Assembly: GCA_016868785.1 (NCBI GenBank)
Contig: VGFS01000016.1
Coordinates: forward strand, 1-43,760
Length of the DNA stretch: 43,760 nucleotides
Source: Bacteroidota bacterium
GTDB taxonomy: Bacteria; Bacteroidota; Bacteroidia; NS11-12g; UBA955
Direction: 5' to 3'
Of the stretch, positions 1-43,760 are shown piece by piece. The notes beneath the pieces are model-generated. The model was given only the letters and a program-made list of their open reading frames with translations. It was not told where the DNA came from and made no database searches. A program made the position numbers and the translations under genes. Each line of letters starts with the position of its first letter. Position 1 is the first letter of the stretch.

Positions 1-1
1 C

Positions 2-796
2 TTACTCATCTGCACGATACTCTACATCTTCATTACCTTGGTGTTAACTGGAATGGTTCCATACAAATCATTGGCAGTGGGTGATCCATTGGCGTATGTT
101 TTGGGTGCAAGGGGCATTGATTGGCTAGAATACATTGTTTCTATAGTTGCCGTGGTAGCGATGGCCAGCGTGCTGTTGGTATTTCAAATGGGACAGCCAC
201 GCATTTGGTTGAGCATGAGTCGTGATGGACTATTGCCTCCGGCGTTTTCCAAAATTCACCCAAAATTCAGTACCCCTTCATTTTCTACCATTGTTACGGG
301 GTTGATGGTGGGGGTGCCCATCTTGTTTACCAACGAGCATTTCGTGCTCGATTTTACCAGTATTGGAACCATTTTCGCTTTTGTATTGGTGTGTGGCGGT
401 GTTTTGCTTTTACCCCCGAGATCTGAAGGGGAAGGCAAGGGATTTCGTTTGCCTTACATCAGTGGGAAATATATTTATCCGGCTATAATTATTGGCTCTA
501 TCGTTATAGTTCGATATAATTTTCCGGGCTATTTTGGGGATCTCGGTAATTTGAGCCATTGGGATAATATGTTCACTGTTGGACATGGTCTGTATTGGAT
601 TTTACTCATTGGTTTGGCGATTTTTAGTTTTCTCCGCAGTTGGTCGCTCATCCCGCTGTTGGGCTTGAGTGTTTGCGCATACCTTTTAACAGGCATGGAA
701 GCCAACAATTGGTCTTGGTTCTTTGGATGGTTTGGTTTGGGTTTGATCGTTTATTTTTTCTACGGATACCGAAGAAGTAAATTGGCAATCAAGTAA
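2..796 (+). CDS. Amino-acid permease (APC family), C-terminal part
   Basis: The open frame runs in from the window edge, so the N-terminal half is missing; an internal Met at 38 is not the real start. The visible 265 residues hold about six hydrophobic membrane segments. The stretch with GQPR, SMSRDGLLP and a following conserved pattern around HPKF.TP is typical of the cationic amino-acid transporter branch of the APC superfamily, which moves amino acids across the inner membrane. Substrate cannot be told from this part. The gene ends 11 nt before the DUF721 gene, so the two may be co-transcribed, although a -7 box spans the stop codon. Confidence 0.85.
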   Translation, partial: LLICTILYIFITLVLTGMVPYKSLAVGDPLAYVLGARGIDWLEYIVSIVAVVAMASVLLVFQMGQPRIWLSMSRDGLLPPAFSKIHPKFSTPSFSTIVTGLMVGVPILFTNEHFVLDFTSIGTIFAFVLVCGGVLLLPPRSEGEGKGFRLPYISGKYIYPAIIIGSIVIVRYNFPGYFGDLGNLSHWDNMFTVGHGLYWILLIGLAIFSFLRSWSLIPLLGLSVCAYLLTGMEANNWSWFFGWFGLGLIVYFFYGYRRSKLAIK

Positions 797-801
797 ATTT
801 G
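794..801 (+). promoter_or_regulatory. TAnnTTTG -7 box before DUF721 gene
   Basis: TAAATTTG matches the Bacteroidota -7 consensus TAnnTTTG exactly and ends 6 nt before the ATG at 808. It overlaps the TAA stop of the permease, and no TTG is found at the expected -33 position, so a chance match is possible. Confidence 0.35.
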
Positions 802-807
802 TAAAGC

Positions 808-1122
808 ATGATCGATTTACCTAGAAAAGACGTTCCTGAGCGAAAGGAAAAGAGCATCGCAGACGTCGTGAAGCGGATGAATGATCGATATAATTTAACC
901 CAAAAGCACAACGAGATAGAACTGGTTAAACATTGGAGTGAAATTGTAGGTCAGCTGATTGCCAAACACACAGCAAGCGTATCTATCAAAGGGAAAACCC
1001 TTTACGTGACTTTCGATCAAGCGCCTCTCAAAAATGAAATGTTTTTACAAAGAGAAACCCTCATGCAAAAGGTGAACGAGAGAATGGGAGCAGGTTTTGT
1101 AGAGAAGATCTTTATTGGTTAG
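808..1122 (+). CDS. DUF721 (DciA-like) family protein
   Basis: A 104-residue basic protein. The central part, with HWSEIVGQLIAKHT, then VKGKTLYV-like and the run QAPLKNEM.LQRE, matches the DUF721 pattern. In other bacteria the related DciA helps load the replicative helicase, and the Bacteroidota members are usually short single-domain proteins like this one; a role in DNA replication here is inference from the family. The start at 808 follows the permease stop by 11 nt. Its 3' end overlaps the convergent YihY gene by 11 nt. Confidence 0.75.
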   Translation: MIDLPRKDVPERKEKSIADVVKRMNDRYNLTQKHNEIELVKHWSEIVGQLIAKHTASVSIKGKTLYVTFDQAPLKNEMFLQRETLMQKVNERMGAGFVEKIFIG

Positions 1123-2134
1123 GAAGTTGCTTGTTGCGTCTTTCCTGCTGCGCCAGGGATTTTTCAATGCTTACGTTCAATTCGAATCCCACAATGATAG
1201 TCAGTACGTTGATGTAAATTAAAATCATCAAAGCGATGATAGCACCAATGGATCCGTATACCTTGTTGTAGGTATTGAAATTGTTTACATACAATCCAAA
1301 TCCCAAGGTTGAAATACCCCCTAAAACGGTGGCCATGATACTGCCCGCACTCAAGAACCGCCATCGCTTATGGTTTGAAGGTCCGAAGTAGTATATACTG
1401 GATATTCCAATTTGAAATAACGCCGCAAGAACCAGATATTCTAGCAACATGATCATGAATGAATAAACACCCGCAAATGGCCAATCATGTTCAGTAATGT
1501 AAGTTACACTCTGAAATGCCCAGGTGAGTAAGAGCAATGCTACAATAATTAGGATACTGATCCAAAAAGTCATGAAAACGGCTTTCCCACGAACTTGTAA
1601 CCAGTTTTTCTTCTTGGCGAAGGGAAGTCTGCGGTTGAATGAGTTAATGAGTAGGTGAAAGGCGTTCGATGCAAAATAGATGGTCGTTATAAAACCGAAT
1701 GAGAGCAATCCGGTATTATGTTTATTCAGAATCTCTAAAATAGTTTCTTGTATCTCCCTGAATGTTTGTTTTGGCAATACGCGAGATAACTCCTGAATGA
1801 ACTGCGATTTCAATCCATGCAACGGCAGGTAGCCAATAAGGGTAAGCAGAAAAATTAGCGCCGGAAACAAGGCCAAAAAGAAGTTGAAACTCAAACTGGA
1901 AGCACGGGTACTTAAGTTCTCCATGAACATGGATCTGAAGAAGTATTTGCCTACATCGTAAACACTCTCTCCCTGTAAAGCCCTTAATTTGGTTCGTTTT
2001 AAGTATAGAATGATGGGGTGCAGCTCGCTAGAATCGCCGGGTTGGGGCTCGTTGCTTTGAAAAAAACCCTCGTCTGAAAGCTGTTCGTCGCTAGCAGAAT
2101 CAATGCGGTTTTTGATGGATTTGTAATATCCCAT
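1112..2134 (-). CDS. YihY/BrkB family inner-membrane protein
   Basis: 340 residues with an N-terminal cytosolic part of about 65 residues, then about six membrane segments. The run RASSLSFNFFLALFPALIF is the family hallmark (aligned with the A.SLAYYTLLSLFPALL region of YihY), and the last helices contain YGSIGAIIALMIL and the NV..IVGFELN pattern seen near the end of family members. YihY proteins were once called ribonuclease BN, which proved wrong; the true function is unknown. It is the last gene of the leftward run that starts at pdhA, 21 nt after the thioesterase gene. Confidence 0.85.
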   Translation of the reverse strand: MGYYKSIKNRIDSASDEQLSDEGFFQSNEPQPGDSSELHPIILYLKRTKLRALQGESVYDVGKYFFRSMFMENLSTRASSLSFNFFLALFPALIFLLTLIGYLPLHGLKSQFIQELSRVLPKQTFREIQETILEILNKHNTGLLSFGFITTIYFASNAFHLLINSFNRRLPFAKKKNWLQVRGKAVFMTFWISILIIVALLLLTWAFQSVTYITEHDWPFAGVYSFMIMLLEYLVLAALFQIGISSIYYFGPSNHKRWRFLSAGSIMATVLGGISTLGFGLYVNNFNTYNKVYGSIGAIIALMILIYINVLTIIVGFELNVSIEKSLAQQERRNKQLPNQ

Positions 2135-2155
2135 GGATTTGATGGCAAGAAACGA

Positions 2156-2551
2156 TTAAAACTCGTATTTGTCAATGATTTCCTGTGGTACTTTCACTGG
2201 TCTCAAGTCGGATTTTCTAGCATAAAACATTTCTGTCGTTGCCGTACTCAGTAGTTCACCCAGTTGATTCAACACTCGATAGTAAAACACACAGCGAATG
2301 GTAGGTTTTTCGAGAATCCAAACTTCAATGCTCAATAAATCATCGTAACGGGCGGCCTTTTTAAACTCAAAACTCATGGACCGGACGGGCATAATTAATC
2401 CGTTGTCCTCCATTTCTTTGTACGTGATGCCCTTAGAGCGCATTTGTTCAGTCCGCGCCTCTTCCAAATACAATGCATATACCGAGTGGTGTAAGAATCC
2501 CATTTGATCGCATTCAGCATAGCGAACCCGAACTTTGTGTGTGTAAATCAT
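2156..2551 (-). CDS. Acyl-CoA thioesterase, YbgC/4HBT hotdog family
   Basis: 131 residues, the normal size of a single hotdog domain. The N-terminal motif RYAECDQMGFLHHSVY carries the catalytic-type Asp (D15) followed by MG and His as in YbgC/4-hydroxybenzoyl-CoA thioesterases; the middle contains the usual FEFKKAARYDD strand-helix signature. It should hydrolyse an acyl-CoA thioester in the cytoplasm; the substrate is unknown. It lies 3 nt downstream of the methyltransferase-like gene and is probably translated from the same mRNA. Confidence 0.85.
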   Translation of the reverse strand: MIYTHKVRVRYAECDQMGFLHHSVYALYLEEARTEQMRSKGITYKEMEDNGLIMPVRSMSFEFKKAARYDDLLSIEVWILEKPTIRCVFYYRVLNQLGELLSTATTEMFYARKSDLRPVKVPQEIIDKYEF

Positions 2552-2554
2552 CGC

Positions 2555-3331
2555 TTAGTATCTTAACAAAAAATTCTCTTTTTTTTGGGTGTTCCTTGCA
2601 AAAGCCATGCCCATCGCAAATAAATCTATACCCACAGTAATTTTTGGTTGGTTTTTGAGCTGTTGCCATAAGAGTCCTTGCTCTTGTGAATGCCTTAATG
2701 TTGTCATTACGATACAACCACGATCCCCCAATTTGGGTGTGGCCCAATCCACCAATTTCCAAAATTCTACGGATTCCAATGCTTCGTTAATGATTAATAA
2801 ATCAATGGAGTTCGTGGGCAAATTGCCCAACTTCTTAATGATATCATCTGCTTTTTGATACGATAAAAATGATACAGATTCTCCACAATCGTATTCACGA
2901 ATGTTGTATTCGGAAATGGTTAAGAGGGTATCCACTTTATCAAAAACAAAATACCGATTTACCTCCGCTGAGCCCCGCTGAAAATACAATGGCATCACAC
3001 CCATGCTACTGCCAATTTCAATGATGTAATTTCCCAACTGTTGATCTTGGATCCATCGAAAAATTAATCGATTGTATTTCGACGATGGAATTCTTTCTAA
3101 AGCGAATTTGCTTAATAAAATCTCCCTGTCATTGAATTTAATCTTGCGCTTTGATTGGATCAATCTTTTTCGACAAAGTTCTGCAGATGGTTCAAATTGA
3201 CAGGCCAAATTACCATACAAAACCCTGTCCGTAAAATGGTAAACAAAAGGGGAGTGAACCCCATGTCGGTTCGTAGTTTGAACCAAATAAAGTAAGTAGT
3301 CAATCAGTCCGAAAATGCCTTGAAGGCTCAT
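2555..3331 (-). CDS. Class I SAM-dependent methyltransferase-like protein
   Basis: 258 residues. The N-terminal part has TTNRHGVHSPFVYHF, a motif I associate with a Bacteroidota methyltransferase-like family. A Rossmann core follows: YIIEIGSSMGVMPLYF (motif I, with IGSSMG instead of GxGxG), the acidic FVFDK after the second strand, and DLLIINEALE as the later motif. Substrate unknown. The ATG overlaps the stop of the DUF349 gene in an ATGA (3328-3331), which points to translational coupling. What cannot be said is whether the weak motif I still binds SAM. Confidence 0.7.
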   Translation of the reverse strand: MSLQGIFGLIDYLLYLVQTTNRHGVHSPFVYHFTDRVLYGNLACQFEPSAELCRKRLIQSKRKIKFNDREILLSKFALERIPSSKYNRLIFRWIQDQQLGNYIIEIGSSMGVMPLYFQRGSAEVNRYFVFDKVDTLLTISEYNIREYDCGESVSFLSYQKADDIIKKLGNLPTNSIDLLIINEALESVEFWKLVDWATPKLGDRGCIVMTTLRHSQEQGLLWQQLKNQPKITVGIDLFAMGMAFARNTQKKENFLLRY

Positions 3332-5148
3332 GACGAAACACTCTTCAGCGCTTTCAATTCTTGTTGTGCCTTAGCAATCATCTCCTTCGCCTTGGCGATA
3401 TTGTCATCAAATTGCTTGGTTACGGCTTCCGCATTTTTGCTGTGTTTGAAAAATGCTTTGTTGTTTTCCATGGTGGAAATTTCGTCGTTGTACTTCGCGA
3501 TTTTCTCCTTGATTTTACGCTCTTCCATTTGTAAACGCTTTTGTCCATCGCCAGATTGGGCCAATTGACTGAAGTGTTCCTTTTGCATGGTGGTGCGCTG
3601 AGAATTGCTGACAGATCTGAATCGATTGAAAATTTCATCCGCAAGACCTTGGTAGGTTTTATTCAATTGTTGATAGGTTTTACCCGATACAAAGCCAGCG
3701 TCGTTCCACTGTTTCTGCCAAGCCTTCAATTCTTGTAACAATAGTTGGTGTTCAATGGTTTCGTTGGCTTTTAATGCCTCGAGTCCCAAAATTACATCTT
3801 TCTTTTTCTGAATGGCACCACTTTCTTCTTGTTTGCGCTGTTTGAACCATTCGTTTTTTCTTACATAGAAGTGATCAAATGCCCCTCTAAATCGCTTCCA
3901 TACCACCTCGTTTTGTTCTTCCGGCACAGGTCCAACAGTTTTCCATTCATCTTGAAGCTTTTGCAAAGCCTCCGATGTTTTCATGAATTCATTGGCGTCC
4001 TTTAGCGCTTCTGCCTTTTCACAAAGCTTGATTTTGCGTGAAAGGTTGTCTTTTTTACTTGAATTTAAATCTTTGAAAAAGTGCTTGCGCTCCCCGTAAA
4101 ACTGGTTGTGAATGGCTTTAAATCTAGACCAAGTTTTTTCGTTTTTCTCGGTTGGAACAGGGCCGATTTTTTTCCATTCCAACATCAATTCATCCAAATC
4201 CTTGGCAATTTTCGCCCATTCCTTTGGTTGAGAAGGCAATACCGCGATCGAAGTTTCTGCCTTTTCAATGAGAAAGATCTTCTTATCCAAATTTTGCTGT
4301 CGGTCCGCATCGATTTTGACTTGCTGCGCTTTCTTTGCATCAATAACGATGTCAGACGCTGCCTTGAATCGTTTCCAGATATCATCGGAAATTTCGGCGC
4401 GGACTGGACCAGTGTTTTTCCAATCTTCGTGATATTTGTTTAACTGCAACAACGCTTTTCGGATATTGGGTTCATCCTTCAATTGTTCTGCGCGTTTGAT
4501 GAGATCAATTTTAATCTCCAAATTTTTGTCCTTATCTAATTCTTTAAGTTCGTTGAAAACAGAGAGTTCGTTGTAAAATTTGTCGATGTAAAATTTGTAG
4601 GCGGTGTACAATTCATCCTGGAATTCTTTGGGTATATGACGAATTTCACGCCATTGACGCATGTACTCCCTTAATACGTCCAAACTATGGTCGTTTTCTT
4701 CAGAATCTACCAGGGCTTTTATTTTCTCCAAAATCAGGCGCTTCTGATTCAAATTGTGCAGTTTTTTTTCCTCCGCGCGTTTGCGTTCTTCTTCTCTGCG
4801 CTTTTTGAATTCAGCGATTACTTGATTCAATGCCTGCTTTTGCTCATCGACAGGTGCCACAAAATCACGTGGATCTTTTCCATCCTCTACCCATTGTCTG
4901 ATTAATCCCGGCCTTTCCTGTGCCAATAAATCATCAAACACATTGCGCAATGCTTGAAGCTGTTGATAGGCTTTTTTCACATCCGTTGAATGTGTCAACT
5001 CTTTCGCAGCAGCCACCAATTCCTCTTTACTGAGGCTGGCGTATTGCGATTCAAGGGATACTTCTTCGTTGTTTTGTTCAATCAACTGCTCAGCAACACT
5101 GAGTTGGTCGGCATAGCTTTCTGCTACTTTTTCGATTTCGTTTGCCAT
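3328..5148 (-). CDS. DUF349 repeat coiled protein
   Basis: 606 residues from the ATG at 5148; the open frame reaches 5211 but that would overlap ribH, and the sequence MANEIEKVAES reads as a natural N terminus. The protein is highly charged and helical. I count five DUF349-type repeats, each around W..IGPVP...N..W.RFK....F (for example near residues 240, 320, 395 and 470, with more divergent copies before and after). DUF349 proteins of Bacteroidota are widespread and uncharacterised. The gene sits 26 nt downstream of ribH and is coupled to the following methyltransferase-like gene. Confidence 0.8.
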   Translation of the reverse strand: MANEIEKVAESYADQLSVAEQLIEQNNEEVSLESQYASLSKEELVAAAKELTHSTDVKKAYQQLQALRNVFDDLLAQERPGLIRQWVEDGKDPRDFVAPVDEQKQALNQVIAEFKKRREEERKRAEEKKLHNLNQKRLILEKIKALVDSEENDHSLDVLREYMRQWREIRHIPKEFQDELYTAYKFYIDKFYNELSVFNELKELDKDKNLEIKIDLIKRAEQLKDEPNIRKALLQLNKYHEDWKNTGPVRAEISDDIWKRFKAASDIVIDAKKAQQVKIDADRQQNLDKKIFLIEKAETSIAVLPSQPKEWAKIAKDLDELMLEWKKIGPVPTEKNEKTWSRFKAIHNQFYGERKHFFKDLNSSKKDNLSRKIKLCEKAEALKDANEFMKTSEALQKLQDEWKTVGPVPEEQNEVVWKRFRGAFDHFYVRKNEWFKQRKQEESGAIQKKKDVILGLEALKANETIEHQLLLQELKAWQKQWNDAGFVSGKTYQQLNKTYQGLADEIFNRFRSVSNSQRTTMQKEHFSQLAQSGDGQKRLQMEERKIKEKIAKYNDEISTMENNKAFFKHSKNAEAVTKQFDDNIAKAKEMIAKAQQELKALKSVSS

Positions 5149-5174
5149 TGAAAAAAGGGTAGGTATGGGGTGAT

Positions 5175-5663
5175 TTAAAAGTCCAAATTGGATTTCGACA
5201 ACAACATCCACAAAGCGGCTTCCGCGGCTTCTGCACCTTTGTTGCCCAAAGAACCGCCAGCGCGGTCGAATGCTTGCTGCTCTGTATTGGTTGTGATGAT
5301 GCCAAAAATACAGGGCTTACTAAATTTTAATGCCAATTGTCCGATGCCATCGGTAACTGCATTGCAAACATAATCAAAATGTGGGGTGTCGCCTTTAATT
5401 ACACAACCCAAATTAATGACTGCGTCACAGTCTTTTTCAAACAACCATTGGGCCGCAGTGGGTATTTCAAATGCTCCAGGAACTGATAACTCCACAATTT
5501 CCAATGACTGTTGTGAATGAGTCTCAATCAATGTGTCTAACGCGCCTTGTCTGAGTAGACTGGTGATGTGATGATTCCACGCAGCTGTAACAATACCAAT
5601 TCTGTAGTGGTTTTGATCGTAAGAAAAGGAGGGTTGAGGGGAAGAAGAAAGCGATGTAGCCAC
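5175..5663 (-). CDS. ribH: 6,7-dimethyl-8-ribityllumazine synthase
   Basis: 162 residues; condenses 5-amino-6-ribitylaminouracil with dihydroxybutanone phosphate in the last-but-one step of riboflavin synthesis. Motifs seen: GIVTAAWNHHIT at the N terminus, VPGAFEIP, the INLGCVIKGDTPHFDYV segment with the catalytic His, and GIITTNTEQQAFDRAGG. The start codon is GTG (5661-5663), supported by the MATSL N terminus common in the family; no ATG is available. The gene lies 8 nt after the TPR protein gene, an arrangement I have seen in other Bacteroidota. Confidence 0.95.
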   Translation of the reverse strand: MATSLSSSPQPSFSYDQNHYRIGIVTAAWNHHITSLLRQGALDTLIETHSQQSLEIVELSVPGAFEIPTAAQWLFEKDCDAVINLGCVIKGDTPHFDYVCNAVTDGIGQLALKFSKPCIFGIITTNTEQQAFDRAGGSLGNKGAEAAEAALWMLLSKSNLDF

Positions 5664-5671
5664 CGGGTATC

Positions 5672-6349
5672 TTATTTATTCAATTCACCCATCAAGCCTT
5701 TTAGGCGATAGATGTACTTCTCTGCCTCTTGACCTTCGCGAGTAGCGCTGTATTTACTTTCCAACGTTTCGTAGCAACTCAAGGCCGACGCGTAATCTTT
5801 GGTAAGTTCATAATGAACAGCCGCTTTTTGGTAGTAGGCACTGGTGTATTCGTTTTCTCCCAATTTGGCCGCTTTTTCATACAAATCCGCAGATTTTGAA
5901 AGATCACCCAAACCGCTGTAGCAAGCAGCTTTTGCAGCGATGGCTGATGGACCTAAGATGGCATCTCCCGCGTTGAAATTATCCAAATAATCCAAGGCTT
6001 TTTTGTATTCGCCTTTTTTCAAGTAAGACAACCCAGCCATCAAACTGGCTTCTTTTCCTTTGGCTGTCATGCTGTACTTATCGGCAATTTCTACTGCTGA
6101 CATGATTTTGTTTACCTTGTCACCTTTCAATACAACATCCAAAGAATCAGATTTGAAGTAATGCCACAATTTGGCAAATTTCACCTCAGCCTCTTTTTCT
6201 TGACCAGGCATGTAAAACTGAAACCAGTATACCGCACCACCAATAATGGCGATGGCAACTAGTCCAATTTGTTGAACGCGTTTTTTATTGGCTTCGTAAT
6301 AAGCTTTTATGCTGGTTTGAATAGATGTGATACTCTCTTTGATGTTCAT
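5672..6349 (-). CDS. Membrane-anchored TPR protein
   Basis: 225 residues. A short cytosolic N terminus is followed by one membrane segment (about residues 27-45), then a periplasmic region of tetratricopeptide-type helical pairs (AALSYLKKGEYKKALDYL-like units around 105-130, 140-165, 175-200). The layout resembles YfgM/TPR_21 proteins, which assist folding near the translocon in E. coli; that role here is inference only. It precedes ribH by 8 nt and follows pdhA by about 40 nt in the same direction. Confidence 0.75.
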   Translation of the reverse strand: MNIKESITSIQTSIKAYYEANKKRVQQIGLVAIAIIGGAVYWFQFYMPGQEKEAEVKFAKLWHYFKSDSLDVVLKGDKVNKIMSAVEIADKYSMTAKGKEASLMAGLSYLKKGEYKKALDYLDNFNAGDAILGPSAIAAKAACYSGLGDLSKSADLYEKAAKLGENEYTSAYYQKAAVHYELTKDYASALSCYETLESKYSATREGQEAEKYIYRLKGLMGELNK

Positions 6350-6388
6350 AATAAAAATAAGGAGGCGCGAATATAAGAAATTTCGTGA

Positions 6389-7375
6389 TTAGTCAGTAAT
6401 GTATGGGTAGTCGTTTTCAACGTAAACGTCTGTGTACAATTCAGAAGCATCGGGATAAGCAGAATTTTCAGCGAATTGAACACTTGCATTCACTTCAGCG
6501 ATGATTTCTTCTTCCATTGCATCAAGTTCTTTTTCCGTTGCGTACTTCTTAGAAAGGATGGTTGCTTTGGTGGTTTCCAAAGGATCTTTGGTTTTGTAGT
6601 CCGCAACCTCTTCTTTGGTTCTGTAGCTCGCAGGATCACTCATACTGTGTCCTCTGTAGCGGTATGTTTTGATTTCTAAGAATACCGGACCTTTCCCTGA
6701 TCTAGCGTGCTCGCAAGCATTGGAAATGGCTTCATGCACGGTTTCGCACTTCATGCCATCCACTTGAAAACTAGGCATGTCGTAGCCCAAACCAATTTTG
6801 TAAATATCCAATAAGTTGGTGGTTCTCTCTAAACTGGTACCCATGGCATATTGGTTGTTCTCGCAAATGAAAACAACCGGCAGTTTCCAGAGCATCGCCA
6901 TGTTATAGGCCTCATGCAACGCACCTTGTCTTGCCGCGCCATCACCGAAGAAAGTCAAGCTTACATTGCCAGTATTGTTGTACTGTTCTGCAAAAGCCAA
7001 ACCGGCACCCATAGGTATTTGTGCCCCTACAATGCCGTGACCTCCGACAAAATTGTGCTCCTTCGAAAACATGTGCATCGAACCGCCCTTGCCGCCAGTA
7101 CAACCCGTTTCTTTTCCGTACAATTCGGCCATAACCGCATTGGCGCTAACTCCCATGGCCAAAGCATGACCATGGTCGCGGTAGGCAGTAATTACTTTAT
7201 CTCCCGTTTTGATGGCCGTCATCATACCTGCGGTTATCGCCTCTTGTCCAATGTACAAATGGCAAAATCCCTTGATTTTTTGCTGTCCATACAGTTGGGC
7301 CGCTTTTTCTTCGAAACGACGTTGCAACAAAATATTTCTATACCAATTGAGATATTCTTTCTTACCGAATTTCAT
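6389..7375 (-). CDS. pdhA: Pyruvate dehydrogenase E1 component, alpha subunit
   Basis: 328 residues from the ATG at 7375 (MKFGKKEYL, the usual Bacteroidota N terminus; a Met 8 codons upstream is less likely). It is the alpha subunit of the thiamine-diphosphate enzyme that decarboxylates pyruvate. The cofactor motif runs from GDG (residues 134-136) to NN (163-164), and the loop YRYRGHSMSDP is present. The beta subunit and E2 are not in the window. The gene heads the leftward run; a TATTTTTG -7 box lies 21 nt upstream. Confidence 0.93.
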   Translation of the reverse strand: MKFGKKEYLNWYRNILLQRRFEEKAAQLYGQQKIKGFCHLYIGQEAITAGMMTAIKTGDKVITAYRDHGHALAMGVSANAVMAELYGKETGCTGGKGGSMHMFSKEHNFVGGHGIVGAQIPMGAGLAFAEQYNNTGNVSLTFFGDGAARQGALHEAYNMAMLWKLPVVFICENNQYAMGTSLERTTNLLDIYKIGLGYDMPSFQVDGMKCETVHEAISNACEHARSGKGPVFLEIKTYRYRGHSMSDPASYRTKEEVADYKTKDPLETTKATILSKKYATEKELDAMEEEIIAEVNASVQFAENSAYPDASELYTDVYVENDYPYITD

Positions 7376-7396
7376 TTGTCTTGGATAAAGTGTCGG

Positions 7397-7404
7397 CAAA
7401 AATA
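7397..7404 (-). promoter_or_regulatory. TAnnTTTG -7 box before pdhA
   Basis: On the minus strand this reads TATTTTTG, an exact match to the Bacteroidota -7 consensus, 21 nt before the chosen pdhA ATG. It lies over the alternative upstream start codon at 7399, which favours the start at 7375. Confidence 0.45.
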
Positions 7405-7458
7405 AAACGAAACCACCGAATCTGAATCATACTTGACTCAGGAAATGTGTAATTACAA

Positions 7459-8277
7459 TCAAATCTTTTCTTCGATGTTCTTGACCTTGTCTTTTATAAG
7501 GCCAATTTCTCGCTGTATCATTCGGATGGCTGGACCTATATCGTTGGATTCCGTGGCAGTCGGTTCTTCGAATTTTGGATTTATGTAATTTACAAATTTC
7601 CAAATCTCTAAAATATCGTCAACCTTCACCGTGTAAGGACTGTATAATGTATTTGTGCTGCAAAGTAAAAACGTACCGTCTTCCTCGATTCGGTTGTAAA
7701 GCACCTTGAAAACAATGCCTTCATCTTGCGTAATCACAATGTAGGGATGCCCATTTCTTACCATGTTCCAATCCTGCACATATTCACCTGTAACAAATGC
7801 GCCGTCTGAAACAGGGGGCATACTGTCGCCAGAAATAGGGAAGCTCCTGTACTTCCGGTTGGCCGATAAAAAAGGCAAATTAAATGCAGGCAGTGTTTTT
7901 ATGTAATCAGGGTCAGCATAACCAGTGGCATATCCCGCCTTGGCCTTCAAAGGGACCAGTTCAATGTTCTCGTCGTTGTCTGCATTTACAGTAGTCGCCA
8001 AAATGCGCAATCGAGTGCCCGTAAGGTCCAAGTCAAATCCTTTTTCTAATTGTGACAGTTGCAATTCGTTCAACCGCGCCAAATCAGTGCGAAGCAATTT
8101 GTCGATGTTGATTTGGAAAAACTCCGACAATCGAATCAAGATCTGAATGCCAGGTTCTGCAACTCCGTTTTCATAACTGTTGTAGGCAGAACGAGTAATG
8201 TTCAGACTTTTTGCCACGTCTTCTTGACTTCTTTTGCGGCGTTTTCTTAGGAGTTTGAGGTTTTCTTTGAGGAACAT
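7459..8277 (-). CDS. LexA-like HTH/S24 repressor (probably self-cleaving)
   Basis: 272 residues from the ATG at 8277 (an ATG 6 codons upstream is less likely). Residues 1-60 are an XRE-type helix-turn-helix (SQEDVAKSLNITRSAYNSYENG). Residues about 110-235 form an S24/LexA-like domain: an Ala-Gly pair at 114-115 (KAKAGYATGY), Ser152 in ISGDSMPPV and Lys191 in GIVFKVLYN, with spacing close to the LexA A-G/Ser/Lys set. This predicts RecA-stimulated or spontaneous self-cleavage and derepression. A C-terminal helical tail ends in a KVKNIEEKI heptad. It is divergent from the EVE operon; an array of TTGNCAA palindromes lies just upstream and probably mediates autoregulation. Confidence 0.85.
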   Translation of the reverse strand: MFLKENLKLLRKRRKRSQEDVAKSLNITRSAYNSYENGVAEPGIQILIRLSEFFQINIDKLLRTDLARLNELQLSQLEKGFDLDLTGTRLRILATTVNADNDENIELVPLKAKAGYATGYADPDYIKTLPAFNLPFLSANRKYRSFPISGDSMPPVSDGAFVTGEYVQDWNMVRNGHPYIVITQDEGIVFKVLYNRIEEDGTFLLCSTNTLYSPYTVKVDDILEIWKFVNYINPKFEEPTATESNDIGPAIRMIQREIGLIKDKVKNIEEKI

Positions 8278-8287
8278 TGTTAAAAAA

Positions 8288-8389
8288 ATTGACAATTATG
8301 TGCTTGGTAAATGAACAACAGAAATTTGAATTTGTCAAGTTTTTCTAACTTTTATTGTCATTTTTTTTAGCATCGTCAAAATTGTCAAT
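8288..8389. promoter_or_regulatory. Putative operator array (ATTGNCAAT palindromes)
   Basis: Five related sites: ATTGACAAT at 8288-8296, TTTGTCAAG at 8331-8339, ATTGTCATT at 8354-8362, ATCGTCAAA at 8372-8380 and ATTGTCAAT at 8381-8389. The first and last are perfect 9-bp palindromes with one central base; the others keep most of TTGNCAA. The last two abut. They lie in the 177-bp divergent gap, nearer to the repressor gene, so autoregulation is the simplest reading; this is inference. Confidence 0.5.
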
Positions 8390-8419
8390 AAAATGGTGAT
8401 TGTATATCACTTTAAGGGT

Positions 8420-8449
8420 TTGCGAATCGTTTGCTTTGATTTTACTTTG
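8420..8449 (+). promoter_or_regulatory. Putative promoter of the EVE-pyrR-pyrB operon
   Basis: TTG at 8420-8422 is followed after 20 nt by TACTTTG (8443-8449), a -7 box one base shorter than TAnnTTTG. It ends 5 nt before the ATG at 8455, so the mRNA would have almost no leader. The operator array ends about 30 nt upstream. Confidence 0.4.
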
Positions 8450-8454
8450 CTACT

Positions 8455-8868
8455 ATGAACTTTTGGCTGATTAAATCAGAGCCTTTCAAGTATAGTTGGG
8501 AACAATTCAACAAAGACCAACAAACCTTTTGGGACGGCGTGAGGAATTACCAAGCTAGAAACAACCTGATAGCCATGGAACTGGGAGACCTTTGTTTGTT
8601 CTATCACAGCAACGAAGGCAAAGAAGTAGTAGGGGTAGCAGAAGTAGTTAAAACCCATTACCAAGATCCAACAACCTCGGAAACGGCTTGGGTTGTTGTG
8701 GATGTTAAGCCCGCGTACAAACTGAAAAATCCTGTCTCCCTTCACACAATGAAATCAGATCCTCGCCTCACCAACATGGGGCTATTACGTCAACCCAGGT
8801 TATCAGTCATCGCATTGTCAAAAGATGAATTTGATACCGTAATTTCTCTATCCAATGAGCCAACCTAA
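8455..8868 (+). CDS. EVE domain protein
   Basis: 137 residues, a complete single EVE domain: NFWLIKSEP at the start, W.GVRNYQARN in the middle, then the LGDLCLFYHSN strand and a C-terminal GLLRQPRLSV segment. EVE domains belong to the PUA/ASCH-like fold and bind modified bases such as modified cytosines in DNA or RNA; the cellular role of the stand-alone bacterial proteins is poorly known. It is the first gene of a pyrimidine-linked operon and overlaps pyrR by 14 nt. It is divergent from a LexA-like repressor. Confidence 0.9.
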   Translation: MNFWLIKSEPFKYSWEQFNKDQQTFWDGVRNYQARNNLIAMELGDLCLFYHSNEGKEVVGVAEVVKTHYQDPTTSETAWVVVDVKPAYKLKNPVSLHTMKSDPRLTNMGLLRQPRLSVIALSKDEFDTVISLSNEPT

Positions 8869-9397
8869 ACTGCTCATCAACACACACAAACTCAACCTCA
8901 TCATCAAGAGGTTTGCGCTTCAATTGATTGAAATGCATGGCGATTTTTCTCATTCGGCCATCATCGGATTGCAGCCAAGAGGTATCAATTTGGCGAAAAA
9001 ATTGGTCGATGTTATCACCGAAATCCAGCCCGAAACAACGCTCAAATACGGAGAACTGGACCACACCTTCTTTCGAGACGATATTGGTCGTGGGGAAATT
9101 TTCATGCCCAAAAAATCCAACGTCAACTTTTCAACGGAAAATCTCAACATCATTCTGGTTGATGATGTTTTATACACCGGAAGAAGTGTTAGGGCCTCTA
9201 TTGATGCGCTGATGAGCTTTGGCCGTCCTCAGCAAGTTGAACTCATGGTCTTGGTTGATAGGAGATTTCAACGTGAACTGCCTATATCGCCCAATTATGT
9301 TGGGGTGGTGGTGGATTCTAGAAGTACTGGCGAGCATGTGAAAGTGGAATGGACAGACGAACAACAGCAAGTTTGGTTATTAAGCAAAAAAGAATGA
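8855..9397 (+). CDS. pyrR: PyrR-type uracil phosphoribosyltransferase / regulator
   Basis: 180 residues, a type I phosphoribosyltransferase fold. The PRPP-binding loop is at 99-111 (LVDDVLYTGRS), GLQPRG near 38-43 and YGELDHTFFRDD at 65-76 fit PyrR. In Firmicutes PyrR attenuates pyr transcription by binding mRNA; I see no attenuator hairpin here, as the EVE gene overlaps its start, so the enzyme activity or a different regulatory mode is more likely. It overlaps pyrB through an ATGA. Confidence 0.9.
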   Translation: MSQPKLLINTHKLNLIIKRFALQLIEMHGDFSHSAIIGLQPRGINLAKKLVDVITEIQPETTLKYGELDHTFFRDDIGRGEIFMPKKSNVNFSTENLNIILVDDVLYTGRSVRASIDALMSFGRPQQVELMVLVDRRFQRELPISPNYVGVVVDSRSTGEHVKVEWTDEQQQVWLLSKKE

Positions 9398-10323
9398 CAG
9401 TGAACGCACCCATAAAACACCTGTTAGGCATCAAAGGATTGAACGCTACCCAAATACAAACCATATTTGAAACAGCCGACAATTTCAAATCACTGATCAA
9501 CGGCCCTATAAAAAAGACGCCAGCCTTGCGCGATGTAACCATCGCCAATTTGTTTTTTGAAAATTCAACCCGCACCCGTGTGTCATTTGAATTGGCAGAG
9601 AAAAGGTTGGGCGCTGATACCATCAATTTCTCCAGCTCCTCATCGAGTGTAAAAAAAGGCGAAACCCTCATCGATACAGTCAACAATATCTTGTCGATGA
9701 AGGTAGACATGGTGGTGATGCGTCACCCCGCACCTGGGGCGTGCGTATTTTTGTCTAAACACATTGATGCTCAAATTATCAATGCCGGTGATGGAACGCA
9801 TGAGCATCCCACACAAGCGCTGCTTGATGCCTACTCAATCAGGGAGCAATATGGCGATGTAGCAGGGAAAAAAGTTGTGATTGTCGGCGATATTCTTCAT
9901 TCACGCGTGGCGTTGAGCAATATTTATTGTTTGCAATTGCTTGGGGCTGAAGTAATGGTTTGTGGTCCCGCAACGCTCATCCCAAAACATATAGCAGCAT
10001 TGGGTGTAAAGGTATCGCACAACCTTGAGGAAGCGCTCAATTGGTGTGATGTAGCCAACATGTTGCGAATTCAGCTGGAGCGACAAGATCAACGATACTT
10101 CCCATCGCTAAAAGAATATTCGAACCTTTACGGTTTAACCATGGATAAATTGCAGCGATTAGACAAAGAAATCTGCATCATGCATCCAGGCCCAATAAAC
10201 CGTGGCGTTGAAATTAGTAGCGAAGTGGCTGATAGCGACCAAAGTATCATTCTTCAGCAAGTAGAAAATGGCGTTGCCGTGCGAATGGCGGTGCTATTTT
10301 TGTTAGGTCAGCAACGATTATAA
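9394..10323 (+). CDS. pyrB: Aspartate carbamoyltransferase, catalytic subunit
   Basis: 309 residues from the ATG at 9394, which overlaps the pyrR stop in ATGA; the longer open frame from 9349 would bury 16 codons in pyrR. Carries out the first committed step of pyrimidine synthesis, joining carbamoyl phosphate to aspartate. Carbamoyl-phosphate motif STRTR at 58-62, HPAPG near 111-115 and HPTQALLDAY from 138 are intact. No pyrI regulatory subunit is adjacent, so it is probably the unregulated trimer type associated with PyrR. Confidence 0.95.
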   Translation: MTVNAPIKHLLGIKGLNATQIQTIFETADNFKSLINGPIKKTPALRDVTIANLFFENSTRTRVSFELAEKRLGADTINFSSSSSSVKKGETLIDTVNNILSMKVDMVVMRHPAPGACVFLSKHIDAQIINAGDGTHEHPTQALLDAYSIREQYGDVAGKKVVIVGDILHSRVALSNIYCLQLLGAEVMVCGPATLIPKHIAALGVKVSHNLEEALNWCDVANMLRIQLERQDQRYFPSLKEYSNLYGLTMDKLQRLDKEICIMHPGPINRGVEISSEVADSDQSIILQQVENGVAVRMAVLFLLGQQRL

Positions 10324-10330
10324 TCAAAAC

Positions 10331-11374
10331 ATGGCAGTTGAGAATTCAAGCAATCCCATCTTGGTTGAAAACATTCGGGGAGAGATAGTAGAAAGTTTTC
10401 ATCGGGGTTCTTTTTGTGTTGTAGATGAACATGGGGAAGTAATTTGGTCGGTTGGTGATATTGAACAAGTCTCGTTTCCTCGATCAGCATTGAAATACTT
10501 TCAGCATATTCCTTTTTTATTGTCGGGAGGATTCGATGCAATGGGATTCACAGAACGCGAATTAGCCATCATGTGTGCTTCGCACAATGGGGAAGACATG
10601 CATCTAGAGGTGGTAAATGCTGTGTTGCGGAAAATATCGTTAAATGCCGATCATCTCAAATGCGGAAAGCAGCAACCCACATTGAAAAAAGACTTTGTAG
10701 CCCTCATCAAAGCCAACCATGAGCCGAGTTGTATGCACAACAATTGTAGTGGAAAGCATGCCGGTTTTTTGGCGCATTGTGTCAACAGTCAATTATCCAT
10801 CCATGATTACCTTTCGCCAAATCATCCCTTGCATACCGCCATCAAAGAAATTACGGCCCTGTTTTACGAAATGGATGCCAGTAAATTGGCAATGGGTGTG
10901 GATGGGTGTTCTGCCCCAATTTTCGGTATGCCGCTGAGGAACCAAGCCCTGGCCTACAAGAATTTGGTGGCTCCCATGCCTTGGAAAAATGATGCCCTCA
11001 CCCAAATTTGCAATCGCATCGTTAAAGCGGTTACAAAATATCCCGAACTGGTGGCTGGCACCAAACGATATTGTACTGATCTCATGAAAGTAACCCAAGG
11101 GAGAATCGTTGGGAAAACAGGGGCCGACGGGGTATATTGCCTATCAATTCCACTTAAAAAATGGGGCATCGCCATTAAAATTGATGATGGGAAAATGGGT
11201 CCCCAATACCAAGTGGCACAAGAGATATTGCTAAAACTCGATTTGCTCACAAACGATGAAGCCAAACAATTGGAATCGCACTGGCATTGCGACAACAAAA
11301 ATTTTGCTGGAAATCACGTAGGGTATTCTGCTTCTGTTCCTCAAGTTCCTCCCACAATGATTCAATTGGTATAA
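10331..11374 (+). CDS. Class 3 (Rhizobium etli-type) L-asparaginase
   Basis: 347 residues of the Asparaginase_II family, unrelated to the E. coli enzymes. Hydrolyses asparagine to aspartate and ammonia. The residues known from the R. etli enzyme can be placed with matching spacing: Ser52 and Lys55 (PRSALK), Ser84 (ASHNGE), the metal-site Cys139 and Lys142 (NNCSGKH), Cys193 (VDGCSAP) and Lys262 (VGKTGADGV). It lies 7 nt after pyrB; it could feed aspartate to PyrB, which is inference from position. Confidence 0.88.
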   Translation: MAVENSSNPILVENIRGEIVESFHRGSFCVVDEHGEVIWSVGDIEQVSFPRSALKYFQHIPFLLSGGFDAMGFTERELAIMCASHNGEDMHLEVVNAVLRKISLNADHLKCGKQQPTLKKDFVALIKANHEPSCMHNNCSGKHAGFLAHCVNSQLSIHDYLSPNHPLHTAIKEITALFYEMDASKLAMGVDGCSAPIFGMPLRNQALAYKNLVAPMPWKNDALTQICNRIVKAVTKYPELVAGTKRYCTDLMKVTQGRIVGKTGADGVYCLSIPLKKWGIAIKIDDGKMGPQYQVAQEILLKLDLLTNDEAKQLESHWHCDNKNFAGNHVGYSASVPQVPPTMIQLV

Positions 11375-11375
11375 A

Positions 11376-11669
11376 ATGTCTTTGTATTTGGTTGAAAGCG
11401 AAATTGCGGTCATGGATGAAAGAATGGCCAGGTTAATTCCAAAACAAAGGCAATACGTCGATGATTTGTTTCAGCGCGGTGTACTCCATATGTATGCCGT
11501 AAATGAGGATATCAATAAATGGTGGTGCACAATAGAAGCAGACTCAGAATCAGATGTTCTTTTGGTGCTTAGAGAAATGCCCATCATAGAATGGCTGAAT
11601 CCAGTAGTACATGGACTCATGTTCTATAACTCGGCAGACCAAATGATTCCGCCTATTTCACTCAATTAG
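11376..11669 (+). CDS. Small ferredoxin-fold-like protein (muconolactone isomerase/YciI-like)
   Basis: 97 residues, starting 1 nt after the asparaginase stop. The order of elements (a basic helix with P.QR.YVDDLFQRGVLHMY, a strand with WW.TIEA, an acidic helix SESDVLLVLREMPI, then a strand ending HGLMFY) resembles the dimeric alpha/beta-barrel small proteins such as muconolactone delta-isomerase. No catalytic residue can be named. Assignment is weak; last gene of the EVE-pyr operon. Confidence 0.6.
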   Translation: MSLYLVESEIAVMDERMARLIPKQRQYVDDLFQRGVLHMYAVNEDINKWWCTIEADSESDVLLVLREMPIIEWLNPVVHGLMFYNSADQMIPPISLN

Positions 11670-11677
11670 TTATTCAG

Positions 11678-13318
11678 TTACTCAATCCAGCTGAAGATCT
11701 TGCTCCAGCGAATGCCCTTCACTTTGTATTCCATGTTCCCGTTGGTGGTCAATGGTTGATTGGTTTCGGGATCTATTGACATCACCTTTTTTAGACTGAA
11801 GAACGTGAATAAGGGTTTTCCAACGACGTGGTCTTCAGGAACATATCCCCAAAAACGAGAATCCAAGCTGTTGTAACGGTTGTCGCCGATCATCCAGTAA
11901 TAACCCATTTTGAAGGTGTATGATTTTACCTCTGAACCCTGTCCGTTGTTGGAATAAAATTTTCCGCCCCGCTGTACAATCTTACCGTGCTCATATTTGT
12001 TGATTGCCAATTTCAAAAAGTCCCAATTTTGGGCAGTTAACGCTATCGTTTCGCCGCGTTTAGGTAATCGAACTTCACCGTAATTGTTGATGTTCCAATT
12101 GGGATGCGCAAAATCATACAATGAGGTGTCGGCATGTTTGTCGAGCAGTTGCCCATTAAACCTCACATTGCCGGGGAACATGACCCTTTGGTACCCCTCG
12201 TCTATAGAGTCCAAGAAAATACTCATCACCTCCGGGTGATTTTTGAGTTTTTCGTAATTCTCGGGCCAGGTGAACAAATGATAAGGAATGATATACTTGC
12301 CGGTTTTTTGTGCTGCATCTTGAATCAATTTGGCATTGGGCGGGAAATTGAAATCCCCCAATTCATTTTGCTCAAGAAAATCCTCGGTAATGGGCGTTTT
12401 TAACAAAGCCAAAAAGCGTTTTTGTTGCTTTCCAATGCGTGGAAGCAATTTGTCATTCACATAAATTTGACCGCCGACCAATTTGATGCGATCCCCGGGA
12501 ATTCCTACACATCGCTTTACGTAGTTGTCTTTTTTATCTGCAGGTAAACTCAGCGTAATGCCATCGTCTGTTTGTTGATAGTCCGACAATCCATCAGCAT
12601 CTGCGTCATCATCAGTTGGCCAGTTAAAAACTATTACGTCGTTATTTTTGATGGTGTACCAACCTGGCAAACGCATATAGGGTAACTCTACCAAATCAGT
12701 ATACGCTTTTACGCCCATAATTTGTTTGGGAGCCATCACAGGAACGGTGATGGGCGTCATGGGAATGCGCATCCCAATTTTTGCTCTGCTAACAACCAAA
12801 TAATCACCCACCATTAAGTTAGATTCCATTGAGGGGGTAGGGATTTGATACAAATCGAAATACAATGCACGCATTCCCCCCGCCACATAAGCAGCAAACA
12901 GAATGGCATCACCCCATTCGCGAATTCCATCGTGCTTGGGAACATTCGCTTCCTTCCAGGCTTTGTTTCCAGCTGGACCGTAATATTTCATCGGTTTGAA
13001 AGCCAATATTGGGAAGTATACAAAACTGAATACGGTACCAAATAATTGTTCCCAATAGCCGTGTTTTCCGAAAGAACGGAGCATGTCTAATGTGATGTTG
13101 AAACTGAACAAAATATTCAATCCGGGAATGACCATTCCTAACATGTACCATTTAGGACGATCTACAATTTTTATCCAATACCACCAACTCAATACGGGTA
13201 TCCACGCCATGCCTGCAGACTGTCCGGCGGCTTTGAACATCTTCGACAAGCCCACACGTGTGAGTACAAAGCAAATCACCCAGAGGATGAAGAATAGTTC
13301 TGAATTAAAACTCTGCAT
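11678..13318 (-). CDS. lepB: Signal peptidase I, long Bacteroidota form
   Basis: 546 residues, about twice the usual length. The first 145 residues hold four or five membrane segments of a DUF5684-like module. The S26 protease domain follows: catalytic Ser163 in TPSM, Lys268 in YVKRCVGIPGD, and the GDNRYNSLDSRFWG box from 478. A large insert between boxes (about 290-430) is normal in this phylum. It cleaves signal peptides of exported proteins at the outer face of the inner membrane. It lies 8 nt after dapB in the same direction. Confidence 0.93.
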   Translation of the reverse strand: MQSFNSELFFILWVICFVLTRVGLSKMFKAAGQSAGMAWIPVLSWWYWIKIVDRPKWYMLGMVIPGLNILFSFNITLDMLRSFGKHGYWEQLFGTVFSFVYFPILAFKPMKYYGPAGNKAWKEANVPKHDGIREWGDAILFAAYVAGGMRALYFDLYQIPTPSMESNLMVGDYLVVSRAKIGMRIPMTPITVPVMAPKQIMGVKAYTDLVELPYMRLPGWYTIKNNDVIVFNWPTDDDADADGLSDYQQTDDGITLSLPADKKDNYVKRCVGIPGDRIKLVGGQIYVNDKLLPRIGKQQKRFLALLKTPITEDFLEQNELGDFNFPPNAKLIQDAAQKTGKYIIPYHLFTWPENYEKLKNHPEVMSIFLDSIDEGYQRVMFPGNVRFNGQLLDKHADTSLYDFAHPNWNINNYGEVRLPKRGETIALTAQNWDFLKLAINKYEHGKIVQRGGKFYSNNGQGSEVKSYTFKMGYYWMIGDNRYNSLDSRFWGYVPEDHVVGKPLFTFFSLKKVMSIDPETNQPLTTNGNMEYKVKGIRWSKIFSWIE

Positions 13319-13326
13319 GGTTGATA

Positions 13327-14058
13327 TTAGCCTTCAAAGTTAAGCAAGTCACGCATACCAAACACGCCCGATTTACCGCAAACCCATTCGGCGGCAAGCA
13401 CTGCGCCACTGGCAAACCCAAGGCGACTTTTGGCCTCATGCTCAAATTTGATAATATCTACCTCGCTCTCAAACGTTAAAATGTGGGTTCCAGGTACTCC
13501 CGGCAAGCGTTTGGCAACAATGGGTAATGCGTGTTTGTCTGTTTTTAATGATGCATTTTTATCTTCCGATAACACCCATCGATTCAACGCGTTTGACTCT
13601 TCAAGAATGGTTTCGGCCAATGTGATTGCAGTGCCACTGGGTGCATCTTTTTTCTCGGTGTGATGAATTTCTTCGATACTCAGTTGGTAGGGTTGATGGT
13701 TCATCATGCGCGTTAGTTTTCGGCTCATTTCAAAGAAAAGGTTTACGCCCAAACTGAAATTGGTGGCTGTAAATAAGGTGCCATTTTTCTCGAGGCAAGT
13801 AGATTTCACCATTTCGTAATCATGATACCATCCTGTGGTTCCAGTAACAACGGGGATTCCATGATCTATACATGTGAGCAGGTGTGAAACGGCCAAATGA
13901 GGGCTGCTGAATTCAATGGCAACATCGGCAGGGAGCACTGTTTCATCATTGAACGGGGTGGTTGAATTGTATCGAGCGACAATTTCATGTCCTTTTTCCA
14001 CCGCCAATTTTTCTATGATTTGGCCCATTTTTCCGTATCCGATCAACAGTATTTTCAC
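13327..14058 (-). CDS. dapB: 4-hydroxy-tetrahydrodipicolinate reductase
   Basis: 243 residues; reduces the dapA product in the diaminopimelate/lysine route that also feeds peptidoglycan. NAD(P)-binding GYGKMG sits at residues 7-12, TGTTGW near 90 and the catalytic region EIHHTEKKDAPSGTA near 150. The start is GTG (14056-14058); it cannot be moved because the nucleotide loop is only six residues in. A TAGGTTTG -7 box ends 4 nt before this GTG, suggesting a leaderless mRNA. Followed by lepB. Confidence 0.94.
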   Translation of the reverse strand: MKILLIGYGKMGQIIEKLAVEKGHEIVARYNSTTPFNDETVLPADVAIEFSSPHLAVSHLLTCIDHGIPVVTGTTGWYHDYEMVKSTCLEKNGTLFTATNFSLGVNLFFEMSRKLTRMMNHQPYQLSIEEIHHTEKKDAPSGTAITLAETILEESNALNRWVLSEDKNASLKTDKHALPIVAKRLPGVPGTHILTFESEVDIIKFEHEAKSRLGFASGAVLAAEWVCGKSGVFGMRDLLNFEG

Positions 14059-14062
14059 AACA

Positions 14063-14070
14063 CAAACCTA
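14063..14070 (-). promoter_or_regulatory. TAnnTTTG -7 box before dapB
   Basis: Minus strand TAGGTTTG, exact consensus, 4 nt from the GTG start of dapB. The same octamer at the same distance precedes murF (23991-23998). No -33 TTG at the usual spacing. Confidence 0.45.
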
Positions 14071-14150
14071 ATGGTTTTTCTAGGGCTTTGAGTGTATTTA
14101 CACCGAAAAATGGATGGAATTCTACGAAAAAAATGCAATTTTGTGGCTGT

Positions 14151-15194
14151 ATGGTAAAGAAAAGGATTTGGGTATTGTTGTGGCTTCTTTTTTCGCTTTT
14201 TGGTTTGAAACTGTGGCTCCTTCCCAATTGGTATTCAACCAATGAAATGAATGTATTGTTGAAGTATGATGCGCCTATTTCCTCCTCCCAGTTTGATTCT
14301 TTGGTTGAGTCGAAGACTGGATTGTCAACACCACTTTCATTGGCAAAAATCGCAAAATGGAAAGGGTTGAATTTGACTGCAGCAGGTACCACGACCTTGG
14401 TGATCCGTCCCAAAACAAGCCTGTGGAGCACAATCAAATTGTTGGTTAAATACCAACGTGAGCAAAAAATGGTGACAATCCTAAGCAATTGGGATTACAA
14501 TCAATTTCTAAAACAACTGTCCAAACAATTTGAATGGTCTCCCACAGAATTGGGGGAAGAATTGATGGATCCCACCAACCACAAACGTTGGAATGAGCAA
14601 ACTTGGCTGAAAGGAAAGGGGTTGGACTCCTACAATTGGCAAGCCATCGCAATTCCGAATTCTTACATGTTCAAAAGAGAAGCAAAACCCATCCAAGTAT
14701 TGGATCGATTGGTGAATGAAGCCCATGACTTTTGGACAAAAGAGCGCATGTTGGCAGCCCAAAAATTGGGTATGAGTCCGGTAGAAGTGATAATATTGGC
14801 CTCCATCGTAACCAAAGAAAGCAACCACATACCTGAATATGGGAAAATTGCGGCAACCTACAAAAATCGACTTAAAATCAATATGCTTTTACAGGCTGAC
14901 CCAACCGTGGTTTTTGCCCGAGGCAGGTCGGGGAGGGTGTTGTTGAGAGATACCAAAATTGAATCGCCCTACAACACATATATTCACAAGGGATTGCCAA
15001 TTGGTGCATTGTGCATACCCAGTGTTAATGCCATAGATTCTACTTTGTTCGGTTCATCGTACCCGTATTTGTATTTCTGTGCGAAGTCCGACCTTACGCC
15101 ACAACACGACTTTGCTGTTTCTCTCAACGAGCACAACAAAAACGCCCAGCGTTACCACCGGGCGTTGAATGAATATCAAAGAAGAAACCGATAG
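14151..15194 (+). CDS. mltG: Endolytic murein transglycosylase MltG
   Basis: 347 residues from the ATG at 14151 (MVKKRIW); ATG at 14133 and a TTG at 14088 are in the same frame, so the start is not certain. One N-terminal membrane anchor (about residues 6-24) is followed by a LysM-like part and the YceG domain. Catalytic Glu223 is in IVTKESNHIPEYGKIA, and NRL....LQADPTV and YNTY..KGLP.GALCIPS follow as expected. It cuts nascent glycan strands and so sets their length. Its stop lies 1 nt from the stop of the convergent CxxCH gene. Confidence 0.92.
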   Translation: MVKKRIWVLLWLLFSLFGLKLWLLPNWYSTNEMNVLLKYDAPISSSQFDSLVESKTGLSTPLSLAKIAKWKGLNLTAAGTTTLVIRPKTSLWSTIKLLVKYQREQKMVTILSNWDYNQFLKQLSKQFEWSPTELGEELMDPTNHKRWNEQTWLKGKGLDSYNWQAIAIPNSYMFKREAKPIQVLDRLVNEAHDFWTKERMLAAQKLGMSPVEVIILASIVTKESNHIPEYGKIAATYKNRLKINMLLQADPTVVFARGRSGRVLLRDTKIESPYNTYIHKGLPIGALCIPSVNAIDSTLFGSSYPYLYFCAKSDLTPQHDFAVSLNEHNKNAQRYHRALNEYQRRNR

Positions 15195-15195
15195 C

Positions 15196-15981
15196 TTAGT
15201 TCTTCACAAAGTTCAAATGCACAATTTGGCCGGTCGCATTTTTTGCGATGACAAAATACTGTCCGACAGTCAATCCCTCAACCATCATTTCATTGGCTCT
15301 CTGAGCCGAAGCAACCGTTTTTCCACTGATCGAAATGATGTTGATCTCGTGAAGTTCTTCCGAAAACGAAATCAACGAACTTGACGGGTTTGGGAAAATG
15401 GTTAATGTTGGTTTTGTATTGGTTTTAACCGATGAAACGGGCGCTGTTAGTGTAAGGCTATTTTTTATTACCTGATCGCCATTGTCGTTGTTATTCATGT
15501 TTGAAACAACCCCAGAGGCATGAATTGTAATGTTGCCCGATGCTGCAGTGGGTGCTGTCCAGTCAAAATACCAAACGCCCAATCCGGGTGTATTATGTCC
15601 TACAATGGTTCTGGTTCCTGAAGTGTAGGAGGTAGCACCTGTACCTACGTTGCTGACTGTGCCAATGGCTTTGTTAGCGGCATCGAGAACCGTGGCTTGA
15701 AATCCTTTCCGAGTAGATGTACCCGCCATTTTGATGCCGATGGTGTATTTCTTGCCGGGCTCGTAGGTAGTAACCATGGAAGCTGTGGCAACATCAACCG
15801 CTGTGATCACCAAGTCGCCTCCCAAAGCGGCAGTTCCGCCATGACAGCCACTGCAGTTTCCGGAAGATCCGGGTGCGCCAGTGCGGTCGCCACCAGGTCC
15901 GTTTGCGTTAGACAATGCTAAAGTAGCCACAGTTATTGCGCAGATGGAATAAAGGCCTGCTCGTAAGTGTTTTCTATTCAT
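15196..15981 (-). CDS. Secreted CxxCH/choice-of-anchor protein with T9SS sorting domain
   Basis: 261 residues from the ATG at 15981. A signal peptide (about 1-27) is followed by GNCSGCHGG, a single c-type heme motif with Cys43, Cys46 and His47. The middle (about 55-185) is a beta domain like the reeler-type choice-of-anchor V proteins. The last 75 residues form a type A type IX secretion domain with IFPNPSS and the closing LNFVKN. It should be exported across the outer membrane to the cell surface. Function unknown; heme binding is inferred from the motif only. A -7 box lies 13 nt upstream. Confidence 0.8.
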   Translation of the reverse strand: MNRKHLRAGLYSICAITVATLALSNANGPGGDRTGAPGSSGNCSGCHGGTAALGGDLVITAVDVATASMVTTYEPGKKYTIGIKMAGTSTRKGFQATVLDAANKAIGTVSNVGTGATSYTSGTRTIVGHNTPGLGVWYFDWTAPTAASGNITIHASGVVSNMNNNDNGDQVIKNSLTLTAPVSSVKTNTKPTLTIFPNPSSSLISFSEELHEINIISISGKTVASAQRANEMMVEGLTVGQYFVIAKNATGQIVHLNFVKN

Positions 15982-15994
15982 AAAATTGTTTACA

Positions 15995-16002
15995 CAAAAG
16001 TA
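15995..16002 (-). promoter_or_regulatory. TAnnTTTG -7 box before CxxCH protein gene
   Basis: Minus strand TACTTTTG, exact consensus, 13 nt before the ATG at 15981. Confidence 0.4.
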
Positions 16003-16070
16003 GCAATCAGACTGAGGAAAAAAAGTCAATTTTTCCATGTTAAAAGAACAAAACCCTCATTCGCTTGTAT

Positions 16071-16078
16071 TAGATTTG
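16071..16078 (+). promoter_or_regulatory. TAnnTTTG -7 box before nuoA
   Basis: TAGATTTG, exact consensus, 8 nt before the nuoA ATG; a clear -33 TTG is not seen. It would drive the whole nuoA-H run. Confidence 0.4.
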
Positions 16079-16086
16079 CAGAAGAG

Positions 16087-16452
16087 ATGAATACGCCAAA
16101 CGATTACCTGCCCATTCTCATTCAAATAGGAGTTGCAGTGGGCTTTGTGGCATTGACGTTGGGAATTTCCCACTTGTTGGGGCCCAATCGAAAGACAGCC
16201 AAAAGGGAAGATAATTTTGAGTGTGGAATTGAAAACCAGGGGAATGCCCGTTTTCCAGTTTCTGTAAAGTATTTCCTGTCAGCCATTTTGTTTGTACTGT
16301 TCGATGTAGAGGTAATATTCTTCTATCCATATGCAGTCAATTTTAAAGAAATGGGATGGGAAGGATTCGGTGCGGTTGTGGCCTTTGTTGGATTCTTTTT
16401 GTTGGGATTCATTTATGTTTGGAAACGCGGAGCCCTTGAGTGGGAAAAATAA
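16087..16452 (+). CDS. nuoA: NADH-quinone oxidoreductase subunit A
   Basis: 121 residues from the ATG at 16087; the open frame extends 40 codons upstream but that part crosses the promoter box and does not look like protein. Three membrane segments, with the family signature FECGIEN.G.AR.PVSVKYFL in the first loop and LFDVEV.FFYPYA in the second helix. It belongs to the membrane arm of complex I, next to the quinone channel. First gene of nuoABCDEFGH. Confidence 0.95.
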   Translation: MNTPNDYLPILIQIGVAVGFVALTLGISHLLGPNRKTAKREDNFECGIENQGNARFPVSVKYFLSAILFVLFDVEVIFFYPYAVNFKEMGWEGFGAVVAFVGFFLLGFIYVWKRGALEWEK

Positions 16453-16461
16453 GACAAAACT

Positions 16462-17010
16462 ATGGTGAAAACTGTTGATGCTCCAGAGGGTATTGAAGGA
16501 CAAGGTTTCTTTGCTACCTCCTTGGATAAGGTGATTGGTATTGCGAGGTCAAATTCTATTTGGCCTTTGCCCTTTGCTACCTCTTGTTGTGGAATTGAGT
16601 TTATGGCAACAATGGGTGCAAACTATGATTTGGCCAGATTTGGTTCGGAGCGATTGGCGTTTACGCCCCGTCAAACGGATCTACTCATGGTTATGGGTAC
16701 CATTTCTAAGAAAATGGCGCCTGTTTTGAAACAAGTGTACGATCAGATGGCTGAACCTAAGTGGGTGCTTTCTGTTGGAGCTTGTGCTTGTTCAGGAGGG
16801 ATTTTTGATACCTACAGTGTGTTACAGGGGATCGACAAAGTAATTCCTGTTGATGTTTACGTCCCTGGCTGTCCTCCAAGACCCGAACAAATCATTGAAG
16901 GATTAATGAAAATTCAAGAATTGGCGAAAAACGAAAGTTTGCGTCGTCGCGATAGCGATGAGTACAAAAAAATCTTGGAAAGCTACAATATTCAATCGGC
17001 AGAGAAATAA
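16462..17010 (+). CDS. nuoB: NADH-quinone oxidoreductase subunit B
   Basis: 182 residues. Carries the terminal 4Fe-4S cluster N2: tandem Cys42-Cys43 in ATSCCGIEF, Cys108 in [10 protein letters not shown] and Cys137 in VPGCPPRPE, with the same spacing as in E. coli. It passes electrons to quinone at the NuoB/NuoD interface. 9 nt after nuoA and 2 nt before nuoC. Confidence 0.97.
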
Positions 17011-17012
17011 TC

Positions 17013-17504
17013 ATGGACAATCAACAATTGCTTTCTCATTTGGCCAATTTGCTCGGTGGTGAGCCCAATGCCCGAGAGGATCAATACGGTATGGTAAATG
17101 TGACCGTGCCTGCATCTTCATTGTTGGGATTGGTAGAAGGACTAAAAAACCAGCATCAGTTTATTTATCTCACAGACATTTGTGGGACACACTATCCTGA
17201 AAGAACGGGTGCTGAATTTGAGGTGGTGTATCATTTGCACAATTTGGTCGCCAATCTTCGCGTTAGAATAAAAGTAACCCTTCTAGAGTCATCACTCAAT
17301 GTCCCAACGCTGACAAACCTCTATGCAGGCGCCAATTGGATGGAAAGAGAAACTTTCGATTTCTATGGCATTCAATTCGAAGGTCACCCCGATTTGCGTA
17401 GAATTTTAAACATGGACGACATGGATTATCATCCCTTGCGCAAGCAATACGCTTTGGAGGATGAAACCCGCACAGATAAAAACGATACATTCTTTGGAAG
17501 ATGA
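17013..17504 (+). CDS. nuoC: NADH-quinone oxidoreductase subunit C
   Basis: 163 residues, the 30-kDa subunit of the hydrophilic arm, separate from NuoD rather than fused as in E. coli. The signature WMERETFDFYGI..EGHPDLRRIL is at about 109-132, followed by HPLRK. The stop overlaps the nuoD start in ATGA (17501-17504). Confidence 0.95.
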   Translation: MDNQQLLSHLANLLGGEPNAREDQYGMVNVTVPASSLLGLVEGLKNQHQFIYLTDICGTHYPERTGAEFEVVYHLHNLVANLRVRIKVTLLESSLNVPTLTNLYAGANWMERETFDFYGIQFEGHPDLRRILNMDDMDYHPLRKQYALEDETRTDKNDTFFGR

Positions 17505-18721
17505 ATGAAATAACGATTAAAAATACCGGACAAATCATCTCTACTGAGACCATCGATGGTGATATCGCTACGCTGAACTTAGGTCCTACACACCCCGCCA
17601 CGCATGGTATTTTCCAAAATATTTTGAAGGTCGACGGTGAGAGAATATTAAGTGCAGAACCTACTATTGGATACATTCACAGGGCTTTTGAAAAATTGGC
17701 CGAAAGACGACCTTACAATCAAATTACTCCAATCACTGACCGTCTGAACTATTGTTCGTCTCCGATAAACAATATTGGATGGCACATGACGGTTGAAAAA
17801 CTGGCAGGCATCGAGGTGCCCAAGCGCGTTGATTACATGCGGGTTATTGTGATGGAATTGGCTCGTATTGCCGATCACTTGGTGTGTAACTCTGTAATCG
17901 GGGTTGATACAGGTGCATTGACTGGATTCACCTACATGTTCCAAGAGCGTGAAAAAATCTACGAACTGTACGAAGAAATTTGCGGCGCCCGTCTAACAAC
18001 CAACGTAGGCAGAATAGGTGGGTTTGAGCGCGATTTTTCAGCCTCATTCCATGCCAAATTGAACAAGTTCTTGGAGGAATTCCCCGTGAATTTCGAAGAG
18101 TTTGATCGTTTGTTGACCAGAAATAGGATTTTCATGGACCGCGTTATTGGTGCAGGTCCTATCAAACCAGAACGGGCTCTAGAGTATAGTTTCTCAGGTC
18201 CCAATTTGCGTGCTGCAGGTGTAGATTACGATGTGCGCGTCATGAACCCCTACAGCAGCTATCAAGATTTTGACTTTGATATCCCCGTTGGAAAAGATGG
18301 TGACACTTACGATCGTTTCGTGGTGCGTCAGGAAGAAATACGTCAAAGTGTTAAAATCATTCGTCAAGCCCTGGAAAAGATGCCCTCTGGTGATTTCCAT
18401 GCAAACGTACCAGAATTCTATTTGCCTCCCAAAGAAGAGGTTTACCGAAGCATGGAATCGTTGATTTACCACTTTAAAATTGTCATGGGTGAAACGGCCA
18501 TCCCTGCGGGGGAGGTTTATCATGCCGTTGAAGGTGGAAACGGAGAGTTGGGTTATTATTTGGTGAGCGATGGCGGTAGAACCCCATATCGATTGCATTT
18601 TAGAAGACCTTGTTTTATCTATTATCAAGCTTACCCTGAAATGATTGTTGATTCTGTTCTCAGCGATGCGATTTTAACCATGAGCAGCATGAACATAATC
18701 GCCGGAGAGTTAGATGCCTAA
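17501..18721 (+). CDS. nuoD: NADH-quinone oxidoreductase subunit D
   Basis: 406 residues, the 49-kDa subunit that forms the quinone pocket with NuoB. Motifs: LGPTHPATHG near residues 26-35, IGYIHRAFEKLAE near 51-63, the NIGWHMTVEKL segment, and the C-terminal end DAILTMSSMNIIAGELDA. Full length for a stand-alone NuoD. Confidence 0.97.
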   Translation: MNEITIKNTGQIISTETIDGDIATLNLGPTHPATHGIFQNILKVDGERILSAEPTIGYIHRAFEKLAERRPYNQITPITDRLNYCSSPINNIGWHMTVEKLAGIEVPKRVDYMRVIVMELARIADHLVCNSVIGVDTGALTGFTYMFQEREKIYELYEEICGARLTTNVGRIGGFERDFSASFHAKLNKFLEEFPVNFEEFDRLLTRNRIFMDRVIGAGPIKPERALEYSFSGPNLRAAGVDYDVRVMNPYSSYQDFDFDIPVGKDGDTYDRFVVRQEEIRQSVKIIRQALEKMPSGDFHANVPEFYLPPKEEVYRSMESLIYHFKIVMGETAIPAGEVYHAVEGGNGELGYYLVSDGGRTPYRLHFRRPCFIYYQAYPEMIVDSVLSDAILTMSSMNIIAGELDA

Positions 18722-18733
18722 TTGTACATTGTT

Positions 18734-19267
18734 GTGAGTCAAGAAAATATTCAATTCCCAGAGCCTTTGTTACAGGAAGTTGCACGTCAAATTGCAAAAT
18801 TCCCCGAGGGCAAACAGAAAAGTTCCCTTCTGAGCGTGTTGCATTTGGCCCAAGCCCATTTTGGTTACTTGAGCGAACCTGTGATGGATTATGTGGCCCG
18901 ATTGCTGCATATATTGCCCATTGAAGTGTATGAGGTGGCTACATTCTATTCCATGTACGACATCAAACCCGTGGGTAAGGTAAAATTAGAGGTGTGTAGA
19001 ACAGGCCCATGTATGATTGAAGGTGCAGAGAAAATCGTTGCCTACATCGAAAATAAATTGGGTATCAAGGACGGTGAAACCACTCCAGATGGCCTGTTTA
19101 CCCTAAAAACCGTGGAATGCTTGGGTGCCTGTGGATACGCACCCATGTTACAAGCGGGAGAAAAATTCCACGAACACCTCACAGAGGCCAAAGTGGATGA
19201 ACTCATTGAACAATATCGCAAGAATCCAATTGCCAATTATCTGGGACTAGAAAATTATGGATCGTAA
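18734..19267 (+). CDS. nuoE: NADH-quinone oxidoreductase subunit E
   Basis: 177 residues from a GTG at 18734 giving MSQENIQF; a TTG at 18722 directly after the nuoD stop is in the same frame, and no in-frame ATG exists. Binds the 2Fe-2S cluster N1a: CRTGPC (Cys88, Cys93) and CLGAC (Cys129, Cys133). Part of the NADH-oxidising module with NuoF. It overlaps nuoF by 11 nt. Confidence 0.93.
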   Translation: MSQENIQFPEPLLQEVARQIAKFPEGKQKSSLLSVLHLAQAHFGYLSEPVMDYVARLLHILPIEVYEVATFYSMYDIKPVGKVKLEVCRTGPCMIEGAEKIVAYIENKLGIKDGETTPDGLFTLKTVECLGACGYAPMLQAGEKFHEHLTEAKVDELIEQYRKNPIANYLGLENYGS

Positions 19268-20609
19268 ATTACTGTTAGAACATATTGGTGTTGAAGGCAT
19301 TCATACCCACGATGTATACCGCAAAAATGGTGGTTACAAAGCGGTAGAGAAGGCCCTGAAAAGCATGTCGCCCGACGATGTCGTAGAGGAAGTCAAAAAA
19401 TCCGGACTTCGTGGTAGGGGTGGTGCTGGTTTTCCAACAGGGATGAAATGGAGTTTTATCGCCAAACCCGAAGGTGTACCTCGCCACTTGTTATGCAATG
19501 CCGATGAAAGTGAACCTGGAACTTTCAAAGACCGTTATTTGATGGAGAAAATCCCTCACTTGTTGATTGAGGGTATGATCTTGTCGTCTTATGCCTTAGG
19601 ATGCAATCAATCCTACATCTATATCCGTGGTGAATACATGTTTGTGTTGCAAATCCTTGAAAAAGCCATCGCCGAGGCCTATGCCAATGGATGGTTAGGG
19701 AAAAACATCAAAGGCAGCGGTTTTGATTTGGATTTAGCAGTAAGCACCGGTGCAGGTGCCTACATCTGCGGAGAAGAAACGGCGCTGATCGAAAGCTTGG
19801 AGGGCAAACGTGGAAATCCTCGCATCAAGCCGCCATTCCCTGCGGTGAAAGGATTGTGGGATCGTCCTACCGTTGTTAATAACGTAGAGACCATCGCCGC
19901 AGTAGTGCCTATTGTCAATGATGGTGGAGGTGCTTACGCCCAGATTGGGTTGGGTAGAAGCACTGGAACAAAATTAATCAGTGCCTCAGGAAACGTAAAC
20001 AATCCGGGTGTCTATGAAATTACTTTGGGATTGTCGGTAGAGGAATTTATTTACAGCGATCAATATTTGGGAGGCATTAAAAACGGCAAAAAACTCAAGG
20101 CCTGCGTGCCAGGAGGTTCTTCCGTTCCAATTTTACCCCATTACCTGGTGTGCAAAACCGCCACCGGCGAAGATCGTTTGATGACCTATGAAAGTTTGTC
20201 GGAAGGTGGATTTGCCACAGGAAGTATGTTGGGTTCTGGTGGATTCATCGTGTATGATGAAGACCAGTGCATCGTAAGAAATACCTGGAATTTCACCCGT
20301 TTCTATCATCATGAAAGCTGTGGACAATGCAGTCCTTGTAGAGAAGGTACAGGCTGGATGGAAAAAGTATTGCATCGTCTAGAATACGGACATGGAAAGA
20401 TGGAAGACATCGACCTACTTTGGGATATTCAACGCAAAATCGAGGGGAATACCATTTGTCCTTTGGGTGATGCGGCCGCTTGGCCCGTTGCCGCAGCAAT
20501 CCGTCATTTCCGCGAAGAATTTGAATGGCACGTAAAAGAGCCGAAGTTATGTATGACTAAGAATTATGGCTTGGTTACTGAAAAAACATTTGAGACAGTT
20601 AACGGATAA
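19257..20609 (+). CDS. nuoF: NADH-quinone oxidoreductase subunit F
   Basis: 450 residues, the subunit that binds NADH and FMN. GRGGAGFPTGMKW at 53-65 is the nucleotide-binding glycine loop, and YICGEETALIESLEG is the FMN/NADH region. Cluster N3 ligands are Cys355, Cys358, Cys361 (SCGQCSPC) and Cys401 (NTICPLGD). Start ATG lies inside the end of nuoE. Confidence 0.97.
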   Translation: MDRKLLLEHIGVEGIHTHDVYRKNGGYKAVEKALKSMSPDDVVEEVKKSGLRGRGGAGFPTGMKWSFIAKPEGVPRHLLCNADESEPGTFKDRYLMEKIPHLLIEGMILSSYALGCNQSYIYIRGEYMFVLQILEKAIAEAYANGWLGKNIKGSGFDLDLAVSTGAGAYICGEETALIESLEGKRGNPRIKPPFPAVKGLWDRPTVVNNVETIAAVVPIVNDGGGAYAQIGLGRSTGTKLISASGNVNNPGVYEITLGLSVEEFIYSDQYLGGIKNGKKLKACVPGGSSVPILPHYLVCKTATGEDRLMTYESLSEGGFATGSMLGSGGFIVYDEDQCIVRNTWNFTRFYHHESCGQCSPCREGTGWMEKVLHRLEYGHGKMEDIDLLWDIQRKIEGNTICPLGDAAAWPVAAAIRHFREEFEWHVKEPKLCMTKNYGLVTEKTFETVNG

Positions 20610-20611
20610 TT

Positions 20612-21580
20612 ATGTCAGAAACGAATCCAAAATTTACTGTAACCATTGATGGACAATCGGTTCAAGTGGATCCAGGTACCACCATTTTGAATGCAGCGCG
20701 CATGATTGGTGGCGACGTGCCCCCCCCAGCAATGTGTTACTATAGCAGTTTGAAAGGCAGTGGAGGAAAATGTAGAACCTGTTTGGTGGAAGTGAGCAAG
20801 GGCTCTGAAAAAGACCCTCGCCCGATGCCCAAATTGGTCGCGAGTTGCTCAACCACCGTCATGGATGGAATGGAAGTTAAAAATAAGTCCAGCGAAAAAG
20901 TCATCGACGCCCGCGCAGGAGTTGTTGAAATGCTGCTCATTAACCATCCCTTGGATTGCCCAGTTTGTGATCAAGCAGGAGAGTGTCACTTGCAAGATTT
21001 GGCCTATGAACATGGTAAAAGCAACACGCGTTACGAGTTTGAGCGCAGAACGTTCGACAAAGTAGACATCGGGGAGTACATCAAATTGCACATGACCCGC
21101 TGTATTTTGTGCTACCGTTGTGTATATGTAGCCAACCAACTTACGGAACAGCGCGAACATGGCGTTCTAAAACGCGGTGACGCAGCAGAAATCGGCACCT
21201 ACATCGAAAAGAGTCTTAAAAATGAATTCATCGGTAACGTAATCGATGTTTGTCCCGTTGGTGCATTGACCGATAAAACTTTCCGATTCCGTTCCCGTGT
21301 GTGGTACACCAAACCCATGGACGCCCATCGCGAGTGTAAATGCTGCTCAGGAAAAGCCGTTGTGTGGATGATAGGAGATGAAATTGCCCGTGTAACCGCA
21401 CGCAAAGACCAATACGGTGAGGTGAAAGAGTTTATCTGCAACGAATGTCGCTTTGAAAAGAAGGGCAAAGCAGATTGGACGATCGAAGGACCCCGTCACA
21501 TAGACCGTTCATCGGTTATTTCTGCCAACCATTATGAGGTAGATGCCCCTGAACATACTCCATTGCTAAACAAAGCCTAA
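20612..21580 (+). CDS. nuoG: NADH-quinone oxidoreductase subunit G, short form
   Basis: 322 residues, versus about 900 in E. coli. Kept: the 2Fe-2S ligands Cys42, Cys54, Cys57, Cys79; the N5 set His112, Cys116, Cys119, Cys125; the N4 set Cys164, Cys167, Cys170, Cys214; and a Cys-rich remnant of the N7-type domain (Cys242, 244, 245, 276, 279). The molybdopterin-like domain is absent. nuoH starts 3 nt after the stop, so this is not a broken gene. Short NuoG proteins are usual in Bacteroidota. An 8-C run lies at 20720-20727. Confidence 0.93.
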   Translation: MSETNPKFTVTIDGQSVQVDPGTTILNAARMIGGDVPPPAMCYYSSLKGSGGKCRTCLVEVSKGSEKDPRPMPKLVASCSTTVMDGMEVKNKSSEKVIDARAGVVEMLLINHPLDCPVCDQAGECHLQDLAYEHGKSNTRYEFERRTFDKVDIGEYIKLHMTRCILCYRCVYVANQLTEQREHGVLKRGDAAEIGTYIEKSLKNEFIGNVIDVCPVGALTDKTFRFRSRVWYTKPMDAHRECKCCSGKAVVWMIGDEIARVTARKDQYGEVKEFICNECRFEKKGKADWTIEGPRHIDRSSVISANHYEVDAPEHTPLLNKA

Positions 21581-21583
21581 ACC

Positions 21584-22615
21584 ATGGATAGTGCATTATT
21601 TTTAGAGAAACTGATCTTGATTGTGGTCATCTTGGCAATTACCTTGGTGATGGCGTTGTACTTCACCTTTGGGGAGCGAAAAATTGCCGCGTTTTTCCAA
21701 GATCGCTTGGGTCCGAACAGGGTAGGTCCTTTCGGCTTGCTGCAGCCGTTTGCCGATGGAGGTAAGTTGCTATTTAAAGAAGAAATTATTCCCAAAAATG
21801 CCGAAAAATGGTTGTTTATTTTGGGACCTGGAATCGCCATGATCGTAGCCACTATTACCAGTGCGGTGATTCCTTGGGGTACCTCTTTGCCCATTTTCGG
21901 TAGAGATGTTCAGTTGCAAGTGGCCGATGTTAACATCGGAGTACTTTATATCATGGGTATTGTAAGCATTGGCGTTTACGGCATCATGATTGGTGGATGG
22001 GCTTCCAACAACAAATATTCCTTGTATGGTGCCATTCGGGCGAGTGCACAAATGATTAGTTATGAATTGAGCATGGGATTGGCTTTAATCGCGGTTGTGA
22101 TGATGAGCGGTACCTTGAGCTTGCGCGAAATGGTTGAACAACAAGTCGGTTTGAACTGGAATGTTTGGTACCAACCCCTCGGATTTATTTTGTTCTTAAC
22201 CTGCGCCTTGGCTGAATGTAACCGCGCACCGTTTGATTTGGCGGAATGTGAAACAGAATTGATTGGTGGTTACCATGTAGAATACTCGTCTATGAAATTG
22301 GGTTTCTACTTGTTTTCTGAGTATATCAACATGTTTATTTCGAGCGCAGTTATGGCCTGTGTTTATTTTGGGGGATACAATTTCCCAGGCATGCACTTGA
22401 TTTCAGACCCCATGATTCTTGGAATTGCCCAAGTAGCAGTCATGTTTGCAAAAATCTTCTTCTTCGTATTTCTGTTTATGTGGATTCGCTGGACATTGCC
22501 TCGTTTCCGTTACGATCAGTTAATGCGATTGGGATGGAAAGCCATGATTCCATTGGCACTCTTGAATATGTTGGCTACAGGTGCAGTGTCACTGTTCAAT
22601 AGTCAAGGATTTTAA
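21584..22615 (+). CDS. nuoH: NADH-quinone oxidoreductase subunit H
   Basis: 343 residues with eight membrane segments; joins the quinone site to the membrane arm. Signatures: GERKIAAFFQDRLGPNRVGPFGLLQPFADG near residues 27-57 (split here only for length), ECNRAPFDLAE and GYHVEYSSMKL. It is the last nuo gene in the window and is followed 26 nt later by a terminator. Confidence 0.97.
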   Translation: MDSALFLEKLILIVVILAITLVMALYFTFGERKIAAFFQDRLGPNRVGPFGLLQPFADGGKLLFKEEIIPKNAEKWLFILGPGIAMIVATITSAVIPWGTSLPIFGRDVQLQVADVNIGVLYIMGIVSIGVYGIMIGGWASNNKYSLYGAIRASAQMISYELSMGLALIAVVMMSGTLSLREMVEQQVGLNWNVWYQPLGFILFLTCALAECNRAPFDLAECETELIGGYHVEYSSMKLGFYLFSEYINMFISSAVMACVYFGGYNFPGMHLISDPMILGIAQVAVMFAKIFFFVFLFMWIRWTLPRFRYDQLMRLGWKAMIPLALLNMLATGAVSLFNSQGF

Positions 22616-22641
22616 ATATTCTTAAAATATCAGATGATACC

Positions 22642-22668
22642 AAAGAGGGAAGCAATTCCCTCTTTTTT
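22642..22668. terminator. Terminator between nuoH and murF
   Basis: A 10-bp stem (AAAGAGGGAA with TTCCCTCTTT) closed by a GCAA tetraloop and followed by a T run. The A run on the other side makes it work for convergent murF as well; the murF stop lies at its edge. Confidence 0.85.
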
Positions 22669-23986
22669 ATGCAGGCTTGAAATGTTCTAGTACACGTTCC
22701 ATCTTAATGCCTCTACTGCCTTTGATAAAGGCGAAATTCGTATCAATGGGATGAGTGTCTAACCAAGCCAGTAAGGCGTCCATCGTTTCAAAGCGATAGG
22801 GGTGCTGTGGACAAGCGGCACAAAACTCCGGACCTACCAAGTATGTATTTCCTTGAATATTCAATTCACAGCAAAGGGTGTACAGCGCCTGATGTTCGGC
22901 TGGGGAATGTTCTCCCAATTCCAACATATCGCCGAGAAAAAATGCTTTACTACCCGAAATGGTGGAGAAGCTTTGAATTGCCACCGACATCGAACTGGGA
23001 TTGGCATTGTAAGCGTCTAAGAAGATTTGGGCATTGCCGATGGTCCTCCATTCACTGCGGTTATTGGTGGGTTTATAAGTGCACGCTCGTTCCATGGCCA
23101 CCGCAGGGTTCAAGCCCAAATTCATGGCCACCGCCGCGCCAAACAACAAATTGTACGTGTTGTAACGACCGCTCAGCGGGGAAGTATATCGACCGATTAA
23201 TTGTCCGTTAGCATAAAAATCAAACACCAACTCCGGCATTTCAGCATGAATGTGCGCGTAAAGATTGGCTTGACTATCGGTGAGCGACAATGTGATTTTC
23301 GTATTCAATCGCTTCGACATGGACGCCAGCCAAGGGTCATCGATGTTTACGATACCCATTGCTTGATTTTTAATGACACTGGCAAATACTTCACTTTCCT
23401 CTTTGGCAATCGCTTCTAGGCTGCCAAACCCATCTAAATGCTCTTTGCCGATGTTTGTGATGAGTCCAATATCTGTTAGGATCAATTCGCACAACACAGC
23501 CATTTCACCCGGGTGATTGGTACCCATTTCAACCACTGCAAATTCATGATCGGGTCTCAAGCTCAACAAGGTTAGGGGAACTCCAATGTGGTTGTTCCAA
23601 TTTCCGGGGGTTGCCAAAGTTTGGGCCATTCCATCTAAGATAGTTTTGATTACTTCTTTGGTGGTGGTTTTGCCATTACTTCCGCCCACCATGATTTTCT
23701 TTGCAGGCATCAAAGCTGCATGCTTTTTGGCCAATAACTGTAGAGCTTGGGTGGTATCCTTCACCCAAATAAATCGACCATCATTTTTCAGTGATTCGTG
23801 ATCAACAATTACAGCACGCGCTCCTTGCTCATAAGCGTTAGCGGCAAATGCATTTCCATCGAACTTTTCTCCCCGAATACAAAAGAAAACATCGCCCGCT
23901 TTTAACGCCCGTGAGTCAGTACAGATTTGGTATTGAGATGCAACAAAATGCCCGTAAATCGCATCTATCAGATCGGAAATCAACAT
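22667..23986 (-). CDS. murF: UDP-MurNAc-tripeptide--D-Ala-D-Ala ligase
   Basis: 439 residues; adds D-Ala-D-Ala to the peptidoglycan precursor in the cytoplasm. Mur-ligase ATP loop GGSNGKTTTKE from residue 101, WNNHIGVPLTLL near 131, the EMGTNHPGE segment and DAYNANPSSM follow in order. A TAGGTTTG box ends 4 nt before the ATG. It stands alone here, away from the other mur genes. Confidence 0.95.
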   Translation of the reverse strand: MLISDLIDAIYGHFVASQYQICTDSRALKAGDVFFCIRGEKFDGNAFAANAYEQGARAVIVDHESLKNDGRFIWVKDTTQALQLLAKKHAALMPAKKIMVGGSNGKTTTKEVIKTILDGMAQTLATPGNWNNHIGVPLTLLSLRPDHEFAVVEMGTNHPGEMAVLCELILTDIGLITNIGKEHLDGFGSLEAIAKEESEVFASVIKNQAMGIVNIDDPWLASMSKRLNTKITLSLTDSQANLYAHIHAEMPELVFDFYANGQLIGRYTSPLSGRYNTYNLLFGAAVAMNLGLNPAVAMERACTYKPTNNRSEWRTIGNAQIFLDAYNANPSSMSVAIQSFSTISGSKAFFLGDMLELGEHSPAEHQALYTLCCELNIQGNTYLVGPEFCAACPQHPYRFETMDALLAWLDTHPIDTNFAFIKGSRGIKMERVLEHFKPA

Positions 23987-23990
23987 AATT

Positions 23991-23998
23991 CAAACCTA
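23991..23998 (-). promoter_or_regulatory. TAnnTTTG -7 box before murF
   Basis: Minus strand TAGGTTTG, exact consensus, 4 nt before the murF ATG; same octamer and distance as at dapB. Confidence 0.45.
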
Positions 23999-24062
23999 AC
24001 TGAAATTTGCAAATTCCATAGAACAAGAAATCCCCAAAACGAATAATGTCTAATTCATACTG

Positions 24063-24070
24063 TATCTTTA
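24063..24070 (+). promoter_or_regulatory. Near-consensus -7 box before FG-GAP protein gene
   Basis: TATCTTTA has one mismatch to TAnnTTTG and ends 5 nt before the ATG at 24076. It lies downstream of the first in-frame ATG (24046), which argues for the start at 24076. Confidence 0.35.
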
Positions 24071-24075
24071 CAAAA

Positions 24076-26346
24076 ATGGTCAAAAAATACGCCCTAATAC
24101 TACTCTTGTTTTTCGGAATCGTTGATGCCCAAGCGCAATTTAATTATCGCTTGAATACTACAGGCTTTCGGGTGTTTGATGGCAACTTCGAAATAGAAAG
24201 TCCATTTTGGGGTGGTTTTAATTCCCCACAATTTCAACCGTTCGATTTAAATGGCGATAAACAAATGGATGTCATCGTTTTTGACCGATATGATTCCAAA
24301 ATATTACCGTTTGTGCGTCAAAGCAATGATGTCTTTCAATATGCTCCAGAATACACGGCTAGGCTTCCCAAAGGGTTGTATTACTACAAAACAGCGGATT
24401 TGAATTCAGACGGGGAATTGGATATTTTCACCCTCTCTGAGAGCAGCAACTTGCTCATCTACATCAATAAAACTACCCCTGGCACCAACAATTTAAAGTT
24501 TTTGGATTTGGGTCCATGGTATTACCGAAATCAGTTCGATTCTACCCAACCCATTCTATATAACCCATTGAGTTTTTCTAAGTTTGATTTGCCGGAGATT
24601 TCTGACATTGATGGGGATGGGGACCTCGATATCCTTTCCTACGACCAAGGAAACTATACGTATCGATTGTTCAAAGATGTAAGGGCAGAGAAAGGGTGGA
24701 GCCGAGATACTTTTGAATTCCAAATCATGGATATATGTTTTGGTTTTTTCAATGAAGGTTTCGATAACTCAATCGCTTTAGGCGAATGTCCTTACCAAGA
24801 TAAATTGAAGCCCAGACATACCGGCGGAGCCTCTTGCTTTATGTATGATTCGGACGCGGATGGCGACAAAGAATTGGTCATCTCAAACATTGGTTTTCCC
24901 AGATTTACCTTTTTAAAGAATGGAAAGTCTCAAGCTAAGTCGTATTATGATACCATAGTTTCAGTGGATACCATATTCCCACAAAATACCGTAGCCGCGA
25001 ATCAAATGTTATTTCCTGCAGGTTACTACTTAGACATTTCAGGCGATGGGGTGCAAGACTTAGTAATTGCGCCGAATAACTTCACCGATGTGAAGGAAAC
25101 CCAACAAATTTGGTATTACAAGAACAAAGGACAATTTAATAAGCCATCTTTTGAATTGGTTAAGACCAATTTGTTTTCTGAAAAAACGTTGGATTTAGGT
25201 GCGAGAAGCGCACCAGTTTTTGTCGATGTAGACGCCGATGGAGACCAAGATTTGCTGGTTGCGTCCAATGGAGACTATTCCCAAACCAATGGTTTAGCCG
25301 ATCGATTGACATTATTTAGAAATACAGGCACCACCACAGCGCCCAAATTTGAATTGGTTGATAAAGACTATCTCAATTTTTCGCAATACAAATTCAGGCA
25401 TGCAATACCCAATGTAGGCGACGTAGATGGAGATGGAGATCTTGATTTGTTGGTGGGTACACTGAAAGGTAAGTTGGCCTATTTCAATAATTCTGCAGGA
25501 CCTGGCAAACCTGTGGTATGGAATTTAGTGGATTCCAATTTACTTGGACATCAACTCAATTTTGATGAATCGAATGCTTCCCCTTGTGTATATGACCACA
25601 ACAAAGATGGGAAAATGGACATTTTGGTTGGATATTACAACGGACGTGTTTCCTTGTTCGAGTGCACATCAGTTAACCCGTTGACGTATATTGAAAAATC
25701 AAAAAATGCTTGGGGAGCCAGAGGCAATGAATGGCGCAGCGATGTTTTCCCTCAGGAATGGAAAGCTTTCGGATATGCCTCACCCCGAATTTATGATGCA
25801 AATGGCGATGGCAAAGTTGAAATGATCGTAGGAACTGCATATGGTTACAGTCGATTGTATACCATTGATAGTCACCCGTATACCGATTCTTTATTTGCTG
25901 ACACTACCTGGTTTTACGAAAAGAAATTTGCCGATTCAGTATTGCCATCGATGGGTTCAAGAATTATCCCCGCCTTTGCCGAACTTACTGGTGATTCATT
26001 GATGGAGGCGGTTTTTGGTCTGGGCAGAGGGGGATTACAATGGGCCAGTTCACTGAATGCTAAGAAGCCCTTGATCGGCACAGAGAAAATCAGCAAAATA
26101 GACATTACTCTTTACCCCAATCCAACCAAAACGGTCGTGAATATTCAACGAAGCAATGTCTTTCAAAGTCAATTGTTAGTGAAAGTGTATAACCTGCAGC
26201 AGGATTTGGTTTACCAAACGCAACTATTGCCGCATGAAAATGGGGTAGGAATACCCGTGGAAAATTGGTCTTCGGGCGTCTATTGGGTTAAAGTTCAAGA
26301 TGAAAACGGCTACAATGCCAACTTGAAATTTGTTAAACTGCCCTAA
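24076..26346 (+). CDS. FG-GAP/VCBS repeat surface protein with T9SS sorting domain
   Basis: 756 residues from the ATG at 24076, which begins a clear signal peptide (VKKYALILLLFFG). Nine calcium-loop-like repeats of the FG-GAP/VCBS kind are visible, such as DIDGDGDLDILS, DVDADGDQDLLVA, DVDGDGDLDLLVG, DHNKDGKMDILVG and DANGDGKVEMIVG, which suggest a beta-propeller. The C terminus is a type A type IX secretion domain (LYPNPTK, then SGVYWVKV and FVKL). Probably anchored at the cell surface; ligand unknown. Its last 14 nt overlap the convergent ABC gene. Confidence 0.88.
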   Translation: MVKKYALILLLFFGIVDAQAQFNYRLNTTGFRVFDGNFEIESPFWGGFNSPQFQPFDLNGDKQMDVIVFDRYDSKILPFVRQSNDVFQYAPEYTARLPKGLYYYKTADLNSDGELDIFTLSESSNLLIYINKTTPGTNNLKFLDLGPWYYRNQFDSTQPILYNPLSFSKFDLPEISDIDGDGDLDILSYDQGNYTYRLFKDVRAEKGWSRDTFEFQIMDICFGFFNEGFDNSIALGECPYQDKLKPRHTGGASCFMYDSDADGDKELVISNIGFPRFTFLKNGKSQAKSYYDTIVSVDTIFPQNTVAANQMLFPAGYYLDISGDGVQDLVIAPNNFTDVKETQQIWYYKNKGQFNKPSFELVKTNLFSEKTLDLGARSAPVFVDVDADGDQDLLVASNGDYSQTNGLADRLTLFRNTGTTTAPKFELVDKDYLNFSQYKFRHAIPNVGDVDGDGDLDLLVGTLKGKLAYFNNSAGPGKPVVWNLVDSNLLGHQLNFDESNASPCVYDHNKDGKMDILVGYYNGRVSLFECTSVNPLTYIEKSKNAWGARGNEWRSDVFPQEWKAFGYASPRIYDANGDGKVEMIVGTAYGYSRLYTIDSHPYTDSLFADTTWFYEKKFADSVLPSMGSRIIPAFAELTGDSLMEAVFGLGRGGLQWASSLNAKKPLIGTEKISKIDITLYPNPTKTVVNIQRSNVFQSQLLVKVYNLQQDLVYQTQLLPHENGVGIPVENWSSGVYWVKVQDENGYNANLKFVKLP

Positions 26347-26989
26347 GTTCTGAATCGCCGATGGTATATCGATGGGTGCAGTAATTGACCCATTCATCAT
26401 CGCGATTGGAAGCAATGATGAGGCCCCTTTGGCCTAAGTGGTTTTCAATCAAAGTTTTATACAGTTCGCTACCCGCTGCGTCGAGGTTGGTTAGTGGCTC
26501 ATCCAGTATCACCAAAGATTGATTCCCCAGCAGGGCAGAACACAATTTTACCCGTTGTTTCATTCCAGAAGAGAAGGTAAGCAGCTGCTTTGATACAGTG
26601 GATTTTGCGAAACCACACAGCTCTAAAATTGATGTCAGCGATACCGATTTTTGAAAGCCTTTTATTTGTTGATGAAATTCAAACCACTCTGCCAAAGTAA
26701 ACTCCTCAGGGAGCTCCATCCCCGGTGAGGCCAAGGATATGTGCTTGTGCCAAAAGGTTTGTGGTAAGGATTTTCCGTTTGAATCATGCCAAGTGATTCG
26801 TCCTTCCGTTGGATCGGTCTGTCCGGCCAGCATCAACGTAAATGTAGATTTACCAGCGCCGTTTGCACCCAAAATAGCCAGCTTCAAAGGCGCTTGGTTC
26901 TCAGAAAGTACAGGGATGGTTAAATTTATCCCTTGAAATAGCCAAGTCCGATGATAGTTTTTTCCGCAGTTGTTGAGTGTTATATACAT
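26333..26989 (-). CDS. ABC transporter ATP-binding protein, no permease nearby
   Basis: 218 residues with all core ATPase motifs: Walker A GANGAGKST at about 41-49, a signature FSSGMKQR (a variant of LSGGQ), Walker B LVILDEP, and the D loop NLDA. No permease gene lies next to it. It starts 2 nt after lpxA and is the last gene of the lipid A operon. It could power an ABC exporter encoded elsewhere; the substrate cannot be named. Confidence 0.88.
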   Translation of the reverse strand: MYITLNNCGKNYHRTWLFQGINLTIPVLSENQAPLKLAILGANGAGKSTFTLMLAGQTDPTEGRITWHDSNGKSLPQTFWHKHISLASPGMELPEEFTLAEWFEFHQQIKGFQKSVSLTSILELCGFAKSTVSKQLLTFSSGMKQRVKLCSALLGNQSLVILDEPLTNLDAAGSELYKTLIENHLGQRGLIIASNRDDEWVNYCTHRYTIGDSELRAV

Positions 26990-26991
26990 CG

Positions 26992-27774
26992 TTATTTGGC
27001 GATGTAGCCTTTCATTATACCACGATCAGATTCTTTGATGAACTGGAGAATCTCATCTCTCTCAGTTGTAGGCGAGAATTCTGTCTCAATAATCTTTATC
27101 GCTTTTGCCGTGTTGTATCCTTTAACAAACAAGGTGCGATAAATGTCCTGGATTTCGGTAATTTTCTCAGTGGTGAAATCTCGTCTGCGCAAACCCACAC
27201 TGTTTACTCCCTCGTAACTCAGTGGTTCCCGAGCCGCTTTGGTATAAGGTGGAACATCTTTTCTAACCAAAGAGCCACCGCTAATCATGGCGTGGCGACC
27301 GATTTTTACAAATTGATGTACCAATGCGGCACCACCTAAAATCGCCCATTCACCGACAGTGACGTGCCCTGCAACTTGAACACTATTGGCTAAAATACAA
27401 TAATCCTCAACAACAACATCGTGTGCCAAGTGAACATAAGCCATCAACAAAACATTGTTTCCCACCTTGGTTACACCGGAAGCCTTTGTGCCTTTGTTGA
27501 TGGTGACATACTCCCTGATGGTGGTGTTGTTACCAATGACAGTAAGGGTTTCTTCACCATCGAACTTCAAATCTTGGGGAATGGCACCGATGGACGCACC
27601 AGGGAAAATTCGACATCCTTTACCGATGCGGGTCCCTTTGAATATAGTGGCTCCCGACATCACATGAGTTCCCTCGCCAATTTCAACATCCGCATGAATG
27701 GTGACAAATGGATCAATGATCACGTGGTCTGAAATTTTCGCTGACGGATGTACGTAGGCTAATGGTTGAATCAT
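26992..27774 (-). CDS. lpxA: UDP-GlcNAc O-acyltransferase
   Basis: 260 residues; first step of lipid A synthesis, moving a 3-hydroxyacyl chain from ACP to UDP-GlcNAc. The first 190 residues are hexapeptide repeats of a left-handed beta helix (for example IDPFVTIHADVEIGEGTHV). The catalytic His lies in YVHLAHDVVVEDYC. The C-terminal helical part begins with VGLRRRDF. Part of lpxD-lpxC/fabZ-lpxA. Confidence 0.95.
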   Translation of the reverse strand: MIQPLAYVHPSAKISDHVIIDPFVTIHADVEIGEGTHVMSGATIFKGTRIGKGCRIFPGASIGAIPQDLKFDGEETLTVIGNNTTIREYVTINKGTKASGVTKVGNNVLLMAYVHLAHDVVVEDYCILANSVQVAGHVTVGEWAILGGAALVHQFVKIGRHAMISGGSLVRKDVPPYTKAAREPLSYEGVNSVGLRRRDFTTEKITEIQDIYRTLFVKGYNTAKAIKIIETEFSPTTERDEILQFIKESDRGIMKGYIAK

Positions 27775-27808
27775 TTTAGGTTATTTATTTCAATCCTTGA
27801 GTTGCGAA

Positions 27809-29218
27809 TTACGAGATTTTTACGATTTGAGCCATCATTTCCGACTCACAAACCAATTTTTCACCGACCCATGCACGACCTTTCATCATACATAAACCAC
27901 GTCGCACGGGTTCCATCAATTCCAATTTCATGATCATGGTATCTCCAGGAACCACTTTGTCCTTGAATTTTGCATTGTCGATTTTCAAGAAATAAGTACC
28001 ATAATTTTCTGGATCTTCCACAGTGCTTAGTACCAAAATACCGCCGCATTGTGCCATCGCTTCCAGCTGAAGCACACCAGGCATGATGGGGTCTCCGGGG
28101 AAATGCCCGTTGAAAAATGGTTGGTCGTAGGTGATGTTTTTGATGCCCACAACCGAAGTCTCGGTTTTGGCAATGATTTTATCTACCAATAAGAATGGAT
28201 GAGCATGTGGCAACATCTTCATCACATCTTTCGTGGCATACAATGGCTTTACATTGGGGTTGTAATAAGGAACGCCATCTTGTTTTCTGCGGAGTTCTTT
28301 CTTCATCACCTGTTTGATTTTTTTCGCAAACGCTACATTGCTTGCGTGACCCGGTCTAGCAGCCATGATTTGTCCTTTTATTGGCATTCCTACCAAAGCC
28401 AAGTCACCAATCATATCCAACAATTTGTGTCGAGCAGGTTCATTTTGGAACCGCAAATCCAAATTGTTCAAAATACCATGTTGCGTAACTTCTACTTTCG
28501 GTTTGTTGAAAACATTGGCCAATCGATCCAATTCATCTTGCTCAACATCGCGATCTACCACCACAATGGCGTTATTTAAATCGCCGCCTTTGATTAAGTT
28601 GTTGTTAAGCAAATATTCCAATTCATGCAAAAAGCAAAATGTTCTGCAAGGGCTGATTTCCTGTTTGAATTCCGACATGTTGGTAATTGCTGCATGCTGA
28701 CTTCCCAAAATGGGGGAGTTGTAATCAACCATGACCGTGAGTCGATAATCATTTACAGGCATTGCGATAATTTCTACTTTATTTTCCTCATCCGTAAAGT
28801 TGATGTTGTAAGGAATTTCGAAATACTCTCTCTCACCTTCCAATTCTACCAATTCGCAAGCCTCAATAACTTCTACGAAAGGTCTGCTGCTTCCATCCAT
28901 GATGGGCATTTCAGGTCCGTCGATATCAATCAAACAATTGTCAACTTCCATTCCTACAAGGGCCGCGAGCACATGTTCAACCGTGGAAACGGATGCGCCA
29001 TTTTTTGTGAGCGTAGTGCCGCGCGATGTATCGGTAACCAAGTCGCAATCCGCCTCGATAATGGGGGAGCCCTCAAGATCGGTGCGACGGAATTTATAGC
29101 CGTGATTTTCTGGAGCAGGATTCAAAGTAAGGTTTACGTTGGCTCCTGTATGAAGTCCAACACCCGAGATATGAATGGGTGATTTGAGCGTAGTTTGTTT
29201 TGGGTTAAGTTGATTCAT
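27809..29218 (-). CDS. lpxC/fabZ: Fused LpxC deacetylase / FabZ dehydratase
   Basis: 469 residues with two enzymes in one chain, a hallmark of Bacteroidota. Residues 1-300 are LpxC: zinc ligands His82 (STVEHVLAAL), His264 and Asp268 (ARHKLLDMIGD), catalytic Glu81. Residues about 325-469 are FabZ: HPFLLVDKI, then His372 in GHFPGDP and Glu386 in LEAMAQ. The first removes acetate from the UDP-acyl-GlcNAc, the second dehydrates 3-hydroxyacyl-ACP, so both act on the same acyl pool. 3 nt after lpxD. Confidence 0.97.
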   Translation of the reverse strand: MNQLNPKQTTLKSPIHISGVGLHTGANVNLTLNPAPENHGYKFRRTDLEGSPIIEADCDLVTDTSRGTTLTKNGASVSTVEHVLAALVGMEVDNCLIDIDGPEMPIMDGSSRPFVEVIEACELVELEGEREYFEIPYNINFTDEENKVEIIAMPVNDYRLTVMVDYNSPILGSQHAAITNMSEFKQEISPCRTFCFLHELEYLLNNNLIKGGDLNNAIVVVDRDVEQDELDRLANVFNKPKVEVTQHGILNNLDLRFQNEPARHKLLDMIGDLALVGMPIKGQIMAARPGHASNVAFAKKIKQVMKKELRRKQDGVPYYNPNVKPLYATKDVMKMLPHAHPFLLVDKIIAKTETSVVGIKNITYDQPFFNGHFPGDPIMPGVLQLEAMAQCGGILVLSTVEDPENYGTYFLKIDNAKFKDKVVPGDTMIMKLELMEPVRRGLCMMKGRAWVGEKLVCESEMMAQIVKIS

Positions 29219-29221
29219 CGA

Positions 29222-30259
29222 TTATTCTCCTGATTTTAAACGCGTAATTTCTTCTTTCATGGCTGCGATTTCTTTTATGAGTTCCGGAATTCTTCGGGTA
29301 CTTGCTACTGATTTAAGGTAAGTTCTCACATCTGTGGCTGGGGTACCAGTAAGTTTTTGGTTTGATTCGGTCACGTTCCCGGTAATGCCACCTTGTCCAC
29401 CTACACTTGTATGTGAAGCGATGGTTAAATGTCCAGCAACGCCCACTTGTCCGCCAAATTGAGAATAAGCACCCACTTTTGTGCTACCTGCGATTCCCGT
29501 TTGAGCGGCCAACACCGTATGCTCGCCAACCTCCACGTTGTGAGCGATTTGAACTAGGTTGTCCAGTTTTGTGCCCGTTTTAATGATCGTGCTTCCCATT
29601 GTGGCTCTATCTATACTACAATTACTGCCAATCTCTACCCAATCTTCTAGGATAACATTTCCTATTTGGGGGATTTTCATGTATTTCCCCTTGACGGGAG
29701 CAAAGCCAAAGCCATCGCCGCCAATGACACTACCCGCTTGTACAACACAGTGATTGCCAATCCTACAATCAGCATAAACAACCACGTTGGGATACAGCAA
29801 AGTATGATCTCCCAACACTACGTTTCTGCCCAAGTAAACGCCGGGATAGATCACACAATGGTTGCCAATTTTGGCGCCTTCTTCTACATAAGCGGTGGCG
29901 GCAATGTGAACCCCTTGTCCGATTGTAACCGAAAGATGTATGTGTTTCGATTCGATACCCTCACGATGCACATTGGGATTAAAATGGTTGGTAAGGACAG
30001 TACAAAACGCAAAATAGGGATTGGCATGTTCAATTAACACCGATGAAACCGGTTGCTGTGGAACAAATCCTTGGGGTACGATAACAGCACCACACTGCGT
30101 TTGATAAAGAGATTGTTCATATTTCGGATTTGAGAAAAATCCCAATGAGTGCGCTCCGCCTTCTTCCAATTTGGCCGCATTTTCAATGGCCACCTCAGGT
30201 TGATTTGGGGAGATATTACCGCCAATTTCTTTCGCTATGCGTGTGGTAGTTAATATCAT
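29222..30259 (-). CDS. lpxD: UDP-3-O-acylglucosamine N-acyltransferase
   Basis: 345 residues from the ATG at 30259 (MILTTTRIAKEIGG), the usual N terminus of the family; the frame stays open to 30322. An N-terminal uridine-binding domain of about 100 residues is followed by hexapeptide repeats and a C-terminal helix (RIPELIKEIAAMKEEITRLK). The catalytic His is in LVQIAHNVEVGEH. First gene of the lipid A operon; a shortened box TATTTTG (30269-30275, minus strand) lies 9 nt upstream. Confidence 0.95.
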   Translation of the reverse strand: MILTTTRIAKEIGGNISPNQPEVAIENAAKLEEGGAHSLGFFSNPKYEQSLYQTQCGAVIVPQGFVPQQPVSSVLIEHANPYFAFCTVLTNHFNPNVHREGIESKHIHLSVTIGQGVHIAATAYVEEGAKIGNHCVIYPGVYLGRNVVLGDHTLLYPNVVVYADCRIGNHCVVQAGSVIGGDGFGFAPVKGKYMKIPQIGNVILEDWVEIGSNCSIDRATMGSTIIKTGTKLDNLVQIAHNVEVGEHTVLAAQTGIAGSTKVGAYSQFGGQVGVAGHLTIASHTSVGGQGGITGNVTESNQKLTGTPATDVRTYLKSVASTRRIPELIKEIAAMKEEITRLKSGE

Positions 30260-30404
30260 TTGTGGATGCAAAATAACACCAAACTGACAAAACACCCATG
30301 GATTGGGCATAGAAACCCACAATTCGTGGATGAAAATCGCACATTCGCACTTAGATTGAAATTTTCTTTCTATTTTGGCCGATAGATATTTAACGATTGA
30401 ACCA

Positions 30405-32396
30405 ATGAATGTAAAAGAAGATCAAATGTATTCCGATAAATCACATCCCAAAGGGTTGTATGTTTTGTTCGTGACGGAAATGTGGGAACGCTTCAGTTAT
30501 TACGGTATGCGGGCGCTTTTCGTATTGTTTATGACGAAAGCCTTATTGTTCGATAAAGCGCTGGGTTCCGAAATCTACGGTAGTTACACCGGTTTGGTTT
30601 ATTTAACTCCCTTGTTGGGTGGTTATATGGCCGATCGCTATTGGGGAAACAGAAAATCCATCATCATTGGTGGTGTTTTAATGGCTATCGGACAGTTATT
30701 CATGTTCTTCGCGGGTACCTATTATCAAGAGGTGAATATTGCCGCCCCATTGATGTTTACCGGGTTGGGATTCTTGATTATTGGTAACGGTTTCTTTAAG
30801 CCCAATATCTCTACGATGGTTGGACAATTGTATCCAGCGGGGGATAAGCGCGTGGATTCAGCCTTTACCATATTTTATATGGGTATCAACCTTGGTGCTT
30901 TCATTGCTCCTTTGCTTTGTGGTTATTTGGGCGATACCGGCAATGCCGCTGACTTCCGTTGGGGTTTCATGACCGCTTGTTTGGGCATGTGTGTGAGCTT
31001 GATTTTGTTCATCACCCTCAAAAACAAGTACATCGTTACTCCCGATGGAGAACAAATTGGTGAAAAACCCAACTCCGCCAGAGAAGTAATAACCAATACC
31101 GAAGCAACCCCAATGAATTACACCGCTATGGGCATTTGGGTGGCTGTATTTGGCGTATTGTTGTATTTGTTCCGTTTCCAAGCCGAAATGGATTGGATTG
31201 GGTCTTTCATTTTCGCTTTGACAATAGCAGCTCCCGGTTATATTATTACTGACCCTACCTTGAGCAAAGTTGAACGTCAGCGTATTTGGGTTATCTTCAT
31301 CGCAGCATTTTTCGTAATATTCTTTTGGGCTGCTTTTGAACAGGCCGGTGCTTCATTGACCTATTTTGCGGAAGAGCAAACCAATCGTGAATTGTTTGGT
31401 GAAACCATTCCAACGTCTTATTTCCAGAGTATCAATGCGGTAGCCATTGTGATATTCGCACCATTGTTTGTATGGTTGTGGGGATGGATGGGTAAAAAGA
31501 ACATGGAACCTGCCTCTCCATTCAAACAGGCTTTGGGATTGTTTTTATTGGCCATGGGTTATTTGGTCATCGCATTCGGAGTAAAAGGCATTGATCCTAG
31601 TACCAAGTTGAGCATGGTTTGGTTGGTGTCGTTGTACACAATCCACACATTTGGAGAATTGTGTTTGTCGCCCATCGGTCTATCCATGGTGAACAAATTG
31701 GCTCCGGTGAAATTGGCGTCTTTGTTGATGGGTGTTTGGTTTTTATCTACCGCCGCTGCCAACAAGTTTGCGGGTACATTAAGTGCATTGTACCCCGAAG
31801 AAGTAAAAATGGAAAAACGCTATGCTGTAAAAGCCGATGCTTCAGTGATGGCCGTATTTGCAAACAATACATTTGATACCAATATATGGAAAGCCGATCC
31901 AAAAGGCACCTATGCATTGAATACCGCCACGGTGAAAACGGTGAAAGCTGCAGATACCAAAACAGATTCAGTGGTAGCATTTGCTGTGAATACATCAGGG
32001 ATGTCAGACAGCGTTAAATATACCCGTGATTCTGCTTGTATGTCGAGCGGAAAATGCCCCATGCACAGCACAGTTAAAGCCAATATTTCTGTCTTCCACT
32101 TGAAAGTAATTAAGTCAAATAATAAATATTTCGATCGTGCCTTGTTGTTGAACGACACAACACTGGTTACACACGATTCTGTGGATGTTGTTACTACCGT
32201 AAATGGGGTGAAAACTGCTTCAAAAGAAGAGCGATTGCAGACATGGAATTTGAAACCTGCCAAACCAACCTTCTTTGTTAAGATTGAAACCCTCTATGAT
32301 TTTTTCATGTTGTTCGTATTCATGGCCGGAGCCGCTTCTGTGGTTTTGTTCATATTGAGCGGACGCTTGTTGAAAATGATGAATGGTGTAAGATAA
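30405..32396 (+). CDS. POT/PTR2 family proton-coupled peptide transporter with extra domain
   Basis: 663 residues from the ATG at 30405. The start region HPKGLYVLFVTEMWERFSYYGMRALFVLF, the GGYMADRYWG loop and FYMGINLGAFIAPLLCGYLGD are POT signatures, so it imports di- or tripeptides with protons. Bacterial POTs have about 500 residues; here about 155 residues (roughly 465-620) are inserted before the last membrane helix. The insert is polar, Thr/Val/Lys-rich, and holds ACMSSGKCPMH, a Cys-x5-Cys-Pro-Met-His motif. It ends in a last helix around FFMLFVFMAGAASVVLF. A box TATTTTGG lies 26 nt upstream. Confidence 0.88.
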   Translation: MNVKEDQMYSDKSHPKGLYVLFVTEMWERFSYYGMRALFVLFMTKALLFDKALGSEIYGSYTGLVYLTPLLGGYMADRYWGNRKSIIIGGVLMAIGQLFMFFAGTYYQEVNIAAPLMFTGLGFLIIGNGFFKPNISTMVGQLYPAGDKRVDSAFTIFYMGINLGAFIAPLLCGYLGDTGNAADFRWGFMTACLGMCVSLILFITLKNKYIVTPDGEQIGEKPNSAREVITNTEATPMNYTAMGIWVAVFGVLLYLFRFQAEMDWIGSFIFALTIAAPGYIITDPTLSKVERQRIWVIFIAAFFVIFFWAAFEQAGASLTYFAEEQTNRELFGETIPTSYFQSINAVAIVIFAPLFVWLWGWMGKKNMEPASPFKQALGLFLLAMGYLVIAFGVKGIDPSTKLSMVWLVSLYTIHTFGELCLSPIGLSMVNKLAPVKLASLLMGVWFLSTAAANKFAGTLSALYPEEVKMEKRYAVKADASVMAVFANNTFDTNIWKADPKGTYALNTATVKTVKAADTKTDSVVAFAVNTSGMSDSVKYTRDSACMSSGKCPMHSTVKANISVFHLKVIKSNNKYFDRALLLNDTTLVTHDSVDVVTTVNGVKTASKEERLQTWNLKPAKPTFFVKIETLYDFFMLFVFMAGAASVVLFILSGRLLKMMNGVR

Positions 32397-32414
32397 AAGA
32401 TTCAGTATAAACTT

Positions 32415-32443
32415 AAAAAAGGCGGCCAATGGCCGCCTTTTTT
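32415..32443. terminator. Bidirectional terminator after POT gene
   Basis: GGCGGCC and GGCCGCC (7-bp GC stem, loop AAT) flanked by six A and six T, extending the stem to 13 bp. It ends the POT transcript; folC ends about 100 nt further on, converging. The rest of the gap (32444-32545) shows nothing convincing. Confidence 0.9.
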
Positions 32444-32545
32444 GTTTATAAAATAATCCTACACTGTTGCAATTGAAGAAAACCAATACCCCATACAACT
32501 GGGATGTTGAATTCAATAAACGCTAAAATGAAAATGAAGAAGAAC

Positions 32546-33805
32546 CTAACTTTCCAATGAAAGCAAATCGCCGACAACAAAAGTGCTACCTCCAATATAC
32601 ACGACATCAGCATCCGCACAAGCCATTTTTGCTGCCGCAAAGGCCTCGGCAACCGAATTGAAAGCCTCACCGATCAATCCCAACTGCTCAGCCTCTAACT
32701 TTAGTGATTGCGCGTCGAATCCCCTAATAACACTGGGCCTACAGAAGTAATACTTCGCGTTCTTGGGCAATAATCGCAAGATCTTTTGTCGGTCTTTATC
32801 GCTGACCATCCCCCAAACAAGGTGCAATTGTGCGCCCACCGGTTGCTGCTCTATTTGATGTTGCAACTGAGCCATGGTAAATCTCACCCCTGGCTCGTTA
32901 TGCGCAGTATCTGCTACAACCAAAGGCACAGTTTGAATGATTTCCCATCGCCCCCTAAAACCGGTAAATTTTGGAATCTCAGAGATACCCTCAAGAACCT
33001 TTGATCGTTTAATGGGTATCCACAAATCTTTCAAAGCTTCCAAAGCACAGGTAAAGGTTTGCAAATTCTCGCGTTGATAATCGCCCTGTAAACTCAATGA
33101 TCTATAAAAACCAACATCAACGGGTAAATCACTGTAAATACGCGCATGATTTTCATGGGCAATCGACATGATCTCTGCTTTGGGTTCATCGTCCATCGGA
33201 CCTATAACTACTGGAGTTCTAGGCTTGATGATACCCGCTTTTTCACGGGCAATCGCCGTAAGCGTGTCGCCCAGCATATCCATATGATCCCAGCCAATAT
33301 TGGTAATGACAGAAAGGATTGGTGAAATCACATTCGTGCTATCCAGTCTACCGCCCAAACCCACTTCGATGACCCCATAATCTGAGTCTTCTTTGTCAAA
33401 TTGATAAAAAGCCATAGCCACCGTTATCTCAAAGAAACTGGGTTGTATTGATAAAACATCATCGTAAACCAAATCCAAGAATTCTATGACCCTTTCCTCG
33501 GCAATACAGACGCCGTTGATTCGAATTCGCTCCCGAAAATCTACGAGATGTGGAGAGGTGTATAATCCGGTTTTAAAGCCATGGGCCGATAAAGTAGCCG
33601 CCAACATGCTGCTCACAGAACCTTTGCCATTGGTGCCAGCGACGTGAATCCATTTTCGATTTAAATGTGGATTGCCAATGCGCTCTAATAAGTCAACGGT
33701 ATTGGTCAAGTCTTTTTTGAAGGCCGCTTTGCCAATGTTTTGAAACATCGGTAGCTGCTTGTACATGAAGTCTAAAGCTTCAGGGTAGGAGGCGAACCTC
33801 GACAT
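32546..33805 (-). CDS. folC: Folylpolyglutamate / dihydrofolate synthase
   Basis: 419 residues from the ATG at 33805 (MSRFASYPEALDF), placed just after the stop of the TonB-like gene; the frame is open to 33856. Mur-ligase fold with the ATP loop AGTNGKGSVSSM at about 56-67, RERI.ING in the middle, and NIGWDHMDMLGDTL.AIAREKAGI. It joins glutamate to dihydropteroate and folates. Last gene of the leftward run barrel-SPOR-TonB-folC. Confidence 0.95.
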   Translation of the reverse strand: MSRFASYPEALDFMYKQLPMFQNIGKAAFKKDLTNTVDLLERIGNPHLNRKWIHVAGTNGKGSVSSMLAATLSAHGFKTGLYTSPHLVDFRERIRINGVCIAEERVIEFLDLVYDDVLSIQPSFFEITVAMAFYQFDKEDSDYGVIEVGLGGRLDSTNVISPILSVITNIGWDHMDMLGDTLTAIAREKAGIIKPRTPVVIGPMDDEPKAEIMSIAHENHARIYSDLPVDVGFYRSLSLQGDYQRENLQTFTCALEALKDLWIPIKRSKVLEGISEIPKFTGFRGRWEIIQTVPLVVADTAHNEPGVRFTMAQLQHQIEQQPVGAQLHLVWGMVSDKDRQKILRLLPKNAKYYFCRPSVIRGFDAQSLKLEAEQLGLIGEAFNSVAEAFAAAKMACADADVVYIGGSTFVVGDLLSLES

Positions 33806-33807
33806 GC

Positions 33808-34644
33808 TTAATAGGTTTTCTTTACGATTAGGGTAACCAATGCACTCTCGCCGCAACCATCGCCATTCTTCTCAAACTGAGATCGCTTTAAAAATTTGGT
33901 AAAAGTTGCAATCATATCGTCCTCAGAGCCATTCCATGTGGTACCGCTCACGTTCCATTCAATAACCTTCCAAGTGCCATCGCAATTTACCCGAACGCGG
34001 CCGATGATTTTGCCATAAGCATCCGTATTGGGGTTGTCAAAATCTGAGGACATGGAATACTTGGTGAATTTTGCGCTAAAATTGGCATTGCCCTTGTTGC
34101 TGGTTACGCGGTCGCCATAGTTTCCCGTAACGCCACCATTATTTCCACCTTTGCCAGAACCAGTACTGCCAACGCCACTTTTCACCCCGTTAGGATCGCC
34201 AACACCGCCTGTACCATTGCGCTTACCAATCTTTGTGAAATCTACCTTGATTTTGGGATTGTCGCTCGGCGGACGGTCAGAACTTGGTGGATCAATGGGA
34301 GGTAAACTGGGTGTTTCATGCTGAGCCTCGCTAGTGACAACGGGTCCAACACCACCGCTTTGTGGCTGATTGCTTGAAGGTCCTTCTGATGGCGCACCAC
34401 CCTGTGCTGGCGGAGTGGGCGATGGACCACCATCGTTGGGTCTACCCGCACTCACATCTTCAACCATTCCAAAGTCGAGAACCAACGAACCCTTTTTATT
34501 TTCAAAAGGAGGATTTGGTATTGAAATATGTACAAACCACAGCATCCCAAGAATAATGGCGGACGCCATAAGACTTATTACCCATGATACAGCCCGCTGG
34601 TTGGTTGTGGTGGTAAGGTTTTCTTCAATTTGATAATGCGCCAT
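33808..34644 (-). CDS. TonB-like energy transducer protein
   Basis: 278 residues from the ATG at 34644, 2 nt after the preceding stop. A short cytosolic N terminus, one membrane anchor (about 20-40), a long Pro/Gly/Ser/Asn-rich linker (about 65-190) and a C-terminal periplasmic domain of about 85 residues with GRVRVNCDGTW and ALVTLIVKKTY. This is the layout of TonB. Two Cys in the C-terminal domain could form a disulfide. No exbB or exbD is adjacent, so the identity rests on architecture. Confidence 0.65.
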   Translation of the reverse strand: MAHYQIEENLTTTTNQRAVSWVISLMASAIILGMLWFVHISIPNPPFENKKGSLVLDFGMVEDVSAGRPNDGGPSPTPPAQGGAPSEGPSSNQPQSGGVGPVVTSEAQHETPSLPPIDPPSSDRPPSDNPKIKVDFTKIGKRNGTGGVGDPNGVKSGVGSTGSGKGGNNGGVTGNYGDRVTSNKGNANFSAKFTKYSMSSDFDNPNTDAYGKIIGRVRVNCDGTWKVIEWNVSGTTWNGSEDDMIATFTKFLKRSQFEKNGDGCGESALVTLIVKKTY

Positions 34645-34646
34645 AT

Positions 34647-35801
34647 CTATTTCCAATCTAACGCCACATCAGATACAGATAATGTGCCGGTTGGCATATT
34701 TTTTATTGATTCAGCAAAGTGAGAAGCCCTTTCCTCATCAGAAAATTTGCCCAAAACCACCTTGTGTAAACTGCTTCTCTTTACCGATACCACACATGCA
34801 TCAATGCCCAATTTTTGCCATAAAAGACATTCCCTGTATGCCAGTTCTAAGGTGATATAGGAACCACCAAAAACGCTATACTTGCCTTTAAGGTTTAGCA
34901 GTGATTCATAAAACTTAGAAATACCCTCGGCACCCGTGCCATAATCTATGCTATGGGAATTACTACTGTTTGTGTCTACTTCCTCTTTGATGCTATGGAT
35001 TTCATTCGATAAATGGGCAGAAGGTTTGTGCTGAATCTGCTGGACCTGTGAGTCTTGGGGCATTAGGCTGGCTAGGTCTTGGCCAGAACTTACCGACCAG
35101 ATCTGTGCCACCGTCATCAAAATCCCCGCGCCGATGCTAATGATAGAAAAAGAAGCCGCCGCGCGCCACAACCAAGGCTGTGACCGCTTTGAAACTGTAA
35201 AGTTGCTATGTTGCTCCTCTTCAGTCAACAAAGGCATTTCCTCAGGTTGTATGGATGTACTTTGCGATACTTCTTCTGTTGTATTTGACGATCGTTCAAT
35301 TTCCAATGACGGAACATCGTTTGAGACAATAGACCCAATGGGAGAGGTGTGAGTGATTTGGGCATGCGAAACCTGGGCTTTCCATTGCCAATGAATGTTA
35401 GGCAGGCCAAAGGTTTGTAAACTCAAATTCAAGTTAGCATCGGCCAAGAAAAATAACTCACCCATTGGATTGCGGTGAAATGCACCCAATACCCCAAGTC
35501 GGAAGTTGCCATTTGATAATGTGACTTCCGTTATTTGGTTGCCAAAATCAATCAGTGATTGACTTGCCTGCTTAAATGAATAACCAAAATGTTCTTTGAG
35601 CGCATTGGCCACGAATCCGTCATCCTCTTTGATGTCGGCATTAAAATATATGCTGTGAGAGGCGGGTTTAATCTGCCCTGAGAATGGATTGGCGATGCCA
35701 AAGTTTTTACGAAGAATGAAGGATCCAAAGCCAGGAACTACTGCACACTCATGCTCGTGGAGAACATGGGAGATCGCAGCAACAACTGACTGAGCATTCA
35801 T
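34647..35801 (-). CDS. HU-CCDC81 / SPOR domain membrane protein
   Basis: 384 residues. Residues 1-115 match the tandem HU-like CCDC81 domains of Bacteroidota (ECAVVPGFGSFILR then ADIKEDDGFVANALKEHFG and GNFRLGVLGAFHRN). A Ser/Glu-rich stretch leads to one membrane helix near 210-230, then a linker and a C-terminal SPOR domain (about 305-380), which in other proteins binds glycan strands lacking peptide at division sites. It may link the division-site wall to an internal partner; that is inference. First or second gene of the run with tonB-like and folC. Confidence 0.8.
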   Translation of the reverse strand: MNAQSVVAAISHVLHEHECAVVPGFGSFILRKNFGIANPFSGQIKPASHSIYFNADIKEDDGFVANALKEHFGYSFKQASQSLIDFGNQITEVTLSNGNFRLGVLGAFHRNPMGELFFLADANLNLSLQTFGLPNIHWQWKAQVSHAQITHTSPIGSIVSNDVPSLEIERSSNTTEEVSQSTSIQPEEMPLLTEEEQHSNFTVSKRSQPWLWRAAASFSIISIGAGILMTVAQIWSVSSGQDLASLMPQDSQVQQIQHKPSAHLSNEIHSIKEEVDTNSSNSHSIDYGTGAEGISKFYESLLNLKGKYSVFGGSYITLELAYRECLLWQKLGIDACVVSVKRSSLHKVVLGKFSDEERASHFAESIKNMPTGTLSVSDVALDWK

Positions 35802-35832
35802 ACCTACAATATTACACGTTTTTTGGGATATT

Positions 35833-37545
35833 TTAGAAGATTGAAATTGCCAAGCCGCCCATCAACGTTAGGCCATAATTGGGGAAGCCATACCACATTT
35901 GATATTGGTTACCCAACAAATTACTGCCTTGAAGCCATACACGACCCTTGCCGTTAATCCGGTAATCCACACGGGCATGAAGATCCAAAAAGCCTTTAAT
36001 CTCAGTCGTACGGGCGTTGCCATTCACGTAAATTTGATTTCTACGTTTGCTCATACCATCAATTCCTGCATTTAGTTCCAAGTTTTTCCCAAAAGTGTAA
36101 CTGCTGTTTACGCTGTAGGTGAAACCCGGTAAGTGCCAAGCATAATCATTGCCCTGGTCTACGCTGTAATTTACCACTTTGGCATGGGCGCTCACTTTCA
36201 ATTTCTCCCCAAGGTGATATTTGATCATGGATCTGAAATAGACGCTGTTTACATGCGCATATATCATTTGGAGGCTCCCCAAACTGTCGTTCACCTTCTT
36301 ACCCAACGCATTGACTTCAACATTTGAAACCACCAAGCCATAATTCGAACTGCTGAAACCACCCATATCCAAGGCGAATTCTGCATTTTGTGTAATTTTT
36401 CCTTTGATACCCACAAACAAGTTCACCTCGTCGTAAGTGTTTTTTACCGCGATAGAATCCGCAAAAAAAGGCATCATAGCATTCAATCTACGGAAGCTAT
36501 TCTTTTTTAATCCACCATCAAGACCTCCGTATATATTCAAGTTTAACCCGGTTAATGTCTTTTCGAAATTCACATAAGGATTTATTTTGAACGCATTTTC
36601 ACTGGGCTTAGAATCTAAGGTTGATACATTATAGGTGGTAATTGCTCCAATTTTTAAATTGAGTTTTGTGGGCGCATGGGTGAATTGAACGTAAGGAAAA
36701 ACATCCACGAACAACTGTTGGTTGTGAGATTTCCCTTGGAATTTTTTAGGATCAAAAGCCTGAATCATATTGATATACGTACCGCTCAAATCCAAGCCCA
36801 ATCGGGTATTTTTAATGTTTTGCTTGAGGTTAACATAGCCACTGAGCTCATCTTCCTGCTGATTCATGTTGTTTTTGAATTCTTGCGCGGCAATACCCGT
36901 TTTAAAACTTGGCTTTTTTCCTGAGCCGATGTAGTCATAATCCACACCGAGACCATAATGCTCATTGATTCTTCCTGTGTTAAGTATACTGCGCTGTTCC
37001 AACGAAGTATCTTTACCAAAGAAATTACCAAAGAAACGATTGTAGAAAACTTTGGTCTCCAATCCGCTGCTTTGATAGTATTTGGCACCTTGCAACTGGA
37101 ATTTGTTGGTCGAAAATTCACGCAGAGAGTTGGGTGGGTTGGCCGACAAATGAAGTCCACTGAAATTGTAACTGTAGTTGGCGTTGGGTTTGTTCGACAA
37201 ATAGATTTCTCCCAATGTGTGTCCGTAGTTTCCACCGCCAATTCTCGTGTAGTTCGACAGGTAAGTTGAATCTGATACCCGATCTTTCAATTTTTCTGGT
37301 TGGATAGGGCGCGTGATTTTGCGCGTATTCCAAGCGAATTCAGGCGTTTCAAACTTGACATTGATTTTGGGATTCTCGGATCTCGGCACGATTGGGTCTA
37401 ACAGTAACTTGGATGCTGGAATTAATTTGGGCTCAAATTTGGTAGTAACCTGTCTGGAGGAATTGTCGATGCCCCCACGCCCCGGCTGCCCAAACAATGT
37501 GGCAGTTAATCCAAGGATTGCGCTGAATACAATTGCACTTTTCAT
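35833..37545 (-). CDS. Putative outer-membrane beta-barrel protein
   Basis: 570 residues from the ATG at 37545, where a signal peptide begins (KSAIVFSAILGLTATLFG). After a Pro-rich lead (KLLLDPIVPRSENPKI) the chain alternates polar and hydrophobic residues in long strands, with YTRIGGGNYGHTLGEIYL, GLHLSANPP and the closing strand GGLAISIF ending in Phe, as outer-membrane barrels do. No plug or TonB box can be recognised. It is followed by the SPOR gene. The role is unknown. Confidence 0.7.
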   Translation of the reverse strand: MKSAIVFSAILGLTATLFGQPGRGGIDNSSRQVTTKFEPKLIPASKLLLDPIVPRSENPKINVKFETPEFAWNTRKITRPIQPEKLKDRVSDSTYLSNYTRIGGGNYGHTLGEIYLSNKPNANYSYNFSGLHLSANPPNSLREFSTNKFQLQGAKYYQSSGLETKVFYNRFFGNFFGKDTSLEQRSILNTGRINEHYGLGVDYDYIGSGKKPSFKTGIAAQEFKNNMNQQEDELSGYVNLKQNIKNTRLGLDLSGTYINMIQAFDPKKFQGKSHNQQLFVDVFPYVQFTHAPTKLNLKIGAITTYNVSTLDSKPSENAFKINPYVNFEKTLTGLNLNIYGGLDGGLKKNSFRRLNAMMPFFADSIAVKNTYDEVNLFVGIKGKITQNAEFALDMGGFSSSNYGLVVSNVEVNALGKKVNDSLGSLQMIYAHVNSVYFRSMIKYHLGEKLKVSAHAKVVNYSVDQGNDYAWHLPGFTYSVNSSYTFGKNLELNAGIDGMSKRRNQIYVNGNARTTEIKGFLDLHARVDYRINGKGRVWLQGSNLLGNQYQMWYGFPNYGLTLMGGLAISIF

Positions 37546-37548
37546 GTG

Positions 37549-37571
37549 TGATACAAATATGTATGATACAA
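37549..37571. repeat. TGATACAA direct repeat upstream of barrel gene
   Basis: TGATACAA at 37549-37556 and 37564-37571, 15 bp apart, within 30 bp of the barrel gene start (minus strand). It may be an operator or part of the promoter; no exact TAnnTTTG is found here. The rest of this 176-bp divergent gap holds the rplU promoter. Confidence 0.25.
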
Positions 37572-37672
37572 TCATAGGGTTAACCACCTTTTTTGTTGGT
37601 GTCCAATAAATGAAACGAAAAAAGCCATCACTTCTTTATTGGGTCGATTTGATAGAAATTTTCCGAATAATG

Positions 37673-37703
37673 TTGTTGTGTTTGTTGAATTTTCTTATCT
37701 TTG
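37673..37703 (+). promoter_or_regulatory. Promoter of rplU-rpmA
   Basis: TTG at 37673-37675, then 20 nt, then TATCTTTG at 37696-37703: the best match in the window to the Bacteroidota promoter. The rplU ATG lies 18 nt downstream of the box. Confidence 0.6.
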
Positions 37704-37721
37704 CAGCCCAAATCACGGAAT

Positions 37722-38030
37722 ATGTACGCCATTGTTGAAATAGCCGGAAGGCAATACAGGGTAGAAGAGAACAAGCATCTTGTTGTCAATCGCCTACAAG
37801 CGGAAGCAGGCTCTACCATCGAGTTTAATAAAGTTTTATTGGTAGGTGGAGAGAAAATCAAAGTAGGAGCACCAACAGTTGCTGGAGCATCTGTTACAGC
37901 CACTGTTAAAGAACATGGCAAGGGTGACAAAGTATTGGTTTTCAAAAAGAAACGCAGAAAAAGTTACCAGAAGATGAACGGTTTCCGTCACTATCTGACA
38001 TTGTTGAAAATAGAAAGTATTAAAGCTTAA
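37722..38030 (+). CDS. rplU: 50S ribosomal protein L21
   Basis: 102 residues from the ATG at 37722 (MYAIVEIAGRQYRVEE); an earlier TTG lies inside the promoter box. Contains the L21 signature KKKRRKSYQKMNGFRHYLT near the C terminus and the usual IEFNKVLLVGG. Followed 14 nt later by rpmA, the standard pairing. Confidence 0.97.
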   Translation: MYAIVEIAGRQYRVEENKHLVVNRLQAEAGSTIEFNKVLLVGGEKIKVGAPTVAGASVTATVKEHGKGDKVLVFKKKRRKSYQKMNGFRHYLTLLKIESIKA

Positions 38031-38044
38031 TTTAAGTAAACGTC

Positions 38045-38302
38045 ATGGCACACAAAAAAGGTGCGGGTAGCACCAAAAACGGAAGAGAATCACACAGCAA
38101 ACGCCTTGGAGTAAAAATCTTCGGAGGTCAAGTAGTGAAAGCTGGAAATATCATCGTACGTCAGCGCGGTACCAAACACCATGCAGATGTGAACGTGGGT
38201 ATCGGTAAAGATCACACCTTGTTTGCATTGGCAGACGGTGTTGTGGTTTTCCGCAAAGGAAGAGAAGGTAGAAGCTTCGTTTCTGTACAGGGACAAGCGT
38301 AA
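38045..38302 (+). CDS. rpmA: 50S ribosomal protein L27
   Basis: 85 residues. [16 protein letters not shown] at the start and [24 protein letters not shown] are diagnostic. No N-terminal extension of the Firmicutes type that must be cleaved off. A terminator follows directly. Confidence 0.97.
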
Positions 38303-38321
38303 ATCAAATATTTTTTCAAGT

Positions 38322-38350
38322 AAAGAGGGGAAGGCAACTTCCCCTTTTTT
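38322..38350 (+). terminator. Terminator after rpmA
   Basis: GGGGAAG and CTTCCCC stem with a GCAA tetraloop, then a T6 run. Its T tail shares bases with the -7 box of the next gene. Confidence 0.85.
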
Positions 38351-38357
38351 ATTTTTG
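38350..38357 (+). promoter_or_regulatory. TAnnTTTG -7 box before thioesterase gene
   Basis: TATTTTTG, exact consensus, 8 nt before the ATG at 38366; its first base is the last T of the rpmA terminator tail. Confidence 0.45.
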
Positions 38358-38365
38358 CACTAACA

Positions 38366-38884
38366 ATGACCACATTATCCCCCAAAACCCCCTCACATTC
38401 ATTCACCTTGATGAATGAAATTGTTTTGCCAAACGACACAAATACCCTAAACAACTTGATGGGAGGAAGATTGTTGCATTGGATGGATATTTGTGCTGCT
38501 ATCGCCGCTCAAAAACACAGCAATCACATTGTTGTAACTGCTTCTGTAGACAGTGTATCCTTCAAAGAAAGCATACGTTTGGGCGATGTTGTTACCCTCA
38601 AAGCATACGTAACTCGTGCGTTTAATTCTAGCATGGAAGTGTTTATTGAGGTTTTTGCTGAAAATTTACCCAAAGGGGAACGACTCAAATCCAATGAGGC
38701 CTACTATACCTTTGTGGCATTGGACTCGCGCCATAGGCCAGTGGCAGTGCCTCCACTACAACCTGAAACAGACATCGAGCAAGAAAAATATGTAGGCGCC
38801 CTCAGACGCAGGCAAGTTCGCTTAATCTTAGCCGGCAAAATGAAACCGGAAGATGCGCAAGAATTGAAAAATTTGTTTCTCTGA
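38366..38884 (+). CDS. Acyl-CoA thioesterase, YciA-like hotdog
   Basis: 172 residues. NDTNTLNNLMGGRLLHWMDICAAIAAQKH is the acyl-CoA hydrolase signature (N..G.L...D..A...A), followed by VTASVDSVSFKESIRLGD and the strand with NEAYYTFVALD. Hydrolyses acyl-CoA in the cytoplasm; chain preference unknown. Its stop abuts the stop of the convergent oxygenase gene. Confidence 0.88.
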   Translation: MTTLSPKTPSHSFTLMNEIVLPNDTNTLNNLMGGRLLHWMDICAAIAAQKHSNHIVVTASVDSVSFKESIRLGDVVTLKAYVTRAFNSSMEVFIEVFAENLPKGERLKSNEAYYTFVALDSRHRPVAVPPLQPETDIEQEKYVGALRRRQVRLILAGKMKPEDAQELKNLFL

Positions 38885-39832
38885 TTATTTGATTAATCCA
38901 ATTTCGCGCAATCGTTGAATTAAAAATTCCATGGCCGAGCAATCCTCATATTTCTTGGGGTTGTGCGCATCGATGCACTGAGGTAAACAATCCAATCTCA
39001 CCTCCGGTCTCGGATGTAGAAAGAATGGAATGCTGTATCGGGGCGTTCCCCAAAGCTCTCTAGGTGGATTCACAACCCTGTGTGTCGTGCTCTTGAGCAA
39101 ATCATTGGTCAATCGCTGCAACATATCGCCTACGTTTACTACAATGTGATCTTCCACCTCCGTAACGCCAATCCATTCGCCATGTTTATTTAACACCTCC
39201 AAACCATCGGCACTCGCACCCACCAACAAAGTAATTAAATTGATGTCTTCATGCTCCCCTGCGCGAATTGCATCCTTTGGATCTCCAGTAATGGGAGGGT
39301 AGTGGATGGCCCGCAATATGCTGTTGCCATATTTTACTTTGTTGTCGAAGTAAAATTCATCCAATTTCAAATGTAAAGCAATGGCTCTCAGCATTTGAAT
39401 ACCCGTCTCTTCCAACGCTTTGTATATGGCTTCGCCCGCATCATTGAATGCAGGTAATTCCGAAACCCATTTGTTTTCTGGGTAAGTGGGGACCTCAACT
39501 GTGGCTCCCTGGGTGTACTGGCCGAAATGCCAAAATTCTTTCAAATCACCGGCGTTGCGATTTTTTGCATGTTCTTTCCCAAAACCTGTGTAGCCCCGCT
39601 GACCGCCACCCTCACTATCATCATATTTCAATTTGACCGATTCAGGCAAATCGAAAAAGTTCTTGACCTGATCATACAAATCGGTGAGAATGTGCTGCGG
39701 TATTTCGTGATTTCTAATCGATACAAAACCAATTTGCTCATAGGCCTTGCCGAGGTCTCGAACAAACGCCAATTTTTGGTCGTTAGAACCATGGGTAAAA
39801 TCCGATAAATCAAGTTTGGGAATAGACTGCAT
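38885..39832 (-). CDS. Isopenicillin N synthase family 2OG-Fe(II) oxygenase
   Basis: 315 residues. Iron ligands His194 and Asp196 (GEHEDINLITLL) and His251 (STTHRVVNPP), plus the 2-oxoglutarate pair Arg265/Ser267 (RYSIPFF). The N-terminal DIOX_N part has YEQIGFVSIRNHEIP. Bacterial members of this family hydroxylate small molecules; the substrate is unknown and no biosynthetic cluster surrounds it. Confidence 0.85.
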   Translation of the reverse strand: MQSIPKLDLSDFTHGSNDQKLAFVRDLGKAYEQIGFVSIRNHEIPQHILTDLYDQVKNFFDLPESVKLKYDDSEGGGQRGYTGFGKEHAKNRNAGDLKEFWHFGQYTQGATVEVPTYPENKWVSELPAFNDAGEAIYKALEETGIQMLRAIALHLKLDEFYFDNKVKYGNSILRAIHYPPITGDPKDAIRAGEHEDINLITLLVGASADGLEVLNKHGEWIGVTEVEDHIVVNVGDMLQRLTNDLLKSTTHRVVNPPRELWGTPRYSIPFFLHPRPEVRLDCLPQCIDAHNPKKYEDCSAMEFLIQRLREIGLIK

Positions 39833-39868
39833 ACCGCGAATTTACTACAACGCGGTCAGTTATTATAC

Positions 39869-40102
39869 TTAAATAGAATGGTAAAGTTTAGAATCGCTCT
39901 CTTCTAAGATAATTGACAAGGTAGTAGGAGCAGGACTAATCATTAATACATCAAGGTCTGATGTGGTCTCATATAACTCATTCAAATAGTTCGACCAATC
40001 CGGGTTCTCAGCGATGTTTGCTTGGATATAATCTACAGTTTCAACTTCCGCTTCACCATAAAAATACAACAATAAATCTGACTGGGATAGTGGTTTTACC
40101 AT
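39869..40102 (-). CDS. Small acidic protein next to ECF sigma factor
   Basis: 77 residues from the ATG at 40102 (MVKPLSQSDLLLYFYGEAE); the frame is open 11 codons further. The N-terminal pattern of hydrophobic and acidic residues looks like the first helices of anti-sigma-type proteins (LLLYFYGE, then IQANIAENPDW), without zinc ligands. No membrane segment. It lies 44 nt after the sigma gene and has its own TATGTTTG box 17 nt upstream. The role as a sigma partner is inference. Confidence 0.55.
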   Translation of the reverse strand: MVKPLSQSDLLLYFYGEAEVETVDYIQANIAENPDWSNYLNELYETTSDLDVLMISPAPTTLSIILEESDSKLYHSI

Positions 40103-40119
40103 ATGGTTTGCTTTAACAA

Positions 40120-40127
40120 CAAACATA
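40120..40127 (-). promoter_or_regulatory. TAnnTTTG -7 box before small acidic gene
   Basis: Minus strand TATGTTTG, exact consensus, 17 nt before the ATG at 40102, in the gap after the sigma factor stop. It would give the small gene its own transcript. Confidence 0.35.
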
Positions 40128-40146
40128 TAACGCACCCAAAATCAGA

Positions 40147-40728
40147 TTATTTTACCCGCACTACACTTTTTTGCATCTTTTTTCTCAGATTGAGAATTGC
40201 GTAATGCATCCGTCCAATACAAGTATTGATGTTTGTTTCCGTCAGTGCGGCAATTTCCTTGAAACTCAAATCGGCGTATTGGCGTAAAATCAATACCTCG
40301 CGTTGATCCTCTGGTAGTTCGCGAATCCATTGTTTGAGAATTTCGATTTCATCTTTAGCCACCCGTTGATTCTCCTGGCTGCTAACACTGATTCCTAAGG
40401 CATCAAATACATCACGACCCTCAGTATCCACAACCACAGGCATGCGCTTGCGAGAGCGAATAGAATCGATACTCATGTTTCTCGCAATTCGTAAAGCCCA
40501 TGGCAAAAACTTGTCTTCGTGGTTGTACTTGCCATTTTGAATACTATGTATGACCTTGATAAAGGTCTCCTGGAAAATATCTTCAGCCAAATAACGGTCG
40601 CCAACAAGCAAATAAATGCTCGACAGAATACGAGTTCTGTGGCGCTTTAGCAAAGTTTCGAATGCTGCATTGTTACCGTCGATGTAACGCTTAATCAGCA
40701 CGCCGTCTGAGATCAATGGTGTAGTCAT
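40147..40728 (-). CDS. ECF RNA polymerase sigma factor
   Basis: 193 residues. Region 2 has DRYLAEDIFQETFIKVIHSI and FLPWALRIARNMSIDSIRSRKR; region 4 has LPEDQREVLILRQYADLSFKEIAALTETNINTCIGRMHYAI. It directs RNA polymerase to a special set of promoters. The start is supported by the strong Shine-Dalgarno AAGGAGGG 4 nt upstream, rare in this phylum. A small acidic gene follows. No transmembrane anti-sigma factor is adjacent. Confidence 0.93.
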   Translation of the reverse strand: MTTPLISDGVLIKRYIDGNNAAFETLLKRHRTRILSSIYLLVGDRYLAEDIFQETFIKVIHSIQNGKYNHEDKFLPWALRIARNMSIDSIRSRKRMPVVVDTEGRDVFDALGISVSSQENQRVAKDEIEILKQWIRELPEDQREVLILRQYADLSFKEIAALTETNINTCIGRMHYAILNLRKKMQKSVVRVK

Positions 40729-40732
40729 AATA

Positions 40733-40740
40733 CCCTCCTT
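40733..40740 (-). promoter_or_regulatory. Strong Shine-Dalgarno of the ECF sigma gene
   Basis: Minus strand AAGGAGGG, 4 nt before the ATG at 40728. At the other starts I checked in this window no comparable SD is found. Confidence 0.75.
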
Positions 40741-40804
40741 GCAGGTTAAAATGTGGTTTTAATAAAGCAAGTTTTTTGTTGAGTATTTTTTGACTTATAG
40801 GCGT

Positions 40805-40865
40805 TTTGGTTAGTATTCCAAACGTGAATGAATACAATAAATTTGGTAAATGCAAATTTTTACCA
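40805..40865. repeat. Two inverted repeats with 8-nt spacers upstream of the sigma gene
   Basis: TTTGG-N8-CCAAA at 40805-40822 and TGGTAAA-N8-TTTACCA at 40844-40865, with centres about 41 bp apart. They lie between fmt and the sigma gene. The second could be a weak fmt terminator or an operator; the equal spacers suggest regulator sites, which is inference. Confidence 0.35.
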
Positions 40866-40883
40866 TATAAACAACCAAAAAAA

Positions 40884-41789
40884 TCATTTTTTCAGTCCGT
40901 TCAGGAAATCCTTAGCCATCATTTTGGGCTTGCCTGAGGGTTGCAACGTCAATATTTCATAATCTCCATCTGTCAAATGGATGATTAAGCGCTTGTTTGA
41001 AATTTCAAAGCCCACATTCGCGTTTTGCGTGTCTTTGGCTACAATCCGACCTTTGATCAGTTTTAACTCGCCGTAGGGTGTTTTCATCCAGGCACCCGGA
41101 AGGGGCGATAATCCACGGAGTTTGTTGTGAAAATCTAAAATGCACATCGAAATCGACAATTCACAAAATTCTCGATCCAATTTTGGCGCAAATTTGATAT
41201 CCAACAAATTCGATTGGGGTGTGGTATGCCATTTTCCTTGCGAAATCAATCCCAACGTGTCAACCATAAGCTGTGCACCAATGTGCTTCATTCGGTCATG
41301 CAATTCCCCCACAGTTTCATTTTCTCCAATGGCTATTTCTCTCGAACTCACAATATCTCCCGTGTCAATTTCATGTTTGAGAAAAAAGGTAGTGACCCCA
41401 GTGGTAGTTTCGCCTTGTATTATTACATGATGTATTGGCGCAGCACCCCGGTAATTGGGCAACAATGAACCATGCAAATTCATTGTACCCATGGCAGGCA
41501 TACTCCAAACAACCTCTGGCAACATGCGAAAGGCAATCACCACGCCCAAGTCGGCCTGGTAACTTCTTAGGGATTCTATAAATGTGGGTGATTTTAAATT
41601 GGGTGGCAGTAAAATAGGAATACCTAAATCCATGGCAGCCTTTTTTACCGCACTTTCACTGATTTTTTGTCCACGACCAGCAGGTTTGTCAACCGCTGTA
41701 ACTACACACACGACCTCAAAACCCGCGTCCACAATGGCCAACAAAGATGTAGCTGCAAATTCTGGCGTTCCAAAGAAAACTATGCGCAT
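40884..41789 (-). CDS. fmt: Methionyl-tRNA formyltransferase
   Basis: 301 residues from the ATG at 41789 (MRIVFFGTPEFA); the frame is open 55 codons upstream but that part is not protein-like. Formylates initiator Met-tRNA. Catalytic residues Asn104 and His106 (MNLHGSLLPNYRGAAPI) and Asp142 (IDTGD) are in place. The C-terminal tRNA-binding part is complete. A TATCTTTG box lies 20 nt upstream. Confidence 0.96.
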   Translation of the reverse strand: MRIVFFGTPEFAATSLLAIVDAGFEVVCVVTAVDKPAGRGQKISESAVKKAAMDLGIPILLPPNLKSPTFIESLRSYQADLGVVIAFRMLPEVVWSMPAMGTMNLHGSLLPNYRGAAPIHHVIIQGETTTGVTTFFLKHEIDTGDIVSSREIAIGENETVGELHDRMKHIGAQLMVDTLGLISQGKWHTTPQSNLLDIKFAPKLDREFCELSISMCILDFHNKLRGLSPLPGAWMKTPYGELKLIKGRIVAKDTQNANVGFEISNKRLIIHLTDGDYEILTLQPSGKPKMMAKDFLNGLKK

Positions 41790-41809
41790 CTGTTGAGTGA
41801 ACTTTTTTA

Positions 41810-41817
41810 CAAAGATA
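41810..41817 (-). promoter_or_regulatory. TAnnTTTG -7 box before fmt
   Basis: Minus strand TATCTTTG, exact consensus and identical to the rplU box, 20 nt before the fmt ATG. Confidence 0.45.
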
Positions 41818-41922
41818 GGGGTCGATCGTGCAACCTGTGTGGTCTTGGAAATGTCTATTCGCAGAACCCATAGCCAAAAGCTGATCGAAATCACCGAAAT
41901 TTGTTTAAAACCAACCCTGGTA

Positions 41923-43760
41923 ATGAATGCGCATCGCCATACAAAACATTTCATTCACAAGATTATCTTGGTTTGGTTCGGTGTTTTATTATACCCAACG
42001 TTTTCGTTTGCAAGCGCTATCGCATCCCCCAAAACGAGCGACCCAATTTTTTTCATCAATCAGGGCCAATGGCCATCGAAAGTCCTTGCAAAAGCCAACC
42101 TGAATATTGGAGATTTTTGGTTAACACGCGAAGGTTTTGTATTTAATTTTATTGATACATCCGCTACTGAATTGTTGCATGAACGCAGTGCAGCCGGCGG
42201 TACCATAAACACCCATTCCGTTTTTCTATCCTTCAAAGGATCAAATCCCGACCTTTTGGCCCAAGGAAAAGGGGAGTTGTCTGAAACGTATTATAATTTT
42301 TACCAAGGAAAAGCCATTAATCGCGTGGTACGAGCCAAGAAATACAGTGAAGTGTTGGTGAAAAATGTTTGGACCGGCATTGATTTACACTTGTTTTCGT
42401 ATCAAGGAACCCTCAAATACAACTGGATCATTTCCCCTCAAGCCAATGCTGAGCAAATTCGCTGGTCCTATCAAGGTCAGTCTGGATTTTTGCTCTTCAA
42501 TAACCGTTGCCAAGTGTCCTCGCCATGGTTCAATTGGACCGAATCCATGCCGGCAGTCTATTGGCAAAATGCTGCATCCAATTCTGGCCGTGAACTTACG
42601 GGTGTTAATTATCGAATCGATAAACAAAAAACAAATAGTACATCCAACGAATCCCAGGAAATCTGCCTGCAGTTTGAGAATATTCCTGAAAATAGAAAAG
42701 ACATACTCGTCATAGATCCCATCCTCGTTTTTAGTACCTACACAGGTTCCAGGGCCGATAACTTTGGTTGTACAGGAACCTATGACGATTGGGGTAATGG
42801 ATATGCCGGCGGTACCGTTTTTGATTTTGGACTGCCTGTAACTCCAGGCGCCGCTCAAGTCTCATTTGGGGGAGGTGTCGACGAGGATTTGGGCTATGGG
42901 GGTTCAAGAGATGCCGCCATTTTGAAGTTCAATAAATTAGGGGATAAATTGCTGTTTTGTTCTTATCTCGGCGGGTCAAATAACGATCAGCCTCACTCAA
43001 TGGTTACAGATTCCTTGGATAATTTATATGTCATGGGGTCTACGAGAAGTAGCGACTTTCCTGTATCGCCCAATGCCTATGATGCTACTTTCAATGGGGA
43101 TTATGATTTCTTTGTTGCCAAGTTTAATGCATTGGGTACAACACTGATCAGTACTTACATCGGTGGCAGCGGATTGGATGCCGTGGGCGCTGATCGCAGC
43201 AATACGCCTGTAGATGATTTCCCACTGATTTACAATTATGCCGATGAGTTTCGGGGAGAAATAATCACGGATCAGCAAAATGTTTATATCGCCGGGGTAA
43301 CCTACAGTTTCAATTTTCCCAAAACAGGCACCATGGTTTACAACGGAAAATCGGAAGGGGTGGTGTTCTCATTAAACAAGCAATTGACCGTATTAAATTG
43401 GTCGCACACCTACGGAGGTAGTGACTACGATGCCTTATATGGGATCGCCCTAGGAAAAGCCTCGGATGTCTTTGTCAGTGGTGGGTCTTCGAGTTCAGAC
43501 CTAAAAGCGAGGTTGGGAAGCAATTGGATGAATACTTACAATGGAGGGATTGCAGATGCCGTGCTTTTGCGATTGGATAAATCCAATGGTTCGATGCTAC
43601 AAGGAAGATATCACGGGACAAACTTGTATGAGCAAGCCCATTTTGTCCAAACCGGACAAACAGGCAAACCCTACATTTATGGTCAAACCGAAGCCAACAT
43701 GCCCAACGTAAATGCCAGGTTTTATCGAGCTGGCGGCGGACAATTCATTACAACCTATTC
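41923..43760 (+). CDS. Large secreted DUF7948/SBBP-repeat protein, 3' end cut by window
   Basis: An open frame of 612 codons runs from the ATG at 41923 to the window edge without a stop. A signal peptide (about 1-30, HKIILVWFGVLLYPTFSF) is followed by an N-terminal domain of the DUF7948 kind (FINQGQWP, then YYNFYQGK, VKNVWTGIDLHLF and VIDPILVFSTYTG). From about residue 290 SBBP-like repeats follow (DAAILKFNKLG..LLFCSYLGGS, DFFVAKFNALGTTLISTYIGGSG), which may form a beta-propeller. Such proteins usually end in a T9SS domain or PKD repeats, outside this window. Function unknown. Confidence 0.85.
   Translation, partial: MNAHRHTKHFIHKIILVWFGVLLYPTFSFASAIASPKTSDPIFFINQGQWPSKVLAKANLNIGDFWLTREGFVFNFIDTSATELLHERSAAGGTINTHSVFLSFKGSNPDLLAQGKGELSETYYNFYQGKAINRVVRAKKYSEVLVKNVWTGIDLHLFSYQGTLKYNWIISPQANAEQIRWSYQGQSGFLLFNNRCQVSSPWFNWTESMPAVYWQNAASNSGRELTGVNYRIDKQKTNSTSNESQEICLQFENIPENRKDILVIDPILVFSTYTGSRADNFGCTGTYDDWGNGYAGGTVFDFGLPVTPGAAQVSFGGGVDEDLGYGGSRDAAILKFNKLGDKLLFCSYLGGSNNDQPHSMVTDSLDNLYVMGSTRSSDFPVSPNAYDATFNGDYDFFVAKFNALGTTLISTYIGGSGLDAVGADRSNTPVDDFPLIYNYADEFRGEIITDQQNVYIAGVTYSFNFPKTGTMVYNGKSEGVVFSLNKQLTVLNWSHTYGGSDYDALYGIALGKASDVFVSGGSSSSDLKARLGSNWMNTYNGGIADAVLLRLDKSNGSMLQGRYHGTNLYEQAHFVQTGQTGKPYIYGQTEANMPNVNARFYRAGGGQFITTY

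Follow-up and report, generated by a model that had tools for sequence, protein, structure and literature searches.

An ECF sigma factor gene in the Bacteroidia genome studied here is preceded by a strong Shine-Dalgarno (SD) sequence, which the first-pass annotation described as standing out in otherwise SD-less surroundings. What is such a site doing in front of this gene? We addressed this question using the window, a stretch of 43,760 nucleotides that makes up the entire contig C16 of a 2.07-Mb genome in 79 contigs, together with the genomes and leaders of related bacteria. Our analysis indicates that the SD is probably one part of a regulatory RNA that acts in cis from the 5′ leader of the sigma factor gene, with a putative switchable hairpin at the start region.

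A strong SD precedes a near-universal ECF sigma factor gene

The gene (40147..40728, minus strand) is a single-copy ORF of 193 aa. It encodes a protein with sigma-70 regions 2 and 4 but no region 3, the domain composition of an ECF sigma factor. The protein matches Pfam Sigma70_r2 and Sigma70_r4_2 and passes the NCBIfam cut-off for the sigma70-ECF superfamily; a PDB search returned general ECF homologues and nothing more specific. Among the Bacteroidia sampled, the gene is single copy and near-universal, with orthologues in 226 of 246 genomes, in 76 of 79 genomes of the host order, and in 55 of the 58 relatives examined.

The SD, AAGGAGGG (40740..40733, minus strand), is followed by TATT and then by the ATG at 40728..40726, leaving a gap of 4 nt between the SD and the start codon. 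The 3′ end of the genome's own 16S rRNA (L091) reads ...GGACCACCTCCTTTCT, the canonical anti-SD, and the sigma leader can form a 7-bp helix with it (AAGGAGG; about −13.5 kcal/mol by stacking alone). The strong SD 4 nt before the sigma ATG, as originally annotated, is therefore real.

To place this site in its genomic context, we scored SD strength at 842 ATG starts, called with a simple home-made gene caller in a 1.2-Mb sample (58% of the genome). There were 21 helices at −9 kcal/mol or below in the SD window, compared with 39 in a mock window placed farther 5′, and no G-rich or purine peak was found at positions −12 to −6 before starts in the sampled genome. Because strong helices are fewer than in the mock window and no purine peak precedes the starts, we regard the host genome as SD-depleted, in agreement with reports for Bacteroidia. 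Only a few genes carry equally strong sites: the sigma start and five others (C15:3680, C23:19601, C22:24555, C6:2585, and C3:17291) reach −13 kcal/mol or stronger. The depletion of SD-like sites at other starts thus agrees with the annotation; with five other sampled starts scoring as well, the sigma SD is exceptional rather than unique.

One of the five, C23:19601, has AAGGAGGTAACGC-ATG in front of a gene that, judged by eye, resembles 4-hydroxy-2-oxovalerate aldolase. In an SD-less genome, a strong site here might indicate that the gene was acquired by horizontal transfer.

The SD is conserved in the host family

The existence of five equally strong starts is consistent with a chance SD without any role, as is the genome-wide count of AAGGAGG-N3-8-ATG, which occurs 18 times compared with 16 for the reversed control. 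Comparison of leaders among relatives, which the first-pass annotation had proposed as a check, argues strongly against this explanation. All 14 sigma leaders fetched from the same genus contain the GGAGG core, and most genera of the host family have it too, with differing flanks (AAGGGAGGAG, AAAGGAGGU, AAGGAGGUAG, and others). Weaker sites (AGGU, GAGGU) are found in a few genera of the host family and in most of the sister family. Across the host order, 50 of 81 sigma leaders have an SD helix of −10 kcal/mol or stronger; in other orders of Bacteroidia, a strong SD occurs only sporadically before the sigma gene. In addition, among 258 orthologous start pairs between the host and a second species of the same genus, the sigma leader is the sole intergenic case with a strong SD in both species. 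A second conserved pair, at C3:4099, was set aside as an apparently mis-called internal start of a murI-like gene. The sequence conservation appears to largely refute a chance origin, which we consider highly improbable. Of the two outcomes that the annotation had named as refuting its view, absence of the SD from orthologues and many equal SDs in the genome, neither was observed.

The leader is predicted to form a stem over the start region

Comparison of sigma leaders showed an element upstream of the SD that consists of an invariant box, CGCCUAUA, followed by a segment complementary to the nucleotides directly 5′ of the AUG. In the window, the invariant box (Box A) is CGCCTATA (40796..40803, minus strand). 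Its CGCCTAT is nearly invariant in the host family, where the leader alignment shows it followed by TAC(T/C), and the box is recognizable class-wide. Box A lies about 75 nt 5′ of the ATG in the host leader and 58–104 nt in relatives. In its general form, the element has two parts, Box A (GC[CT]TAT[AC]...) and, 14–17 nt on (TAT to TAC), Box B ((T)CTAC). Both are recognizable in Sphingobacteriales, Chitinophagales, Saprospiraceae, Cytophagales, and other groups.

Box B (UAC) is contained in the 5′ arm of the stem, AAUACUC (40781..40787, minus strand), which pairs with the 3′ arm GGGUAUU (40729..40735, minus strand). The 3′ arm overlaps the SD and abuts the ATG. The predicted fold also contains an inner helix between CUUGC (40767..40771, minus strand) and GCAAG (40738..40742, minus strand), which covers the first part of the SD in the host genus. 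Together, the paired GGGUAUU and GCAAG account for most of the SD. The fold of the host leader has a predicted energy of −15.1 kcal/mol (z = −2.65), and Box A is unpaired in the predicted folds.

A tentative housekeeping promoter lies at 40827..40856 on the minus strand (TTTG followed by a degenerate TAnnTTTG-like −7 box), identified by inspection using the consensus from PMC9723704. The leader element would then fall inside the 5′ UTR. Such housekeeping-type promoters are clearer in the leaders of relatives than in the host leader.

Leader comparison shows pairing preserved by compensatory change

The sequences of the two arms change together between species. The pair AAUACUC/GGGUAUU of the host genome is AAUACUC/GAGUAUU in close relatives, and other leaders have UACCU/AGGUA, AAUUACC/GGUAAUU, CUCCUU/AAGGAG, AAUACCUCU/AGAGGUAUU, AAUACCUAU/AUAGGUAUU, or AAGUACUUC/GAAGUACUU, with ACUUCUAC/GUAGAAGU in another order. 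A MAFFT alignment of the leaders analyzed with RNAalifold gave no consensus fold because the loops cannot be aligned and the pairing register shifts. We therefore replaced plain alignment with an alignment-free test and with covariance models.

In the alignment-free permutation test, each 5′ segment was paired with the start-proximal segment of its own leader and with those of other species. Pairing was better with the own partner than with swapped partners, both in the host order (z = −8.4) and in other orders (z = −5.7), with P at the floor of 2 × 10⁻⁵; an earlier version of the test had yielded 0 of 100,000 permutations. A control region at −40 to −20 gave z = +1.8 in the host order and some signal in other orders as well (z = −3.1). 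Leaders of the Cytophagales type keep the boxes, close to the ATG, and form no clear stem (z = −1.5).

A covariance model built from 10 leaders of the sister family (R1) matched the correct place in the other family of the host order and in other orders. In the resulting alignments, 92% of cells were paired and both-side changes occurred in eight of nine pairs. Cells with changes on both sides numbered 40, compared with 10 in shuffles, and 74 compared with 22.8 in a larger set. These alignments were fitted to the covariance model and lean towards it, which is why the alignment-free test matters. A second model (R2), trained without the host leader, recovered the whole leader element at 40720..40803 (minus strand; 36.4 bits, E = 0.0076); up to E = 10, the 1.2 Mb of host sequence contained no other match. 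Across 246 Bacteroidia genomes, 25 of its 28 matches lay directly 5′ of the sigma orthologue, at a sensitivity of about one-tenth of genomes detected at E = 0.5. The leader had no Rfam match above the gathering score.

The stem does not depend on a strong SD. In the host order, the mean arm duplex is −8.4 kcal/mol for strong-SD and weak-SD leaders alike, and leaders whose SD is weak or lost, such as L114, L390, and L231, retain the stem. Since weak-SD leaders have an equally strong stem, the deep constraint lies on the structure and not on the strength of the SD. As in SD-sequestering leaders, the ribosome-binding region is paired and the structure is kept by compensatory change. Judging from these sequence comparisons, the pairing is preserved by such change across the host order and several other orders of Bacteroidia, and a cis-acting RNA that hides the sigma start region is the most likely explanation.

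Could the two boxes instead be a DNA element, such as an autoregulated ECF promoter or an operator, with the pairing at the start region secondary? The boxes are kept class-wide at nearly constant spacing, and Box A lies outside the stem. However, their spacing is about 5 bp shorter than that of the usual ECF −35/−10 pair, and compensatory changes act at the RNA level, so that a DNA element would leave the pairing unexplained. The DNA reading is most plausible for the Cytophagales, where Box B runs into CTACGTTA (ACGTTA), similar to the −10 box (CGT) of ECF promoters in flavobacteria (PMC9723704). Yet relatives have housekeeping-type promoters upstream, and the boxes were found only at the sigma gene: no convincing two-box motif preceded other genes in the 1.2 Mb scanned, in contrast to what an autoregulated ECF regulon would entail. 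We consider a DNA element unlikely.

The RNA stem could in principle also account for the SD itself. The 5′ arm is pyrimidine-rich (consensus ACCUCUAC), so its partner is purine-rich and resembles an SD, and this likeness could be a by-product of arm pairing that involves no pairing with 16S rRNA. Several lineages fit this description, combining a 5′ arm CCUCU with a 3′ arm AGAGG or AGGAGG. In the host family, however, the 5′ arms are AAUACUC, UACCU, or CUCCUU, yet AAGGAGG recurs 3–9 nt from the ATG and reaches beyond what the stem needs, in a genome in which SDs are otherwise depleted. This excess over the stem and the workable distance to the ATG suggest that the host family probably makes use of the SD once the stem opens. 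There is only a small chance that the SD is a by-product alone.

The bS21 link finds limited support

The first-pass annotation had also proposed that, through its strong SD, the sigma mRNA could be translated by ribosomes deficient in bS21, tying a transcription program to ribosome state; such ribosomes, or others with an exposed anti-SD, would then translate it preferentially. Several of our results are compatible with this proposal. The SD is real and strong, and is kept in the host family while the sequence around it turns over; the genome is SD-depleted and its 16S rRNA has a canonical anti-SD. The host bS21 keeps Tyr54, whose mutation in F. johnsoniae exposes the anti-SD (PMC9976891); the host ribosomes thus probably sequester their anti-SD. 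Moreover, bS21-depleted ribosomes of F. johnsoniae favor strong SDs (PMC9976891).

Other results speak against bS21 as the main explanation. The annotation took its model from the autoregulation of rpsU through a strong SD, but the host rpsU is itself SD-less, and the rpsU leaders read across the host order contained no GGAGG core, although AAGGA-type sites occurred in a few of them. The bS21 feedback loop is therefore not visible here. In F. johnsoniae, regulated rpsU forms helices of 9–13 bp and is usually the sole gene with an exceptional SD (PMC9976891). Against a range of 9–13 bp and below about −13 kcal/mol, the sigma helix is too short at 7 bp and borderline in energy; it lies inside the range reported for rpsR and is mostly weaker than that for rpsU (PMC9976891). 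Sister lineages keep the stem but carry AGGU-type sites only, and nothing ties ribosome composition to the sigma gene. Finally, the annotation had overlooked the conserved stem in which the SD is buried.

In the host genus, it is rpsR that has an SD, with AGGAGG 5 nt from the ATG (L277–L300). On the basis of these leaders, the SD in the host lineage is carried by the gene for bS18 (rpsR) and not by that for bS21 (rpsU). We read bS18 in relatives because both rpsR and rpsF are absent from the host assembly (G000), which is rated 100% complete. Since genomes of the same genus have rpsR, this absence is presumably an assembly gap.

Given that weak-SD leaders retain the stem and that rpsU is SD-less, preference by bS21-lacking ribosomes is not the best reading of the sigma leader, and we judge it rather improbable. 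The two ideas are compatible, since the SD could help the ribosome to invade the stem.

A possible switch and its relation to known leaders

The preferred explanation, a leader RNA with a hairpin at the start region, suggests how the switch might work. In the folded state, the start region would be closed to the 30S subunit, and a stem over approximately −1 to −10 would keep sigma factor levels low until it is opened. Consistent with this idea, translation in F. johnsoniae is lowered when the start region is structured (PMC6847099). The stem could be opened by a signal that acts on Box A or on the 5′ arm; this signal might be a protein, a small RNA, temperature, or a stem-invading ribosome, such as one with a free anti-SD. 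The natural choice for a sensor site is Box A, which is invariant and stays unpaired in the predicted folds. Once the stem is open, the exposed AAGGAGGG would support strong initiation in the host family, whereas other lineages would use their usual SD-less initiation. A more specific version, in which a class-wide riboregulator is closed to normal Bacteroidia ribosomes, whose anti-SD is hidden, and in the host family is opened only by ribosomes with an exposed one, seems improbable to us. If it were true, translation of the sigma factor from such a ribosome-opened hairpin would act as a sensor of ribosome composition.

Hairpins that sequester the SD are known from the leaders of other sigma factor mRNAs, such as the rpoH RNA thermometer and the rpoS leader. 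The leader described here similarly places a sigma factor under 5′ pairing with the ribosome-binding region, but it differs in sequence and architecture, in its invariant Box A, in a stem that abuts the AUG, and in belonging to a phylum that normally lacks SDs. It shares with the rpsU (bS21) leader of Bacteroidota (McNutt et al. 2023, PMC9976891) a rare strong SD where ribosomes hide their anti-SD. In contrast to that leader, it precedes an ECF sigma gene, forms a shorter helix, and buries its SD in a conserved hairpin, in a lineage whose rpsU is SD-less. Flavo-1 and other cis-regulatory RNAs in Rfam are likewise structured Bacteroidota RNAs, whereas this leader has no Rfam counterpart. No leader RNA of a sigma gene in Bacteroidetes turned up in our literature searches.

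In a class known for ignoring SDs, a near-universal ECF sigma factor of the Bacteroidia thus seems to be under the control of a conserved leader RNA without an Rfam family, and the hairpin-embedded SD seems to belong to an undescribed on/off switch for this factor. If confirmed, the leader would add a regulated SD exception beyond rpsU and rpsR, a second natural mRNA with which to ask when Bacteroidia ribosomes use their anti-SD, and a handle on what a widely kept, uncharacterized sigma factor responds to.

The type IX secretion ECF sigma factor SigP of P. gingivalis (PGN_0274/PG0162; Kadowaki et al. 2016, PMC4800418) resembles the host sigma factor in its length of 193 aa and in class. In a porX mutant, SigP protein disappears although 40% of its mRNA is still present, and the authors suggest protein instability (PMC4800418). 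Since the two proteins were compared by length alone, this parallel is only a lead.

Additional features of the leaders and the locus

In about 20 of 30 Cytophagales-type leaders (L163–L237), Box A reads ATG-NNN-TAA/TAG (M-X-stop) with a varying middle codon, and once ATG-TAA. Leaders with ATC in place of ATG mostly lack the stop. From its sequence, this form of Box A is possibly a minimal upstream ORF. Sphingobacteriales leaders (L165, L175–L205, L217, L223, L224, and others) have a conserved SD-like AGGAGA a few nucleotides 5′ of Box A.

Downstream of the sigma gene, a CGTTATA box (40126..40132, minus strand) is similar to the −10 box (CGT) that ECF promoters of flavobacteria are reported to have (PMC9723704). 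It lies 30 nt 5′ of a small gene of 77 aa (39869..40102, minus strand), and apart from this gene a scan for conserved CGTT boxes gave no indication of a regulon. The small gene is conserved beside the sigma gene in the host family, and its orthologues too have a CGTT box in front; its product is weakly anti-sigma-like and is perhaps a minimal anti-sigma factor. Its orthologues in several genera keep the C-terminus PTSVxIIxEHSHDSHTEAV.
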